This document shows positions 1 through 64,000 of a DNA stretch of 64,000 bases, piece by piece. This stretch comes from Desulfobotulus alkaliphilus (GTDB lineage Bacteria > Desulfobacterota > Desulfobacteria > Desulfobacterales > ASO4-4). The DNA lies in contig NZ_VLLC01000009.1 of NCBI RefSeq assembly GCF_007830435.1, forward strand, positions 46,437-110,436. The letters are read 5' to 3'. Made by a program: the position numbers and the translations under genes. The stretch's first letter is position 1, and the number at the start of each line of letters is the position of its first letter. Below the pieces are notes generated by a model. The model saw nothing but the letters and a program-made list of their open reading frames with translations, had not been told where the DNA came from and did not search any database.

Positions 1-173
1 ACGCTGCCTTTGTGGCGGCTCAGACAGTTTGCCGCTTCTTTCGCACAGGCCTGCAAAGCTCTGATCCGAAACGATTGCAATGTCACTTGCAAATAGCCAC
101 GGAGCCTTGCAACAGTACGAAGTTGCTGCAATGACAGCATTGGCAGTTCGAAATAAATTGTGCTGAATAATTA
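1..173. repeat. Dispersed intergenic repeat, family A, copy 1
   Basis: This non-coding stretch matches 34571-34809 closely when read side by side; the shared blocks begin ACGCTGCCTTTGTGGCGG and end GCTGAAtAaTTAC. The left edge may be cut by the window start. Between the blocks this copy has only about 12 bases (near 41-52), where the other copy has about 78 bases containing a perfect inverted repeat. No gene is seen here. On the minus strand both copies keep a short open frame reading LSLQQLRT.ARLRGYL, but no start or ribosome site supports it as a gene. Confidence 0.7.
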
Positions 174-205
174 CCTTTGTTTTCACATTCAGGATAAAAA
201 GTTTT

Positions 206-613
206 TCAGTCCTGAAGATTGTCCCTGATAGTTTTCACAACCTGACTGCTGATGGCCATAAGCTGGGCAGGATCACTGATCCCATACTGGGTTTTCACCA
301 TTCCTGCGATACCCAGAATAAGAGTCTCAAGACCCGCAGCACCGGATCTGAGGGCTGCTTCCATGCAGGCCGGGCAGGTGCATCCCGCAGGACATCCCCC
401 TTTAGCCTTTGCACAGCAGGCCTCACAGGTGCACCCCGGAGGGCAGGATGCCGCAGCTTCGGGCTTTGGCCCATAAACGATGGCAATCCCACGGCTTCTC
501 AGTTCATCCTTTGCACCGGGGGTCAGTATGATGCTGCCATCCATATAGATTTTGCAGGAATCCTTACAGATGTGTTCTTCAAGATTTTTTAATCCTACCA
601 GTGTTTTTCCCAT
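206..613 (-). CDS. Cys-rich microcompartment-associated protein, function unknown
   Basis: A 135-residue protein and the last gene of the choline microcompartment operon, four bases after the shell gene upstream, with GAGG seven bases before the ATG. Residues about 27-48 (SIILTPGAKDELRSRGIAIV) match a segment also present in the EutT-like protein of this operon (QILTPSAAQLLSEKGVKIV). That segment is known from the N-termini of several Eut/Pdu accessory proteins. The middle carries two near-identical Cys clusters, CPPGCTCEAC and CPAGCTCPAC, giving nine closely spaced Cys that could bind metal or an Fe-S cluster. The last 50 residues look helical. I do not recognise a named function. It may be a shell or cargo adaptor, or a redox or metal protein. 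Confidence 0.75.
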   Translation of the reverse strand: MGKTLVGLKNLEEHICKDSCKIYMDGSIILTPGAKDELRSRGIAIVYGPKPEAAASCPPGCTCEACCAKAKGGCPAGCTCPACMEAALRSGAAGLETLILGIAGMVKTQYGISDPAQLMAISSQVVKTIRDNLQD

Positions 614-617
614 TTTT

Positions 618-1166
618 TTACCTCATTACGCTGGTCAGCGCCTTCAGCACCGAGGCGTCCGGATTGGGGATGACAACGGCCTCGACAAGGTTTTTTTCCA
701 GTGCGGACTTTGCAGCCTCTGTGGCTTCCTCCACGGAAGCCAGATCTCCGCTCAGCACAAAATAGGATTTTCCGTTAATCCCCTGCCCTGTGACCAGACG
801 TACCAGCCGGACAGCAGATCGTTTAACGGAGATGTCCGCAGCAGCCACGCCGGAAGACACATTCCGGCACTCAATGACAGCAAGGGCAGAACCTTTTTCT
901 GCCATACCGCTTCTCTTCAGCACAGCAAGAACCTGATCAGATACATTGGAAAGGATAAAACTCCCCACCAGAGCCCGGCCCGAACCTTCGGCCCGTTTTA
1001 CGGAGGTTGCCACGGCATCGCGCTCGCCCGCCACATAGATGGTGTACCGGCCTGAACAGATGGTGCCTGCACGGATCAGCTCCACATCCGCGGCCTTCAT
1101 CATGGTGTCTGCCAGCTCAACGCCTGCGGCAATGCTTTTTGCTTCCACGATGCCCAGTGTATCCAC
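618..1166 (-). CDS. Tandem BMC-domain shell protein (BMC-T, PduT-like)
   Basis: A 182-residue protein with two BMC folds, about residues 3-88 and 92-182. It should form pseudohexameric trimers in the shell facets. The first domain has TICSGR at about residues 35-40, aligning with the KTICPGK loop of Salmonella PduT. In PduT that loop Cys of three subunits holds a [4Fe-4S] cluster at the trimer centre. Cys37 here is therefore a likely cluster ligand, and the pore could carry electrons across the shell, for example to recycle NADH. It sits between the pentameric vertex gene and the Cys-rich last gene of the operon. BMC-T identity is clear; the Fe-S cluster is inference. Confidence 0.92.
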   Translation of the reverse strand: MDTLGIVEAKSIAAGVELADTMMKAADVELIRAGTICSGRYTIYVAGERDAVATSVKRAEGSGRALVGSFILSNVSDQVLAVLKRSGMAEKGSALAVIECRNVSSGVAAADISVKRSAVRLVRLVTGQGINGKSYFVLSGDLASVEEATEAAKSALEKNLVEAVVIPNPDASVLKALTSVMR

Positions 1167-1175
1167 CGAAACCTC

Positions 1176-1442
1176 CTAACGGACTTCCACTTCATCAATA
1201 ATGCCCACAATGGTGGCATCCACGGGAGACTCCTGATTGTGCAGGGCCTTTCTTGCGGAACTGCCCGTTACCACCAGCACCCGCTCACCAATGCCAGCCC
1301 CCACACAGTCCACGGCCACAAAACTCTCCTGAGGCCCCGGAACTCCCGCATCCACCCTCCGGACCACCATCAGTTTCAGACCGTTTAAGGTATCCTCTTT
1401 GCGTGTGGCCCACACATTGCCGATCACTTCGCCTATTATCAT
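1176..1442 (-). CDS. BMC-P vertex shell protein (EutN/CcmL family)
   Basis: An 88-residue protein starting MIIGEVIGNVWATRK, the usual opening of EutN/CcmL/PduN proteins. These form pentamers that cap the vertices of the polyhedral shell. The family glycines (GAGIGERVLVVTGSSAR) and the closing IVGIIDEVEV strand are present, and the length is normal. It is the only BMC-P gene visible in the operon, so it should be needed for shell closure. It is placed ten bases before the PduT-like shell gene and 15 bases after an unrecognised cargo-like gene. Confidence 0.95.
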   Translation of the reverse strand: MIIGEVIGNVWATRKEDTLNGLKLMVVRRVDAGVPGPQESFVAVDCVGAGIGERVLVVTGSSARKALHNQESPVDATIVGIIDEVEVR

Positions 1443-1457
1443 CCGACCACCGCCTCG

Positions 1458-2048
1458 TTAGCGTTTCAGAATCTTTATATCCAGATCAATGGCAGACTGC
1501 CCGGCAAGGGGTGTTACCTTGGCATCCATGGGAATCCGGATTGTCCCTGCCCCCTGATCCTTTGCCTGAATCACATCCTTTTCCGTAATAAGCCTTTTTT
1601 TAAAATTGACGGTATCCGGCTGTTTCCGGACAAATTCCCTGAGTCCGTAGGAGGCCAGTGTCTTTTCATAGGCCTGATAAAGATCATAGAGGGGTGCAGG
1701 AGCACTTTGCCCATAGGCCCTGTACTCAAAATCCAGAACCTCAATCTCCTGCCCCTGCAGCAGCAGTCGCAGCACCCCGGCTTCAGTCCCGGAAGAAGCC
1801 CGGCCCGCCGCCAGATCCGCCATAGATGCACAGGAAAGAAAGGGCAGGATGCAGCGAACAGGTTCTCTGCCTTGATAATCTTCCCCTGAAAAAACAAGAT
1901 CCGTATCCCCTTCAAGGATATTCTTCAGATTTTCAGCAAGGGAAGATTCCCTTGGTGCCAGTACCAGAACGCAGGGCTTTTCCGTCTTCTGCTGAAGCTG
2001 CCTGAGAACCTCCTTTGCAATGGTCCGTACCAGCTCATTGACATCCAT
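1458..2048 (-). CDS. Microcompartment-associated protein with N-terminal encapsulation-type helix (PduM-like position)
   Basis: A 196-residue protein. The first 20 residues (VNELVRTIAKEVLRQLQQ) form an amphipathic helix like the encapsulation peptides that send cargo into the shell. A linker and an alpha/beta body follow, starting CVLVLAPRE, with a C-terminal region VTPLAGQSAIDLDIKILKR. The architecture (targeting helix, small body, late basic segment) resembles PduM, a structural component of propanediol microcompartments. Sequence similarity is not obvious to me, so the comparison is by layout and position only. It lies in the block eutJ - this gene - BMC-P. Confidence 0.8.
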   Translation of the reverse strand: MDVNELVRTIAKEVLRQLQQKTEKPCVLVLAPRESSLAENLKNILEGDTDLVFSGEDYQGREPVRCILPFLSCASMADLAAGRASSGTEAGVLRLLLQGQEIEVLDFEYRAYGQSAPAPLYDLYQAYEKTLASYGLREFVRKQPDTVNFKKRLITEKDVIQAKDQGAGTIRIPMDAKVTPLAGQSAIDLDIKILKR

Positions 2049-2058
2049 GGAAATCTCC

Positions 2059-2886
2059 TTAAACGCCGCAGTTCATGGCAATGCCCATGGGCGTGACCAG
2101 AAAGGGGTTGGCCGGTTTGTATACGGGTCTGCCCGTTTCCTTTTCCATCACCTTTTCCATATCTTTGAGACAGCAGGTTCCGCCCACAAGGTAGATGGCG
2201 GAAATATCCCTTCCTTCGATATGTCTTTTCACAATGGAAGCCATTTTCTGGATCACCGGACGCACCACGGAAAGAATTTCTCCCTGACGCTCCCTGTTTT
2301 TTTTCAGCGCCTCGGCCTCTTCAAAGGAAATCCTGTAATTACCCGCCAGCACCAGAGAAAGATGGGTCCCGCCCGTGGCCTCATCGGCCACATACACCAC
2401 CTGCCCGTCCTCAATGACCGAAAGACCTGTGGTACCACCGCCGATATCCACAATCACCCCATTACGGACACCGAGAACGGCATTGGCCGCCGTGGGTTCA
2501 TCCAGCACCGTCACCACTTCCAGACCTGCGCCTTCCACAACATAGCCATGGGTTTTGCAGTCCTTTTCTCCGGTTCCCGGAGGTACGGCAATGGCCGCCT
2601 TCTCAAGGGAACGGCCCAGCCTTTCTTCCAGCTGTCCCACAAGCCTCCGGACAATCTGAGTGGCTCCGATATAGTCCACCACAAGGCCGTCTTTAATGAC
2701 CTGAGCAAACTCCATGGCACAGGCAACGGGTTCCATGCTCCCATTGAGCACCACCACAACAATATAGGCCGTACCCAGATCCACCCCCACAAGGAGAGGT
2801 TCATCCGCTGTAACGGAAACCGTTGTGGATATGCAGTTCTCAAGGGCGTTGATTTTCTGATCTATGGCCGTAAAGTCCACGATCAC
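2059..2886 (-). CDS. eutJ: EutJ-family chaperone-like ATPase
   Basis: A 275-residue actin/Hsp70-fold protein. The phosphate-1 loop is VGVDLGTAYIVVVVL (about 33-47), phosphate-2 is VIVDIGGGTTGLSVI near the middle, and the adenosine motif is YLVGGTCCLKDM near the C-terminus. EutJ proteins accompany ethanolamine and glycyl-radical microcompartments and are thought to act as chaperones or reactivases for the signature enzyme or shell assembly; no reaction has been firmly shown. The start overlaps the pduL stop by four bases (ATGA), indicating translational coupling. Confidence 0.92.
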   Translation of the reverse strand: MIVDFTAIDQKINALENCISTTVSVTADEPLLVGVDLGTAYIVVVVLNGSMEPVACAMEFAQVIKDGLVVDYIGATQIVRRLVGQLEERLGRSLEKAAIAVPPGTGEKDCKTHGYVVEGAGLEVVTVLDEPTAANAVLGVRNGVIVDIGGGTTGLSVIEDGQVVYVADEATGGTHLSLVLAGNYRISFEEAEALKKNRERQGEILSVVRPVIQKMASIVKRHIEGRDISAIYLVGGTCCLKDMEKVMEKETGRPVYKPANPFLVTPMGIAMNCGV

Positions 2887-3578
2887 TCCCCTTTTCCTCT
2901 GACAATTTTTGCGGTGACACCCTTCGTCCAGCCACAGCCATTGCCCTCATCCAGATCAATGTGCATGGCAAGGCTGAAATTCTCATTCACACGGACAAGA
3001 ACATCCTCAAAAATAACAGGACGCTGGCTGTTCAGCCGCACACATACCCGGTCTTTATCGGAAACACCGAAACGTGCGGCATCCGCCGGAGCCATATGGA
3101 TATGACGGCCTGCCACAATAAGCCCTTCTTCCAGCCCCACAACCCCGTTCTGGGAAGCCAGAATAATGCCGGGCGTTCCGGCCACATCACCGGACTGACG
3201 CACAGGGGTTTCAACCCCAAGGGTGCGGGCATCCGTGATGGAAACTTCCACCTGTGAGCTGTCCCTTGAAGGTCCGAGAACCGCCACATTGTCAATCACG
3301 CCCCTGGGACCAATGAGGCGCACCCGCTCCTTGCAGAGAAACTGTCCCGGCTGGGAAAGATCCCTGACCCTCGTAAGGGGAGCACCAAACAGGGTGATGG
3401 CATCCTTTTCGCTCAGATGGGCATGGCGGGCCGAAAGCTCCACAGGAATGCCGTCTCCTGTATCCGGGGAGTCAGATGCAGCAGATGCTGCAGGCATCGC
3501 CGATGCCTGACCGCCCAGCTCTTCCAGCACTTTTCGGATGATTTCTTCCAGGATTGTGTTCATGGCCTTCTCGTTCAT
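2883..3578 (-). CDS. pduL: Phosphate acyltransferase PduL
   Basis: It converts acetyl-CoA plus phosphate to acetyl phosphate and frees CoA inside the shell, allowing substrate-level ATP formation through acetate kinase. The N-terminal helix NTILEEIIRKVLEEL is an encapsulation peptide and is followed by a Ser/Ala-rich linker. The two PduL domains carry the zinc motifs: ELSARHAHLS (about 50) and GRHIHM (about 154), with MHIDLDEGNGCG near the end. I chose the ATG at 3578 because GGAG lies seven bases before it; an ATG at 3590 would add four residues. No acetate kinase gene is visible in the window. Confidence 0.93.
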   Translation of the reverse strand: MNEKAMNTILEEIIRKVLEELGGQASAMPAASAASDSPDTGDGIPVELSARHAHLSEKDAITLFGAPLTRVRDLSQPGQFLCKERVRLIGPRGVIDNVAVLGPSRDSSQVEVSITDARTLGVETPVRQSGDVAGTPGIILASQNGVVGLEEGLIVAGRHIHMAPADAARFGVSDKDRVCVRLNSQRPVIFEDVLVRVNENFSLAMHIDLDEGNGCGWTKGVTAKIVRGKGE

Positions 3579-3591
3579 GCCCCACTCCATA

Positions 3592-4341
3592 TTATCTGTA
3601 TTTTCCGGATTTTTCCTTGAGCATCATAATATACACCGCACTGCTCATTCGATTCAGCGCCTGAATAATCTCCGGTTTTTCAAGCTCATATTCATTTCGG
3701 AAGGCCTTTACCGCCAGCACTTCCACTTCACGTATGCTGCTCCTCAGCTCATTGAGGGTCAGCAGTACCCAGCCCATATCAAAACTGACAAGAAGATGTT
3801 CCGTGCCAAAATACTTTTCAGGATGATGGGACTGCTCCCGCAGTTCCCCTTCCCTCAGCCCCATAAGGGGCCGTTCGCAAAGCACCTCATCCAGCACTTC
3901 CGCCCGCATGATGGCCCTTGCCAGATCCAGCACTTCCCCCAGATCCTGCACCAGCTTTTTTAACCCCTTTTCGTGAATCCGGCTCTGGGCCAGAAGAATC
4001 ATGGACTGGAGACTGTCCAGCCTTCCCCGGAAAAAAATTCTCGGGTGATCTTTGGGCACCAGACGGTTGCCATAAAGCCGGGTCATATGTTCAGGCTTGG
4101 TGTCAAACATGCCGCCACCTCCTGCCAGCACATATTTCGGAACCGGTGCAGATACAGGTGATTCAGGGGGTTCCGGGATTTCTCCCGGCACTTCAGCCCC
4201 ATCCCTGACGATCTTCACTCCTTTTTCGGAAAGGAGCTGGGCAGCGGAGGGGGTCAGAATCTGACCCGCCTCCACCTTGAAAGTCTCTGGGATCTCTTTT
4301 CTGAAACTTTCTCTCAGAAAGGATTCCGTGATGACTTTCAT
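3592..4341 (-). CDS. EutT-like cobalamin adenosyltransferase homologue
   Basis: A 249-residue protein. The N-terminal 50 residues contain the accessory-protein segment QILTPSAAQLLSEKGVKIV. The rest follows EutT: EHMTRLYGNRLVPKDHPRI, then RGRLDSLQSMI, then a helical body. EutT makes adenosylcobalamin for B12-dependent ethanolamine lyase. Choline TMA-lyase needs no B12, so the role here is unclear; homologues are known in type I glycyl-radical loci. The metal-binding HX11CCX2C motif of Salmonella EutT is absent: only one Cys is found in the protein, in EVLCERPLMG. A structural or repurposed role is possible. It lies seven bases from the BMC-H gene upstream. Confidence 0.8.
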   Translation of the reverse strand: MKVITESFLRESFRKEIPETFKVEAGQILTPSAAQLLSEKGVKIVRDGAEVPGEIPEPPESPVSAPVPKYVLAGGGGMFDTKPEHMTRLYGNRLVPKDHPRIFFRGRLDSLQSMILLAQSRIHEKGLKKLVQDLGEVLDLARAIMRAEVLDEVLCERPLMGLREGELREQSHHPEKYFGTEHLLVSFDMGWVLLTLNELRSSIREVEVLAVKAFRNEYELEKPEIIQALNRMSSAVYIMMLKEKSGKYR

Positions 4342-4347
4342 GATTTT

Positions 4348-4632
4348 TTACCCCTCAATTTTGGGAAGAATCATTTCAACTTCACTGTGGGGACGGGGGA
4401 TCACGTGTACACTTACCAGCTCACCCACACGATCAGCTGCGGCAGCACCGGCATCCGTTGCAGCCTTTACCGCACCCACATCACCACGAACCATGACCGT
4501 TACAAGGCCGCCACCCACCTGGGTGCGTCCGATAAGGGTTACGTTTGCAGCCTTTACCATGGCATCAGCGGCTTCTACTGCACCAACAAGGCCCTTGGTC
4601 TCAATCATTCCCAATGCATTCTGTGAGGACAT
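4348..4632 (-). CDS. BMC-H hexameric shell protein (PduA/EutM type)
   Basis: A 94-residue single BMC domain. It opens [24 protein letters not shown], typical of the main facet hexamers, and has the pore-lining loop [13 protein letters not shown]. PduA/EutM hexamers tile the shell and let small polar substrates through their central pores; here choline, trimethylamine and acetate would be expected to pass. The ribosome site AAGGAG lies seven bases before the ATG. A 128-base gap separates it from the aldehyde dehydrogenase upstream, the second longest gap in the operon, which might hold a processing site or an internal promoter. Confidence 0.95.
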
Positions 4633-4760
4633 GTCTTTCTCCTTTTTATTTTTTCTTTTTTTAAAATGTCTCTTTAAGTGATTACAAATTGCGTTTTAAA
4701 CCATCCGGCACCCCCCACAGATTTCTCTGGCGGGAGGGATTTTCCCTTCACGGGAAGTTT

Positions 4761-6209
4761 TCAGGCCATTTTCTTCAACTGCTCTATAATCAGTGCCGTT
4801 ACGGCATTGATATCAATGGAGGATGGGGCAGAAACCGCTTGTGCGGATGATGCCGGACAGCAGTTCATATTCCCCAGATCATAGGCCACCCGACGGATAT
4901 TCATCAGGTTCAGCGGCGTCACATTATCGGAAGTGGCGCTGCCGCCCACGGTGCCGCACCCCAGAGTAAAGGAGGGGAAAAGGCTGGTGGAAATTCCCAC
5001 GGCACCCTGGGTGGAAGGCGTGTTCACCAGCATACGGGATACGGGTTTTTTTATTCCAAATTCCCGGATCACATCCTCATTGCGGGAGTGAATGGCCAGG
5101 GAGTGGCCGATACCACCGTTTTTGAGAAGGGCGTGGCAGACTTCGCAGGCTTCTTTCCAGTCATTCACCACATAGAAACCCAGAAGAGCCGTAAGTTTTT
5201 CCTTGGAGAATGGATATTTAGGACCGATACCCTTCTCATCGGAAACCAGAAGCCGTGTGCCGTAAGGTACCTCAATGCCTGCAATACCTGCAATATAGCC
5301 AGCATCCCTGCCCACGATATCCGGGTTCATGCTGCCATCGGCCCTCTCCATGACCCTTTTCACCTTTTCCAGTTTTTCTCCTTCAAGGAAATAGGCTCCC
5401 TGGGCAATGAGTGCAGCCTTTACCTGATCCGCTATCACAGACTCGGTAACAATGGCCTGTTCCGAAGCACAGACCGTACCGTTATCAAAGGTTTTGCTGG
5501 CAAATATTTTTGCCACAGCCTCTTCAACATTGGCGCTTCTTTCGATAAAGGCAGGCACGTTACCGGCACCGACACCAAGGGCGGGGGTTCCGGAACTGTA
5601 GGCAGCCTTCACCATACCGGGACCGCCTGTCGCAAGAATCAGATCCACAATCTTCATCAGCTCGGCACTGCCCTCCATGGAAGGAACATTCATGACACTG
5701 ACAAGATCTTCGGACACATCGCAGCCCTTCAGTACACTGCGGATAATCTCCACGGTTTTGCCGATGCACTTTTTCGCACTGGGATGGGGTGTAAAGACAA
5801 TGGCATTCCCGGACTTAAGGGCAATTATGGCTTTATAAATGGTGGTGGATGTGGGGTTGGTGGAAGGAACAATCCCCGCAATCACACCCATGGGTGTGGC
5901 AATCTCAACAACCTTTCTGACCCTGTCATCATTGAGAACACCAACGGTCTTCATATCTTTGATGGCATCAAAAAGTCTTTCACTGGCAAGAAGGTTCTTG
6001 GCTTTCTTGTCCTGAACCCGGCCAAAACCTGTCTCTTCCACAGCCAGTGCTGCCAGAGATTCCGCATGGCCTGCAGCCGCTTCGGCAATGGCTTTTACAA
6101 TGGCGTCCACCCGCTCCTGCCCCAGCAGCGCATAATGTTCCTGCGCCTTTCTGGCACAGCGCACAAGGGCACGGGCTTCCTGTATGGATAACAAATCTCT
6201 ATCAACCAT
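4761..6209 (-). CDS. CoA-acylating acetaldehyde dehydrogenase of the choline microcompartment
   Basis: A 482-residue enzyme of the EutE/PduP/CutF kind. It oxidises the acetaldehyde released by CutC to acetyl-CoA with NAD+. The substrate and NAD region is PMGVIAGIVPSTNPTSTTI (about 106-124); the catalytic Cys is in FDNGTVCASEQ (Cys247). Near the C-terminus, after a short linker, SSIDINAVTALIIEQLKKM forms an amphipathic helix that probably acts as a C-terminal encapsulation peptide. I chose ATG 6209 because AAAGGAG lies eight bases before it; a start at 6239 would overlap the upstream gene. It is four bases after the extended BMC-H gene. Confidence 0.93.
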   Translation of the reverse strand: MVDRDLLSIQEARALVRCARKAQEHYALLGQERVDAIVKAIAEAAAGHAESLAALAVEETGFGRVQDKKAKNLLASERLFDAIKDMKTVGVLNDDRVRKVVEIATPMGVIAGIVPSTNPTSTTIYKAIIALKSGNAIVFTPHPSAKKCIGKTVEIIRSVLKGCDVSEDLVSVMNVPSMEGSAELMKIVDLILATGGPGMVKAAYSSGTPALGVGAGNVPAFIERSANVEEAVAKIFASKTFDNGTVCASEQAIVTESVIADQVKAALIAQGAYFLEGEKLEKVKRVMERADGSMNPDIVGRDAGYIAGIAGIEVPYGTRLLVSDEKGIGPKYPFSKEKLTALLGFYVVNDWKEACEVCHALLKNGGIGHSLAIHSRNEDVIREFGIKKPVSRMLVNTPSTQGAVGISTSLFPSFTLGCGTVGGSATSDNVTPLNLMNIRRVAYDLGNMNCCPASSAQAVSAPSSIDINAVTALIIEQLKKMA

Positions 6210-6213
6210 GGCG

Positions 6214-6846
6214 TTACTCCTTTTCCTGGCCGTAAGCATTTACGATTGCTTCTATCAGCTCTTTTTTACGGGCGGACTGAATATCTTCCGGTTTCATGGC
6301 AATACCCTTCAAACCTGCGGCAATCTGCCGCAGTCTGCCCACATTCATTTTTTTCATCTGGGAAGGATCATGGCGCACAGTCCTTTGCTTTGCAGGGCTG
6401 GCGGTAAAGGAAAGGGTTTCAGCTTCTGGTGCTGCGGAAACAGGCCCTGCTTCCTCCCCCACTTCCCCTGTATCCGCAGCTTCAGTGGACTCACCCCCTT
6501 CAACCGAAAGCTCTTCTGGCAGAACATCCGGCCCTTTGTTTTGCTCCGGAGACTCTCCTGAGGAAAGGGCCACCTTTGTAAGGATAATGCGTTCAAGCTC
6601 AGCATCCGGACGGGCAATGACATGGTCGGAAACAAGGATGGCACCCTTAATGCGGGCCACCGCTGCCACCGCCGCATCAATGGATGCCTTCACGGCAGCC
6701 ACCTCACCGGCCACACTGATGGTCACAAGCCCCCCTCCCGCAAGGCTTTTTTCCAGAAGCTCTACATCCGCAGCCTTCAGCATGGCGTCGGCAGCCTCTA
6801 TGGCTCCTGTCAGTCCCTTTGTTTCAATGAATCCAAGTGCTGTCAT
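6214..6846 (-). CDS. BMC-H shell protein with a long C-terminal extension ending in a Rho-N/SAP-like motif
   Basis: Residues 1-90 are an ordinary BMC-H domain (ALGFIETKGLTGAIEAADAM; pore loop GGGLVTISVAGE). A disordered, acidic, Pro/Glu/Ser-rich stretch covers about 95-160. The last 45 residues contain MNVGRLRQIAAGLKGI and ARKKELIEAIVNAY, which resemble the small helical Rho N-terminal or SAP-type domain. PduK is another shell protein with a C-terminal extension, but of a different kind. The tail could face the lumen or cytosol and bind nucleic acid, cargo or a positioning system. This is the last gene before cutD going upstream, with a good AAGGATGAGGAT ribosome site. Confidence 0.9.
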   Translation of the reverse strand: MTALGFIETKGLTGAIEAADAMLKAADVELLEKSLAGGGLVTISVAGEVAAVKASIDAAVAAVARIKGAILVSDHVIARPDAELERIILTKVALSSGESPEQNKGPDVLPEELSVEGGESTEAADTGEVGEEAGPVSAAPEAETLSFTASPAKQRTVRHDPSQMKKMNVGRLRQIAAGLKGIAMKPEDIQSARKKELIEAIVNAYGQEKE

Positions 6847-6922
6847 ATCCTCATCCTTCTTTTTGCCGGGGATCTGCTGCCATGCCCCGCAGGCTGCCCA
6901 AAGGCCCCCTTTATTTTCCCCC

Positions 6923-7888
6923 TCAGTGCCGGATCACTGAAACCGGAAAGTCCTTTTCCTTTATCCATTTTTCAATGCGGTCCAGATCCTCATCCGAAAG
7001 ATCCGGATTCCCCTGAAGGGGATATTCCCTGCCAAGCTGGCTGTATTTGTGAACCCCCAGCTTATGGTAGGGAAGAAGATCAATGCCCTTGAAATTTTTG
7101 TAATCACGAAAGGGTTCAAGAAAGGCCAGCAGCGCATCGATTTCCGCCTCACTGTCGTTGACATTTTTCAGAAGCGGCACCCGGATCATGACATTGTGCC
7201 TGTTTTCAAGGAGCATGATCAGATTGCTGAGAATGGTCTCATTGCGCACTCCGGTCAGCTCATAGTGCCTGGCAGAATCCATATGCTTGAGGTCAAAGAG
7301 AAAGAGATCCGTAAATTCAGCCACCTTCATCAGATTCTCAGACTTTGCGTATCCGCAGGTTTCAATGGCCGTATGGATTCCCCTCTGCCTGCAGACCATA
7401 AGGAGGTTGGCCGCAGCTTCCGGCTGCATCAGCGCCTCGCCTCCACCAAGGGTGACACCTCCGCCGGAAACCTCATAAAAGGGCCTGTCCTCTTCAATGA
7501 TATCCATGAGCTCCGAGATGGTTTTCTGCTCTCCCACTACAGACAGGGCCGCCACTGTACAGGCTTCCTCACACCGGCCGCAGCCGATGCATGCAATGTC
7601 CCGTGACAGCTCATGGCGCTTCAGGGCCGAAATGCTGTGAATACCCACAGGACATACGGGAACACAGGCACCGCAGTGAACACAGACATCCTTTTTATAA
7701 AGGAGCTGGTATCCCCGGCTCTGGCTTTCCGGATTGGAACACCATTTACAGCGCAGGGGGCAGCCCTTGAAAAAAATGATCGTTCTCACACCCGGACCAT
7801 CATACATATTGTATTTCTGTATGTTGAAAATCAGAGCTTTTCTTTCAATCATGGCCCCACCTGTGCTGTTCACGGTTCCTGTCGTCAT
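6923..7888 (-). CDS. cutD: Choline TMA-lyase activating enzyme (radical SAM)
   Basis: It installs the glycyl radical on CutC using S-adenosylmethionine. The radical-SAM cluster motif is GCPLRCKWCSNPE (CX3CX2C) near residue 50. Two ferredoxin-type clusters follow, CVHCGACVPVCPVGI and CIGCGRCEEACTVAAL, as in activases of the CutD/GrsD class. GGGEALMQPE is the SAM-binding glycine region. The length (321) is normal. The start could instead be ATG 7852 (MIERKALIF), which is closer to the conserved core. The 201-base gap to cutC holds a small repeat and no gene. Confidence 0.95.
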   Translation of the reverse strand: MTTGTVNSTGGAMIERKALIFNIQKYNMYDGPGVRTIIFFKGCPLRCKWCSNPESQSRGYQLLYKKDVCVHCGACVPVCPVGIHSISALKRHELSRDIACIGCGRCEEACTVAALSVVGEQKTISELMDIIEEDRPFYEVSGGGVTLGGGEALMQPEAAANLLMVCRQRGIHTAIETCGYAKSENLMKVAEFTDLFLFDLKHMDSARHYELTGVRNETILSNLIMLLENRHNVMIRVPLLKNVNDSEAEIDALLAFLEPFRDYKNFKGIDLLPYHKLGVHKYSQLGREYPLQGNPDLSDEDLDRIEKWIKEKDFPVSVIRH

Positions 7889-8010
7889 CAGGAAATCTGC
7901 CCCTTAAATCATTTGTAACTTCTTAAGGCCCCTGCTGACTTTGACAGATTTTTAAAATCACTGGAAAAAACCGATTACTGCCTTTGACGGCTTTCTTCCC
8001 TCCCCCCCGG

Positions 8011-8048
8011 CCCTCTGGCTTTGAGAACCTCAGCCACCGCCCAGAGGG
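8011..8048 (-). repeat. Short dispersed palindromic element, GGTGGCTGAGG family
   Basis: Read on the minus strand the core is GGTGGCTGAGGTTCTCAAAG, flanked by the inverted pair CCCTCTGG and CCAGAGGG (8011-8018 and 8041-8048). The same core is recognisable at 38200, 42003, 44794 and, less well, 59981. It sits in the cutC-cutD intergenic gap and could form a hairpin in the operon transcript, affecting mRNA stability or relative cutC and cutD levels. Confidence 0.6.
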
Positions 8049-8089
8049 AGAGGGTAAAAGCTGCTGAATATTTACAATATTTTATACAA

Positions 8090-10630
8090 TCAGATTTCCT
8101 TCAGCATGGTTCTGCTGATGATCTCATCCTGCACGTCCTTGCAAAGCTCCACAAAGAAGGCGCTGTATCCCGCCACCCGGACCACAAGATCCCTGTATTT
8201 TTCCGGATGCTTCTGGGCTTCCCGAAGTACGTCATTGTCCAGATAATTGAACTGCATCTCCCCGTTACCCAGCATACATGCCGTGCGCAGCAGGGTAATG
8301 ATGCCGTTTTCGCCTTCGGGTGTTTCCAGAAGACCGGACATCAGCTTGAAGTTATGTACCATACCGATGTTCATATGATCATTGGCCATCTTGGAAACGG
8401 ACTTGATGATGGCGGTAGGTCCTTTGAAATCCGCCCCCTGGGAAGGGCTGATGCCATCGGAAAGGGGCTGCCATGCCCTGCGGCCATTGGCAGAGGCTCC
8501 GAGAAGCTGGCCAAAGGGTGTATTGTTGGAAATGGACAGGGTGCCGTGGCTCAGAACGGAATACAGGGTCTTGAACTTACGGTGTTCCGTTTCCGTAAAA
8601 TGCACAAGGTCGGCCACAATGAGGTCGGCATAATCATCGTCATTGCCGAACTTGGGCGCTGCGAGGCAATCCGCCAGAATCTGGTCATAGCCCACAAAAT
8701 CGGCCTTCAAAGCTTCATTCATCTGTGCCAGCGTGTACTTTTTATCGTCATAAACCAGCTTTTTAATGGCCGCCATGGAATCCCCATAGGTGGCAAGGCC
8801 GCTCCAGACCACTCCGGGTCCGAAATTGTACATGGCACCGCCTGCGGCAACATCCTTGCCGGATTCCATGCACCCTTCGTACATAATGGACATGAGGGGC
8901 TTGGGCGCATGATCCCGGTGCACTCTCTGGGAAATCACCGTGGCCACGCTGGACCACTTGGTGATGTATTTAATCTGCTCCTTGACCGCCGCCTCAAACT
9001 TCTCATAGGTATCAAAGCCTGCAAGATCCCCCATATCCGGGCAGACCTGCCTGCCATAGGAAAGGGGCACACCCCGGTTCAGCACCAGCTCAATGCAGAT
9101 GGGCCACTGGGTGTAGGCCGTGGAAGTCCACTGATAGAGACGGCCGGCCTTCTGGGGCTCCACACAGCCCATGAGGCAGTAATCCCTTGCATCTTCAAAG
9201 GAAACGCCCTTGGACAGCATCATCTTGATGTGGGCATCATCAAAGTGCACGGCGGGGAAGCCCATGCCGGAACGGATGACATCCACAATCTTTTTCAGAT
9301 ACTGCTGGGGAGATTTGTTGTGTACACGGGTGGACAGGGAAGGCTGATAGACCCGTACATGGCGTACCGCATCCATGAGCAGGTAGGTCAGATCATTGGT
9401 GGCATCCCGGCCATCACGGGTAACACCGCCCACGCACATATTGACAAAGGGCTGGTAACCCGCAAAAAATTTGGAAGCTGCTTCACTGGTAATCCACATC
9501 ATCTCAGACATCTTCACCAGCATGCACCCGGCCAGATCAAAGGCCTCGTATTCTGTCATACGGCCGGAATCAATGTCCGCGCGGAAAAAGGGATACATAT
9601 ACTGATCCACACGGCCAATGGACATGCCGGTCTGGTTTTCCTCCACCACAAGAAGGGATTCTATGGTCCAGACAGCCTGAATGGCTTCCCAGAAGGTGCT
9701 GGGGGCATGGGCGGGAACACGGGCGTTCACCTCGGAGATTTTAAGAAGCTCTGCTTTGCGTTTCGGATCATTTTCCTTTGCAGCCAGTTCCGCAGCGTAG
9801 GCAGATAGCCTTTTTGCATAAATCATAACCCCTTCGGTGGTATCGATGACGGATTTATAAAAATAAATCCTATCAATATCATCGGGGTTTTCGTAATCCA
9901 GCTTTTCAAGGTGGGCTCTGGCCTCATTCTGGATATCCAGCATACCCTTTTTCATCAGAATAACGTCATAGCCGGGATTGGAGTCCCCGCCACCGTTCAC
10001 CGCATGGTAGGAGCAGTCAGAAACATAGGATTCTGCCGAAAGTTCCCAGAGACCCGCTTCCCGGTACTGGCCTTCGCAGTATTCATCCACGGATTTGCCT
10101 TTCCAGAAGGGAAAGAGCTCTTCGCGCATGATCTTTTTATCTGCTTCAGAAATATAAAAGGGATCCTGTGCCCGTGTGCCGATGGTGTCAATCTCTTCTT
10201 CCACCCAGCGCCATGCAATATCCGGAGAAAAAGATCCCGCACGGGGTGCGCCGTTGGGCGAGCCCACAATCAGCTCATGGTCCTGAATCACAAGGGGGGC
10301 CGTTTCACAGCAGTACTTAAAGCACTTGCCCCTCAAAACAATCTTGGGCATTCCGGGATTTTCTTTGGCTATTTTTGTAATGGCCCGGGCGCGGTGAATG
10401 GTAATGCTGGGAACCTGCTTTAAAAAATTCTCCTTCAGCTTCACATGACGCTCTGTGGGACCGTTGGGAATACCTGTTGTGAAGGATGCGGCGGGGGCCT
10501 CCACGCCGGGCGCTCCCTTGACAATCTCTGCGGAAACGCCCTCAAAAAGCTTTCTCAATGAGGCACGTTCTTCCGGACTCAGGCCTTTTGTCGCTTCTGC
10601 GAGTTTATTTGAAAATTCTTGTAAATCCAC
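8090..10630 (-). CDS. cutC: Choline trimethylamine-lyase (glycyl radical enzyme)
   Basis: It cleaves choline to trimethylamine and acetaldehyde inside the microcompartment. The 846-residue length equals that of characterised Desulfovibrio CutC. The thiyl-radical Cys and the Glu base lie in [14 protein letters not shown], about Cys489 and Glu491. The glycyl-radical site is RVAGYSA, with Gly821 by counting back from the C-terminus. [10 protein letters not shown] (about 211-220) matches the choline-binding region. An N-terminal extension of about 50 residues precedes the PFL core and probably targets the enzyme to the shell. The start codon is GTG with GGGAGG before it. The GCVEPQ signature separates it from pyruvate formate-lyase and glycerol dehydratase. 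Confidence 0.97.
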
Positions 10631-10676
10631 AGCGGTTACCTCCCTTTTTACGGATAAACTTTCACTCGGATATCTT

Positions 10677-12173
10677 TTAAGGACGGTCCATCACCCGAAT
10701 GGCCTCTTTCAAGATACGGTGCAGTGTCTGCAAGCTTTTTGAACTCTCGTCTTCCTTCCGGGGTAGCTCCCCTGTGGAAGGATATTTCACTTTTGATCTG
10801 TAGTTTTCCATGGCATCCATCCTTCTCACGCCATACCCCACCTTACGGATATAAATCAGGTTCATGGGGGAAACGTTATCCGAGGTGATCCCCTCTCCGG
10901 CAGATCCGCTGCCAAGGGTCATGGAAGGAAAGAGGCTGGTGGTAAACCCCATGCCTCCAAAGCTGCCCGGAGTATTGACAAGAACTCTGCCTACGGGTTT
11001 TTTTAAGGCAAACTGACAGATGACATTTTCATCCCTTGAATGGATGACAAGGGTATGGCCGGTACCTTCATCAATAAGCAGTTCAATGCACTTTTCACAG
11101 GCATGCATCCAGTCATCTTCCACATAGTAGGCCAGCACAGGACAGAGCAGCTCCCCTGCATAGGGGTCGGTCTCTGAAACATGGCTGCGCCCGGCCACCA
11201 GCACCTTCACATGATCGGGCACGGAAAAGCCTGCCCTTAGGGCAAGGGTCTGGGCATCAAGGCCAATCATCCTCTGGTTGGGCTTTCCGTTGGGGCAGAA
11301 AAACATGGAAGTAAACTGGCGGGACTGTTCTTCAGTCATGAACCAGGCACCATTGTTTACCAGTGCCTGCCGGACCTCCCTGTCTATGCAGCCGTCCACC
11401 ACAATGGACTGTTCAGCCGAAGAAACAATGCCGTTGTCAAAGGTTTTGCTGGCAATGATATCTCTGACGGCCTGCTCAATATCCGCCGTACGCTCGATGA
11501 ATGCCGGTCCGTTGCCCATACCGCCATAAATAACGGGCTTTCTGGCGGCATAGGCTGCGGAAAGAAGGCTGGACACACCGGTATTAAGGATGAGAGATGT
11601 GGCCCTGTGTCCCATCAGCTCAAGGGTTCCACTGTGGGTCACCGTATCCAGCCAGGAGAGACATCCTTCCGGAAGCCCTGCGGATGCGGCGGCATCCATC
11701 ATGATATCAAGAACCCTGCCCATGGACCGGATGGCCCTTGGGTGAGGGGAGAAAACAATGGCATTACCGGATTTAATGGCGATGAGGGTCTTATAAATAG
11801 TGGTGGAAACAGGGCTGGTTGCAGGACAGAGGGCAGCAATGACACCTACGGGAACACCAATTTCGGCAAGACCGCTGGCCCTGTCATGGCCGATGATCCC
11901 AACACAGCGCATTCCCCGCATACGCATGGGAAGATCTTCACAGACAAAGCTGTTTTTTAGGCATTTGTCCTCCCATCTGCCATATTCCGTTTCTTCGCAG
12001 GACATGGCAGCAAGGGTCTGGACATGGGGTACAACGGCCCGGGCCACGGATTCCACAATCTCATCCAGTTGTTCCTGGGGAAAAGTGGCTAACCTTTTCT
12101 GCCCCTCAAGGGCATTTTCCGCAAGAATTCTGGCTTTTTGAATGGAGAGCAGATCATTATCAATTATGGTCAT
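10677..12173 (-). CDS. Aldehyde dehydrogenase homologue lacking the catalytic Cys
   Basis: A 498-residue paralogue of the acylating dehydrogenase at 4761-6209, aligned along most of its length (for example [19 protein letters not shown]). The catalytic motif FDNGTVCASEQ has become [11 protein letters not shown], placing Ser251 where the nucleophilic Cys should be. The downstream glycine loop ATGGPGMVKAAY has become [12 protein letters not shown]. It is therefore unlikely to be an active dehydrogenase. A C-terminal amphipathic helix ([16 protein letters not shown]) after a charged linker looks like an encapsulation peptide. It may act as a scaffold or cargo adaptor, or modulate the active paralogue. 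It lies directly upstream of cutC. Confidence 0.9.
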
Positions 12174-12236
12174 TTATGCATCTCCCCTCTTTTTCCTTTG
12201 TTCCTCTTCCCTGCCCCATCTGCCATCACGACCTGT

Positions 12237-12860
12237 TCAGGGAAGCAGTTTTTCAATGGCATAACGGGATATAATCTTGGAAAGGTCCGGGTGGGGGGTG
12301 GGAATCACCACCGAACTGTACACCTGTGTTCCCATGTCAGCCACGGCCTTGACTCCGGCTTCCACGGCAGACTTGCATGCTGCCACATCTCCCTGAACCA
12401 GAACGGAAATATAGCCGGAAGCTACGTTTTCATAGCCTATCAGCTCCACATCGGCCGCTTTAACCATGGCATCGGCCGCCTCCAGCACAAAAACGATGCC
12501 AAAGGTTTCAATGAGGCCCAGTGCCCTGTGTCTGGGTGCAGGAACCTCTTCTTCCCCGCCCGCACCCGCATCGATGTCATGGACAGATACAATGTCCCCC
12601 ACAGCCCGGATGGGTCGGGGCATGACATTGCTGGCCGTCAGCTTCCCGATTTCCGCTGCTGCTGCGGCTCCTGCATCCACCGACGCCCTCACGGCGGCCA
12701 CATCCCCCTTCACCATGATGGCCACAAGGGTGGAGCCAATGTTTTCATAGGCTATCAGCTCAACATTGGCAGCCTTCAGCATCCTGTCCGCACCGTTGAT
12801 AGCCGGAACCATTCCCAATGTTTCAATAAGCCCTAAGGCCTCTTCTCCGTAATACCGCAT
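12237..12860 (-). CDS. Tandem BMC-domain shell protein, first gene of the choline microcompartment operon
   Basis: It has 207 residues with two similar, non-permuted BMC domains: one at about 7-90 (ALGLIETLGMVPAINGADRM) and one at about 112-200 (ALGLIETFGIVFVLEAADAM). They are joined by an acidic Gly/Glu-rich linker. The two halves resemble each other more than usual for BMC-T proteins, so the gene looks like a fused BMC-H pair (CcmO-like). It should form pseudohexameric facet tiles. ATG 12860 is preferred over the one ten codons upstream because it follows AAGGA and starts next to the domain. Confidence 0.9.
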   Translation of the reverse strand: MRYYGEEALGLIETLGMVPAINGADRMLKAANVELIAYENIGSTLVAIMVKGDVAAVRASVDAGAAAAAEIGKLTASNVMPRPIRAVGDIVSVHDIDAGAGGEEEVPAPRHRALGLIETFGIVFVLEAADAMVKAADVELIGYENVASGYISVLVQGDVAACKSAVEAGVKAVADMGTQVYSSVVIPTPHPDLSKIISRYAIEKLLP

Positions 12861-12916
12861 GAGAATTTTTTCCTTTCCCCACTGCCGCACCCGTTATTTG
12901 TTAAAAAACAATCCTT

Positions 12917-12955
12917 ACATGAACCCTAACCCTTTCCCTATAGGGGAAAGTCAAG
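12917..12955 (-). promoter_or_regulatory. MerR-type promoter of the choline microcompartment operon
   Basis: On the minus strand TTGACT (12949-12954) is followed by a 19-base spacer and TTAGGG, or a 20-base spacer and TAGGGT. The spacer carries the dyad CTTTCCC-TATA-GGGGAAAG seen on the plus strand at 12933-12950. An overlong spacer with a dyad between -35 and -10 is the hallmark of MerR-activated promoters. The first operon ATG is about 60 bases downstream. A near-identical arrangement lies upstream of the transporter gene at 17422. Confidence 0.75.
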
Positions 12956-13342
12956 CCTTTTTTTAAACAAAGTTCAGCAGAAAATTCCATTCCCATGAAA
13001 CAACAGGCATGAAAAAATAAAAGCCTGTTTTTAAAGATGTAATGACCTTTTTCTTAAGACTGAACAGTTTACCGTCAGATTCCATGACCAGAAGACATAG
13101 CTGTCAGGCCTGTTGTCAAAAATGCCATTTGTTCCTGACATATCCGGCAGCTACAAACAGCCTTGCGCTCTCTGAAGCAAAACCACCTGCAAAAAAACAG
13201 GCACCTGAATAAAAGCATGAAAACAAATTTCTGAAATGAAAGAGTAAAATCTGATACGGGCTTGCGTTTTTTGAAGAATATCTGAATGGAGAAAAAACTG
13301 GAAAAATACCCCCGGGGGAATCTTTGGGGGGTTGGGGTGGCA

Positions 13343-13372
13343 GGTTCCGCCCCTTTGATTCGGGGCGGAACC
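13343..13372 (-). terminator. Hairpin downstream of the PHP lipoprotein gene
   Basis: GGTTCCGCCCC and GGGGCGGAACC form a perfect 11-base-pair stem with an 8-base loop, about 77 bases after the stop codon of the PHP lipoprotein gene. No clear T tract follows on the minus strand, so intrinsic termination is likely but not certain. Confidence 0.5.
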
Positions 13373-13448
13373 GATGAACAGGGATTACCCTGAAAAATGC
13401 TTTATATCATTTTGAAAAATATACATAAAAATCTGATTTGACAAGAGC

Positions 13449-15917
13449 CTAGGGAGTAACATCCACCCACACAGGGTTGGAAACAGCAATTCTTCCCTTC
13501 ATATCCCTTGCAATGAAGTTATACCAGGTAGCTGCTGCGGGCTTTACCGTAAAGGTAAGGGATTCCCGCTTCACACTGCCATTGAAGGTTTTTGTTTCCA
13601 CAGGACTGCCGATTTCACTGCCTGCCGTATAGATCTCAATACTCTGAAGACCATTGACAGCAAAGGCATCGAGAGTCAGTTTCAGAGAATTTCCGGCTTT
13701 AACGGAAAGCTTTCCACCGAAGTCCATGTTTGAGGGGAAAAAGAGCGGCCCCATGGAGGCATAGGAGTTGCCCTTTGCAACGGCTTCAATAAAGCTTGCC
13801 GGTGTCAGATCCCCATCCACCTTCGCATAGGTCCGGATCATACCCGAATAAAGGGTGGGAGAAGCCACATCATGGGTGTCGGAACCACCCGTCAGATAAT
13901 AGGCCTTGTTTTTCCCTGCCAGATGATCCGTCCACAGTTCCATGGTTTTTGCCAGTGTCCGGGTATCGGGATTGTTGGCCCGGGAAAGATCAATGGTGGG
14001 CTGCAGCTCGATGAGATCAAAATTGGGATCATATCCGCCGGGGGCAATTTCACGATTATTGAAATAGCCATAATCTGTATAAGGGTGAGCTACGATTACA
14101 AGGGCATTTTTTGCGTGGGCCTGTGCAATGATTTCCCCCACATTCAGGGAGGGCTCTATGATCTTGCCATTAAGGGGCATGGGAAGAATATTGAGGTGCC
14201 CCCAGCCGGGAGATACTTCAAGGCTTGGAATCATCCCCACCATTCTGGCATCGGAAAACTTTTTGACAGGAAGGTGGTTGTCCACGGAATCATGGTCACT
14301 GACAAAGGTAAGATCCAGACGGGCAGCCAGCTGGGATTTTACCAGATCTTCGGGGGAAGTGTTACCGTCTCCGATATCGGTGTGGTGATGGAGGTCCACA
14401 CTGTACCAGTTTTCAAGATTCGGATATATATGGGTTTCAATGGCTGCGGAGCGCTGGAGGGTTTCACCTGAGCCTACACTTGCCTTCACCTCTTCGGGCA
14501 GACTGATAAAGTCTGCGCCGGACATCACCTTAAAGGTAAAATCACCCACGGCAAGGGGCATGGTAACCCGGCCAATGCTTTCAAGATCCGTAAAATAGGT
14601 GCGGGCACCAAGATATTTTACCGCAGGTACAGGACCGTCCACGGCTATTCTTGCATCCACGGGATTGCCTGTGGCCCTGTCCGTCACGTGCATGATCACT
14701 TCGCCACCCTGCACGATGGTATAGTCATCCACAAAGTGCAAAGAAAGATTCCTGCCCGCCTTCACGGTGACGGCCATGGGCTTTGATGCCGTGTAACCTG
14801 CTGCAATGGCGTAAATGTTATAATTGCCCTCAGGCAGGGTAAAGGCGAAGGAGCCATCCGCCTCTCCTACATGCCATATAAATGTCTGCATTTCTTCGTG
14901 CAGCTCATCCGTGGGCAGATTCTGGGAGCCGTCAAAGCTTCCCTTAAAACGGCCTGTCCTTTCCACCACCAGAACGGGATTGGGGTACAGTCTGCCGTCA
15001 TCGGATCTGACAGTACCGGAAACCTCTGCCGATGGCAGCCCCTTCTTTTCAATCATACGAACCATGAAAGGCGTGGTGTGACCCTGTGGGATGACCTGCA
15101 GCTCTCCCGTAAACTCCCTGAACTGACCGGGAGCCAGATCATAATTATGGTGCAGGTCTTTATATCCCGTGGTGCCACGGTAAATTTCCGTATCATCCAT
15201 CTGCAGGGTGATGGCGTAATCCTTTGTATAGCTCACCACAAAATCACCGAAAGGCTCATCCACATTTTTACCCACATGGATGTTCCGGGCACGGACATCC
15301 GGCGTATGGTAACCAAAGGGTCCGAACATATAGGCCGCCAGACCACTCATGGAATACCCGCTTTTCATATCCGTATAGGTATCCGGACCGGGGTTGGATA
15401 CGCGGGTGTGCATTTTCACAACAGGACTGTTTTTCTCAAGGGTATAGGTGGTAACCACATCCAGGGCATTGGCCTTGCCATCCCCCAGCCAGGTGCTGGT
15501 GGTCTGCACCACGGCCCTTTCCGGTGTATTCTGAAGAATTTTTGCATCCGCCTTCAGGGAACCGCCACTGGCTGTCCATGAATTCACAAGAAACTCAACA
15601 TCATTGACAATGTTCACACCAAACTGACCGGGACCTTCCATGACGGCAAGGTTGGAGATACTGCCATTGGTCATCCCCCAGAAGTTTGGGCTGCCCACGG
15701 CAATGGTCAGAGCCAGATGCTCATTATAAATGGTAATATCATCGGGATGATTCAAAACATCACCTTCTATGGGCGAAGGCCCCTTGACAATGCGGACCCC
15801 TTCTCCCGGCGCATAGGCCGGAGAAGAATACATTTTACCACAGGCGGCCATGAGAAAAAGGGCAGCAAAGGTAAAAGAGAGCATGGACAAGAGCATGCCT
15901 GATCTTTTTTTCTGCAT
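13449..15917 (-). CDS. CehA/McbA-like PHP-domain metallohydrolase, lipoprotein
   Basis: An 822-residue exported protein. The signal peptide (LLSMLSFTFAALFLMAAC) ends at a lipobox-like Cys, so it is probably membrane-anchored. Beta-rich domains fill about 30-500, including a carboxypeptidase-regulatory-like repeat around 340-390. The PHP metal motifs follow: DLHHHTDIGDG, FVSDHDSVDN, VIVAHPY and GGSDTHDV. PHP enzymes of the CehA/McbA group hydrolyse esters or phosphoesters. The substrate is unknown; a choline ester or phosphodiester would fit the neighbourhood but is inference only. ATG 15917 has AAGGAG eight bases upstream. It may be cotranscribed with the transporter. Confidence 0.85.
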   Translation of the reverse strand: MQKKRSGMLLSMLSFTFAALFLMAACGKMYSSPAYAPGEGVRIVKGPSPIEGDVLNHPDDITIYNEHLALTIAVGSPNFWGMTNGSISNLAVMEGPGQFGVNIVNDVEFLVNSWTASGGSLKADAKILQNTPERAVVQTTSTWLGDGKANALDVVTTYTLEKNSPVVKMHTRVSNPGPDTYTDMKSGYSMSGLAAYMFGPFGYHTPDVRARNIHVGKNVDEPFGDFVVSYTKDYAITLQMDDTEIYRGTTGYKDLHHNYDLAPGQFREFTGELQVIPQGHTTPFMVRMIEKKGLPSAEVSGTVRSDDGRLYPNPVLVVERTGRFKGSFDGSQNLPTDELHEEMQTFIWHVGEADGSFAFTLPEGNYNIYAIAAGYTASKPMAVTVKAGRNLSLHFVDDYTIVQGGEVIMHVTDRATGNPVDARIAVDGPVPAVKYLGARTYFTDLESIGRVTMPLAVGDFTFKVMSGADFISLPEEVKASVGSGETLQRSAAIETHIYPNLENWYSVDLHHHTDIGDGNTSPEDLVKSQLAARLDLTFVSDHDSVDNHLPVKKFSDARMVGMIPSLEVSPGWGHLNILPMPLNGKIIEPSLNVGEIIAQAHAKNALVIVAHPYTDYGYFNNREIAPGGYDPNFDLIELQPTIDLSRANNPDTRTLAKTMELWTDHLAGKNKAYYLTGGSDTHDVASPTLYSGMIRTYAKVDGDLTPASFIEAVAKGNSYASMGPLFFPSNMDFGGKLSVKAGNSLKLTLDAFAVNGLQSIEIYTAGSEIGSPVETKTFNGSVKRESLTFTVKPAAATWYNFIARDMKGRIAVSNPVWVDVTP

Positions 15918-16071
15918 TTTCAAATCTCCTTATCATAATTCAACAGGCTTCTGACTTTCTTCACCCGGCCGATACCTTCACGGGCTGGCATGAAAATGAC
16001 CGGTGCGGGTGAAAAAAGTCTTTTATACTTAAGGAATCAGATCAAATGAACAAACGCCTTCAGAGGAGCCA

Positions 16072-16338
16072 TCAATCCTTAATATATTTATTGATGGTTG
16101 AGGCACCTTCTGCATGGGCACGGTAGTAAACCCGCAGTTCATTGTTTCCGTCCATGTCAAAGCGGGTTTCTTCCAGAAGGGCGTTGGCTTCCGCAGTCAT
16201 GATGGCAGAGACCACGGCTTTTTTATTAAACGCCTTGAAGTCGCCATACTGACCTTTCAGAGCATCCATGACATCATTGGCACAGGCTTCCTTGACGGTG
16301 GTAAAATATTTCAAAATGGCATAATTCAATGGCTTCAT
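16072..16338 (-). CDS. Small winged-helix-like protein, function unknown
   Basis: An 88-residue protein that starts right at the stop of the transporter gene (GGAG ten bases before ATG 16338), so the two are coupled. Its layout (NYAILKYFTTVKEACANDVMDAL, a middle helix, then a strand pair ELRVYYRAH) suggests a winged-helix fold. I do not recognise the family. A role as a regulator or cytoplasmic partner of the transporter would fit the coupling. Confidence 0.7.
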   Translation of the reverse strand: MKPLNYAILKYFTTVKEACANDVMDALKGQYGDFKAFNKKAVVSAIMTAEANALLEETRFDMDGNNELRVYYRAHAEGASTINKYIKD

Positions 16339-16339
16339 A

Positions 16340-17422
16340 TTATACATGCTCCTTTTTTTTGAACAGATCCAGCGGGTTCATTGAAATGGTAAAGATACCG
16401 ACAACCATGATGATGGCGGCAAGCCAGGCGATGGGCGGCATACCCCAGCCTTCAAAGCCCATGATCACTCCCAGAAGAATCCAGACACAGAAAGGACCCC
16501 AGAAGGAGAAGGTACCGTTGCAGGACATACCCAGAGCGGCACCACACATGGCATTGCCCTTGTACCAGAACATGAAGGTGAGGTAGGCGCTGAGACCGGC
16601 AAGGGCAAACCAGATCATGGCGTAACCGTCGGTGAAGGACTGGCCGAGCATGCCGAAGGTATCGGCACCGGAGATCATACCAAAAAGGGGTACAAGGATA
16701 ATCAGGTTGGACATTCCTGCGGTTACCTGACGGATGGTGATACCCACCTCAGGATCAATGAGGGAGGTTCCGTAACCACATACACAGCCTTCAATACCCC
16801 AGCACACCGCTGCAATGAAACCAAAGAAGATCCCGATCATGAGGCCGGGAGGGGCTTCTTCCTCAAGGCCTGTCAGACCGATCATAAAGCTTGCGGTTAT
16901 ACAGATGGCTATACCCAGCATCATGCGGGCATTTAGCTGCTGTTTAAAAAGAAATCTTGCCAGAATGGCACCCACTGCGGGGCAGAGTGCACTGATGGGA
17001 ACGACTATCCCCCCGGCCTGCTGAAGACCGACAACAAAAGCTGTACTTGCAAGGGGTCCACCAATCAGCGCACCGCATACCATGACAAGGCCGGGCTTGG
17101 TTTTAATGGTTCTGACAAAATCTCCGATACGGCCACGGATGGCTGCAATGCTCAAGGCCCATGCAGCACTGCAGGTATCCGTGGTGGCCGCTCCAATGGC
17201 TGCCAGCAGATAGAACACAGCAAAAACGGAGAGTCCTGAGTCCTCTCCGTACCAGTGTTCCCATATTCCCACAGACATGCCAAGGGTCATGAATGCCGCA
17301 TAAAGGCCGTAAAGAAAGCCCGACAGGAGGGCAATGACTATGCCTTTTTTAAAAAAGTCCGATGATAGTTTTCTTTTGGCTGCCACAGCAGCCGGGTTTC
17401 CTGAAACTGACGCCTGCATCAT
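16340..17422 (-). CDS. EamA/DMT-like membrane transporter linked to choline use
   Basis: A 360-residue membrane protein with about ten hydrophobic segments in two similar halves, the layout of the drug/metabolite transporter superfamily. Marker stretches are GALIGGPLASTAFVVGLQQAGG and GIFFGFIAAVCWGIEGCVCGYG. It is preceded by a MerR-type promoter matching that of the microcompartment operon, so uptake of choline or export of an amine product such as trimethylamine is the likely job. Direction and substrate cannot be told from sequence. ATG 17422 has GGAGGGAG seven bases before it. Confidence 0.82.
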   Translation of the reverse strand: MMQASVSGNPAAVAAKRKLSSDFFKKGIVIALLSGFLYGLYAAFMTLGMSVGIWEHWYGEDSGLSVFAVFYLLAAIGAATTDTCSAAWALSIAAIRGRIGDFVRTIKTKPGLVMVCGALIGGPLASTAFVVGLQQAGGIVVPISALCPAVGAILARFLFKQQLNARMMLGIAICITASFMIGLTGLEEEAPPGLMIGIFFGFIAAVCWGIEGCVCGYGTSLIDPEVGITIRQVTAGMSNLIILVPLFGMISGADTFGMLGQSFTDGYAMIWFALAGLSAYLTFMFWYKGNAMCGAALGMSCNGTFSFWGPFCVWILLGVIMGFEGWGMPPIAWLAAIIMVVGIFTISMNPLDLFKKKEHV

Positions 17423-17520
17423 AGGTAGTCTCCCTCCATTTTTAAACTGCAATTATTTAAAAAATCATTATGTTGCATTGTGGCCACCAGATGGCCCAAT
17501 TTATATATGATTCATGACAG

Positions 17521-17551
17521 ACCATAACCTTGCCCCCAAGGGGAAGGTCAA
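17521..17551 (-). promoter_or_regulatory. MerR-type promoter of the transporter gene
   Basis: On the minus strand TTGACC (17546-17551) is followed by an 18-base spacer and TTATGG, or a 19-base spacer and TATGGT. The spacer opens TTCCCC and closes GGGGGCAAGG, an imperfect dyad. The microcompartment promoter shares TTGACYTTCCCCT and the trailing GGNNAAGG part. The site lies between the transporter and the divergent MerR gene, so the same regulator could also control itself from here. Confidence 0.72.
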
Positions 17552-17738
17552 CACTTTTTTAACACTGTTTTTTTTCACAATATCAGAAACCTAAGTATGC
17601 ATGCGTTCTGGCATTTCAAAGGACTTTCATGCCCTGCCATGCAGGGCCCGTACGGTATTTTATCTACCCATATGCCCCTCTGTCTGCTAAATATGAAAAG
17701 ACATAAAAAAAACAGGATGCTGAATGAAAGGTCATTCC

Positions 17739-18575
17739 ATGAGCTACAAGAGCAGGTATTCCATAGGAGAAGTCAGCACCATCTGTAACGTTTCCAAAAA
17801 AACGCTCCGTTATTATGACAAAATCGGTCTGATCAACTCGGAAAGGGACGACACCAACAATTACCGGTATTACACCAAAGAATCCTTACTGGCTGTGCCT
17901 GTCATCAAATACTACAAACAGATGGGTTTCAAGCTGGATGAGATGCGGGAATTCATTGAAGGCAATCACTACAACGTATATAAGGCCATACAGACATCAT
18001 TCAGGTCAAAAATTGATGAACTGCAGAGGGAACAGGAAGAGATCCGGAGAAAATTTGCTTCTGTTAAAGACTGGTACGATCTGATTATAGAAGCAGAAAT
18101 GGTTCTTGACAACAACATTCACGAGGTATCCATAAAATATGTGGAAGCCACAGACTGTCTCTATCAGGAGCAGTTCTTTGACAATGACATAGAGGCATCC
18201 ATTATCAATATCGAGTTTACAAACTATGTGGAAGCGGTAAACAATGAAATAACAGGCCCGGTGATGCTGAATTTTTCATCCTTCAGAGACCGGATGGAGG
18301 ATAAGGGCCAGCAGATAAGAATTCTGCAAAGAACCCTGATGGAGTGCAAAAAAGATGAAAAAATGACCTTCGGCGGGTATATGATGGTTGCATGCTATCA
18401 CATCGGTCCCCATGAAAGCATCTGCGGAACCTATGAAAAAATGTGTCACTGGGCACGAAGACACGGTTATCTGCTGGGGGATGAATCCTACGAAAGGTAT
18501 GTGGCGGATTACTGGACCACCCGGAACAGTGCACAGTTTGTCACGGAAATCATGATCAGAGCCACCCGTATCTGA
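17739..18575 (+). CDS. MerR-family transcriptional regulator, probable regulator of the choline locus
   Basis: A 278-residue protein. The winged helix-turn-helix is YSIGEVSTICNVSKKTLRYY (about 7-26) with RYYTKESL following. A dimerisation coiled coil (about 90-125) and a C-terminal GyrI-like effector domain (ending about 275) follow, as in BmrR-type MerR regulators that sense amphipathic cations. A quaternary-amine ligand such as choline is a sensible guess. MerR regulators accompany choline microcompartment loci in Desulfovibrio. ATG 17739 has AAAGG upstream; ATG 17724 is an alternative. It is transcribed away from the transporter. Confidence 0.92.
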   Translation: MSYKSRYSIGEVSTICNVSKKTLRYYDKIGLINSERDDTNNYRYYTKESLLAVPVIKYYKQMGFKLDEMREFIEGNHYNVYKAIQTSFRSKIDELQREQEEIRRKFASVKDWYDLIIEAEMVLDNNIHEVSIKYVEATDCLYQEQFFDNDIEASIINIEFTNYVEAVNNEITGPVMLNFSSFRDRMEDKGQQIRILQRTLMECKKDEKMTFGGYMMVACYHIGPHESICGTYEKMCHWARRHGYLLGDESYERYVADYWTTRNSAQFVTEIMIRATRI

Positions 18576-18652
18576 TCCTCAAGGAAGCCTTAAGGGAGCC
18601 GTCTTTCTTTTATACCTTACCCTAAGGGAACCGTTTACCAGGAAAAATCCCC

Positions 18653-19297
18653 ATGCCCCTCACACGTGAAGAAATCAACCGCAAGCTTCTCCACCTCATG
18701 GCCCTGCTCATGCCCCTTGGCATCTTTTATCTTCCCCGTTTTTTTCCCCTCACGGCCCTGCATGTGAGCCTTGTGCTGGGGAGCCTTTTCGGGGGCAGCC
18801 TCCTTGTGGAAACCCTTCGTTTCAGACACCGGAAGCTCAACAGGCTTTTTTCCTTATGTTTCGGTCCCCTTATGCGGGCCGGAGAATCCAGAAGTATTAC
18901 AGGCTCCACCTACATCATTGGCGGCGCCTTTTTCTGTTCTCTTTTTTTTGCGGAAAGACCGGACATTTCCTTTGTTGTCCTCTTTGTTTTTATCCTGAGC
19001 GATGCCGCCGCTGCACTGGTGGGGATTTCCATGGGAAAAACCCGTATCCTCGGTAAATCCCTGGAAGGCACCATGGCCTGTTTTGCAACAGCCATGGTCC
19101 TCATGCTTCTTATTTTTCCCTTTTTTCCCCATGTTCTGGACTTCTGGGGAGGCAGGCTGCCTTTAGGAGCCGCTCTCATGACAGCCCTTGCCATCACCCT
19201 GCTGGAACTCATTCCCATCCCCCTGCCCGGAGGCAGTAAAACCAATGACAACCTTGTCGCCCCTGTACTTTCCGGTTTCATTCTGTATCTTTTCTAA
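18653..19297 (+). CDS. Dolichol/phytol-kinase-like integral membrane protein
   Basis: A 214-residue membrane protein with about six hydrophobic segments. Motifs of the CTP-dependent polyprenol/diacylglycerol kinase and CDP-diglyceride synthetase superfamily are visible: NRKLLHLMAL near the start, ITGSTYIIGG, SDAAAALVGISMGKT, KSLEGTMACF and KTNDNLVAP. These proteins transfer a phosphate or CMP group to lipid alcohols; the lipid is unknown. Its stop is 18 bases from that of the convergent permease gene. Confidence 0.85.
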   Translation: MPLTREEINRKLLHLMALLMPLGIFYLPRFFPLTALHVSLVLGSLFGGSLLVETLRFRHRKLNRLFSLCFGPLMRAGESRSITGSTYIIGGAFFCSLFFAERPDISFVVLFVFILSDAAAALVGISMGKTRILGKSLEGTMACFATAMVLMLLIFPFFPHVLDFWGGRLPLGAALMTALAITLLELIPIPLPGGSKTNDNLVAPVLSGFILYLF

Positions 19298-19315
19298 AAG
19301 GTTCGTAAGGCCTGC

Positions 19316-20470
19316 TCAATGGCAGTGACCGCAGGCACATTCTCCACTCCCGTGCCAGCGGTGCCAGAGGCTCTCAATCCCCTTCCATGCAAAAAGCCCC
19401 AGAAGAATAAGGGCAGAAACGATGGAAATGAGAGAACTTTCCTCACCGGCAGTACCGGTCTGCCACCTTTCCAGTCCGCCCATGAGGGCATAAAACCCGT
19501 CTGCGGCAAAGCCCATGGCAAGGGCGCATACAATAATGCCTGACACATAGACCGCCGTCATACCCTTTCCCAGAATCCGGCTAATTACCGTAAGGGAAGC
19601 CGCATTCACCGCAGGTCCTGCCAGAAGAAAAACCAGAGCAGCCCCCGGATTCAGCCCCTTCAGTACCAGAGCCGCGGCAATGGGTGTCGATGCCGTGGCA
19701 CAGACGTAAAGGGGAACGGCGATGGCCACCATGACCAGCATGGCAACAAGCGGATTTCCAAGCCAGAAGGTGATCATCTCCGGTGTGATGAAAACGGCAA
19801 TAGCACCTGCAATGAGCACCCCCACCATGAACCACAGGGCAATGTCCTTGAAAAGATCCCCAAAGGCAAAGGCCATCCCTGTCTGAAAACGCTGAAAAAA
19901 GGAGGGACCCCCTGGGGCTGGACAGCAGCAGCTTTCGTGGCAGGATACCTCAGAAGCTGCCATCTGTCCTGCCATGGGCAGTGTCTGAAGGCGGGTTGCA
20001 GGAAGGGCATCTGTGGGAACCGGCCCGGCCTGCACGGCCTTTTCTGACAAGATCTGCCTCCGGTCCAGAGCCTGCACAATACCGCCCGTGACCATGGCCG
20101 TAAAGAAGGCGGATACTGGCCGGATCACTGCCATAAAAGGATCAAGCAGTGCCCATGTCACGGCGATGGAGTCCACCCCGGTCTCCGGTGTTGAGATGAG
20201 AAAGGCTGCCGTAGGCCCCTTACCCGCCCCCTGCTGACGGAGCCCTGCGGCTGTGGGCAGTACACCGCAACTGCAAAGCGGCATGGGCACACCCAGTGCC
20301 GAAGCTTTAAAAACACTGCCAAAGGAACGGCCTCCGAGGTGACGGGACACGAGACTGTCCGGCAAAAAGGCCTTGAGCAGACCTGCCACAAAAAAACCCA
20401 GAAGCATATACGGAGCCGATGCCACAAGAACACCCCAGCTCGCCATGATGACTTCTCCCATCCAGTGCAT
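19316..20470 (-). CDS. SO_0444-type Cu/Zn efflux permease (DUF318 family)
   Basis: A 384-residue permease. The signature GVPMPLCSCGVLPTAAGLRQ (about 60-80) with TPETGVDSIAV is typical of the SO_0444/DUF318 permeases linked to heavy-metal efflux. About eight to ten membrane segments flank a cytosolic loop holding CHESCCCPAP, and the C-terminus ends GECACGHCH; both could bind soft metals. ATG 20470 is preferred because GGAGG lies just upstream. No metal regulator is adjacent. Confidence 0.85.
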   Translation of the reverse strand: MHWMGEVIMASWGVLVASAPYMLLGFFVAGLLKAFLPDSLVSRHLGGRSFGSVFKASALGVPMPLCSCGVLPTAAGLRQQGAGKGPTAAFLISTPETGVDSIAVTWALLDPFMAVIRPVSAFFTAMVTGGIVQALDRRQILSEKAVQAGPVPTDALPATRLQTLPMAGQMAASEVSCHESCCCPAPGGPSFFQRFQTGMAFAFGDLFKDIALWFMVGVLIAGAIAVFITPEMITFWLGNPLVAMLVMVAIAVPLYVCATASTPIAAALVLKGLNPGAALVFLLAGPAVNAASLTVISRILGKGMTAVYVSGIIVCALAMGFAADGFYALMGGLERWQTGTAGEESSLISIVSALILLGLFAWKGIESLWHRWHGSGECACGHCH

Positions 20471-20599
20471 TACTTCCTCCACATAAAAATTCTGAAATTC
20501 AGGACTAACTGACAAAGTGAACATATGTCAAACTGTTCACATGTTCAAGTTAAAAGTTCCCCCCAGCCCAGAATTTTTAGCTGTAATCATACAAACAAT

Positions 20600-21262
20600 T
20601 TAAAAAAACATCTTTTCCAGATCCGGCAGGCTGGCTGCAAAAAAATCAGCACCGGCCTTTTCCAGCTCTTCCCGGCTGCCGTATCCAAAACCCACACCCA
20701 GAGAAGCAATACCGTTTTCACGGGCCCCGATCACATCGTGCTCCCTGTCACCAATCATAAGGGTTTTGGCCTTTTCTATACCATGGTGATCAAAAATATA
20801 CCGGATCACCGAGGCTTTTTCACATCGGCTGCCATCCAGCTCGCTGCCCACAACTTCTTCAAAATAGGAAGAAAGCCCAAAGGTATCCGTAATGGTCTTT
20901 GCAAAAACCGTGGGCTTGGATGTGGCCACAAAGAGCTTTTTTTTCTCCTGAACCAGACCATTCAAAATGCGGTCTATACCCTTAAAACAGAAATTTTCAA
21001 ACATTCCCCTGTCCGTAAAATACTCCCTGTAGCAGGCAATGGCTTCCATGGCCTGGCCTTCACTGAAACCATAGTGTGTCATAAAGGAATGCTTCAGGGG
21101 AGGACCTATAAAATGGATCAGGTTTTCCAGATTCTCTTCGATGATGCCCATTTTATTCAGGGCATACTGCACGGACTTGGTAATTCCCTCTTTGGGATCG
21201 GTGAGGGTGCCATCCAGATCAAAAAGAAAGACATCAAACTTTTCACACAAGCGCATAATCAT
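20600..21262 (-). CDS. HAD-family phosphatase, phosphoglycolate-phosphatase-like
   Basis: A 220-residue haloacid-dehalogenase enzyme. Motif I is FDVFLFDLDGTLTD (nucleophile Asp about 15), motif II is LFVATSKPT, and motif IV is MIGDREHDVIGARENG. The cap domain of the Gph/PGMB type lies between I and II. The cellular substrate cannot be read from sequence. The ORF start at 21262 has a weak ribosome site; ATG 21256 is an alternative. Confidence 0.88.
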   Translation of the reverse strand: MIMRLCEKFDVFLFDLDGTLTDPKEGITKSVQYALNKMGIIEENLENLIHFIGPPLKHSFMTHYGFSEGQAMEAIACYREYFTDRGMFENFCFKGIDRILNGLVQEKKKLFVATSKPTVFAKTITDTFGLSSYFEEVVGSELDGSRCEKASVIRYIFDHHGIEKAKTLMIGDREHDVIGARENGIASLGVGFGYGSREELEKAGADFFAASLPDLEKMFF

Positions 21263-21285
21263 TCCATAAAAAATAGAGCTGCAGA

Positions 21286-21378
21286 ACAGGCCTTGCGCCT
21301 GCCCGTATGAAAGCTCTCACCATGGGTTTGACAACAATCTGACCAGCAGGCTCTGGCTGAGTCAGGGTAGTAATCAGA
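21286..21378. repeat. Dispersed intergenic repeat, family B, copy 1
   Basis: The stretch CAGGCCTTGCGCCTGCCCG through GGCTGAGTCAGGGTAGTAAT matches 45288-45390 along about 90 bases. A short inverted repeat (GGCAGGC...GCCTGCC in the other copy) opens the element. It fills most of the gap between the HAD gene and an unknown gene. Nothing else is seen between 21263 and 21465. Confidence 0.65.
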
Positions 21379-21465
21379 TTTTTGTTTGTGGACAGCAAGG
21401 CACGGAAAATAGCAGACTTCTGAGTGACGACAAGCGACTCCGGGACAAGACGCCGCTGTGCGCTG

Positions 21466-21903
21466 CTATCTGACATAAGCAATGCTCTGGATCTCTTCCG
21501 CTTCGGAACTGTCATCATAAACAGCCCTGCGGATTATTTTATCGGCAGTTTCATTGAGGTGGGCCGTCAGCTCCTTATCCAGAGCCAGAAACTGGGGCCA
21601 GAGGGTTTCATTGACAAAGGTTTTTGAAACCTTCACCATAACCGTTGTATATCTCTGCCTGAAATACCTGTAGGGTTTCAGGTCATAACGCCTCAGCAGG
21701 GCCAGAAATATTCTTCTGGACCATATATTCTGCATGGAAAATTTATATTCAACGGGCGGGTCCACCTTTTTGATCTGATCAAGTCTGTCTTTAATTTTCT
21801 GCAGGGCATTTTCTGCCGCCTGCTTTTCTCCGGGGGTTGTGGCCCCTGAATACAGGGCTTCAATCAGTTTCAGTTTTTCGATAAGCTTTTCAGAATCATC
21901 CAT
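21466..21903 (-). CDS. Conserved hypothetical protein
   Basis: A 145-residue soluble protein. The N-terminal half (KLIEKLKLIEALYSGATTPG, then EKQAAENALQKIKDRL) forms two helices like those in DUF2786-type proteins. The second half is basic and helical (IWSRRIFLALLRRYDLKPYR). No catalytic motif is visible, and I do not assign a function. It is followed at about 90 bases by the larger unknown gene upstream. Confidence 0.65.
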   Translation of the reverse strand: MDDSEKLIEKLKLIEALYSGATTPGEKQAAENALQKIKDRLDQIKKVDPPVEYKFSMQNIWSRRIFLALLRRYDLKPYRYFRQRYTTVMVKVSKTFVNETLWPQFLALDKELTAHLNETADKIIRRAVYDDSSEAEEIQSIAYVR

Positions 21904-21992
21904 TGGAATAGAAAACCTTTATAATTTAAGATCCGTTTGGGTAAAAAAATCCTCTTCCTGCTGGCCTGAAAATTATCATGGAAACGGCTCTT

Positions 21993-23144
21993 TCAGGAAG
22001 AGATGATTCTTTCCCGTATCAGTCTTTCCATAAGGGCCCTTCGTCTGCCATGCTCTTTGCGGAAGAAGGCCAGCTTTTTTTCAAATTCTCCGGATTTGTT
22101 CTGTCGGGCATAGGCATCCTTCAGATTACAGAGGTGCTGACAGGCCTGATCATAGGCGCTGGCGTATCCTTTCTTCGCTTCTTTATGGGCAGAATCCCAG
22201 ACCTTGGAAAAATCTCCGGCAACTTTTTCAAGGAAGGTATCCCTTTTTCTCTTCTCTTCATCAGCTTTTTTCTTTTTAATTTGTGCTTCTTTTTTCAAGC
22301 GGGCCTGTTTTGCCTCTTCAAGCTGTTTTAAGATTGCCGTAAGGGGACGAGGACGCAAGGCTTTTTCTTTGGGTTGGGATTGTACCAGCCAGCTTCTGTA
22401 GGCCTGTTTCAACATCCTTTCCGCCTTTGCACCCTCTCCACCAGCCATAAGAAGGATATGTTGCCGCATTTGCTTTTCAGACAAGGTTTCTACCCAGTTT
22501 TGAAGAGAAGCTTCATCTTCGTCCTCCCTTTCCAGGGTCGGGAGACCCATGCCTGCTGCCGTAACAAGATCATCGTCCAGCCCCAGAAAATCACCAAGGG
22601 CCTGCTGTGCCGAAGTCAGTTGCCCCAGACCCCGCAAAGCCATGGGTTCCGCTTGCCCATCCTCTGCATCCTCCAGATATATGCCCCGCAGCCAGCCAAG
22701 ATAAAGGGAGCGCAGATCGCCGCGTAATAGTTCCTCACGAATGGGAGCCAGCAGTGCCATCCAGTTTTCTTCGAAAATATGATCTGAATATTCAAAATTT
22801 TCATCGTCAGAAAAAGACCATGTAATCAGCCAGTGTTTTTGAAATTTTTCCACCTCAAGACAGTCGTGGACGGCAAAGGCCTCAAGGTCTTCAGCTTTGA
22901 GGCTTTCGACGGGGAGTTTAAGCATAAAAAACACCGTTCCCCAGTTGGCAAAATACACATGGGCATCAAAGTAGTTTTTCATCAGCTTTTTTGGATCGGC
23001 TTTCAGATCACTCCAGTTGTATTCATTGACAAAGCTCACGGAGGTAATTTGGGCACGGGTAGAAATTTGCCGCAGTTCTTCCATTTGACGGGAAGTGAGG
23101 GGCTGATCCATGGAAAGAAATTCATAATACTGATATTCACTCAA
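21993..23144 (-). CDS. Conserved hypothetical protein with basic coiled-coil C-terminus
   Basis: A 383-residue protein. The N-terminal half (YYEFLSMDQPLTSRQMEEL, FVNEYNWSDLKADPKKLM, YFDAHVYFANWGT) matches a widespread unnamed family that often lies near SWIM zinc-finger genes. Residues about 270-330 are a Lys/Glu-rich coiled coil (KKEAQIKKKKADEEKRKRD). I know no tested function. No SWIM gene is visible here. Confidence 0.8.
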   Translation of the reverse strand: MSEYQYYEFLSMDQPLTSRQMEELRQISTRAQITSVSFVNEYNWSDLKADPKKLMKNYFDAHVYFANWGTVFFMLKLPVESLKAEDLEAFAVHDCLEVEKFQKHWLITWSFSDDENFEYSDHIFEENWMALLAPIREELLRGDLRSLYLGWLRGIYLEDAEDGQAEPMALRGLGQLTSAQQALGDFLGLDDDLVTAAGMGLPTLEREDEDEASLQNWVETLSEKQMRQHILLMAGGEGAKAERMLKQAYRSWLVQSQPKEKALRPRPLTAILKQLEEAKQARLKKEAQIKKKKADEEKRKRDTFLEKVAGDFSKVWDSAHKEAKKGYASAYDQACQHLCNLKDAYARQNKSGEFEKKLAFFRKEHGRRRALMERLIRERIISS

Positions 23145-23267
23145 AAATCTTCCTCCTTCTACCCTTATACCCAGAGAGAACCTAATATATTTTCTGTCAT
23201 TCCTCCCCCCATTCCGAAAACTGCAATGCGTTAAAACACAGGGGTTCGATTTCCAAAATTTCCGGCT

Positions 23268-23456
23268 TTAAAGGACCATTTCAAATTGTGGCCATGTACC
23301 AATTTCTTCCTTGACATATCTGGCCAAACCGTCAAGGGATTTAAAGGATCGGACAATATCAACGTCAGACTTGTCATCTCCGAATTGTGTGTAAAGATAC
23401 CACTCTCCCTGAAATTCCATCACATAAAGCCTGTCTGCGTCTTCCAGCTTTTTCAT
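23268..23456 (-). CDS. Small hypothetical protein
   Basis: A 62-residue acidic protein, MKKLEDADRLYVMEFQGEWY at the start, with a purine-rich AGGGATGGGG upstream. It has no motif I recognise. The spacing and codon pattern make it a plausible gene, but it could be a chance ORF. Confidence 0.45.
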   Translation of the reverse strand: MKKLEDADRLYVMEFQGEWYLYTQFGDDKSDVDIVRSFKSLDGLARYVKEEIGTWPQFEMVL

Positions 23457-23560
23457 TACCCCATCCCTTTTTTACCGAATGTCGCCGTAAAGCCCCTGAC
23501 TTCAGCCGTGGGCAGGCGAATTCCTAAGACAGTCCGTTCTCTGACCAATGAAGGAAGGTG

Positions 23561-25117
23561 TCAATCCGTATTCTTTTCCTGCAGTTCCCAGAGAAAGCTT
23601 TTTATATTTCGATCTTTTCTGCAAAAATCCACCCCCACAAAACAAAGCATTTCAGCTTCTTCCATATACTTTTCCCCATAGCCCTTTGCTTTTATCTGGG
23701 CAAGGGCATTTCCGGAAGAAAGCTTTTTATCCAGCATCTTGAATTCAAAGATATACACCCATCCTTCAAAAAACAGGCTCATATCCATATTACCGTGGTT
23801 GCTCACATCTTCTGCCCTTACATCCAGCCCAAGGGCCACAAAGCAGCAGTAAAACACAGAAGCATAATAGCCCTCATAGTCAGCCATCCTGTTTTTCCGG
23901 TACCAGTCATGGGGTATGCCTGCAAAAAGGCTGTGCAGCACCCCTTTCAAGGCATCCGGGTTTCTGTCCTTAAGTGCCCGGAAAATACCCTGCTGCCCCC
24001 GCTCCCTTGACGGGGAATCGGGCAGATAATGCTTAAGAATATAATCCGACAGACTGGCTTTCACTTCCATGTTCGGATAACTCAGCCTGTAAAAAACCTT
24101 GGCACCCATCATCTCAGAACTTAAGATGGTCAGATATCCCGTTTGAAACAGGAGGGTTTCCGGTTCTATGTAATCCACATCAAAGGCCCCGATCAAAGCT
24201 TCGGAAGCCTCAATTCGTTCCATCTCCGGTATGGCATAGTTCTTTTTTCTCAAAAGTTCGATGAGAAAGGTCGGCGTGCCGCTTTCAAACCAGTAATTTC
24301 TGAAAAGCCCTTCCCGGAAATAATTCAGGATGCTGAAGGGGTTATAAACCTTCTCACCCAGCCAGGCATAACCATTGTACCAGTGCCGGATCAGGTCAGG
24401 ATTTCTGCCCTTCAAATGTTCTTCAAAAACCTGAACAAGCTCCCTTTCCGTAATTCCGCAGATGCTTCCGAACATGGGGGACAGGGTGATATCCACAAGG
24501 TTGTTCAGCCCGGAAAAAAGGCTGACCTTGGAAAATTTTGATACACCGGTAATAAAGACAAACTGCAGATGGGCATCACTGTCTTTTATCACGGAATAAA
24601 AATTTTTCAGCCCGTCACGGATTTCCCCGGCCCGTTCCGGATGCTGAATATTGTCGAGGATGGGCTTGTCGTATTCATCCACAAGCAGCACAACCCGTTT
24701 TTTATATTTTTGAACTGCACAATCAAGCAGCTGGGCAAAACGTCCTGAAATACTTTCATAATCAGAAACAACACCAAATTTCTGCTCATAATAATGCAGT
24801 ATTTCCCGGATTTTTTCATCCAGATCTACCCGATTTTCAAGTACACCCTGTCCAAAGGAAAAACGGATGACAGGACAGGCATTGTCCCAGTCCCAATGAT
24901 TTTCCAGCCATAAACCCTTAAAAAGCTTTCTATTTCCCTCAAAGGCTTCTTTAAGGGTATCCACCATCAAGGACTTGCCAAAACGCCTGGGCCGAGAGAG
25001 AAAATAATACTTGCCCGTATCCGCAAGGCTGTGGACGAACATGGTCTTATCCGCATAGGCATGCCCGTCCTCAATAATCTCCCTGAAGGTACTGATACCT
25101 ATGGGCAGCTTTTTCAT
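23561..25117 (-). CDS. AAA-ATPase-like / PD-(D/E)XK nuclease-like protein (PF09820/PF08011 family)
   Basis: A 518-residue protein. The N-terminal AAA-like domain has FLSRPRRFGKSLMVDTL (Walker A, about 36-52) and VVLLVDEYDKPIL (Walker B). The C-terminal region has the nuclease-like pattern NMDMSLFFEGWVYIFEFK, with Asp then EFK. The family is common in Bacteroidetes and Desulfobacterota, usually in several divergent copies; its role is not established. Three more members lie at 28434, 30669 and 40218, but this is the only one on the minus strand and is clearly different from them. Confidence 0.88.
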   Translation of the reverse strand: MKKLPIGISTFREIIEDGHAYADKTMFVHSLADTGKYYFLSRPRRFGKSLMVDTLKEAFEGNRKLFKGLWLENHWDWDNACPVIRFSFGQGVLENRVDLDEKIREILHYYEQKFGVVSDYESISGRFAQLLDCAVQKYKKRVVLLVDEYDKPILDNIQHPERAGEIRDGLKNFYSVIKDSDAHLQFVFITGVSKFSKVSLFSGLNNLVDITLSPMFGSICGITERELVQVFEEHLKGRNPDLIRHWYNGYAWLGEKVYNPFSILNYFREGLFRNYWFESGTPTFLIELLRKKNYAIPEMERIEASEALIGAFDVDYIEPETLLFQTGYLTILSSEMMGAKVFYRLSYPNMEVKASLSDYILKHYLPDSPSRERGQQGIFRALKDRNPDALKGVLHSLFAGIPHDWYRKNRMADYEGYYASVFYCCFVALGLDVRAEDVSNHGNMDMSLFFEGWVYIFEFKMLDKKLSSGNALAQIKAKGYGEKYMEEAEMLCFVGVDFCRKDRNIKSFLWELQEKNTD

Positions 25118-25267
25118 GGCAGTCCTTCTCCTTTTCTTTCTCTAACCCCCCGCATGGATGTCATAACACACAAGGGAAAAATAGCCAGCTTCAGCAAATC
25201 GCCCTTCAAATCAGGACAGAACTCCAGAGCCTGCCTGAAAGTAAGTTTCTCAAACCGGACTGCTACC

Positions 25268-25362
25268 CAGCAGTCCTTCTGCCATCATCCACCCTGCCAT
25301 TTCCCGGATTCTTTCCACAGGTGGCGTATAAGATCTGAACAGGCCTATGCCAGATTCTCCCC
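25268..25362. repeat. 95-base duplicated segment overlapping the helicase 3' end, copy 1
   Basis: Aligned by eye, this segment differs from 43579-43673 at only two positions. It includes the last five codons and stop of the helicase gene on the minus strand, so the helicase C-terminus (ENLA-stop) lies inside the repeat. Read one frame over, both copies keep ESGIGLFRSYTPPVERIREM open. That may be the footprint of an older coding sequence. Confidence 0.75.
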
Positions 25363-27474
25363 AAGCCATGGGCTGATTTTTCCGCTGCCGGAAAGAAAAA
25401 CGGATTTTTTGGCCCGTGTGACGGCCATGAAAAGTAGTGCCCTGTCCCTCATTTCAGCTTTTTTCCGGATTTCCGGATCTTCGGATTTCATGGCATGGCT
25501 CATCAGGGGCATGGCATCTTCGTTCATGCCACAGATCAGCATATGGTCAAATTCAAGGCCCTTGACCCTGTGCATGGTGCCGATGCGAACGCCCGGCTCC
25601 TCCCTGTCATCGGGCTTGGATGGAAGCAAGGGATAAAGTACCAGCCCCCGCTTTTCAAGCTCGCCGGAATACTGCTGCAACAGTTTGTGTGTTCTCAGCA
25701 CCACGCAACAGGCATTGAGGGCACCCTCATTTCTTTCAATGAGCCTGAGGTGATCTGCAATGGCATCGCACTCCGCTTCAGGATTGTCCGCAGCCAGTAT
25801 CTGCGGCTCTGTTCCGTGGATCAGAGAAATATAGCCTTCCTGCTGATCTTCACCACCGTCCAGATCATCCACAAAAACATCCTTCATCAAGGCCATGGCC
25901 CAGCGTCTGGTTTCTTCGCTTGTTCTGTAGTTGATGCGCAGCCTGGTACTTCGCCCCACAATGCGGATACCGCACTGGCTCAGGGCCGCCTGAACGCTGT
26001 AAATTCTCTGGTGGGCATCGCCCACAATGAAAAGATCATCCGGGCCTTCACTAACCATTGCCCGCAAGAGCCTGAAGGCCTGTACGCCCATGTCCTGGGC
26101 TTCATCCACAATAATGTGCCCGAAACCGGAAGGATTGCCCTTTTCCAGATACAGCCTTGCATCCCGCATCATATCTGCGGGTTCCCTCAGTTTCTCCTGA
26201 TCCATCAGCCCCATGTAGCGTTCAAACACAGGCCAGATCCCTTCCCTCTCCTGCCTGCTCAGGGCAAGGCCACGGCCACGGCGTTCCGTCCGGATATAGG
26301 AATCAAGGTCAGATATTTCTAATGGTTGAATCACCTCGTCCCATTCTTCCTTTAAAAAACCAAGGGAAAGCTCCATTTCAGATGGCAGCATCTCCAGCGA
26401 CTGCTGCCAGAGTTCTTTAGATTTTTCGCCATAATCTACGGTAAAGCCATGGCCCTGATCCGAAAGAAATTCCATCACCCATCTGTCCAGATTGATGACT
26501 TTAATCCGGTCAAAATCTTCTTTATCCATGATTTTTTCAAGGTTTGCCTGAATGTCTGCCGCAAGGTTTTTGGTAAATGTGGTGAAAAGGATCTTCTTGC
26601 TGCTTTTTCTTTCCATATGTTCTGCAAGCCATTTGGCCCTGTGCATGGCCACAACGGTTTTACCTGTTCCGGCTCCGCCCAGAACCCGCACCGGGCCGCT
26701 CCAGCTTTTTTCCACAAGCCTGCGCTGGCTGGGATGAAGAAAGGTGCGCCAGTTTTCAAGGGGAGCATGGAGCATATCAAGGAGGGCTTTTTCCGTAGGT
26801 GCAATATAAAATTTGTGGCGGGAAACTGGATGATCTAAGGCGCTGGTAAAATCTTCCGTATCCACACCTTCCTTTTCCTGAACCCCCTGCTCTGCGATGA
26901 TGGAAAGCACATCATCATAGCTTTCACCCTGACTGAGCCAGACAAGGGCTTCATACACATGCTCAGGGCAGCTTTGGGCAAAATCCTTAAGGTCCGGTTC
27001 CGTTTCAATGCTTCGCACATCACCAAGGAGTTTTTCAGGCAGCCCCAGCCGCAAAAGGTCTTTGTCCCTTAAGCTTGAAAACATAGCAGCGTCTTTTTTG
27101 TCTTCAGGTGCCTGAGGTTCTTCTTTTTCCGTTACCCGATAAATCTGAACAGCCCCCAGTTGCGGATTGATATCGCAAATGCGGTTTTTTGCCCATTCAT
27201 AGGCCCTGTCGTGGTGATCTACCCATAAAAGCATATAGACATTGCCGGATTTGGGCTGCAGCACAATTCCCCGGTAGGTCTGGTCGATGCGCACGGATCG
27301 GATGCGGGGATCTCTGCACTGATGAAGTTTTTCATAATTGATGCCGCTTGCCGTAGGGTCCTGCTGGAATTTGGTTAAAAAGTGCTGCACCTTGGTCTGC
27401 TGCTTCTGGGGAATACGGGCAAAGGCGGAAAAAAAATCATCGGATATGGCAACCTGGATGTCATTTATGGCCAT
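25345..27474 (-). CDS. RelE-like/UvrD-type helicase fusion
   Basis: A 709-residue protein. Residues about 1-110 look like a ParE/RelE-type toxin fold (FFSAFARIPQKQQTKVQHFL, RSVRIDQTYRGIVL, YMLLWVDHHDRAYEWA). An SF1 helicase follows: GGAGTGKTVVAMHRA (Walker A), VDEAQDMG (motif II), VGDAHQRIYS (III), RLRINYRTSEE (IV), HRVKGLEFDHM (V) and AVTRAKKSVFL (VI). Such fusions exist elsewhere; their role is unclear, with repair, plasmid or defence functions all possible. ATG 27474 has AAAGGA six bases upstream; a longer start would run into a pseudogene. The C-terminus falls within a duplicated segment and may be truncated. Confidence 0.88.
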   Translation of the reverse strand: MAINDIQVAISDDFFSAFARIPQKQQTKVQHFLTKFQQDPTASGINYEKLHQCRDPRIRSVRIDQTYRGIVLQPKSGNVYMLLWVDHHDRAYEWAKNRICDINPQLGAVQIYRVTEKEEPQAPEDKKDAAMFSSLRDKDLLRLGLPEKLLGDVRSIETEPDLKDFAQSCPEHVYEALVWLSQGESYDDVLSIIAEQGVQEKEGVDTEDFTSALDHPVSRHKFYIAPTEKALLDMLHAPLENWRTFLHPSQRRLVEKSWSGPVRVLGGAGTGKTVVAMHRAKWLAEHMERKSSKKILFTTFTKNLAADIQANLEKIMDKEDFDRIKVINLDRWVMEFLSDQGHGFTVDYGEKSKELWQQSLEMLPSEMELSLGFLKEEWDEVIQPLEISDLDSYIRTERRGRGLALSRQEREGIWPVFERYMGLMDQEKLREPADMMRDARLYLEKGNPSGFGHIIVDEAQDMGVQAFRLLRAMVSEGPDDLFIVGDAHQRIYSVQAALSQCGIRIVGRSTRLRINYRTSEETRRWAMALMKDVFVDDLDGGEDQQEGYISLIHGTEPQILAADNPEAECDAIADHLRLIERNEGALNACCVVLRTHKLLQQYSGELEKRGLVLYPLLPSKPDDREEPGVRIGTMHRVKGLEFDHMLICGMNEDAMPLMSHAMKSEDPEIRKKAEMRDRALLFMAVTRAKKSVFLSGSGKISPWLGENLA

Positions 27475-27588
27475 AACAATCCTTTCTGGAACAAATAAAC
27501 TTCCAAAATCAGGTAAATGAAAATAAGAAGAACGGACCTGTCTTTGCATGTGGCTTTCTCTTATGGCTCTTATATCACAGTTGGATAA

Positions 27589-27704
27589 GAAATGCATAAG
27601 GTGAGGCGTTACCACAGCCCGCCGGATTTTGTGCATTATTTCTTTGAGTTCAAAAAGGAGTTTGAACGGTTCCGGGAATTTTCCGAATTTCCGGAACTGG
27701 CCCG
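27589..27704 (+). pseudogene. Fragment of the dynamin-like gene at 32977
   Basis: 116 bases align without gaps to 33094-33209, codons about 41-78 of the 467-residue dynamin-like protein, with five differences counted by eye. The protein frame (MHKV.RYHSPPD.VHYFFEF) is intact but has no ribosome site, and it stops matching abruptly at GCCCG. This is a recent partial copy. It is followed by a nuclease gene remnant. Confidence 0.88.
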
Positions 27705-27792
27705 ATCATGGGGTGCAAGGGTTTAAAGCTAAATTATATTATATCGACACGAGGCCGTATCTGCTCCATAGTTTTAAAAAAAGACCGGATGG

Positions 27793-28275
27793 ATGCAGGG
27801 ACGACTACCGTTTTTTGCATATCCTGATTTCATTTATAAACAGGCAAGGGATTATTTTGATTCCACAAACCCTGTAACCCAGATCCTCCTTCCCAAAATG
27901 AACTATGAGCCAGGGGAGAAGGTGGATGACACCATGAGGGCCATGACCGGACTGTTTCATCTGGTGGGTGCGGCCCTGTTTAGCAAATACTTCGATTTTA
28001 TTTACATTTATGCAGATATTCAGGATAATGAGCAGGAAGAGTTGCTCAGTTTGCTCACAGAAAAGGAGAACGGTATGCTGTTATCAGAACGCATTCAGGA
28101 AAGAGGGCGTTATGAAGAGAAGTTCCAGACAATCATGAGTCTCCGTGAGTGCAATATGAAACCAAAAGATATTGCCAATGCTACGAGGCTTACCCCTGAA
28201 AAAGTAAGAGAAGTCCTTGCTTCAGGGGATAAGGGCCTGAATCTGCTCATAGGCAAAAATGCCACCAAGCATTAG
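27793..28275 (+). pseudogene. C-terminal part of an Rpn-family (PD-(D/E)XK) recombination-promoting nuclease
   Basis: The readable frame (DFIYKQARDYFDSTNPVTQI, DDTMRAMTGLFHLVG, then a charged tail ending LRECNMKPKDIANATRLTPEKVREVL) resembles the second half of Rpn/putative-transposase proteins, whose tails end in a helix-turn-helix-like motif. The nuclease core is missing upstream, where the dynamin fragment begins. An ATG-initiated 160-residue product is possible, but no good ribosome site is seen. Its tail is repeated at 30281. Confidence 0.65.
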
Positions 28276-28344
28276 TCCTTGTTCTGTACCTGAAGACCTT
28301 AACTCTCCATCTTCTCTGCTGTGCCTGCTGTATTGGCAACCATG

Positions 28345-28433
28345 GCTGCTGCAAAAAAAACTCAATGAAGATGGCGGTATTGTAGCCATAAAGACTGGCG
28401 GGTATCTGAGGGCAGACCATCCGGGAGGAAAAA
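28345..28433 (+). pseudogene. DUF1566 remnant, unit 1 (frameshifted)
   Basis: It is the counterpart of 30577-30672. Here a run of eight A instead of seven and the loss of bases around GGCGGTATTGTAGCC break the frame that in unit 2 still reads GGYFGHKDWR. It is followed immediately by the ATG of the first long gene. Confidence 0.65.
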
Positions 28434-30257
28434 ATGAAATACCCCTATGGAATATCTGATTTTGAGAAAATCATTGAAAATAATTATTTTTACTGTGATA
28501 GGACAGACAAAATTCCTTTGCTTGAAAATGCAGCGTCCCAGCTTTTTATCAGGCCAAGGCGCTTTGGCAAAAGCCTTCTTCTGTCCATGCTGGAAAATTA
28601 TTATGATATTGCCAGAAAAGATGATTTTCAAAAACTATTCGGGCATTTAAAAATTGGTCAAAACCCGACACCATTGAGAAACTCCTATTTCATTTTAAGG
28701 TGGGATTTTTCCTGTGTGGATGCAGCAGGTGATTATCATGGAATAAAAAAATCCTTATACAATCATATCAATGCCAGAATAGAGCGTTTTATCACCTATT
28801 ATAATTTTAAGGGTTTTTCTCTGCCTGAAATTAAAATCAATCCCGATGATGCCATCTATACAATGGAACGTCTTCTTTCAGCGGTAGAGGTTTCTGGATA
28901 CCCTCTCTACCTCCTGATCGATGAATACGACAACTTCGCCAACACCATTCTCATGTCTTCTGTAGATAAAAAAGAAGATTATGAAAAGCTTGTTAAAGAA
29001 GAAGGTATTTTAAGAACGATTTTTAAGGCCGTAAAGGCCCTGACCTCCGGCACCATGATTGACAGGGTTTTTATTACAGGTGTCTCTCCCGTTGTTTTGA
29101 GTGATATTACCAGCGGTTATAATCTTGCTGAGGCTGTTTATTCTGAAGCCGCACTTAATGATCTCTGTGGTTTCAGTGAAAAGGAGATACGGACTGAGAT
29201 TGAGAACATTGTTAAAACCCAAAAATCCAAGGATTTAATTTCTGAAGGTGAAGCAGCCATAGAAGATGCTGTCAATACCATGAGAAGCTTTTACAATGGC
29301 TATCTTTTTTCGATAGATGCCCATGAATTTATTTATAATCCAACCATGTGCCTTTATTTTTTCAAGCAACTTGCAGACAAGGGCAAATATCCAAGACGGA
29401 TGCTGGATGCCAATCTTTCCACGGATCAGGCCAAGCTCAGCTATATTGCCAGCCTTAATGGGGGCCAGGAACTGATAATCAATCTCATGGAAAAGGAAGA
29501 CAGTGCTGTCATTGAAAGTATAGAGCTATCCTTTGGGATTGAGGATATTCTTTTTGACAGCTCACAGGACAGGCAGTTTTTAACATCTTTTCTTTATTAT
29601 TTCGGAATTTTAACCATTGCTGAAGAAACGAAGGATCTGAAAACAAGGCTGAAAATCCCCAACATGGCGGTCAAGGGCCTGTATGCGGATAAACTTTGTA
29701 ATCTCTTGCTGCCCGATACAGAGGTAAGGGATGCGGGCAGACTTGCGGCAGAAAAGGTTTTCCAGAAGGGGGATATGCAGCCCCTTTGTGACTTTGTGGA
29801 GAAAAAATATTTTAAGATCTTCAGCAACAGGGATTACATCCTTGCCAATGAGCTGACCCTTAAAACCGCCTTTCTCACCCTTTTATACAATGACATCATT
29901 TTTCTGATGGATTCGGAATCAGAAATTTCCAGAAGATACTCCGATCTCACCATGATCATCCGTCCGGATAAGAGATACGGCAGGGTGTATGATGTTTTGA
30001 TTGAATTCAAGTTTGTCAGTCTTAAAGAGGCGGGCTTATCCGGTAAAGAGGCACTGGCTTTAAGCGTGGATGAACTTAAAGCCCTTTCTTCCATTCGGGA
30101 AAAGATGAAAGAAGGAACAGAGCAGGTGACGGATTACGGGGCAAGGCTTGAAGAAAAATATAAAAATTTAAGGCTTCAGAAATTTGTGGTGACAGCCCTT
30201 GGGTTTGACAGGGTGTGTTTTGAAAAGGTTGGAGAAGCACCTCCTTTGCCGGAATAA
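28434..30257 (+). CDS. AAA-ATPase-like / PD-(D/E)XK nuclease-like protein, tandem copy 1
   Basis: It has 607 residues. FIRPRRFGKSLLLSMLENYY is the Walker A region (about 38-57), YLLIDEYDNFANTIL is Walker B, and FITGVSPVVLSDI follows. The C-terminal domain has YSDLTMIIRPDKRYGRVYDV followed by LIEFKFV, the D...E-x-K nuclease pattern of DUF1703/PDDEXK_9. The first 80 and last 190 residues are almost identical to the copy at 30669. Residues about 95-160, between Walker A and B, are quite different. GGAGG stands eight bases before the ATG. Function is unknown. Confidence 0.9.
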   Translation: MKYPYGISDFEKIIENNYFYCDRTDKIPLLENAASQLFIRPRRFGKSLLLSMLENYYDIARKDDFQKLFGHLKIGQNPTPLRNSYFILRWDFSCVDAAGDYHGIKKSLYNHINARIERFITYYNFKGFSLPEIKINPDDAIYTMERLLSAVEVSGYPLYLLIDEYDNFANTILMSSVDKKEDYEKLVKEEGILRTIFKAVKALTSGTMIDRVFITGVSPVVLSDITSGYNLAEAVYSEAALNDLCGFSEKEIRTEIENIVKTQKSKDLISEGEAAIEDAVNTMRSFYNGYLFSIDAHEFIYNPTMCLYFFKQLADKGKYPRRMLDANLSTDQAKLSYIASLNGGQELIINLMEKEDSAVIESIELSFGIEDILFDSSQDRQFLTSFLYYFGILTIAEETKDLKTRLKIPNMAVKGLYADKLCNLLLPDTEVRDAGRLAAEKVFQKGDMQPLCDFVEKKYFKIFSNRDYILANELTLKTAFLTLLYNDIIFLMDSESEISRRYSDLTMIIRPDKRYGRVYDVLIEFKFVSLKEAGLSGKEALALSVDELKALSSIREKMKEGTEQVTDYGARLEEKYKNLRLQKFVVTALGFDRVCFEKVGEAPPLPE

Positions 30258-30280
30258 TAGAAGCCTTTTAAGAAAATGGT

Positions 30281-30511
30281 ATGCTGTTATCAGATGATAT
30301 GTTGTTATCAGAACGCATTAAGAGCATGGGGCATGATGAAGGTATGTACAACGAGAAATTTCAGACAATCATGAGTCTCCGTGAGTGCAATATGAAACCA
30401 AAAGATATTGCCAATGCTACGAGGCTTACCCCTGAAAAAGTCAGAGAAGTCCTTGCTGCAGGGTATAAGGGCCTGGATCTGCTCATAGGCAAAAATGCCA
30501 CCAAGCATTAG
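30281..30511 (+). pseudogene. Rpn-family nuclease C-terminal tail, duplicated fragment
   Basis: A 76-codon open frame repeating the last 50 residues of the remnant at 27793 (FQTIMSLRECNMKPKDIANA, then TRLTPEKVREVL). Only the helix-turn-helix-like tail is present. It lies 23 bases after the first long gene and may be translated by coupling, but it looks like part of the duplicated unit, not an independent gene. Confidence 0.6.
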
Positions 30512-30576
30512 TCCTTGTTCTGTACCGAAGACCTTAACTCTCCATCTTCTCTGCTGTGCCTGCTGTATTGGCAACC

Positions 30577-30672
30577 ATGGCTGCTGCAAAAAAACTCAAT
30601 GAAGATGGCGGTTATTTTGGCCATAAAGACTGGCGGGTGTCTGAGGGCAGACCATCCGGGAGGAAAAAATGA
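30577..30672 (+). pseudogene. DUF1566 (Lcl-domain) remnant as a 31-codon leader, unit 2
   Basis: The frame MAAAKKLNEDGGYFGHKDWR aligns with MAAVEELNKKGGYCGHKDWR inside the TerB/DUF1566 protein at 34863. It ends at a TGA overlapping the ATG of the following long gene (ATGA). It may therefore still serve as a coupled leader peptide for that gene. Confidence 0.65.
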
Positions 30673-32504
30673 AATACCCCTATGGAATATCTGATTTTGA
30701 GAAAATCATTGAAAATAATTATTTTTACTGTGATCGGACAGACAAAATTCCTTTGCTTGAAAATGCAGCGTCCCAGCTTTTTATCAGGCCAAGGCGCTTT
30801 GGCAAAAGCCTTCTTCTGTCTATGCTGGAAAATTATTATGATGTTGCCAAAAAAGATGATTTCAAAAAATTATTCGGCCGTTTAAAGATTGGTCAAAACC
30901 CGACCCCATTAAGAAACGCCTATTTCATTTTAAGGTGGGATTTTTCCTGTGTTGATGCAACTGGAGGCATCAATAATATAAGGCAGTCATTATTTGATCA
31001 TATTAATGTAAGGATTGAGAATTTTTTAAAATATTATAGTTTGCATGGTTTTGACATTCAGGGAGTCCGTATCAACAATGAAAATGCCATTTATTCCATG
31101 GAATCTCTTATTGGTTCCGTACAGGCCCATGGTCACACTGTTTATCTTCTGATCGACGAATACGACAACTTCGCCAACACCATTCTCATGTCTTCTGCCG
31201 ACAAAAAAGAAGATTATGAAAAGCTTGTGAAAGAAGAAGGTATTTTAAGAACGATTTTCAAGGCTGTGAAGGCCCTGACCTCCGGCACCATGATTGACAA
31301 GGTTTTTATCACAGGTGTTTCGCCTGTTGTTTTGAGCGATATTACCAGTGGCTACAATGTTGCAAAAAGTGTGTATCACAAACCGGCCCTGAACGACCTC
31401 TGTGGTTTCAGTGAGAAGGAGGTAAGGGCTGAGATTGAAACAATTGTTAAAACCAGAAATTCTGAAAATTATGTCATTGAAAATTTGGCTATTGGAGACT
31501 CCGTCATTGAAGATGCCCTCAATACCATGAGGACATTTTACAACGGCTATCTTTTTTCCACAGAGGCCCATGAATTTATTTATAATCCAACCATGTGCAT
31601 TTATTTTTTTGAAGAGTTTGCAGGCAATGGAAAATATCCCAAAGAAATGCTGGATTCCAATCTTTCCACAGATCAGGCCAAGCTCAGCTACATTGCCAGC
31701 CTCAACGGGGGGCAGCAGCTGCTTTTAAATCTCATGGAAAAGGAAGACAGCGTTGTCATTAAAAGTGTGCAGAAATCCTTTGGCATTGAAGAAATTCTTT
31801 TTGACAGCTCAAGGGACAGGCAGTTTCTAACATCATTCCTTTACTATTTCGGGATTCTAACCATTGCCGAAGAAACGCCGGATCTTGAAACAAGGCTTAA
31901 AATTCCCAACATGGCGGTGAAGGGCCTGTATGCTGATAAGCTTTGTAATCTCTTGCTGCCCGATTCAGAGAAAAGGGATGCGGGCAGGTTTGCGGCAAAA
32001 AAGGTATTTCAAAAGGGGGACATGCAGCCCCTTTGTGATTTTGTGGAGAAAAAATATTTTAAAGTCTTCAGCAACAGGGATTACATTCTTGCCAATGAGC
32101 TGACCCTGAAAACCGCCTTTCTCACCCTTTTATACAATGACATCATTTTCCTGATGGATTCGGAATCAGAAATTTCCAGAAGATACTCCGATCTCACCAT
32201 GATCATTCGTCCGGATAAGAGATACGGCAGAGTGTATGATGTTTTGATTGAATTCAAGTTTGTCAGCCTTAAAGAGGCAGGCTTATCCGGCAAAGAAGCG
32301 CTGGCCTTAAGCGTGGATGAACTTAAAGCCCTTTCTTCCATTCGGGAAAAGATGAAAGAAGGAACAGAGCAGGTGACGGATTATGGTGCAAGGCTTGAAG
32401 AAAAATATAAAAATTTAAGGCTTCAGAAGTTTGTGGTGACAGCCCTTGGGTTTGACAGGGTGTGTTTTGAAAAGGTTGGAGAAGCACCGCCTTTGCCGGA
32501 ATAA
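30669..32504 (+). CDS. AAA-ATPase-like / PD-(D/E)XK nuclease-like protein, tandem copy 2
   Basis: 611 residues with the same motifs as copy 1: RPRRFGKSLLLSML, YLLIDEYDNFANTI and a terminal YDVLIEFKFV nuclease-like pattern. It differs from copy 1 mainly at about 95-160 (GGINNIRQSLFDHINVRI onward) and around 255-275 (SENYVIENLAIGDSVIED). The remaining parts, above all the last third, are nearly the same. Its ATG overlaps the stop of the DUF1566 remnant. Confidence 0.9.
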   Translation: MKYPYGISDFEKIIENNYFYCDRTDKIPLLENAASQLFIRPRRFGKSLLLSMLENYYDVAKKDDFKKLFGRLKIGQNPTPLRNAYFILRWDFSCVDATGGINNIRQSLFDHINVRIENFLKYYSLHGFDIQGVRINNENAIYSMESLIGSVQAHGHTVYLLIDEYDNFANTILMSSADKKEDYEKLVKEEGILRTIFKAVKALTSGTMIDKVFITGVSPVVLSDITSGYNVAKSVYHKPALNDLCGFSEKEVRAEIETIVKTRNSENYVIENLAIGDSVIEDALNTMRTFYNGYLFSTEAHEFIYNPTMCIYFFEEFAGNGKYPKEMLDSNLSTDQAKLSYIASLNGGQQLLLNLMEKEDSVVIKSVQKSFGIEEILFDSSRDRQFLTSFLYYFGILTIAEETPDLETRLKIPNMAVKGLYADKLCNLLLPDSEKRDAGRFAAKKVFQKGDMQPLCDFVEKKYFKVFSNRDYILANELTLKTAFLTLLYNDIIFLMDSESEISRRYSDLTMIIRPDKRYGRVYDVLIEFKFVSLKEAGLSGKEALALSVDELKALSSIREKMKEGTEQVTDYGARLEEKYKNLRLQKFVVTALGFDRVCFEKVGEAPPLPE

Positions 32505-32976
32505 TAGAAGCCTATACACGATTATTTTTGAGTAGGGGCAGGCCCCTGTGCCTGCCCTTTTCCCCTCACCCCCGGCCCCTCTCCCTCTGGGCTGAGGGTT
32601 GCCTGCCCGGCACACAGGCCTTCTGCATAGCTTTTTATAATGCCATGGTTTCTTTTGCCTGTGTGCGGGGGGGTGAGGGCCTAATGCCCTTTATTTTTGG
32701 CCAACGATTTTGGGCACCCACAGGGGAGTGCCCCTAAAAAAACCCATTTCTTGTCAGCCCCATCCCCCCACCATACCCCCTCCCCTCCCATTTTTTTTAT
32801 CATCCCTGTTTTTATGCGACCTGAACTGTCGCACTCATGTGCTACAAAGGGTTTCAGGCACAGAGTGAAAGCCGCTTTGCCTTTTACCCTGTTTCAGGCA
32901 TATAATTCAGGCTTGCCCGGCAGCACCCAAAAAATAAAAACCCAGCTGCAACCACAGATACCAGAAGGGAAAAACC
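32505..32976. other. Gene-free stretch with repeat debris and a long inverted repeat
   Basis: No gene is supported. It contains GGGGCAGGCCCCTGTGCCTGCCC (32536-32558, part of repeat family B), CCCTCTCCCTCTGGGCTGAGG near 32576-32596, and the inverted pair CCGGCACACAGGCC (32607-32620) with TTGCCTGTGTGCGG (32655-32668). The pair belongs to the hairpin family also found at 34621, 42035 and 44836. The C-rich tract after 32750 looks simple. Confidence 0.6.
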
Positions 32977-34380
32977 ATGAACACACTGACTCCGGAACAA
33001 AGCCACAGCCTTATCTGCAGAGCTGTTTCAAGGAAGGGGGAAGAAGGCCCCATGGCGGCCATCCTTAGCCGCATGGAAAATACCATCAACGAAGAAATGC
33101 ATAAGGTGAGCCGCTACCACAGCCCGCCGGATCTTGTGCATTATTTCTTTGAGTTCAAAAAGGAGTTTGAACGGTTCCGGGAATTTTCTGAATTTCCGGA
33201 GCTGGCCCGCAAGGTCATTGTGGGTTTTGGCGGCGGATTTTCCGCAGGCAAGTCTTCCCTGCTCAATGCCATCCTTGGCCGCAAAATCCTGCCTGCGGAG
33301 GTGGACCCCACCACAACGGTTCCCGCCTTTATCATTAAAGGCAGTGAGGATGCCATCAGTGCCTTCAATCTTTTTGGAAAAAAGATCAGCCTCAGTGCCG
33401 ATGAATTTGTGGCCTTAACCCACGACTATGAAAAGGAACACGGCACGCCCATGGGCCATATCCTGAAATCGGCCCACCTTGCCCTGCCGGAGTTCCGCTG
33501 GGAAAATCTGGCCCTTCTGGATACGCCGGGCTACTCCAATGCCGATGATAACTCAGAAACGGAATCCGCCGATGCCAGAACAGCCCGCACCCAGCTCAAT
33601 ACGGCCCAGTTTCTTGTGTGGCTGATCCGGGCAGAGGCAGGAACCATTCCGGAAAAGGATCTGAAATTCCTTTCCAGCCTGAGGCCGGAAATTCCCAAGC
33701 TCTTCATCCTCTCCCAGTCAGACAAGCGGGAAGAAGAGGATATCCGGGACATCATTTCCCTTATCCGCAGCACCCTTGAAAATCGGGGCATTGCCTTTCT
33801 GGATGTACTTCCCTTTTCCGCAAGGAAAAAGAAGCTCTACCCCGCAGAAGCCATTACCGCTGTTCTGGATCAGTGGAACACCAAACCAAGGGAGGTGCTT
33901 TTTGCCAGAAACTTCAAGGTGCTGTTCATTCACTTTATCCGTTATTTAGATGCCTGCAAGCTGAATGCTGAACGAAGCCTCAACCGCCTGAACCGGGTGC
34001 TGGGCCTTGCCGATGATGAAGATATCCGTCAGGACATAGAAGATCTTCAGCAGAAAACCCTCCTTGAGATCCGGCAATTAGACGGGGAAAGGGAGATTCT
34101 CATGGGGCTATCCAACACCTTTTTCCGGGAGCTGAAAAAGGTGGGAGACAAGGTTGGCATAGAAATGCCGGAACCCTCCGAGATGGATCTTCTGGCACCG
34201 GATGGGACCAATATTCTGGAGCTGCTGCGCGCTTACATGGAAAAAGAAAAAATCAGGCCAAAGGCTATGGAAAAATTCTTAATACCCCTGATGCAGGCGG
34301 GAGAGTGCGGGAATTATGCGTTTATTACGAGGCAGGAAGGCGAAAAATTTAAGGATTTTCTCCTGAAAGCCTGTGCATAG
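32977..34380 (+). CDS. Dynamin-like GTPase 1 (short form)
   Basis: A 467-residue large GTPase. G1 is GGGFSAGKSSLLNAILG (about 85-101), the switch region is EVDPTTTVPAFI, G3 is LLDTPGYSNADDN, and a G4-like ILSQSDK follows. The C-terminal 150 residues are helical (LNRLNRVLGLADDEDIRQDI) without an obvious membrane segment. Bacterial dynamin-like proteins bind and reshape membranes and often work in pairs of different length; some act against phage or in vesicle release. GAAGGG lies before the ATG. It is the first of three different dynamin genes on this strand. A piece of it is copied at 27589. Confidence 0.88.
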   Translation: MNTLTPEQSHSLICRAVSRKGEEGPMAAILSRMENTINEEMHKVSRYHSPPDLVHYFFEFKKEFERFREFSEFPELARKVIVGFGGGFSAGKSSLLNAILGRKILPAEVDPTTTVPAFIIKGSEDAISAFNLFGKKISLSADEFVALTHDYEKEHGTPMGHILKSAHLALPEFRWENLALLDTPGYSNADDNSETESADARTARTQLNTAQFLVWLIRAEAGTIPEKDLKFLSSLRPEIPKLFILSQSDKREEEDIRDIISLIRSTLENRGIAFLDVLPFSARKKKLYPAEAITAVLDQWNTKPREVLFARNFKVLFIHFIRYLDACKLNAERSLNRLNRVLGLADDEDIRQDIEDLQQKTLLEIRQLDGEREILMGLSNTFFRELKKVGDKVGIEMPEPSEMDLLAPDGTNILELLRAYMEKEKIRPKAMEKFLIPLMQAGECGNYAFITRQEGEKFKDFLLKACA

Positions 34381-34570
34381 GGCCATTTTAAAAAAAATTT
34401 AACTGTTCAGCACAGTTTTCCAGGTACCATACCTGCAAGACAGATGCACAGGCTCCAGGCTATTTGCCCGTGACGCAATCTTATTCGGGAGCTTCTTGCC
34501 CTGTGCGGAAGCGGAAAAAACCCCCCGCCACAGGCAGGATAAGCTTTTTGATTACCATGGCAGGCTTAAG

Positions 34571-34809
34571 TACGCTGCCTTTGTGGCGGCTCAGACAGTT
34601 TGCCGCTTCTTATTAGCACTCCGGCACTCAAGCTTGCAAAAGTCCATTGTTTTTTCGCAGGCTTTGGATTTATGGCTTGAGTGCCGGACAAAGCTCTGAT
34701 CCGAAACGATTGCAATGTCACTTTCAAATAGCCTCGGAGCCTTGCAAAAGTACGAAGCTGCTGCAATGACAGCATTGGCAGTTCAGAAAAAAGCCATGCT
34801 GAACAGTTA
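34571..34809. repeat. Dispersed intergenic repeat, family A, copy 2
   Basis: It matches 1-173 in two blocks, 34571-34610 and 34688-34809. Between them lies an about 78-base insert carrying the inverted repeat at 34621-34687. The end, CATGCTGAACAGTTAC, also resembles 44981-44996 (CATGTTGAATAGTTAC). The rest of the gene-free gap 34381-34862 shows no gene. Confidence 0.7.
34621..34687. repeat. Long inverted-repeat hairpin element
   Basis: CCGGCACTCAAGC (34621-34633) and GCTTGAGTGCCGG (34675-34687) are perfect 13-base inverted repeats around a 41-base loop. The arms resemble the pairs at 32607/32655, 42035/42083 and 44836/44885. Family A copy 1 lacks this element at the same point, which suggests insertion or loss. 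Confidence 0.75.
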
Positions 34810-34862
34810 CAAAAAAATAAACTTTTTCATATAATTCCAAAAGCAAACAAGGAGCCTTCTTG

Positions 34863-35951
34863 ATGAATACAACATCCAACCCTAAGCTTTCCACCCTTCT
34901 CCAGCAGATTAACAATCTGAAAACGGAATTTTTGCCCCTGCCGGAACATGCTGCCAGCGCCTGCGACACCCACACCAAGGAACGCTACCTCACCCTTCTG
35001 GCTTCCCTTGCCATGGCAGATAATGCCATTAGCGAAGCTGAATCCCGTCTCATTTCCCTGCTTCGGGCATCCATGGGGCTGGAAGTAAGAAACTCCGCCC
35101 TCTATGAGCAGGCCGGGAACCTTGATGAAGAAGGACTGAAGGATTTTTTCAGGGCCATCAAAGAGGCGGACATTGCCAAAAGCTTTATCCTCGATGCCCT
35201 GATTCTTTGCAGGTTAGATGGCCCTTTGAATCCGGAAGCAGCAGAAGTGCTGGGGCATCTGACGGAGCTGATGGCTTTGGGGGAAGAGGATTTGAAGGTT
35301 TTGGTGGGGCTGTCCTGCCATGTGCTGGGTATAGAAAATGATACCCTGATTCCCTTTAAATGGAATACTGACTTTTACAGGCACTGGCACCCTGTACTTC
35401 TGGGAGGAAAAGAAAAACTGACTCTGAAAAATATAGATTTAGCCTCATCATCACCACTGAAAAACTTTCCAAACCTCACGGCTACGGTAGTAGATGAAAA
35501 AACAGGCCTTGAATGGATGCGCTGCTCCATGGGCCAGACCTGGGATGGCAGCACCTGTGTAGGAGATGCCAAAATCTATAACTTGGATGAAGCCATGGCT
35601 GCTGTAGAAGAACTCAATAAAAAAGGAGGCTACTGCGGTCATAAAGACTGGCGGTTACCCACCATAGAAGAGCTGAACACCCTTGTTTATTGCAGCTCAG
35701 GAAAACGAGAACCGTTTAAAAAAACAGGCTATGGAGAAATTTATGGTGGTTCATGTAAAGGGGAATATCAAAAACCAACCATTAACCTTGTGGCCTTTCC
35801 CAATACGCCGTCAAGCTGGTTTTGGTCTTCTTCGCCCTACGCCAACTACGGTGGCAGTGGGTGGGCCCTCTCTTTTGACTGCGGCTATGTCGTCCCCGGC
35901 AAAGAGAACGGCGGCATCTGCCAGCTCCGCCTTGTGCGTGCCGGACAGTGA
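34863..35951 (+). CDS. TerB-like plus DUF1566 (Lcl) domain protein
   Basis: A 362-residue protein located between dynamin genes 1 and 2. Residues about 35-160 are all helical with acidic turns (LTLLASLAMADNAISEAESR, LDALILCRLDGPLN), a layout like the tellurite-resistance TerB fold. Residues about 205-360 form a DUF1566 domain: TGLEWMRCSMGQTWDG, GGYCGHKDWRLPTIEELN, SSWFWSSSPYAN and a closing CQLRLVR. DUF1566 domains are C-type-lectin-like and often bind ligands. No signal peptide is seen, so it should be cytosolic. It could be a sensor for the dynamin proteins. ATG 34863 has GGAG nine bases upstream. Confidence 0.82.
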   Translation: MNTTSNPKLSTLLQQINNLKTEFLPLPEHAASACDTHTKERYLTLLASLAMADNAISEAESRLISLLRASMGLEVRNSALYEQAGNLDEEGLKDFFRAIKEADIAKSFILDALILCRLDGPLNPEAAEVLGHLTELMALGEEDLKVLVGLSCHVLGIENDTLIPFKWNTDFYRHWHPVLLGGKEKLTLKNIDLASSSPLKNFPNLTATVVDEKTGLEWMRCSMGQTWDGSTCVGDAKIYNLDEAMAAVEELNKKGGYCGHKDWRLPTIEELNTLVYCSSGKREPFKKTGYGEIYGGSCKGEYQKPTINLVAFPNTPSSWFWSSSPYANYGGSGWALSFDCGYVVPGKENGGICQLRLVRAGQ

Positions 35952-36076
35952 TTTTTTCCTTTTTCAATAAACATCGAAAAAAGGCATTTCAGTCCATTTA
36001 AGCCCATAGCCAGTATCAAGCATATATTAAAGGTACACCAAACGCCCCCACAATTCTTCAAAAAAAGGAGCAACCC

Positions 36077-38182
36077 ATGAGCCACCCCCATCTCCAGCAC
36101 CTTGAAACCCTTGCCTCAGACCTTTCGCCATGGTCTGCAGTCTTCCCGGAAGGCATCCGCAATATTCAATCCCTCAGGCAAGAGTTTCACACAAGGCTTG
36201 AGCGCTTTCAGGCGGAAGAGCAGCGTTTAAGCATCGGCATCATGGGGCAGGTGAAGGCTGGCAAAAGCAGCTTTGTCAACGCCCTGCTCTTTGGTGGTCT
36301 GCCCGTTCTGCCGGAAGCAGCCACCCCCAAAACCGCCAACCTCACGGCCATCACCTGGGGCGAAAGCCCCCTTCTGGAGCTGGAATATTACACTAAAACC
36401 GAGTGGCAGGCCCTAAAGGATCAGGCCGCATCCAAAAGCGAGCTTACAGAGGCTAAAATGGCAAGGGAGCTTATGGCCATGGTGGAAAAAAGCGGCCTTG
36501 ATCCCATGGAAAAGATCCACAAACAAAGGGAAAGCATTTCATTTAACAGCCCCAAAGACCTTGTTTCCGTTCTCAATGACTATGCCGGAGAAAATGGTCG
36601 CTTCACCCCTGTCATCAAAATGATACACATTTATCTGCCCATGGATGAGCTGAAGGGCTTTGAAATTGTGGATACACCGGGCATGAATGATCCCATCCTG
36701 AGCCGCACGGAAAAAACCAGAGAGTACATGGCCCGCTGCGATGTGGTTTTTTTCCTCAGCCGTGCGGGGCAGTTTCTGGATGCCTCGGATACGGATCTTC
36801 TGGCCAGACAGCTTCCCGGCAGGGGTGTCAAGCGCATGGTTCTGGTGGCAGGCCAGTTTGATAATGTCATTTATGAAGATGGCCCACAAAGAAACAGCCT
36901 TGAAGACTGTGAAAAAAACCTCTGCACCCGCCTGACCCGAAGGGCAGAGGATGAAATGGAAAAAATGGCGAGAGACTTTGAAATGAGGGAGAGGCCAGCC
37001 CTTGCTTCCCTGATGCGCAGCATGAAAACCCCTGTTTTATCCAGCACCTTTGCCCATGGCTTTGCCTCATGGCCCGAAGATAATTGGGGAAAAACCATGA
37101 AGCACATGCACAAGCTGCTTCAGGAGATGGCAGAGGAAGAATGGAACAGCCGTTTCAGCAGCAAAGACTGGCAGCGCATTTCCGGCTTTGATCTCTTGCA
37201 GGAGCATTACCAGAAGGCCAGAAATGAAAAGAAAGAAATTCTTCAGCAGCAGATCAATGGCCTGATTCCCGAATCAAAACAGCAGGTGGCCCTGCGTGTG
37301 GAAGAGCTTGAAGACAGCGTGAATCAGCGGCTGGATTTTCTCAATAAAAATGAAATCTCCGTCATCAATGAGCAAAGGCAGGCCTCCGAAAGCCGCATTC
37401 AGACCATTGCCGTGGTTTTAAGCGAGGTGATAAGCAAAAACCTGAACCATATACAAAAGACAAGGGCAGAAATCCTTGCGGATATTCAAGGGTCTTTGAA
37501 AGAATTTTCCAATCTCAGCACCCGCACGGGAACGGAAACCTACACCTCCTACAGAACCGTCAGCACTTCCAAATGGTATAATCCCTTTTCATGGGGAAGC
37601 TCAACGGATGTTGCTACAACCCATACCCGCTCTTACCAGTATGTTCTGGCTTCCGATGCCGTGGAAAAGGTGACTGGCTACGGCAATGAAAGTGCCGCAT
37701 CCATCAACCGCAAATTCAGTGAGAATTTTGATCCCCAAACAATCAAACTTGAGCTTCGCAAGGCCCTTTTAAAGGAAATGGAAACCGGCAGTGCAGATTT
37801 TAACCCCGGCTGGTTCCGCAGTGTGATTGAGCAGGGCATTCGTGAGCTTCAGATTCCTGTTTTTACAATGAACTACGGCAATGAGGCCGATGCCATTGTG
37901 CAGGAATTTCAGGGGGAAATCCGTTCCGATAAAATGGACAGCCTGAATCTCATGCTGAGCAAGGCCCTGCATAAAATCTTTGAACGCATACAGAAACTTT
38001 TTATCCCTGCCGTGGCAGAGGTATGCGATCAGCTTGAAAAAGCCAGAGAAACCCTTGCCGCAGTTCTGACGGAAAACCTGCACAAGGAACTGGCAGAGCT
38101 GGAAAAAGCCTTTGCAGACAAGGCTGCGGAAATGGATTCTTACAAAAAACTCCTTGCAAGGCTGGAGGAGGAAAAAAAATAA
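36077..38182 (+). CDS. Dynamin-like GTPase 2 (long form, LeoA-like)
   Basis: A 701-residue GTPase. G1 is GIMGQVKAGKSSFVNALLFG (about 54-73), the switch Thr lies in AATPKTANLTAI, G3 is IVDTPGMNDPIL, and G4-like VAGQFDN follows. Long helical stretches after about 370 form the dynamin-type stalk, with a Ser/Thr/Tyr-rich insert (GTETYTSYRTVSTSKWYNPF) near 475-520 where a membrane-contact loop may lie. The C-terminus is a coiled coil. Overall layout recalls LeoA of enterotoxigenic E. coli. It has AAAAAAGGAG upstream and is 126 bases after the TerB/DUF1566 gene. Confidence 0.88.
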   Translation: MSHPHLQHLETLASDLSPWSAVFPEGIRNIQSLRQEFHTRLERFQAEEQRLSIGIMGQVKAGKSSFVNALLFGGLPVLPEAATPKTANLTAITWGESPLLELEYYTKTEWQALKDQAASKSELTEAKMARELMAMVEKSGLDPMEKIHKQRESISFNSPKDLVSVLNDYAGENGRFTPVIKMIHIYLPMDELKGFEIVDTPGMNDPILSRTEKTREYMARCDVVFFLSRAGQFLDASDTDLLARQLPGRGVKRMVLVAGQFDNVIYEDGPQRNSLEDCEKNLCTRLTRRAEDEMEKMARDFEMRERPALASLMRSMKTPVLSSTFAHGFASWPEDNWGKTMKHMHKLLQEMAEEEWNSRFSSKDWQRISGFDLLQEHYQKARNEKKEILQQQINGLIPESKQQVALRVEELEDSVNQRLDFLNKNEISVINEQRQASESRIQTIAVVLSEVISKNLNHIQKTRAEILADIQGSLKEFSNLSTRTGTETYTSYRTVSTSKWYNPFSWGSSTDVATTHTRSYQYVLASDAVEKVTGYGNESAASINRKFSENFDPQTIKLELRKALLKEMETGSADFNPGWFRSVIEQGIRELQIPVFTMNYGNEADAIVQEFQGEIRSDKMDSLNLMLSKALHKIFERIQKLFIPAVAEVCDQLEKARETLAAVLTENLHKELAELEKAFADKAAEMDSYKKLLARLEEEKK

Positions 38183-38199
38183 GGGGATGAGGACTGCAC

Positions 38200-38221
38200 G
38201 GTGGCTGAGGCCCTCGAAGCC
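38200..38221 (+). repeat. Short dispersed element, GGTGGCTGAGG family
   Basis: The core GGTGGCTGAGGCCCTCGAAG lies between dynamin genes 2 and 3, bounded by the short inverted pair GGTGGC and GCCACC. It matches the cores at 8017, 42003, 44794 and, less well, 59981. Confidence 0.55.
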
Positions 38222-38286
38222 ACCACAAAACAAACACCTTCCATCTCCACGATAGGACAGATGAAAATTTAAAAAAAGGAGACCCC

Positions 38287-39948
38287 ATGTTTACACAACA
38301 GGAATGGATTTTAAGCAAGCTCCCCGAAATCAAAAACATATTTGAAAAGCATGGCCGCCCCGCAGAAAAACTGGATGAACTAAAAAAAGAGGTTGAAAAC
38401 TTCAAGGTAAGGCTGCCCCTGATCGGCCCCTTCAGCGCAGGAAAAAGCACCCTCATCAACACCCTTTTAGATCAGGATCTCCTTGCTATTGAAATAGACC
38501 CCACCACCGCCCTACCCGCAGAAATCCATTATGCAGAGCAAAACCGTTTCAGCCTCTGCCTTGAGGATGAAAGCCTTATTGACATTACAGAATCCGACTT
38601 AAAAGCCCCGCAAACAGAGCATCTCCATAAAAAACCCCTTTATGTCAAAGCAGAACTTGCCAGCGAAAAACTACAGGCCTTTCCCCATCTCTGCCTTGTG
38701 GATATGCCGGGCTGGGATTCCGGCATCAAGGCCCATTCAACGGCCATAGACAATTACATCAACCGCAGCCTTGCCTATGCCGTTGTCATTCCTGCGGGAG
38801 ACGGTACGCTGAGAAACAGTATCCGCGCCCTCCTTGCGGAGCTGGATCTTTATTCCATTCCGGTTTTTGTTTTCATTACCAAATCCGAAAAAAGCCTTCC
38901 GGAAGACATCGTTGCCATCACAGAACAGATCCGTATTGAAATTGCTGGTATCATGAAAAATGCGCTCTTCAGTGTCGCCACAATCTCTTCCCGCAAAAAA
39001 AACATAGAGCCTTTTGTACAAAGCCTCCATCAACTGGAAAAGCGTTCTGAATCCATTTTCAACATCAACTGCCACAGGCTTTTTGGTAAAAAGCTTCAAA
39101 TGATGGATGATTACCTCAGCACCCTCCTCAATGAAGAAAACATGACGGCAGAAGACATTGCCATGAAGCAGGATAAAATAAAACAGGAGATGGAAAGCTT
39201 TAGAAAAGACATGGAAAGGGAAACAAGAGAGCTGAAAAATCAGATAGATCCTTCGGCCCGCCGCATTCTTGATCTGGTAAAGGCGGATCTTCATGCCAGT
39301 CTGGAAAGCCTGACGGATGCCAGCCTTCACAACGGAGACATGGAAGGCATTGTGGGACAGATTGTAAGGAATGCCACAATAAAGGGCATGGAATCCGAAT
39401 TTCATCCCAAGCTGAAAAAATACATCAAAAGCCTTGGAGACACCCTCGCCGCAACCATATCAACCTCCTTCAGGGTAAATTTCAGTGATCTGGAAGAGGA
39501 CAGGAGCATGGACTCCATGCAGACAGGCATTCAGGGTTCTTTGTCCGCAGCACTTTTATTTTTTAGAACGATGCCCATTGTAAACATTATTGCTCCACTT
39601 CTTGTGGGGCTGGTCTCTTTTCTTTTCGGCAAAACTTCCAGTGAAGAAAAATTAGCCATCAAAAGGGAAGAAGCAAGGCAGCAGGTACTGCACAGCCTCA
39701 TCCCCGGTGTTTTGCAAAAACTGCACACCTCCCTGATTCAAATACTGGAACAAATCACGGAAAAGGTGGAAGGGGATATTAAAAAAAGCATTGATGAACA
39801 GGAAGCCAACATGAAGGCCGCCCTTGATGATCTCAGCCGGGAGCTGCAGCAGAGCGAAGAAGCCTTCAGGGCCAATCAGGCCGCAATCACGCAGGACAGA
39901 AGCACACTCCGGGAAATCATGACCCGCCTTGAAGGGGCCGCAGCATGA
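38287..39948 (+). CDS. Dynamin-like GTPase 3 (membrane-inserting form)
   Basis: A 553-residue GTPase. G1 is LIGPFSAGKSTLINTLLDQD (about 46-65), the switch is EIDPTTALPAEI, G3 is LVDMPGWDSGIK, and G4 is TKSEK. A coiled coil spans about 280-320. A hydrophobic hairpin at about 416-450 (ALLFFRTMPIVNIIAPLLVG, then LVSFLFG) should insert in membrane, and a second coiled coil ends the protein. It has AAGGAG before the ATG. Its stop overlaps the start of a fourth dynamin gene remnant by four bases, so this was part of a longer coupled operon. Confidence 0.88.
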   Translation: MFTQQEWILSKLPEIKNIFEKHGRPAEKLDELKKEVENFKVRLPLIGPFSAGKSTLINTLLDQDLLAIEIDPTTALPAEIHYAEQNRFSLCLEDESLIDITESDLKAPQTEHLHKKPLYVKAELASEKLQAFPHLCLVDMPGWDSGIKAHSTAIDNYINRSLAYAVVIPAGDGTLRNSIRALLAELDLYSIPVFVFITKSEKSLPEDIVAITEQIRIEIAGIMKNALFSVATISSRKKNIEPFVQSLHQLEKRSESIFNINCHRLFGKKLQMMDDYLSTLLNEENMTAEDIAMKQDKIKQEMESFRKDMERETRELKNQIDPSARRILDLVKADLHASLESLTDASLHNGDMEGIVGQIVRNATIKGMESEFHPKLKKYIKSLGDTLAATISTSFRVNFSDLEEDRSMDSMQTGIQGSLSAALLFFRTMPIVNIIAPLLVGLVSFLFGKTSSEEKLAIKREEARQQVLHSLIPGVLQKLHTSLIQILEQITEKVEGDIKKSIDEQEANMKAALDDLSRELQQSEEAFRANQAAITQDRSTLREIMTRLEGAAA

Positions 39949-40064
39949 ACGATCTTTCCCTTGAAAAACGCTATGGGCTGGTATGCGATGCCATCACCCG
40001 TCCAGAAGCCGAAGGGCCAATGGCGGCCCGCCTGAGCCGCATGGAAAATCTGACCCGGTTTTAA
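39945..40064 (+). pseudogene. N-terminal remnant of a fourth dynamin-like gene
   Basis: The 39-codon frame (MNDLSLEKRYGLVCDAITRP, then GPMAARLSRMEN) aligns with the start of dynamin 1 (MNTLTPEQSHSLICRAVSRK, then GPMAAILSRMEN). The match stops after MEN and a TAA follows three codons later. The start is coupled to dynamin 3 (ATGA). The rest of the gene has been lost, and an AAA/PD-(D/E)XK gene begins 154 bases on. Confidence 0.82.
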
Positions 40065-40217
40065 AGGAGCTTGCTGCCTTCCATGGGTATTCTTCTTTCT
40101 GCGGTATTAGAAAGGGGATTCTTCCCATGGATGCCAGGCCCTTTTTCATATATCTTGATGCTGGCCCAAGGCCTTGCCCGGAAAGAAAAGAAACCTTATT
40201 CCAGACAGGTAAAAACC

Positions 40218-41936
40218 ATGAGAAAACGCATCCTCTACGGCGAAGCCAATTATCCGGCCATTGTCCGTGAAAACGGCTACTTTGTTGACAAAACAGCCTA
40301 TATCCAAAAGCTGGAATTGGTTAAAAATACCGTATTCCTTCGGCCACGGCGCTTTGGAAAATCCCTTCTCTGCACCATGCTGGAGTCCTACTATTCGGTT
40401 TTATACAAAGAAAACTTTGAAGAGCTTTTCGGCCACACATGGATTGGCAAAAACCCAACGCCCCTGCACAACACTATGCTTGTGCTGCATCTGGATTTTT
40501 CCACTATTGAGACCGGCGAGCTGGAGGTGATGGAAAAAAGCTTTAACCATGTTGTTAATTCAAAAATCAAAGCCCTCATACAAAACTGTCATGCATGGCT
40601 TGAAAACAGTCCTTCATTTGACCCCATGGCAAGCGCCACAGCCAATCTGCAAAGTCTTGTCAACCATTTCACACCTAACCTGATTCATCCCCTTTATGTT
40701 ATCATTGATGAGTACGACAACTTTGCCAACCAGCTCATAACAGGACACAAAGACCTTCATTATAAGCAGCTCATGGCCGATGACGGTTTTTTGAAAACCT
40801 TTTTCAAGCTTTTGAAAGAAGGCCGAAAAACCGGAGCCATCCACAATGTTTTCATCACAGGTGTTCTGCCCGTCACCATGGATGAGCTGGCTTCGGGCTT
40901 TAATATTGCTTCGTTCATCACCCTTGAGCCTGAGTTTGAAAACATGATCGGCTTTACCCAGTCTGAAGTGGATACCCTGCTGGATGAAATTTACAAAGAC
41001 TATGAGATTAACCCGGATACCCGGAACGAGATTCAGGATGTCATTAAAAATCAGTATAATGGCTATCATTTTATCGACCCGCAAGGCGAGGTTGTCTATA
41101 ATTCCACCATTCTACAGTATTTTCTGGACGGCTTAACAAAAAACAGTACCATGCCTCAGCATCCCATGGGTATCAATCCTGAAGCCAGTATCCAGTGGCT
41201 CCAAAGACTTGGGGCCTCCAACCCGGAAAGTATAAAAAAATTTGTGGAAGAACTGCTTTTGCGGGAAAATGTTTCCTTTGACCGCTCCTTTACTCCAAAA
41301 ATAAATATGTTTTATTTTCTGGAAAAAAGTTATTTCCCTATTCTTTTTTTACACTTGGGTATGCTCACCCGAAAAAATGACTTCTTCCTCACCCTGCCCA
41401 ACCTCAACATGAAAAGAATCTTCGTGGAGTATTTCAATGAGCTGCACCGCATTGATGTTTCCACCCGATATGCGGACATGATGCAGGGCTTTGTCAATGA
41501 TCTGGATCTCAAAGCCCTCTTTGCGGGCTACTGGCAGGAATACGTATCCCAGCTTCCGGAAGCGGTTTTTTCTCAAGTGAACGAAAACTTCTACCGCACC
41601 ACCTTTTATGAATTGTGCTCCCGCTACCTCTCGTCATGGTTCACCTGGAATGTGGAAAGATCCTACCCCAAGGGCAGAACGGATCTTGAGTTTGTGGGCA
41701 AATTCAATGAATGTTTTGCAGGCATCCGCATGGTCATAGAATTCAAATACTTTTCCAATGCAGCTTTTAAGAAATTAAATACGAAAATTGAAGATTTCTC
41801 CCTGATGCCGGAAGATACGGAGCAGATTGCAGGCTATGTGGAAGGACTTAAAAAGGAGTATCCGGAGGCAAAGGTGACACAGCATGTCATTTATTGCTTC
41901 GGCAATGGGGGCTTTAAGGTTTTTGATCTTGAATAA
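40218..41936 (+). CDS. AAA-ATPase-like / PD-(D/E)XK nuclease-like protein, fourth copy
   Basis: A 572-residue protein starting MRKRILYGEANYPAIVRENG. Walker A is FLRPRRFGKSLLCTMLESYY, Walker B is YVIIDEYDNFANQL, and FITGVLPVTMDEL follows. The nuclease-like end has RTDLEFVGKFNECFAGIRMV followed by IEFKYF. It is related to the tandem pair but well diverged. I chose ATG 40218 because the conserved domain begins at once and AGG is upstream; the frame is open to 40071. It sits exactly where a fourth dynamin gene is broken. Confidence 0.88.
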   Translation: MRKRILYGEANYPAIVRENGYFVDKTAYIQKLELVKNTVFLRPRRFGKSLLCTMLESYYSVLYKENFEELFGHTWIGKNPTPLHNTMLVLHLDFSTIETGELEVMEKSFNHVVNSKIKALIQNCHAWLENSPSFDPMASATANLQSLVNHFTPNLIHPLYVIIDEYDNFANQLITGHKDLHYKQLMADDGFLKTFFKLLKEGRKTGAIHNVFITGVLPVTMDELASGFNIASFITLEPEFENMIGFTQSEVDTLLDEIYKDYEINPDTRNEIQDVIKNQYNGYHFIDPQGEVVYNSTILQYFLDGLTKNSTMPQHPMGINPEASIQWLQRLGASNPESIKKFVEELLLRENVSFDRSFTPKINMFYFLEKSYFPILFLHLGMLTRKNDFFLTLPNLNMKRIFVEYFNELHRIDVSTRYADMMQGFVNDLDLKALFAGYWQEYVSQLPEAVFSQVNENFYRTTFYELCSRYLSSWFTWNVERSYPKGRTDLEFVGKFNECFAGIRMVIEFKYFSNAAFKKLNTKIEDFSLMPEDTEQIAGYVEGLKKEYPEAKVTQHVIYCFGNGGFKVFDLE

Positions 41937-41993
41937 TTCTGCTCTGCAATGGGTATATGATTTGGAAGATGCAGGCCTGTGTTTTGCGTCTCT

Positions 41994-42180
41994 CCCTCTG
42001 GCCGGTGGCTGAGGCCCTTGAAGACGGACCTGCACGGCATACAGGCCAAAAACTGGACTTGTCCAATGCACTGAAGACTGTTGGCCTGAGTGCCGGAGTG
42101 AGGGAAGAAAACTTTAAAAAACACCTTCTCCATTGACTCTTTCTAAAGATTTTAAATGCCTGCAAAAGTCAGGAAACCCA
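41994..42180. repeat. Dispersed intergenic repeat, family C, copy 1
   Basis: About 190 bases match 44779-44985. Shared parts are the GGTGGCTGAGG core (42003), the inverted pair CGGCATACAGGCC (42035-42047) with GGCCTGAGTGCCG (42083-42095), AAAACTGGACTTG in the loop, and a tail CCATTGACT followed by TTAAA and AAGTC. It fills the gap before the WYL regulator gene; no gene is seen. Confidence 0.78.
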
Positions 42181-42230
42181 TAAAGAACATTGATGAAGGT
42201 TCATCATTCTAAAAAAAGGCAGAGATACCC

Positions 42231-43244
42231 ATGAGCAGTACAATGCGCCAATGCCTGATGCTTCGCATGATTCCATGGCATCCGAAAAAAATAGACACCG
42301 CCACCATTGAATACCGTTTAAAAGACAATGATGTGCATATTCACAGGCGAACCATACAGCGGGATTTAGAACATCTTTCCACCATTTTTCCTCTGGTATG
42401 CGATGACAGGGAAAAACCCTACGGCTGGTCATGGTCTGCGGAAGCTGAACTTTTTGATATTCCGCAAATGGACCCCCTGACGGCCTTTTCCTTCCGCATG
42501 ATGGAAGAATTTCTTCTGTCTGCCATGCCGCCCGCATCCCTTAAGGCCTTAAAACCCCATTTCCGCCATGCCTCCAAAGTTTTGGAAAGTATCCATGCAG
42601 ATCAACTGAAATCCTGGCCGGACAAGGTGAAAATCCTGAGCCGCTCCCAGCCCCTGACACCCCCCGGCATCGACAACGCCGTTCTGGATACGGTGTACGA
42701 ATGCCTCATGGAAGGCAGAAAATTTTCTGCATCCTACAGACGCAGGGGCCAGAAAGAAGCGGTGAACTACACCATCAACCCCCTGGGCATTGTCCTGCTG
42801 GATCGCATCATTTATCTGGTCTGCACCATGCGGGATTACAATCAGATGAAGGATATCCGCCAGCTTGCCCTGCACCGTTTTGTTTCTACGGAAAAAATGG
42901 AAGAAGCTGGCCTTGTGCCGGAGGGTTTTGATCTGCAGACCTACATAGACGGCGGCGCATTCAGTTATCTCAAGGGCGAAGAACCCATAGAACTGGAAAT
43001 CCTGCTGGAAAAGCCCGTTGCCGCCCACCTGTATGAAAGCCCCCTCTCTTCGGATCAGATTATCACGGAATATAATGAAACCCGTGTTCTCATCCGGGCG
43101 ACAGTGCTGGACACAGCCCAGCTTCGCTGGTGGCTGCTGGGTTTTGGTGAATCTGTTGAGGTAAGGCTACCTGAAAATCTGAGGGATGAGTTCCGGCAAA
43201 AAAGTGCTAAAATGGAAGCCATGTACCGGCTTACATCCTCTTGA
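42231..43244 (+). CDS. WYL-domain transcriptional regulator
   Basis: A 337-residue protein. The N-terminal winged helix (MRQCLMLRMIPWHPKKIDTA, then HRRTIQRDLEHLS) is followed at about 140-230 by a WYL domain (FSASYRRRGQKEAVNYTINP, LDRIIYLVCTMRDYNQMKDI) and a C-terminal WCX region ending VEVRLPENLRDEF. WYL regulators sense ligands, often nucleotides or nucleic acid, and frequently control phage-defence genes. It closes the dynamin island, on the same strand. The first 30 residues are echoed at the start of the patatin-like ORF at 46932. Confidence 0.92.
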   Translation: MSSTMRQCLMLRMIPWHPKKIDTATIEYRLKDNDVHIHRRTIQRDLEHLSTIFPLVCDDREKPYGWSWSAEAELFDIPQMDPLTAFSFRMMEEFLLSAMPPASLKALKPHFRHASKVLESIHADQLKSWPDKVKILSRSQPLTPPGIDNAVLDTVYECLMEGRKFSASYRRRGQKEAVNYTINPLGIVLLDRIIYLVCTMRDYNQMKDIRQLALHRFVSTEKMEEAGLVPEGFDLQTYIDGGAFSYLKGEEPIELEILLEKPVAAHLYESPLSSDQIITEYNETRVLIRATVLDTAQLRWWLLGFGESVEVRLPENLRDEFRQKSAKMEAMYRLTSS

Positions 43245-43258
43245 GAAAGGAAAAAACC

Positions 43259-43510
43259 ATGGCCAGAGAAAATGAGCTGCTCCTGTCCTTTCAACTGAAC
43301 CTCGTCGTCCCCCAACCCCTCAGCAGGGTACGGCATTTAGCCAAAACCAGTGCCGTGGAAAGCCTGAAAGAAAAGGGCATCAAGCCAGAAGATACGGTTA
43401 TTGATGTCATTCCAGCCAATTTTGAAAACATGCCCAAAGCCATGGCAAAAGTGCTGCCCCCCTTTTTTCCCGTTGGCAGCTGCACGGTGAATGTCTATTC
43501 AAAAGCCTGA
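43259..43510 (+). CDS. Small hypothetical protein after the WYL regulator
   Basis: It has 83 residues and starts 15 bases after the WYL stop with AAAGGA upstream, so it is cotranscribed. It reads LLLSFQLNLVVPQPLSRVRH and ends FPVGSCTVNVYSKA. No known motif is seen. It could be a small partner of the regulator. Confidence 0.65.
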   Translation: MARENELLLSFQLNLVVPQPLSRVRHLAKTSAVESLKEKGIKPEDTVIDVIPANFENMPKAMAKVLPPFFPVGSCTVNVYSKA

Positions 43511-43578
43511 TTTTGCAAGGGTTGCTACCGAATATTTTTCTGCCCTGCTTCCTGGCAAGATTTTCAACCAGCACTGTT

Positions 43579-43673
43579 CAGCAGTCCTTCCGCCAGCATC
43601 CACCCTGCCATTTCCCGGATTCTTTCCACAGGTGGCGTATAAGATCTGAACAGGCCTATGCCAGATTCTCCCC
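43579..43673. repeat. 95-base duplicated segment, copy 2
   Basis: It matches 25268-25362 at all but two positions. Here it is not attached to a helicase. On the minus strand an open frame (43770-43564) runs through it and reads ESGIGLFRSYTPPVERIREM, the same frame that is kept open in copy 1. No start support is seen. Confidence 0.75.
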
Positions 43674-43762
43674 TGGCACCACCTTTTGGGGTTTTTCCAA
43701 AATACGACATAGTAATTACAGGCATTTTGGACAAAAAAGGCCTTCCAACTGTAGAAGGTGAG

Positions 43763-44728
43763 TCAGACAAGGATACGCCAGCAGCGGTGTATCTTTTTTC
43801 TTTTGCTCTGATAATCTTCGGGAATGGTTTTTTGGGTGATCTCTTCGATTTCCCGAACCCTCAGGCTGTCCATTAGGGGTTCAAAGCCCTGATGATTGGT
43901 GGAAAAAAATACGGTCCCGCCCTTTTCGATGACATCCAGAACCCTGTGCAGCAGTTCAGGATGATCTTCTGCGATATCAAAGGTTTTTCCCTTATCCCTC
44001 GCCGATGAGTAGGAAGGGGGGTCCACCATGGCAAGGGAGAAGGTCTCGCCGTTTTTCTTGAGTATCTTCAGATGATCCATAGCATCGGCCTGAAGCAGCC
44101 TGTGTGTTTTTTCATCTACACCGTTGAGCCTGAAATTCTCCCCGGCCCAGTCAAGATTGCCCTGTGAGCGGTCAATGGAAAGGCTTTGCAGGGCACCCCC
44201 TGCGGCGGCGTAGCAGGTAAAGCTTGCCGTATAGCAGTAAAGGTTGAGAAATCTTTTTCCTTCAGCCAGCTCCCTGACCATGGCTCTGGTATTTCTGTGG
44301 TCGGAAAAAAGTCCCGTATCCACAAAATCACAGGGGTTGATCCAGAATTTCAGATCCCTTTCTCCCATGATGATTTTTTCGTCTGTCCGGTCAAGGCGGC
44401 CATAGCGTTTTCCGTCCCGTATGCCCGCATGTCTTTTTTTCAGATGCACCTTTTCCATGGGCACGCCAAGGGCAACTGCTGCAGCTTCTGCCATGGCCGG
44501 CAGCCAGTGGGGTTTAGACTGCTCCCGCATGTATTCCGCTATCACCAGATGCCCGCCGTACCAGTCCACTACCGCACGGATCTCCGGAATATCCCAGTCA
44601 TAGAGCCGGAACACCTCAAGGCCCTCACGCATAAAGCGTTTATGCAAATGCTTAAAACGTTTCTTGATGCGGTTGGCCAGCATACTGGCCTGATGTTTGG
44701 TTTTCGGATCTGTTATGACATCTGACAT
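43763..44728 (-). CDS. RlmK-like 23S rRNA methyltransferase (stand-alone)
   Basis: A 321-residue class I SAM methyltransferase similar to the C-terminal half of E. coli RlmKL, which makes m7G2069. Visible parts are RIKKRFKHLHKRFMREGLEV, RLYDWDIPEIRAVVDWY, DTGLFSDHRNTRAMV, the SAM site RFLNLYCYTASFTCYAAAGG, the acidic loop LSIDRS and the catalytic VDPPSYSS. The separate start ATG 44728 has GGAG upstream; the frame is open further into repeat sequence. E. coli has this domain fused to RlmL. Confidence 0.85.
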   Translation of the reverse strand: MSDVITDPKTKHQASMLANRIKKRFKHLHKRFMREGLEVFRLYDWDIPEIRAVVDWYGGHLVIAEYMREQSKPHWLPAMAEAAAVALGVPMEKVHLKKRHAGIRDGKRYGRLDRTDEKIIMGERDLKFWINPCDFVDTGLFSDHRNTRAMVRELAEGKRFLNLYCYTASFTCYAAAGGALQSLSIDRSQGNLDWAGENFRLNGVDEKTHRLLQADAMDHLKILKKNGETFSLAMVDPPSYSSARDKGKTFDIAEDHPELLHRVLDVIEKGGTVFFSTNHQGFEPLMDSLRVREIEEITQKTIPEDYQSKRKKIHRCWRILV

Positions 44729-44778
44729 CTGCGTGGCTCCGGCTTTATAAAAAATATGGTAATTATTCAGTAAGTTTC

Positions 44779-44985
44779 CCCTCTCCCCCTGGTCGGTGGC
44801 TGAGGTTCTCGAAGCCAGAAGGGCCTGGGCCTTACCCGGCATACAGGCCAAAAACTGGACTTGCCCAATGGACTGAAGGCTGTTGGCCTGAGTGCCGGGG
44901 GGAGGAAAGAAAACTGTAAAAAGCACCTTGCCCATTGACTTTTTCTTAAGATATTAAAAATCTGCCTAAGTCAAAAAGCCCATGT
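44779..44985. repeat. Dispersed intergenic repeat, family C, copy 2
   Basis: It matches 41994-42180, including the inverted pair CCGGCATACAGGCC (44836-44849) and GGCCTGAGTGCCGG (44885-44898), a perfect 13-base-pair stem apart from the inner T/A mismatch in the arm. It is positioned upstream of the RlmK-like gene, in opposite orientation to it. Confidence 0.78.
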
Positions 44986-45287
44986 TGAATAGTTACAAAA
45001 TATGTACACTTTGTAAGGCAGAGGATAAGGATCGGGCAGGATGATATCCTGCAGCCGGTTATTCTGAACCATTTGGTCATGGGAGGCAATCTTATTTCTC
45101 GCGAGATTTTTTTAATTCCAATGGCCTTTGCCTTTCAGCCGTTTTTTTGAATTTTTTTCTGATTACCACTGTCTTTCAGCCTTACAAACCTTAATCATGG
45201 AAATTATATGACCAGATTTTACGCATGTCAGCGGGCACCTGTAAAGGGTGCCCCTACACTAAACAGGGGTTGTAAAAAACATTCGCA

Positions 45288-45390
45288 GGGGCAGGCCTTG
45301 CGCCTGCCCGTATTAAAGCCCGCACCATAGGCATAGCAACAACCTGACCAGCAAGCTGTGGCTGAGTCAGGGTAGTAATAAGAATATTTT
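45288..45390. repeat. Dispersed intergenic repeat, family B, copy 2
   Basis: It matches 21286-21378: GCAGGCCTTGCGCCTGCCCG at the left and GGCTGAGTCAGGGTAGTAAT at the right. It ends about 20 bases before the VOC protein gene. Confidence 0.65.
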
Positions 45391-45412
45391 TTGATATCTG
45401 CTGAGGTGAATG

Positions 45413-45868
45413 ATGATTCTGTGCATGGACCATTTAAATATTGTTGTGACAGACCTTAAAAAAGCAACAGGCTTTTTTGAGGCCATGGGATTCAGGCCAG
45501 TGATGGAATCAGAGCTGGACAGTGCTTTTCTTGAAAAGGCCACGGGTCTTTCCGGGGTGAAGGGCCGTTTTATTGCCATGGAACACTCAGGGTCTTTCAT
45601 GCGCCTTGAGCTTCTGGAATATCAGCCAGCAAAGGCTCCGGACGGGCGGATATCCATGGCAAATCAGGTGGGATTCAGGCATCTGGCCTTTCAGGTTGAG
45701 GATATGGAAAAAACCGTTGAAAGCCTGAAGGCTTTGGGTGCGGTTTTCCTGAGTCCTGTGCAGACATGGGAGAAGACAGGCAAAAAACTGGTGTATTTTC
45801 TGGGGCCGGATGGCATTCTCATGGAACTTTGTCAGTATCCGGCCTCCCCTGAAGGGGAGGCGGCCTGA
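45413..45868 (+). CDS. VOC/glyoxalase-superfamily protein
   Basis: A 151-residue single-chain VOC protein with two beta-alpha-beta-beta-beta modules. Likely metal ligands are His in MDHLNIVV, Glu in RLELLEY, His in FRHLAFQV and Glu in LMELCQY. The arrangement fits glyoxalase I or methylmalonyl-CoA epimerase-like enzymes; the substrate is unknown. Its 3' end overlaps the convergent patatin gene by 37 bases. Confidence 0.85.
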   Translation: MILCMDHLNIVVTDLKKATGFFEAMGFRPVMESELDSAFLEKATGLSGVKGRFIAMEHSGSFMRLELLEYQPAKAPDGRISMANQVGFRHLAFQVEDMEKTVESLKALGAVFLSPVQTWEKTGKKLVYFLGPDGILMELCQYPASPEGEAA

Positions 45869-46932
45869 TCCTTTTCTTCTACTGCGAATGCTGTTTCGGG
45901 GATGAGCTTCAGGATGCTTTCCCGTAAATTTTCTGCGGCAGGTTTCGCCTGCTCAAGGATGCTTTCCATGCGGTTGAAATGAAGCAGACGGATGTCCTGC
46001 ACTTCCGGCCGTATATAGATATGGGGCTGCTGGTACTTCATTTTGGATGAGGTGATGGAGTGCTGCATGATTTTAAAGGTATCAAACAGAACATCCGTTG
46101 CGCGGATTTCTTTGCCATTGGTGTGGCTCCCCTTGCCAGCCACGTCAATGGCAATAACGATGTCGCAGGATTCAAGCAGGTGGTCATAGGGCAGAGGATT
46201 GCTTGTCCCGCCGTCTATGTAAAGGCTTTTGCCCACAGGCTGGGGAGGAAAGAGCCCCGGAACGGCCATGCTGGCCTGCAGAGCCGTGAGCAGATTGCCG
46301 CTTTCAAAAACCATTTCTTCGCCTGTCCTGTAGTCTGTGGCGATGACCATCAGGGGAATTTTCAGTTCTTCAAAGCGATGAACACCTGTTTTTTCACCCA
46401 GAAAATGGATCAACCCCTCACTGCTGAACAGTCCGCCGTTTTCCAGATCCAGCTGCATGAGATCGCTAAGGGACAGCCCGGATTTTCCCTGAATGAGGTT
46501 CAGGAAAATCTTTGTGTTGCTGCCGGAAAATGTCTGAAAAAGGCTTCTGATTTCCTTGCCGGAGAGTCCTGAGGCGTAGAGGCTTCCGATAATTGCTCCA
46601 ATACTGCTTCCTGCGATTTTTTCCGGCCTCAGGCCTGCTTCATCCAGCACTTCCAGCATGGCAATGTGGGAAAGTCCCGTAGCGCCGCCGGAGCCAAGGG
46701 CAAGGCCTATGGTGGGGGCGCTTGTTTTTGCGTAAAGGCCTCCTGGGATCATGGCGGACAGCGCAAGGCAGATAATCAGCATAAATATGCTGTATTTTAT
46801 CCTTCCCTGGTTTATCTCGCCTCGTAAGGTAGTGGTGCCTGTTTTTTTTGGATGCCTGGAAATCATACGAAAGATCAGGTACTGACGAAATGTAATGGCC
46901 ATGGGTTTGTCCGTCTTTTTAATCTCGTTCAT
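45832..46932 (-). CDS. Patatin-like phospholipase with WYL-type leader
   Basis: It has up to 366 residues. The patatin domain starts PTIGLALGSGGATGLSHIAM (oxyanion G-rich loop), has nucleophile motif GSSIGAIIG, and the dyad Asp in YIDGGTSNPLP. Patatins hydrolyse acyl lipids. A hydrophobic segment (MLIICLALSAMIPGGLYA, about 51-68) looks like a signal peptide. The good ribosome site (GAGG) is only at 46932, so the first 46 residues may be translated. These residues resemble the N-terminus of the WYL regulator at 42231 (RQYLIFRMISRHPKK against RQCLMLRMIPWHPKK). A start at 46782 would give the expected exported form. Confidence 0.8.
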   Translation of the reverse strand: MNEIKKTDKPMAITFRQYLIFRMISRHPKKTGTTTLRGEINQGRIKYSIFMLIICLALSAMIPGGLYAKTSAPTIGLALGSGGATGLSHIAMLEVLDEAGLRPEKIAGSSIGAIIGSLYASGLSGKEIRSLFQTFSGSNTKIFLNLIQGKSGLSLSDLMQLDLENGGLFSSEGLIHFLGEKTGVHRFEELKIPLMVIATDYRTGEEMVFESGNLLTALQASMAVPGLFPPQPVGKSLYIDGGTSNPLPYDHLLESCDIVIAIDVAGKGSHTNGKEIRATDVLFDTFKIMQHSITSSKMKYQQPHIYIRPEVQDIRLLHFNRMESILEQAKPAAENLRESILKLIPETAFAVEEKDQAASPSGEAGY

Positions 46933-47163
46933 AATAACCTCGATTCCCGCTTGATTTTCATTTCTACAGCACTACACAATGTGCATAGGTGGTGCCGAAT
47001 TTGTGAACACCCGCATCCTTTCTTTCCTGTTTGAAAAAAGTTTTGATGTTTTAGCTGCGGATCTTGCCACGTCATGGGACTGCAGCGAGGCTTAAGGCTG
47101 ATCGGATACTAAAAAAAAACCTGTATCCAGCTCCAGGGTCTGAAAACAGACACTCCATGAAAA

Positions 47164-48393
47164 TCAGAAGGATGAAAGTTCAGCATAAAATGTCTCTATC
47201 CTTCTGAAAACTTCTTTCCATGTGAAGGCCTGCATCCTCTTTCCGGCTTCTCCAGTATCCATACAGAGATTCTCAGACAGGCGGCCGATCTCCTCTGCCA
47301 GAATACGGGAAAGCCTTACAATCATATCCGGCATATCCTTTTCAAAGGGCCTGTCGATGGTTTCAAGGGGAGGCAGTCTGAGCAGACGAATACTGTCAGA
47401 ATCTCCATGGCCGGTAATTTCCACAGTCCCCGGAAGATCCGTGGCCATCACCCGGCAGCCCGAAGCAAGGGCTTCAAAAAGTACAAGGGGCAGGCCCTCG
47501 TAAAAAGACGGAAGGATGAAAATATGGGCCTCTTTCATCCTTTCTGCAAGTTCTTCCTGACTCAGCATACCCGTAAGACTTACCCGGTCTTCCATGGATT
47601 TTGCCAGACGGAGGCAGGTCTCATATTCCGTACCGGAACCCGATCCTGCAAGGAAAAGGTGAAAGGAAGACGGAGAAACCGCCATGGCTTCAACGGCCTT
47701 AAGAAGCCAGAAAACGCCCTTGGAAAAGGAAAGTTTGCCCGCATAAAGAATATTGACAGGAGGAGGCGCTGGTTTTTGGGCAGGAAAAAAAAGCTTTTCA
47801 TTGAATCCTGTGCCTGCAACCATGATTTTTGAATGGGGAATGCCGTAAAGGAGGGAAATTTCTTCTTTCTGAACCCGGCTGAGAGCAAGGATGCCATGGG
47901 CCCTCCTGCAGCCTTCCACAACCCTTTGTCCCAGATGGGAGCAGAGATCCAGCTGCCTGATATCCGTTCCATGGCAACTGATCACAAGGGGAATCTCCGG
48001 GAACAGCTCTGCTGCAAAGGCAGACATCAGCCAGAGATGGTTGCTGTGGATAATATCGGGGCAGAATTTTTCCACCGCCCCTCTGATCCTGTTTTTAAAA
48101 ACAAGCTCATAGGTATCCAGCTGATCCGGTGTCAGATTTTTAAAACAGACACTGGGGTATGGCATGACATCACTCATGCCCGGTATGAGAAAAGGCAGTT
48201 CTTCCGAAGAAAAGCGGATCGCCCGGCTGTTCTCAGGCGACAAATGGGGTATGGGGACAGACTCCCCCTTTTCCATGGCAGATAAAAGAAAAACCCCATG
48301 ATTTGCAGCCGCAGCCTCTCTGATAAGGGAACGGACATAATATCCGCTGCCTGTAAAACCCGGTTTCTGACTCAGCAGGTAGAGTATTTTCAT
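47164..48393 (-). CDS. GT4-family glycosyltransferase
   Basis: A 409-residue GT-B enzyme. The N-terminal domain starts MKILYLLSQKPGFTGSGYYV with the acceptor site SCHGTDIRQLD. The donor-binding half has NILYAGKLSFSKGVFWLLKA and FILPSFYEGLPLVLFEALAS, the EX7E motif of GT4. It transfers a sugar to an unknown acceptor, probably glycan or lipid. It is isolated from any glycan cluster here. ATG 48393 has GAGG six bases before it; the frame is open 21 codons further. Confidence 0.88.
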   Translation of the reverse strand: MKILYLLSQKPGFTGSGYYVRSLIREAAAANHGVFLLSAMEKGESVPIPHLSPENSRAIRFSSEELPFLIPGMSDVMPYPSVCFKNLTPDQLDTYELVFKNRIRGAVEKFCPDIIHSNHLWLMSAFAAELFPEIPLVISCHGTDIRQLDLCSHLGQRVVEGCRRAHGILALSRVQKEEISLLYGIPHSKIMVAGTGFNEKLFFPAQKPAPPPVNILYAGKLSFSKGVFWLLKAVEAMAVSPSSFHLFLAGSGSGTEYETCLRLAKSMEDRVSLTGMLSQEELAERMKEAHIFILPSFYEGLPLVLFEALASGCRVMATDLPGTVEITGHGDSDSIRLLRLPPLETIDRPFEKDMPDMIVRLSRILAEEIGRLSENLCMDTGEAGKRMQAFTWKEVFRRIETFYAELSSF

Positions 48394-48551
48394 CTGATCC
48401 TCTGCATCCTGTTCTCCAAAAATATGCCCGTCCCCATGAAAACATCTGGCTTTCATAATTAAAAAACACTGGTAAGCCTGTGGAGGTCATGGCATAGTCC
48501 GTAAAGAAATCAAGCCCTGTCATCTTTTTAACAACATAAAAGGAAAAAAAT

Positions 48552-48884
48552 ATGGAAATTACCAGCAGAAAAGAAAACAATACCATGATTGTATCCGTTC
48601 AGGGAAGAATCGATGCCGTCACTGCCCCGGCCTATGAAAGCGGTATGAAAGAGCTGCTTGAAAAAGAAACGCTTTTTATTCTTGATTTTGAAAAACTGGA
48701 GTACATCAGCAGTGCCGGTCTGCGGGTAATTCTTGCAACGGCCAAAAGCCTGAAGGCCAAGTCCGGCAAAATGGTCATGGCCAATGTTACCGGTACGGTG
48801 AGAGAGGTTTTTGATATCTCCGGTTTTGGAGCTATTTTTACCATGTATGATTCCATTGAGGCTGCCCTTGCGGGTATGGAATAG
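48552..48884 (+). CDS. STAS-domain anti-sigma factor antagonist
   Basis: A 110-residue single STAS domain. The phosphorylatable Ser is in LEYISSAGLRVILATA (about Ser57 or Ser58). In partner switching the unphosphorylated form binds the anti-sigma kinase and frees the target. It is the first of three genes that make a full module with the next two. Confidence 0.92.
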   Translation: MEITSRKENNTMIVSVQGRIDAVTAPAYESGMKELLEKETLFILDFEKLEYISSAGLRVILATAKSLKAKSGKMVMANVTGTVREVFDISGFGAIFTMYDSIEAALAGME

Positions 48885-48893
48885 GCGGTTACC

Positions 48894-49298
48894 ATGAAAA
48901 AACTCCGGGTTGAGGCTGTACTCGATGCGCTGGAAAGGGTGCTGGCTTTCACTGGAGAAGAGGCCGAAGCTGCAGGCCTTGACCCCGGAAAATGCATAAA
49001 ACTCGCCCTTGTTCTGGAAGAAGCCTTTGTCAATATCTGTTCCTATGCCTACCCTGAAGGCTCCGGCTTTGCAGAAATTTTCTGTGGCACTGAAGACAGG
49101 TGTTTTGTGGTAGAAATCCATGATGAAGGCGAGGCCTTCAATGTGCTTTCCCTGCCGGACCCCGATACTTCCCTTGGTATCGAAGAAAGGGAGATCGGCG
49201 GTCTTGGTATCCACTTTATCCGTCAGTTCACAGACAAGGTGGCATACGGCAGAGAAAATAACAGAAATATCTTAACCATGCATTTTGGTATCCACTGA
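48894..49298 (+). CDS. Anti-sigma factor serine kinase (RsbW/SpoIIAB-like)
   Basis: A 134-residue HATPase_c protein: N box LALVLEEAFVNICSYAYPEG, G1 box EIHDEGEAFN, and G2-like IGGLGIHFIRQFTD. It should phosphorylate the STAS protein just upstream and bind a sigma factor or other target. It starts nine bases after the STAS gene. Confidence 0.92.
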   Translation: MKKLRVEAVLDALERVLAFTGEEAEAAGLDPGKCIKLALVLEEAFVNICSYAYPEGSGFAEIFCGTEDRCFVVEIHDEGEAFNVLSLPDPDTSLGIEEREIGGLGIHFIRQFTDKVAYGRENNRNILTMHFGIH

Positions 49299-49385
49299 TC
49301 CAGCTCCACGGCCAGCTTTTTTTGCTGAATGTCTTCTTCATTCACGAGGCCCGGTATTCAATCAATCCGTAAAAGGGGTGCGTTC

Positions 49386-51419
49386 ATGCTCCATTCCCTG
49401 AAAACCAGAATATGCATCCTTATTGCTCTGGTGCTTACCCTTGTGGCTGTTCCTGTTCTGTATTTTACCCATAAAGACGGCGTACAGGCCATGTCCGAAG
49501 CAGAGCAGCGCAGTGTGCAAAACGTTCTGGAGCTGGCAGAGCTGAACATACGCAGCGGATACCGCAGTCTTCTCTACAGCCGGGTGGATGCTGTCAGGGC
49601 CCACAGGCAGAACCTTGAATCCATGGTTGCCGTGGCCCGTAAAGGTTTTGATCTGATTTTTTCTTCCACGGCCTCCCCTGCGGAGCTGAAAAAAAAAGAG
49701 GGCCTTGCCCTTGACTGGATCAGCGGCCTTGCTTCCGTGGATGGCACAGAATTTCTTGTTCTCAATAAAGAAGGCATTCTCATCGCCCATCCGGATGCGG
49801 GCATCCGCAACAGCAACCTGAACCAGATGGAAGATATCAAAGGATTTCCACTGGCAGATGCCGTCAATGATGAAGCCAGACGACTGGGCACAGCCAGCAC
49901 CACCTTTTTCTGGACCTTTGGAAGTGATGGAAAGGCCAGAAAAAAATTTGGCTGGTTTGTTCATTATCCTGCCACGGACTGGGTGCTGGGAGCCGTGGCA
50001 GACATTGAAGCACTGGAGCATGAGGGAGAGCGCAAAAAAAAGGAAATGCTGGACAACCTCAAGGCCAACTTTGAAACAATCCGCATTGCAAGGTCCGGCT
50101 CCCTGATTCTTTTTGACAGAAGTGGCGAAATACTCATTCCTTCAAAGAATGAAGATCCGGATCTGCTCTCCACCCTGTACCCGGAAACGGAAAAACCGCT
50201 TTTTGAAGAACTTCAGCTGCTGGCTGCTACCGGAAGCCGGGAAGCCATCCCTGTGATTCTCCCGGATCTTCAAGGAGAAATGAGGGAGCGTGTCATTTTC
50301 TGCACCTACTTCAGAACCCTTGGGTGGTATGTGGCAGCCATTGCCTACACCGATGAAATCCGTGCACCGGCACAGGCCCTTGTACAGCGCTTAAGCCTGA
50401 TCATTGCAGGTCTTTTTCTGGTAAGCATGGCACTGGGTTTTTCAATATCCAACCGCATGACCCGCCCCCTCAATACCCTTGCCGCCTTTGCCAAGGCCCT
50501 GCCGGATTCGGATTTCACTTCAGATAAGGCCCTGTGCGGAGCCATTGAACACCTGCCGGGCCGCCATCAGGATGAGGTGGGTCGCCTTGCAAAGGCCCTG
50601 CTTTTCATGGAAGCCTCCCTGCGTGACAATATCCGCTGCCTGATGGAAACAACGGCTGCCAATGAACGGATGGAGGGCGAGCTCAGTGTGGCAAGGGAAA
50701 TTCAGCTGGGCCTTCTCCCTAAAACCTTTCCACCATTTCCCAATCATTCGGAATTTGATCTTTATGCCAGTCTGGAACCGGCAAGGGAAGTGGGGGGAGA
50801 TCTCTATGATTTCTTTTTCATGGATGAAAAGCATTTCTGCTTTGCCGTGGGGGATGTTTCCGGCAAGGGTGTTCCGGCCTCCCTGTTCATGGCCATCAGC
50901 AGAACGCTGCTCAGGTCTGCGGCAGCAAGGGAGAAAGACCCTGCCAGAATCATGAGCACCATGAACAACGATCTTGCCTCCAGCAATCCCAACTCCATGT
51001 TTGTCACCCTTTTTATCGGTGTTCTGGATCTGGATACGGGCCTTCTTGTCTATGCCAATGGCGGCCATAATCCGCCGGTAAAAATATCTTCCGGCAAACT
51101 CCCTGAGTTCATGACAGGCCGCAGCGGCCCCCTGGTGGGTGCCATGGAGGATATGCCCTATCAGACCCTTGAAATTCAGCTTGAACCCGATGACACCCTT
51201 TTTGTTTATACCGACGGAGTCACGGAAGCCATGGATACGGAGCAGGCACTCTACTCCGACCCCCGCCTCGTCAGAACCCTTAGCGGAACCCATGGGAAAA
51301 GCCCCAGAGAGATTATTGAACTCATTGAAAAGGATGTGGCCGCCCATGTGGGCAGGGCAGAACCCTCCGATGACATTACCATGCTCTGCCTGCGTTATGC
51401 GGGAATCCATCCGGGCTGA
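49386..51419 (+). CDS. Membrane PP2C phosphatase with Cache sensor (SpoIIE/RsbU type)
   Basis: A 677-residue protein. A membrane segment (ICILIALVLTLVAVPVLYF) is followed by a periplasmic dCache-like sensor (about 30-335), a second membrane segment (LSLIIAGLFLVSMALGFSIS), a HAMP linker (NRMTRPLNTLAAFAKAL) and a SpoIIE-type phosphatase with metal-binding DVSGKGVPASLFM and VYTDGVTEAMD. It should dephosphorylate the STAS protein in response to an external small molecule. ATG 49386 has AAGGGG upstream. Confidence 0.93.
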   Translation: MLHSLKTRICILIALVLTLVAVPVLYFTHKDGVQAMSEAEQRSVQNVLELAELNIRSGYRSLLYSRVDAVRAHRQNLESMVAVARKGFDLIFSSTASPAELKKKEGLALDWISGLASVDGTEFLVLNKEGILIAHPDAGIRNSNLNQMEDIKGFPLADAVNDEARRLGTASTTFFWTFGSDGKARKKFGWFVHYPATDWVLGAVADIEALEHEGERKKKEMLDNLKANFETIRIARSGSLILFDRSGEILIPSKNEDPDLLSTLYPETEKPLFEELQLLAATGSREAIPVILPDLQGEMRERVIFCTYFRTLGWYVAAIAYTDEIRAPAQALVQRLSLIIAGLFLVSMALGFSISNRMTRPLNTLAAFAKALPDSDFTSDKALCGAIEHLPGRHQDEVGRLAKALLFMEASLRDNIRCLMETTAANERMEGELSVAREIQLGLLPKTFPPFPNHSEFDLYASLEPAREVGGDLYDFFFMDEKHFCFAVGDVSGKGVPASLFMAISRTLLRSAAAREKDPARIMSTMNNDLASSNPNSMFVTLFIGVLDLDTGLLVYANGGHNPPVKISSGKLPEFMTGRSGPLVGAMEDMPYQTLEIQLEPDDTLFVYTDGVTEAMDTEQALYSDPRLVRTLSGTHGKSPREIIELIEKDVAAHVGRAEPSDDITMLCLRYAGIHPG

Positions 51420-51445
51420 GTTGTCTTTTCATCATGAAACCAGAC

Positions 51446-51474
51446 TTGTCATAGCCTGCATTCTGGTATATATA
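51446..51474 (+). promoter_or_regulatory. Candidate sigma-70 promoter of the preQ1 operon
   Basis: TTGTCA (51446-51451) and TATATA (51469-51474) have a 17-base spacing, about 75 bases before queD. The gap shows no riboswitch that I can recognise. Confidence 0.4.
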
Positions 51475-51550
51475 TTTTCGGTTTTGCGGACGAGTGGCAG
51501 CCCGCTATACAAATTCTCCCTCCCCTGACTGTTGAATAAAGAGGTGGCCC

Positions 51551-51967
51551 ATGCTTTCCATTACCCGAGAGTTCCGCTTTGAAGCGGCGCACCGTCTGGC
51601 CCTTGCCCACCTGACGGATGAAGAAAACACAGAAATTTTTGGCCCCTGCGCCCGCATCCATGGTCACAGTTACCGGTTGCGGGTGACGCTTTCTGGCACA
51701 ACAAATGCCTTCGGCTGGATTTTAAATTTTTCTGAGCTGAAAAAAATCGTTTACCAGCATGTCCTTTCGGAATACGACCATGCCTGCCTGAATGAGCTGC
51801 ATGACTACAGAAACGACATTCCAACGGCAGAAAATATGGCAAAAACCATTTTCCGCCGTTTAGAGCCCCACCTGCAGGGCCCCAACTACCGTCTGCTGCG
51901 TATCTGTGTCCATGAAACAGAGAATGCCTGGGCCAGCTGGGAGGCAGACCATGCTCTTTGTTCATGA
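51551..51967 (+). CDS. queD: 6-carboxytetrahydropterin synthase
   Basis: The 138-residue QueD converts dihydroneopterin triphosphate to 6-carboxytetrahydropterin in preQ0/queuosine biosynthesis. Zinc ligands are the His in FEAAHRLAL and HGHSY, and the catalytic Cys is in FGPCARIHGH. EYDHACLNEL and HETENAWASW close the site. It is the first of four preQ1 genes; its 3' end overlaps queE by 17 bases. Confidence 0.94.
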   Translation: MLSITREFRFEAAHRLALAHLTDEENTEIFGPCARIHGHSYRLRVTLSGTTNAFGWILNFSELKKIVYQHVLSEYDHACLNELHDYRNDIPTAENMAKTIFRRLEPHLQGPNYRLLRICVHETENAWASWEADHALCS

Positions 51968-52568
51968 GCTTTTTCATTCCATACAGGGAGAAGGCCCCTT
52001 TTCCGGAAGACCTGCGGTTTTTCTGAGACTTTCGGGCTGTGTCACGCCCTACTGCAGCTTCTGTGACACGAAGGAAGCCCTGGAAAAGGGAAAAGAAGTT
52101 TCCGAAGAAAAAATTCTGGAAGAAATCCTTTCATACAAAACCGCCCTTGTGGTCATCACCGGAGGAGAACCCTTCCTTCAGTGGGAAACAGGCCTGCAGG
52201 CCCTTGAGTCCCGCCTGATGGATGAAGGCCTTGAAGTCCAGTATGAAAGCAGCGGCAGGGCCGGTATTCCTGAAAATGTTCTGGGAAAAATTGTTCTTTC
52301 ACCCAAACCGGGACAATGGCCACCTCCAGAAATTCTCAAGAGGGCCTTTGCCCTGAAACCTCTCATGGAAAAAAATCCGGAACCGGTGCTGAAGGCCATT
52401 CAGGCAACCGGCTTTCCACCGGAAAAAGTATGGCTGATGGCGCTGGGAGCCAGCCGGGAAGAGCAGCTCCAGCACATGCCTGCCCTTTGGGAAATCTGCA
52501 GGAAGTATGGGTATCACTTCTGCCCCCGGCTGCATATTCTTGTCCATGACAGGAAAAAAGGTGTCTGA
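51951..52568 (+). CDS. queE: 7-carboxy-7-deazaguanine synthase (radical SAM)
   Basis: The 205-residue QueE rearranges 6-carboxytetrahydropterin to 7-carboxy-7-deazaguanine. The opening ELFHSIQGEGPFSGRPAVFL is typical. The cluster motif is GCVTPYCSFCDT, so the Cys spacing is CX4CX2C, one residue longer than the usual CX3CX2C. VITGGEPFLQ is the SAM-binding motif. GGGAGG stands six bases before ATG 51951. Confidence 0.92.
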   Translation: MLFVHELFHSIQGEGPFSGRPAVFLRLSGCVTPYCSFCDTKEALEKGKEVSEEKILEEILSYKTALVVITGGEPFLQWETGLQALESRLMDEGLEVQYESSGRAGIPENVLGKIVLSPKPGQWPPPEILKRAFALKPLMEKNPEPVLKAIQATGFPPEKVWLMALGASREEQLQHMPALWEICRKYGYHFCPRLHILVHDRKKGV

Positions 52569-52586
52569 ATACAAAAAGGAGTTTTC

Positions 52587-53276
52587 ATGTCCGGCTGCAC
52601 AGACTGTGTTCTTGTTCTTTCCGGTGGTATGGATTCCACCGTCCTTCTTTATGATCTGATTTCAAGGGGGAAAAAAACCGCCGCTTTAAGCTTTGATTAC
52701 GGTTCCCGCCACAATCATAAAGAACTGCCTCTGGCTGCATCCACATGCCGGAAGCTGGGAATTTCCCATAAAATCGTATCCCTTGACTTCATGGCAGAGC
52801 TTTTTTCATCGGCCCTCTTCCATACGGGTCCGCCTGTTCCCGAAGGCCCCTATAAAAGCGAAAACATGTCCCAGACCATTGTCCCCTTCCGCAATCCCAT
52901 CATGATGAGCATTGCCGTTGGATATGCCGAATCCATTGGTGCTGCGGAAGTGCTGCTGGCATCCCACAGCGGAGACCATGCCCTCTACCCGGACTGTCGC
53001 AGAGAATTCAATGCTGCCTTTAATCAGGCCGTCCGTCTGGGTACCGATGACAAGGTAAGGCTCTCCTTTCCCTATGCGGATCTGGACAAAAGACAGATTG
53101 CGGATCTTGGCCGTTCGCTGGGTGTGGATTTCAGCAGAACCTGGACCTGCTACAAAGGAGGAGCCCTTCACTGCGGCCGTTGCAGCGCCTGCATCGAACG
53201 CAGCCATGCCCTGAGGCATGGAGAAGGAATGGATCCCACCAGCTACGAAAATCCGGATGAAAAAAATGGAAGATAA
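52587..53276 (+). CDS. queC: 7-cyano-7-deazaguanine (preQ0) synthase
   Basis: The 229-residue QueC uses ATP and ammonia to convert 7-carboxy-7-deazaguanine to preQ0. The PP-loop is VLVLSGGMDSTVLLYDL (about 8-24). The C-terminal zinc site has CYKGGALHCGRCSACIERSH with four Cys. Its end overlaps queF by 11 bases. Confidence 0.95.
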   Translation: MSGCTDCVLVLSGGMDSTVLLYDLISRGKKTAALSFDYGSRHNHKELPLAASTCRKLGISHKIVSLDFMAELFSSALFHTGPPVPEGPYKSENMSQTIVPFRNPIMMSIAVGYAESIGAAEVLLASHSGDHALYPDCRREFNAAFNQAVRLGTDDKVRLSFPYADLDKRQIADLGRSLGVDFSRTWTCYKGGALHCGRCSACIERSHALRHGEGMDPTSYENPDEKNGR

Positions 53277-54090
53277 ATACCTCTCTGCCCTGCCCCTGGG
53301 CCGCACCGTGGCGTTCAGCCCCCTTTACGATCCTTCCCAGCTTTGCCCCGTACCCCGCAGCCTTGCCCGTCAGGCGCTGGGTATTTCTGCTGAAAAGGGC
53401 CTGCCCTTTTATGGGGAAGACATATGGAACTGCTGGGAGCTTTCATGGCTGGATGAAAACGGAAAACCCCTGCTGGCTGTGGCGGAAATCCGTATCCCGG
53501 CAGACAGTCCTTTTCTGGTGGAATCCAAATCCTTAAAGCTCTACCTCAACAGCTTCAACATGACCCGCATATCCGGCACCGAGGAACTGAAATCAACCCT
53601 CATCCGTGATATCACTGCCATCGTGCAGGCAAAAATTGACCTCACGCTCCATATGCCGGAAGATTTTTTTCACCTCAGGCCCGGAGAACCCGAAGGGCTG
53701 TGCATCGACACCCTGCCCTTTAATGCAGAGAAACCGGCCTTTCCCGAAACCGGGGACAGCAAGGGGATCATCTCAGAAAAACTTTTTTCAAGACTTCTGC
53801 GAAGCCACTGCCCAGTAACGGGTCAGCCGGACTGGGCAACGGTGCATATCGCCTACAGGGGCCAGCCCATCTGCCATGAAAGCCTTTTGCGCTATATTGT
53901 CAGTTTAAGGGAGCATACGGGCTTCCATGAATCCTGTGCGGAAACCATCTTCTGCTGCATCCTTGAGAGATGCAGGCCAGAAAACCTCATGGTTTCAGCC
54001 AGATTCACCCGAAGGGGCGGCATTGACATCAATCCCTTCAGAAGCACCCACTCCTGCACCATGCCCAATGAGAGGGATTTCCGGCAGTAA
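53266..54090 (+). CDS. queF: NADPH-dependent preQ0 reductase (long two-domain form)
   Basis: The 274-residue QueF reduces the nitrile of preQ0 to preQ1, the last step before transfer to tRNA. The N-terminal half has the NADPH-binding LVESKSLKLYLNSFN; the nucleophile Cys is in SHCPVTGQPDWATVHIAY. The length fits the E. coli-type tandem T-fold form, not the short Bacillus type. ATG 53266 lies close to the conserved N-terminus and overlaps queC. Confidence 0.94.
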   Translation: MEDKYLSALPLGRTVAFSPLYDPSQLCPVPRSLARQALGISAEKGLPFYGEDIWNCWELSWLDENGKPLLAVAEIRIPADSPFLVESKSLKLYLNSFNMTRISGTEELKSTLIRDITAIVQAKIDLTLHMPEDFFHLRPGEPEGLCIDTLPFNAEKPAFPETGDSKGIISEKLFSRLLRSHCPVTGQPDWATVHIAYRGQPICHESLLRYIVSLREHTGFHESCAETIFCCILERCRPENLMVSARFTRRGGIDINPFRSTHSCTMPNERDFRQ

Positions 54091-54117
54091 ATATAAAAAT
54101 AAAGAGGATATAATCAC

Positions 54118-55188
54118 ATGAAGGTCGGCATTATCGGTCTGCCCCAGAGCGGCAAAAAAACCTTATTCACCATTCTTACGGGAACACAGATTACAGAAGG
54201 CACCCAGCTCGGCAAGCCCATACCCGGAACAGCGGATATTCTCGACCCCCGCTTTGATAAGCTCGTTGCCATGTATGAACCCAAAAAAGAGCAGCCTGCA
54301 CGCATTGATTTTGTTCTTCTGCCTAAAATGGAAAAGGAAACCATTTCCAAAGGCAGTATTTTTCAGGACATAGCGGATATGGATGCCATCTGCCTTGTGG
54401 TAAGGGCCTTTGAGGACGAATCCATTTTCCATGTGGATGGCCATGTGGATGCCGTTCGCGATACGGAAATGATCTGCTCGGAGCTTCTCATTCACGATCA
54501 GATCTTTGTGGAAAAGCGTCTCGAACGTCTGGAGCTCAGTCTCAAAAAAATAAAGGATGAGGATCAGAAAAAAGAATTTGCCCTGCTCCAGCGCATGCAG
54601 GCCCACCTTGAAGAAGAAAAGCCCTTACGTCTCTTTGACATCAGTGATGAGGAAGAAGCCCTGATCCGCAGCTATCCCCTGATTACCCGCAAGCAGATGC
54701 TGGTGGTTCTCAATACCGGTGAAGATGCCATAGGAGATGGAAAAATCCCTGCCCCCATAGGGGAGCGAAGCCAGAGGGATCATATGGCTGTGCTTCAGAT
54801 ATGCGCCGGCATGGAAGCGGAAATTGCCCTTCTTGAAGATGCCGAAGAAAAAACAGCTTTTCTTGAGGATCTGGGTATTGCAGAGCCAGCCCTTGGTCTT
54901 TTGACCCGCACGGCCCTTGAGGCCCTTGGGCGCATCAGTTTTTTCACCGTAGGAAAGGATGAGGTAAGGCAGTGGCTGGTCCGCAGGGATGCCCCTGCAC
55001 CCAAGGCCGCCGGTGTTATCCATTCCGATCTGGAGCGGGGTTTTATCCGTGCGGAAGTCATCAAATACGATGAACTCATGGCACTGGGCAGTGAGGCAGA
55101 AGTCAAAAAAGCAGGAAAACTCTCTGTCAACGGCAAGGATTACAGGGTGGAAGACGGGGATATCCTTAATATCCGGTTTAAGGTTTGA
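54118..55188 (+). CDS. YchF/Obg-like P-loop NTPase
   Basis: It has 356 residues. P-loop GLPQSGKKTLFTILTGT (about 7-23) has LPQSGKK in place of the usual LPNVGKS. The C-terminal TGS-like region has GVIHSDLERGFIRAEVIKYD, the YchF signature. The usual nucleotide-specificity motif appears as VVLNTGED, and a coiled-coil insert lies at about 130-165. It diverges from classic YchF and may be a paralogue. It follows queF by 28 bases. Confidence 0.85.
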   Translation: MKVGIIGLPQSGKKTLFTILTGTQITEGTQLGKPIPGTADILDPRFDKLVAMYEPKKEQPARIDFVLLPKMEKETISKGSIFQDIADMDAICLVVRAFEDESIFHVDGHVDAVRDTEMICSELLIHDQIFVEKRLERLELSLKKIKDEDQKKEFALLQRMQAHLEEEKPLRLFDISDEEEALIRSYPLITRKQMLVVLNTGEDAIGDGKIPAPIGERSQRDHMAVLQICAGMEAEIALLEDAEEKTAFLEDLGIAEPALGLLTRTALEALGRISFFTVGKDEVRQWLVRRDAPAPKAAGVIHSDLERGFIRAEVIKYDELMALGSEAEVKKAGKLSVNGKDYRVEDGDILNIRFKV

Positions 55189-55401
55189 AAAACGGCATTC
55201 TTGAAACAGGGTGGAAGAGCCAATCTGTTTTTTCAGTCATGGGTCTGAAACCAGATACTCACCATCCTGATCAAGAGCTCAAAAATGCGAGTATGGGTTG
55301 ATTTTCAAGATTATTGACCTCAATCAGACTCGCCAATCCTATACCCCCAGGATTCCATTGCGCTGACCCATTCATTGAAACCGGGACACTGCCGACGGAT
55401 T

Positions 55402-56544
55402 TCATATCTCACCCCCTGCCGGGGTTTTCAGCCATATATCCGAAATCTGATACTCATCATCCAGCCACTTCTGGTACTGCTCACGGGGCAGATTGCGCAG
55501 GGATGTTTCCCCCTGCCTGCTTTCAGCAACAATAATGTTTTCCAGTTCAAAGCAATCGACCATATAGGGAGACTGGGTCGCCACAAAAATCTGACGAATT
55601 TTGGACAGGCGCTTAAGCATATCAGACACCAGAGTAATGGCATGGGGATGCAAGCCCAGTTCCGGCTCATCGAAAAACATCACATCCGGCAGACGCTCCG
55701 GAGGGAGATTAAGCAGAGTCAGAAGACAAAAGAGGCGTAGAGAACCGTCTGATGTAAGATGTGCACCGAAAATTTTGTCACTGTAAAGCCCCTGCCAGCG
55801 TAGTTCCACCTTGCCAGCCACGGGCTCCAGCACAAAATCCCTGAAAGTAGGCAGGACACGCTGAACCTGACGGACAATCAGCCTGTAACGCTTGGGATCA
55901 TGGCTAAAAAGATCCAGCAGAACGGCCGCAAGATTACCACCATCGGAACGCAGACGAAATGCATCACTCACATCCCAGCGAAGGCGGATAGCAGAACTGG
56001 CAGAGGTGTCATGGAACTGATAGGTGGCGCACTGGCGCAGGAGACCGCAGATTGTTTTCGCAGTTTTACCCGACTGAAAGGCCAGGGCCGATTCTTTTCC
56101 CACAGCATCCAGCTCTGTCCATACGGCAGAGTTATCAAGAAATTCCGGTATGAAACGGAAAGCTTCATTCTTGATCATCACCGTATCACCCGCCGACAGA
56201 TGGGCCAGATCAAATCTATACTCGTTGATTCCTTTTGCTGTAAGCATTCGTATCTCAGCATGGAGACGAGGGGTTATGCGGGAGCCCATGAAAAACTGAT
56301 CGTCTCCACCACCATGACGCAGCACAAACTCCTGCAGATTTTGTGAGCGCAGCATCCAGCTCAGCATCTCAAAAAAACGAATCAGGGTAGATTTTCCGGC
56401 GCCATTGGCACCGATCAGCACTGTCAGCATTGGCAATTCAAGATGATGAATACGGCGAAGGCACCGAAAACCTTCTATGCTTACGGACTGAATTCTGGCA
56501 GGCTCGTCCTGAAATCTTATGGATCTGTAACCATCTTCCATCAC
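55402..56544 (-). CDS. RecF/SMC-like AAA ATPase (AAA_21 type)
   Basis: It has 380 residues. Walker A is VLIGANGAGKSTLIRFFEML (about 42-61), the ABC-type signature region is LTSDGSLRLFCLLTLL, Walker B is VMFFDEPELGLHPHA, and the switch His lies near FVATQSPYMVD. Similar stand-alone proteins occur in many genomes, some within defence pairs with a nuclease. No partner gene is seen beside it. Confidence 0.88.
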   Translation of the reverse strand: MMEDGYRSIRFQDEPARIQSVSIEGFRCLRRIHHLELPMLTVLIGANGAGKSTLIRFFEMLSWMLRSQNLQEFVLRHGGGDDQFFMGSRITPRLHAEIRMLTAKGINEYRFDLAHLSAGDTVMIKNEAFRFIPEFLDNSAVWTELDAVGKESALAFQSGKTAKTICGLLRQCATYQFHDTSASSAIRLRWDVSDAFRLRSDGGNLAAVLLDLFSHDPKRYRLIVRQVQRVLPTFRDFVLEPVAGKVELRWQGLYSDKIFGAHLTSDGSLRLFCLLTLLNLPPERLPDVMFFDEPELGLHPHAITLVSDMLKRLSKIRQIFVATQSPYMVDCFELENIIVAESRQGETSLRNLPREQYQKWLDDEYQISDIWLKTPAGGEI

Positions 56545-56703
56545 ACATCCTTCCTTAAAAACACAGCATAAAGACTTAATTTTATTATTGATATCAAGGA
56601 CAGAAGCCTTGCAAATACTCCCTGCTTAAAATGAAGATTCTTAGCTCATTTCAATAAGCATCACAAGGCAGAATAAAATCAAATCTTCCAACTTCATATC
56701 TGA

Positions 56704-57579
56704 TCAATTCAGATGGAACAGATTTTTAAAGTCATCTTTTTTTAAAATACCATTCAGCCACTCCGCCATGTCCGGTGAATCATAAAAGGGCTGCTCCCTG
56801 AACCGGGCGAGAAACGGATCATAGTAGCTTTTTTCAAAACGCATGATGCGCTCCCCCATGACCGCCCTCACCCGTACAGCCTCCGGCCTGTGAAAGCGCA
56901 GATGATTCGCATCCAGCATCCCCATATCCGCAAAAGGCCTCACCTTGTGGGTACAGCGACAGGGATTGGAGGCATCCACATGGCCACAGATACCCTGCAT
57001 GTAATGGCCCACCCTCTGCCGGGCCCTGGATAGTTTTTTACGGAAAGCCTCGGGGGAAATGTCCATCAGCTCAGCACCCAGCCTGTCCCTCACCCCGAAG
57101 ACACCACCAAGGAGAAAGGCCATCCTTTCCGGTCGCCTGAGACAGAGTATCATCCCCATCATGCATCCGGTTTTTACTTCCTCCGCCAGCAGGGCCGTTT
57201 CCGGATGGGAATGGGTTCTGTCATCGGGCATTTTTTCAATGAGTGCCACATAGGTATCAAAATCATGGATGCGCACTTCAAATTTCTTTTTTTTCATGTT
57301 CAGCACATGGTTTACCACAATGCGGTAAAGCCAGGTACGGAAGGCTGCCTTTGACGGGTCGTATCCGCCAAGGTGGGTAAGCATCCGGATAAGGATCTCT
57401 TGGGTGATATCCTTTGCATCCTCATGATCCATCACCATTTTAAAAGCAATATTGTAAATCCATGCCTGATGGCGAAGGACAAGTTTTTCAAGGGCATCTG
57501 CATTCCCTTCCAGACAGGCCTGAACCAGCAGCAGATCCGGTGCCCCGCCCCCCTTTTCCTCTTTGAACGGATTTTTCAT
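56704..57579 (-). CDS. ECF-type sigma-70 factor with C-terminal extension
   Basis: A 291-residue protein. Region 2 is VLRHQAWIYNIAFKMVMDHE with DAKDITQEILIRMLTHLGGY and FRTWLYRIVVNHVLNMKKKK. Region 4 has ELMDISPEAFRKKLSRARQR. About 110 residues follow, with Cys/His at CGHVDASNPCRCTHKVRPF that may bind metal. It is divergent from the selenoprotein gene. ATG 57579 is chosen because it precedes region 2; the ribosome site is distant and the frame is open to 57783. Confidence 0.86.
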   Translation of the reverse strand: MKNPFKEEKGGGAPDLLLVQACLEGNADALEKLVLRHQAWIYNIAFKMVMDHEDAKDITQEILIRMLTHLGGYDPSKAAFRTWLYRIVVNHVLNMKKKKFEVRIHDFDTYVALIEKMPDDRTHSHPETALLAEEVKTGCMMGMILCLRRPERMAFLLGGVFGVRDRLGAELMDISPEAFRKKLSRARQRVGHYMQGICGHVDASNPCRCTHKVRPFADMGMLDANHLRFHRPEAVRVRAVMGERIMRFEKSYYDPFLARFREQPFYDSPDMAEWLNGILKKDDFKNLFHLN

Positions 57580-57772
57580 TATTTTCAAGATTCTCCTCTT
57601 TTCATGATAAAGCCAAACAGATCTTCTGACTTCTGATACAGCATAAACTCCCCTTGTGTGACGCAAATCATTTTTTTTGTCACAGACCCTTTTCCCGGAT
57701 GTATCAGGCAAAAGGAAAGCAGAAGATGAATTCTTATTACCCCCTGAAAAAGGAAACAAAGGAAAAGACGCA

Positions 57773-58402
57773 ATGGTAAACAAAATTTTATGGATTTCAG
57801 GTATCGTGCTTATGGTACTGACAGGATGCAGCAGTCAGAACCACAGCCAAATGAAGGAGAAAGACATGCAAAAAAATGCAGTCCCTGATGTTTCAGAAAT
57901 TTCTGTCCTTGATCTGGACAGCCATTCTGTAGCACTGAATTCTTTATGGGAAGACCGGAGGATCGTTCTGGTATTCCTCCGCCACTATGGCTGACTCTTT
58001 GCCCGGCAGCAGGTGGCTGCCCTGATGGATATAAAAAAAGAGCTGGATGCAATGGAAGTGGCACTGGTCGGCATCGGCAGCGGAACTCCCGAGGATGCCC
58101 GCTACTTCATTGAAAAATTTTCATATGAAGGAGAAATGTATCTGAATCAGGAACTGGATGCATACAGGGCCTTTGATCTGAAACGGGGCTTCTGGAGGAC
58201 ACTGGGGCCTTCTCCTCTGGCACGCGGATTCAGGGCCATGAAACAGGGATTCCGGCAGGGTCGCAGTGCCGGAGATCTCTGGCAACAGGGAGGTATTTTT
58301 GTCATCGGTCCCGGAGACAGGCTTCTGTTTGAGCATATCAACGGCATGGCCGGAGATCAGGCAGATCTCAAGGATGTTCTTCGGACAGCAGCCCTGCCAT
58401 AA
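57773..58402 (+). CDS. Selenocysteine-containing peroxiredoxin-like lipoprotein (AhpC/TSA_2 type)
   Basis: The frame reads LVFLRHYG, an in-frame TGA at 57992-57994, then LFARQQVAALMDI, continuing to a normal stop at 58402. Family members have RHxGCxFCR at this point, so the TGA replaces the first, active-site Cys and should be read as selenocysteine (residue 74). The second Cys is Ala. The rest (LVGIGSGTPEDARYFIEKF, YRAFDLKRGFWRTLGP) is clearly of this thioredoxin-fold family. A lipobox LTGC at residues 16-19 predicts an outer-envelope lipoprotein. A hairpin follows the TGA as bacterial SECIS elements require. Likely a peroxide-reducing or thiol enzyme. Confidence 0.9.
57992..58021 (+). promoter_or_regulatory. 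Bacterial SECIS hairpin
   Basis: After the TGA, 10 bases lead to the stem GGCAGC (58005-58010) and GCTGCC (58016-58021) with loop AGGTG. The E. coli fdhF SECIS, from memory, also presents AGGT at the top of a short stem, about 17 bases past the UGA; here it is 16. This supports SelB-directed insertion. Confidence 0.8.
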
Positions 58403-58509
58403 AAACAGCACCAAGGTCAGGGAAGGTTCAGAAAATCTTGCAGGGCTGGCATCTGATCTTCAAAGTCTTGTGGGTAAATTCAAAATCTGATTCCTGTTTT
58501 CTCCAAACA

Positions 58510-58538
58510 GCAAAAGGGTGCCGCTGGCACCCTTTTGC
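58510..58538. terminator. Bidirectional terminator hairpin
   Basis: GCAAAAGGGTGCC and GGCACCCTTTTGC form a perfect 13-base-pair stem with a GCT loop between the convergent selenoprotein and TetR genes. The A/T ends of the stem and the following ATTTTATT fit a terminator for both strands. Confidence 0.75.
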
Positions 58539-58572
58539 AGATCAAAAATTTTATTCTAACAAAAAGTAAACC

Positions 58573-59226
58573 TTATTCGGCTTTTTTACTTCTGATTTCA
58601 GCAAGATCCTTTTCAAAAATATCCTCATCCAGACTGTTGCCCTCCCGCATAATAAGAAGAGCCAGTTTATGCATATATCGGCGTCTCTCATCAAAATTTC
58701 TTCCGGGATAATTTCTGAAGGTCATGACAACACCGGCAAGGGATGCAAAAAAAGCATGGGAGAAAAAGCGAATGTTTTCAGCTCCCCCGGCCCTCTTGAC
58801 CATTTCATCGAACATCTTGAGGAAATAACGCTGTACAGCATTGAATTTTTTCAAAGCACGCGTGTTCACCTCACCCCGGATCATAAAGTGGCACATCATC
58901 TGAAAGGTTGCTTCATTGTCGATGAGGTAATCCACAACGGCCACGGCCAGATCTTCAATGGTGCCGCCATTGGTCAGTCGCTGTTCCAAAAGCCCTTCAA
59001 TGGAATTGATATCCTGTATGAGAGCCTCTACAAAAAGGTCATCCCGGCTTGGAAAATAACGATATATGGAGGCCGCAGAAACACCTGCTTCCGCAGCAAT
59101 ATCCCTCATTCCGATATCATGAAAGGATTTTTCCTCAAAGAGCTTCATCGCAGCATTGATAATCAGGCTTTTGCGAACTTCACGCTCATCTTCCCTCAGC
59201 TTCATGAATGTGGATCGATCCGACAT
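58573..59226 (-). CDS. TetR-family transcriptional regulator
   Basis: A 217-residue protein. The N-terminal helix-turn-helix is FHDIGMRDIAAEAGVSAASI followed by YRYFPSRDDLFVEAL. The C-terminal ligand domain is all helical and unassigned. ATG 59226 has GAGGAGG nine bases before it. It is convergent with the selenoprotein gene and transcribed away from the NifU-like gene's promoter region; its target is not evident. Confidence 0.9.
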   Translation of the reverse strand: MSDRSTFMKLREDEREVRKSLIINAAMKLFEEKSFHDIGMRDIAAEAGVSAASIYRYFPSRDDLFVEALIQDINSIEGLLEQRLTNGGTIEDLAVAVVDYLIDNEATFQMMCHFMIRGEVNTRALKKFNAVQRYFLKMFDEMVKRAGGAENIRFFSHAFFASLAGVVMTFRNYPGRNFDERRRYMHKLALLIMREGNSLDEDIFEKDLAEIRSKKAE

Positions 59227-59340
59227 TCCCTCTAACCTCCTCATAATCTGCGTTCTGCTGCATGGAACTTTTTATGCTTCGCTTACAGCAGCGTGTCTGA
59301 TGCAATTAAAGCAGACCCCATCCTTTTTAAAACAGGATGT

Positions 59341-59751
59341 TCAGTCTTCTTTTTCTTTTTCCGGATGTTTCTTCTGAATATCCGCAAGAGCCATATAAAA
59401 AGCACCCACAGCAAGCTCTGCGCAATGCAGTTCATGCTCTGGAAGTGTACCAAGGTAAGTGACAACGGTTTCAGGAAGAATCTGCCATGCCGTATCCAGA
59501 GATTTCCCTTCCGTCATTCTGGAAATTGTTGCTGCACAGGCATTGGTATTGATGCAGCCATCGATCTGATAGGAAACAAACTGAAGACGGTCTTCTTCCA
59601 GAGTAAGAAAGAATTCTATGGTATCTCCGCAATCCCCTGTTTTTTTCCCGTATCCATCGGGATGGGAAATTCGCTCCTGCCTTTCATTGTTAAATGCCAT
59701 TTCAAGGTATTGCTCAGAATGTGACTGCCAGAAATTCTTATCTTCTTCCAC
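59341..59751 (-). CDS. NifU/IscU-like Fe-S scaffold protein
   Basis: A 136-residue NifU N-terminal-type protein. Conserved Cys are in GDCGDTIEFFL, IDGCINTNACAATIS and HELHCAELAVGAFYMAL, the three Cys regions of IscU-type scaffolds. In sulfate reducers such stand-alone proteins are common. No IscS gene is adjacent. Confidence 0.88.
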   Translation of the reverse strand: MEEDKNFWQSHSEQYLEMAFNNERQERISHPDGYGKKTGDCGDTIEFFLTLEEDRLQFVSYQIDGCINTNACAATISRMTEGKSLDTAWQILPETVVTYLGTLPEHELHCAELAVGAFYMALADIQKKHPEKEKED

Positions 59752-60067
59752 CCCGAAACCTCCAAGCTTTATGAATATACAGGAATGAAAATTTTCTTTC
59801 CAGTGTTTTTACAAAACCATGTTCGTTTTTATAAAAAAACTTTTTCTTCCAGAGTTTGTAAGCCTCTCCACGATACTTAACAGAGAATTGGCCCCAGTCA
59901 AACGCAAAATCTCAAAATCATATTTTTGATGCCTTACGGGAATGAATCCCCCCGGCAATGCAAGCCTCACCCGATCCCCGCTTCAAGAGCCTCAGCCAGC
60001 AAGCAGAGGGAGAAGGGGACAAAAGGTATCTGCATGTGAAAAACCAGCCTTAAAGTCCATATGCCTT
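59752..60067. other. Gene-free stretch with a short dispersed element
   Basis: About 316 bases without a supported gene. It contains the minus-oriented core CTTCAAGAGCCTCAGCC at 59981-59997 followed by GCAGAGGGAGAAGGGG, a degenerate copy of the GGTGGCTGAGG element. The A/T-rich part before it shows nothing recognisable. Confidence 0.5.
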
Positions 60068-62206
60068 TTACTGTCCGGAAAACGCTGCTGTGCATGAAGG
60101 GCTGATCCACTTTTCCAGCGCCGCCACCAGAATATCGGGCATAACCGGCTTGGCCAGATAATCATCCATTCCAGATTCCAGACAATTTTTCCGGTCTTCC
60201 ACCGCAGCATTGGCGGTAAGGGCAATCACAGGCACATGCATGTTAAGAATACCCGCCTCCCCGGAACGCAAAGCACGGGTTGCCTCCAATCCATCCATAA
60301 CGGGCATGCGCATATCCATCAATACCGCATCATAGGCCTTTTCCCGAAGCTGCTCCAGCCCCTGGCGGCCATCTTCCGCAAGATCCACAATAAAGCCTTT
60401 GCGCTCAAGGATTTTCATTACAACAATGCGATTGACGGCCTGATCTTCAACCACAAGAATGCGGGGCTTTCCTGATTCTCTGAAAGCATCCTGACTTCCG
60501 GAAGCAAACTCTGACAATATATTCTTAGACATTTCCATAAACGCGGCCCGCAGCAGAGGACGCTGCCATACCCATGGCCCTTCTCCGCCTCCGTCAACAT
60601 GGATGCAGGGAACACCACATAATGTTTTCTGGGGAGAATCCGCAATCCAGAATGCCACAGGCAGACTCAGATCCCTGGAATCAGACACAACCCTTCCACC
60701 TGCAAGGGTCACCCAGTCTGCCACAAGGGCCGCCTCTTCCGGGTCATTCAGAGAGATACCAATTCCTTTTCCATCCAGCACTGCCTTCTCGTCCGAAAGA
60801 AAATCTTCCGCCAGTGCCGCCACAGGAAAAGGGATTTCAATGGTAAAAGAACTGCCGCCACCGGGACGGTCCTCCACATGGATGCGGCCTTTCATCTGCA
60901 TGACCAGTTTTCCACAGATGGCAAGCCCAAGCCCCGTGCCACCGTGTTTTCTGGTACTGGCACTGTCAGCCTGAAAAAAAGGCTTAAAAATCATTTGCTT
61001 CTGGCAATCCGGTATGCCCTGTCCCCTGTCTTCTATTGTCACCTTCAGGGTAAAAATATCCGGGGAAGACTGAAAACCATCGGCCCGGACACGAACCTCT
61101 CCAGCTTCCGTAAATTTAACGGCATTGCCTAAAAGGATTTTAAGAACCTGACAGATACGGTCGCCATCTCCCAGCAGGCGGGCAGGGAGATGCCTTACCG
61201 GAAAAAACTTCAGATGTATATTTTTTTTACGGGCAGTGGGAATAAAATCATTCAGTACGGATACACAAAGACCTTCCGGATCAAAGGGACGGGCATCCAT
61301 GCGGACCCCGCCGGATTCAAGAATGGTGTAATCCAGAAGGTCATCAATCATCCCCAGAAGGTGGTCTCCGCTGTTACGGATAATTTCCAGCATTTCTTTC
61401 TGCTCCCGGCCAAGGCCGGTATCCTTAAGCAGCTCGGTCATGCCAAGGATGCCATTCATGGGTGTACGGATTTCATGGCTCATGTTGGCCAGAAAAACAC
61501 TTTTTGCCCGGCTGGCCTCTTCCGCACGGCAGGCCAGCTCCCGGGTGGCTTCCATGGTTTCCTTCAGCTCTGCGTTAATTTTTTCCAGCTCCTTTGTCCG
61601 GCTGGCAACCCTGGCTTCCAGCTCCTCGTTGCTTTTTTCCAGCCTGCGGTGAATCTCCATGTTTTCCTGCAGGGCCGCCTGCAGTTTCCGGTTCAGTTCC
61701 TGCAGGGCATGGCAATCCCTGTAAGCCCTTAGGGCCATTACCACAGAACTTATAAAACGCTGGGAAGTCAGCTCGCTTTTGGACTGATAATCATTGATAC
61801 CATAATCGGAAACCACCACAGACTCAGGAGCCATTCCCGGCTGCCCGGTCCTCAGAAGGATTTGCAGGCAGGTATTTTTCCTCTGATTACGAATGACAGA
61901 TACCAGATCCAGCCCGGCGGTTTCGCTCTCCATGACCACATCCAGCACCAGAACCGCCACATCTCCATGGCTGTCGAGGAGTTCCAGGGCCTGCCCCGAA
62001 GAAGAAGCCTCAAGAATCTGCAGACGCCTTCCCCCATAGACCTGCCCCCCCAATACCATCCGTGTCAGCCGGTGTACCTCAGGGTCATCATCTGCAACCA
62101 GTATTTTCCATGGGGGCTGCTGCCTTCTTTTTTCAGAATCTGACCCATGATCCGGGCATTCCGGTTGAAAAAAGTCCATTTTATCTCCGGAAGTATTCTC
62201 ACTCAT
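60068..62206 (-). CDS. Cytosolic hybrid sensor histidine kinase / response regulator
   Basis: A 712-residue protein. An N-terminal receiver ([20 protein letters not shown]; phospho-Asp in VLVLDVVME) is followed by a coiled coil, HisKA with [19 protein letters not shown], a HATPase_c with [13 protein letters not shown] and GGTGLGLAI, and a C-terminal receiver ([20 protein letters not shown]; Asp in [12 protein letters not shown]). No membrane segment is visible. It probably acts in a phosphorelay with an upstream partner not seen here. Confidence 0.93.
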
Positions 62207-62241
62207 GGCAAAGCTCCTTTATTATGCAACCACGGGGAAGA

Positions 62242-63273
62242 TCAGTTACCCCTGTGCCAGCGGAACAAGGCAGAACCGGTCATCATTAGAATAAAAGACA
62301 TCAGCAGCAGGGCCAGCATATGGGGATACACTTCCGGAAAACCGGCACCTTCATTCATGATTTTACGGGCTCCGGTGATCAGATGGGTCATGGGCAGAAA
62401 TTCAGAAAGCTGTTTGACCCAGCCTTCGGCACCTTCAAGGGAAAACCAGACCTCGGAAAGGAACATCATGGGCCAGGCCATGAGGTTCAGGACCCCTTCT
62501 GCAAACTCTTCGCTTTCCGTGCGGGAGGCCACAATCACCGCAAGGCTGACCATGGCAAAGCCGCCTAAGGCAAAAATCAGAAAAAGGGCCGGAAGGGAGC
62601 CCCGGATCTGAAAACCGTAAAGTAAATGACATATACCAAGGACAATGGCCGCATTGACAAGGATCAGAAAAAGCCTTGAAATCACCTGGGCCGTAAGAAA
62701 TTCCCAGGGCCGCAGAGGCGTGACACTCATGCGCTTTAGAACACCCGTTTTTCGATATCTCACAATAACATAGCCGACCCCAAAAAGGGAACCAAACATG
62801 ACATTCATGCCTAAAATTCCGGGAAACAGCCATTCCACATAGGCAAGGCTTTCCCCCGTAACCGTGCTCCTTGAAAAACCCTGTGCATGGAGGTGGTCCG
62901 CTGCTATGAGAAAGCGTTCCGCCGCATAGCCGCCGGGAGAGCCTTCCGCAACCCAGTATCGGCCATCACCGGGATGCACCAGAAGATCAATCCTCTGTCT
63001 TTCCAGAGAAGAAAGGCCCTCCTCCAGTGTTTCAAAATAAATCAGATCCAGATGACGGCTTTCCCTGAACCTGTCAAGGCTGCCTTGAATTTCAAGCAGG
63101 GCAGGACTTTCAACCATTCCTACCTTGGCAAAATTCTTCCCGTCTTCTGAAAAAAGAAAACTGAAGCCCAGAATAATCAGAAGGGGAAAAAGAAAATTCC
63201 AGCCAAGCCCGGTTTTATCCCTGTAAAATTCACGGATTCTCGCCCTTGCTATGATAAAAATACGTCGGATCAT
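62242..63273 (-). CDS. ABC-2 type exporter permease
   Basis: A 343-residue permease. One membrane segment near the N-terminus (GWNFLFPLLIILGFSFLF), a periplasmic loop of about 120 residues, then five membrane segments (LFPGILGMNVMFGSLFGVGY onward) match the ABC2_membrane_3 layout. It is paired with the ATPase gene upstream, nine bases away. Substrate is unknown. Confidence 0.9.
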   Translation of the reverse strand: MIRRIFIIARARIREFYRDKTGLGWNFLFPLLIILGFSFLFSEDGKNFAKVGMVESPALLEIQGSLDRFRESRHLDLIYFETLEEGLSSLERQRIDLLVHPGDGRYWVAEGSPGGYAAERFLIAADHLHAQGFSRSTVTGESLAYVEWLFPGILGMNVMFGSLFGVGYVIVRYRKTGVLKRMSVTPLRPWEFLTAQVISRLFLILVNAAIVLGICHLLYGFQIRGSLPALFLIFALGGFAMVSLAVIVASRTESEEFAEGVLNLMAWPMMFLSEVWFSLEGAEGWVKQLSEFLPMTHLITGARKIMNEGAGFPEVYPHMLALLLMSFILMMTGSALFRWHRGN

Positions 63274-63282
63274 CGTCTTTCC

Positions 63283-64000
63283 TTAGGGCCGCAGCTCCCT
63301 GCCCGTCAGTTCTATAAAAAGATCTTCCAGATTATAGGCACGGACCAGCAGTCTGTTCATATCCGCACCCATGGCAACCAGTGCCTTCAGGGTTTCTCCG
63401 GGATATCTCGTGCGGATGGCAATTCCGGCCTCGCTCCTGCGAAAGGTCCATGGAAAATCATCGGGAATGCGGTCTTTCAGGGCATCTGCGGCCAGTGTAA
63501 TCACCGTACCTTCCCCATATATTTCAAGCAGCTCCTGCGGGGTTCCCATGGCAATGATACGACCGGCATCCACAATGGCAATGATATCACATAGAATTTC
63601 CGCCTCTTCCATATAATGGGTGGTAAGAACAAGGGTTTTTCCAGACCGCTTGATACCCCCCACGATATCCCACAGGTGCCGTCTGGCCTGGGGATCCAGC
63701 CCTGTGGTGGGTTCATCGAGAAAGATCAGATCCGGATCATTGGCAAGGGCCATGGCCAGAAGCAGCCTTTGTTTCTGCCCCCCGGAAATTTTAGCATTAT
63801 CCTTATCCAGAATATCCTGAAGCTGGCAGATCCGGATCAACGCATCCAGCGGGGCTCTGCGGTGATAAAGGTTTCTGAAAACTTCAAGGGTTTCCAGAAC
63901 CGTCTGGAGCAAAAGCAGCTCCGTACTCTGGAGCTGAATCCCCACCTCTTCCCGGAAAGCCCTGCCCCTGGGCCTGCCCTTATAGAGAATTTCTCCGGAT
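63283..64000 (-). CDS. ABC exporter ATPase subunit (5' end outside the window)
   Basis: The reading frame is open to the window edge and reads GEILYKGRPRGRAFREEVGI before the first candidate start, so the N-terminal Walker A part lies beyond base 64000. Visible are the Q loop IQLQSTELLL, signature KISGGQKQRLLLAMALAN, Walker B LIFLDEPTTGLDPQARRHLW and the switch His in LTTHYMEEAE. It powers the adjacent ABC-2 permease. The C-terminal accessory domain is present. Confidence 0.92.
   Translation of the reverse strand, partial: SGEILYKGRPRGRAFREEVGIQLQSTELLLLQTVLETLEVFRNLYHRRAPLDALIRICQLQDILDKDNAKISGGQKQRLLLAMALANDPDLIFLDEPTTGLDPQARRHLWDIVGGIKRSGKTLVLTTHYMEEAEILCDIIAIVDAGRIIAMGTPQELLEIYGEGTVITLAADALKDRIPDDFPWTFRRSEAGIAIRTRYPGETLKALVAMGADMNRLLVRAYNLEDLFIELTGRELRP

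Follow-up and report, generated by a model that had tools for sequence, protein, structure and literature searches.

A predicted selenocysteine lipoprotein of the AhpC-TSA_2 family encoded next to a divergent ECF-type sigma factor gene in Desulfobotulus alkaliphilus

Genes and features of the locus

The window, by which we mean the whole 64-kb stretch of Desulfobotulus alkaliphilus DNA analyzed here, contains two forward-strand reading frames, 57773-57994 and 57995-58402, which are in register and, according to translation of the window, are interrupted solely by a TGA codon at 57992-57994. Read through this codon, positions 57773-58402 (+) encode one protein of 209 residues, in which the TGA corresponds to residue 74 in the context RHYG-U-LFARQQ and residue 77, three positions after the selenocysteine (Sec), is alanine. 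A preliminary description of this DNA had proposed such a joint frame with a single TGA at this motif, as well as a sigma factor gene divergent from it, and both proposals hold: the former on translation, the latter through a reading frame at 56704-57579, the product of which matches sigma-70 region 2 in Pfam with 62 bits. The features of the locus are as follows.

56704-57579, minus strand: gene for an ECF-type sigma factor of 291 aa, with a C-terminal extension containing CGHVDASNPCRC (Pfam sigma-70 region 2)
57635-57662, minus strand: promoter-like motif GTCACA-N16-TGTATC facing the sigma gene (motif scan)
57679-57705, plus strand: promoter-like motif GTCACA-N15-TGTATC facing the selenoprotein gene (motif scan)
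57773-58402, plus strand: predicted SelL-related / AhpC-TSA_2 selenoprotein gene of the UxxA type, 209 aa (frame with one TGA, family profiles)
57773-57829, plus strand: predicted lipoprotein signal with lipobox LTGC, Cys19 (sequence)
57992-57994, plus strand: TGA, predicted Sec codon for residue 74, which is the first redox position of the family (homolog column)
58001-58003, plus strand: GCC for Ala77, which is Cys in the UxxC relatives (alignment)
58005-58021, plus strand: predicted SECIS hairpin GGCAGC-AGGTG-GCTGCC, with the loop starting 16 bases after the TGA (codon resampling, covariation)
58511-58537, no strand assigned: terminator-like inverted repeat between the selenoprotein gene and a convergent TetR gene (sequence reading, Rfam-search alignment)

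The protein matches AhpC-TSA_2 (PF13911) in Pfam with 74.3 bits against a gathering cut-off of 27. With Cys substituted for Sec, it spans 169 of the 173 profile positions of the NCBIfam model NF040769 (SelL_rel_redox) and scores just below the cut-off of that family (119.5 vs 120 bits), from which it is also set apart by its UxxA motif and its lipoprotein signal. The lipobox LTGC covers residues 16-19, and Cys19 is the sole cysteine in the protein. We are confident that the gene encodes a lipoprotein, and the lipobox predicts that the selenoprotein is exported and anchored by a lipid in the cell envelope.

A short frame follows the selenoprotein gene (58403-58490, +) and is also present in one of the related loci (L023, from position 2281, +). 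The frame common to the two ends in SENLAGLASDL(Q/K)SLVGKFKI, which presumably resembles the tail of a chemotaxis receptor, and Pfam gave no match of any kind in the two pieces tested.

Decoding of the in-frame TGA

The 91 loci scanned with the profile gave 71 distinct sequences among the matches listed; one locus (L085) had no row, and three second-domain rows gapped at the Sec column were set aside. Among these matches, all 49 distinct sequences with the RH[FY]G context carry TGA at the Sec column (35 UxxA, 13 UxxC and one UxxS), and none of the 49 has Cys in place of Sec. Cys is found at this column in a distant RY.G group (six rows), and other Sec forms, RHLG-U and RGFG-U, occur in further distant groups. 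A scan of 58 genomes, including that of D. alkaliphilus itself, gave 16 matches in 15 genomes, and the FxRH[FY]G-x column is TGA in 15 of the 16, the weak sixteenth match (L037) having Cys. The order-level scan of 389 genomes returned 95 matches in 92 genomes, with at least one in-frame TGA in 89 matches, the six without TGA being the six weakest. A further stop was present in 13 of the 89 TGA-containing stretches, and in the three of these loci with readable upstream frames that were inspected (L102, L103 and L106), the frame containing the Sec codon is open from the start region onward. The class-level scan returned the same 92 genomes and was counted once, and a phylum-level scan of 395 genomes gave matches in 38, many of them weak. 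On named public contigs, TGA was found in 20 of 20 relatives, though one of the two query patterns spelled Cys at this position. None of the 29 stretches matched in a single-protein search and none of the 42 stretches matched when viral contigs were searched with alignment A1 encodes a relative.

Estimates of dN/dS for three same-genus comparisons were 0.10, 0.29 and 0.12 after the TGA, as compared to 0.53, 0.33 and 0.43 before it, in the signal and linker; in one of the three pairs the two regions were nearly equal (0.33 vs 0.29). Two more distant pairs were saturated, with a dN/dS of 0.33 in one and a value that was not computable in the other. The estimates indicate that the region 3' of the TGA is under purifying selection, and such low values are not as expected of a dead reading frame.

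Bacterial SECIS elements are hairpins located shortly after the TGA with a G in the apical loop, and the hairpin at 58005-58021 fits this rule in both respects. Synonymous recoding with the pooled codons of the clade was applied to 36 sequences, the 35 UxxA members and the UxxS sequence, and in all 36 the hairpin was more stable than the recoding mean (mean z -2.98, range -1.56 to -3.89). Eleven control windows taken from these genes had mean z values of -0.80 to +0.31. These values indicate that the hairpin is favored beyond the coding content. Pairing was compared across 27 of these 36 sequences: in the hairpin, 99.4% of the 162 cells are paired, changes on both sides were seen in three of the six pairs (8 cells), and none of 500 shuffles attained the covariation score of 0.197. 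Of the five pair measures, one, the count of further pair types, was unremarkable, being reached by 91 of the 500 shuffles. A register shifted by -3 likewise gives pairing in 90.7% of cells, albeit with a score of 0.152 as compared to 0.197, and the CAG repeat is the probable reason. When the 59-base stretch that begins with the TGA was folded alone, it was no more stable than shuffles (z 0.38), and the eight Rfam matches obtained around the locus up to an E-value of 5 were all far below the gathering score and included no SECIS.

The genome of D. alkaliphilus, the completeness of which is 98.12%, contains a tRNA-Sec with the anticodon tca (75.4 bits), selB (372.2 bits), selA (626.5 bits) and selD (383.1 bits), all with scores above their cut-offs. 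The selD gene (L018, G000:C17:66531-67451) has one in-frame TGA and SelD itself is thus likely to be a selenoprotein; the selD family is entered in Table 1 of PMC13188914 as one in which Sec is known. The preliminary description had placed a SECIS-like hairpin 16 bases after the TGA, and had suggested an inspection of homologs at the Sec column and a search for selA, selB, selC and selD. The hairpin is indeed at this position, with support from comparison and codon resampling; the homologs have TGA at the column rather than scattered lesions; and all four genes are present, selC being the tRNA-Sec.

A genuine stop, be it a nonsense mutation, an error in sequencing or a deliberate truncation, would account for the interrupted frame and for the unremarkable stability of the downstream stretch when folded alone. 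It would not explain the TGA in 49 of 49 RH[FY]G-context sequences among the matches listed, the purifying selection downstream, the conserved and covarying hairpin or the Sec machinery in the genome, and on these grounds we reject a mutation or sequencing error and regard a true stop of any kind as highly improbable. Nor did anything specific speak for a suppressor or a changed code by which UGA would specify Cys or Trp, and such a reading is at odds with the tRNA-Sec with anticodon tca and with the hairpin after the TGA. Moreover, the only other in-frame TGA that we came across in the genome is that in selD, which belongs to a Sec-known family. A changed code was rejected for these reasons, and we give insertion of Cys or Trp next to no credence. 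It is almost certain that the window gene encodes a Sec protein, and the seemingly broken gene very probably encodes a genuine selenocysteine enzyme that is conserved among anaerobic bacteria. As suggested by the comparison, UGA codon 74 would be decoded as Sec by SelB and tRNA-Sec, helped by the downstream hairpin.

The divergent sigma factor and the promoter-like motif

Homologs of the sigma factor were identified near UxxA genes in two genomes of the same genus and in three other loci (L046, L052 and L054), with 39-60% identity and in three arrangements. When the sources are taken to be the window and 19 flanked loci, a sigma relative is present in four of the 20 and none is near the gene in the other 16; no neighbor recurs more widely except the group of the window histidine kinase (seven sources), the gene itself and any frames that overlap it in another register or on the opposite strand being excluded from this count. 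Four of the 58 genomes, our own included, have a sigma homolog at an E-value of 1e-30, and three of these belong to this genus. The homolog in G016 (L121) is on a different contig from the UxxC gene; it is the one homolog that does not lie beside a UxxA gene, and the flanks examined contain no motif. No anti-sigma protein was identified among the neighbors scanned with Pfam. The divergent protein stayed far below the cut-offs of the SigJ model (45.3 of 271) and the SigX4 model (44.3 of 323.25), both of which we take to stand for ECF41-like factors. In one of the same-genus genomes (G002), the sigma gene is split, with residues 1-171 beside the selenoprotein gene (G002:C41:1886-2398) and residues 166-291 on another contig (G002:C4:37311-37688).

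There are two copies of the motif GTCACA-N14-17-TGTATC in the 64 kb of the window, one on each strand, as compared to 0.01 expected, and both copies fall within the 193-base gap between the selenoprotein and sigma genes and nowhere else in the window. The motif differs little if at all in the two same-genus genomes: both have identical TTTTTTTTGTCACAGA and GTATCAG blocks on the selenoprotein side, and the base preceding GTATC differs in L024. Outside the genus, TGTCACA-N14-17-GTAT was found four times in 304,101 bases of loci (L121 excluded), as compared to a mean of 0.45 and a maximum of 2 in 20 mononucleotide shuffles, and all four occurrences precede selenoprotein and/or sigma genes. The motif lies ahead of the sigma gene in L046, ahead of the sigma gene with the selenoprotein gene following in L054, and directly ahead of the selenoprotein gene in L053, in the flanks of which no sigma relative was found; in L052 it is followed by genes for a PrxQ-like lipoprotein, the UxxA protein and the sigma factor, in this order. 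As sisters on the tree, L053 and L054 are not fully independent. Throughout the genome of D. alkaliphilus, GTCACA-N15-17-GTATC is found at five places, two at the locus and three overlapping open reading frames elsewhere, with none for the reversed control; since about five places are expected by chance according to our arithmetic, we claim no wider regulon.

Taken beyond adjacency, the divergent sigma factor is probably tied functionally to the selenoprotein gene, and the placement and conservation of the motif make it likely that the sigma factor controls this gene. The selenoprotein and sigma genes are probably transcribed from a shared type of promoter, TGTCACA-N15/16-GTAT, which the neighboring sigma factor would recognize, thereby forming a small self-activating unit.

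The locus recalls the ECF41 factors, for which excerpts of PMC3426412 describe a TGTCACA-n16-CGTC promoter with a spacing of 16 +/- 1, a single neighboring redox target gene, and a motif that is often located on both genes when these are divergent. The TGTCACA element at -35, the spacing and the position of a sigma gene beside one redox gene are alike, whereas the -10 element is CGTC in ECF41 and GTAT(C/A)AG in the loci studied here, and the target at this locus is a selenoprotein. Because the -10 element differs and the available family models score low, we refrain from classifying the locus as an ECF41 unit, though it may function in the same manner.

The PrxQ-like gene of L052, a Desulfohalobiaceae MAG, is located directly before the UxxA and sigma genes and after the TGTCACA motif (L052:3360-3908, +), and encodes a TGA-containing PrxQ/BCP-type lipoprotein with a putative Sec that is suggested by its context, FYPKDNSKN-U-IKEF. 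Its best NCBIfam match has a score of 66.2 bits against a cut-off of 140, and ten relatives were found among the 58 genomes, of which six contain TGA somewhere and four do not. It is possible that L052 represents a sigma unit with two selenoproteins; no match to the PrxQ-like lipoprotein was obtained in the genus of the window at an E-value of 1e-10, and such a unit is therefore not claimed for the window.

The UxxA subfamily, its predicted activity and its relation to known systems

In a tree of 65 rows, from which L111 and five weakly related rows were left out, a branch with a support of 98/98 unites 36 rows, of which 34 are UxxA, one UxxS (L053) and one UxxC (L049), and a UxxC branch adjoins it. 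The Ala that the preliminary description had noted at the position of the second Cys is thus the rule in this clade, and we have very little doubt that UxxA represents a conserved subfamily. No Cys follows Sec in 26 of the 35 distinct UxxA members, including one with an incomplete sequence (L111); it is kept in nine, in six of them at most 8 residues from the C-terminus. A lipobox was identified by our rule in ten of the 35, 54-55 residues before Sec; the 25 that fail the rule may be cytosolic or have an ordinary signal peptide, which is what L054 has by eye. Alignment A4 consists of the UxxS sequence and all UxxA members except L111, and each of its 35 sequences matches NF040769 at an E-value of 1e-5 or better. 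In Desulfatitalea alkaliphila, a culturable relative, the gene is found in L040. A MAG labelled Desulforapulum autotrophicum, presumably the later name of Desulfobacterium autotrophicum, has a UxxA lipoprotein (L047, the same sequence as L026). Excerpts of the genome report for Desulfobacterium autotrophicum HRM2 give at least 31 selenoproteins and mention a selenocysteine-containing peroxidase (PMC2702500). Another MAG encodes both a UxxA lipoprotein (L043) and a UxxC paralog (L049); the latter lies within the UxxA clade, and the resolving Cys may thus have returned there.

An AlphaFold2 model built from 43 sequences (mean pLDDT 88.3) is closest in structure to the human prostamide/PGF synthase (Z 21.9, 160 residues, rmsd 2.3), followed by Bcp/PrxQ and other peroxiredoxins. 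The human enzyme (9us9, 9usa; we take the gene name to be PRXL2B) is the closest solved relative by profile too, with an E-value of 5.7e-26, and thiol-disulfide oxidoreductases of the ResA type are a weak profile match. It shares with the window protein the fold and the context of the active site (LRRFGCVVCRW and LRHYG-U-LFARQ, respectively), but it is a two-Cys protein (C44 and C47 in the entry title), in contrast to the Sec and Ala found here. The fold match says nothing about the substrate. The PxxxTxxC motif is absent, with His at position -3 in 35 of 35 sequences and Pro at position -7 in none of them, and the window protein is therefore not a peroxiredoxin in the strict sense. Since it has no resolving Cys, only the lipidated one, it should work as a one-Sec enzyme.

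The human prostamide/PGF synthase presumably reduces an endoperoxide, and with such a relative, the PrxQ-like neighbor in L052 and the envelope anchor in mind, our best guess is hydroperoxide reduction, to which we give a chance a little better than even. The selenolate would attack a hydroperoxide, probably of a lipid or another organic compound, and the selenenic acid would then be reduced by an external thiol, a partner protein or sulfide.

Alternatively, rather than reduce peroxides, the selenoprotein might exchange thiols and disulfides, or might sense the redox state and thereby control the neighboring sigma factor. The sigma gene adjoins it with no anti-sigma protein among the neighbors scanned with Pfam, the catalytic motif of the peroxiredoxins is absent, and the weak profile match to the ResA-type oxidoreductases points in the same direction. 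However, a UxxA protein is incapable of the usual internal bond of the CxxC type, and a sensor for the sigma factor is difficult to reconcile with the 16 of 20 sources that have no sigma relative nearby. The nearest solved relative is named for the reduction of an endoperoxide, and the UxxA gene adjoins that of the PrxQ-like lipoprotein in L052. We consider an exchanger or sensor unlikely, and prefer to view the window protein as an envelope hydroperoxide reductase with a single Sec and under the control of the sigma factor, a reading in which both the control and the activity are predicted and to which we assign a probability of roughly 70%. A more far-reaching idea, that the sigma factor and the one-Sec lipoprotein, which lacks any redox Cys, form a dedicated self-activating peroxide-defense unit in the envelope of sulfate reducers, with direct recycling of the selenenic acid by sulfide, is speculative and seems to us rather doubtful. 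Sulfide is plentiful in sulfate reducers, and if the idea were true, it would be the electron donor and the resolving Cys would be unneeded.

Sec in the AhpC-TSA_2 family is already known, and Sec itself is therefore not new. A UxxS selenoprotein of the AhpC/TSA type, which we take to come from gutless-worm symbionts, belongs to the same Pfam family (pfam13911 / cd02970) and has Sec at the first redox position; it differs from the window protein in having UxxS rather than UxxA, and its published sequences are MDX2448127.1 and CAB1081847.1. One UxxS sequence of our set, L053, lies inside the UxxA clade. The family is listed with UxxS in excerpts of PMC9312934 and in Table 1 of PMC13188914, and this table, which according to the accompanying text covers 119 families, has no UxxA row. 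We did not find the UxxA form in the literature searched, with supplements, subscription papers and preprints being outside the search. New here are the UxxA variant and the apparent sigma unit with its promoter-like motif on both strands. As a widespread selenoprotein variant with Sec and no resolving Cys, the UxxA proteins would provide a naturally occurring system for testing whether a lone Sec can take over from a two-Cys mechanism. The locus also offers a case of a specific sigma factor apparently controlling a selenoprotein, and the promoter-like motif makes this control directly testable.

The family NF040769 is named after the eukaryotic SelL, which has two Sec residues in a UxxU arrangement, whereas the window protein has one Sec without a partner. 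SelL is presented as a Prx-like Sec family in excerpts of PMC2398784. Two further groups with Sec were observed at greater distance. One is a subgroup with RHLG-U-LPC on a long branch (L066, L067, L069, L070 and L071). The other, RGF[GT]-U-P[FY]A, is a second UxxA group of five rows (L076, L077, L078, L080 and L087) that is apparently separate from that of the window; its members read RGFG-U except for L087, which reads RGFT-U.
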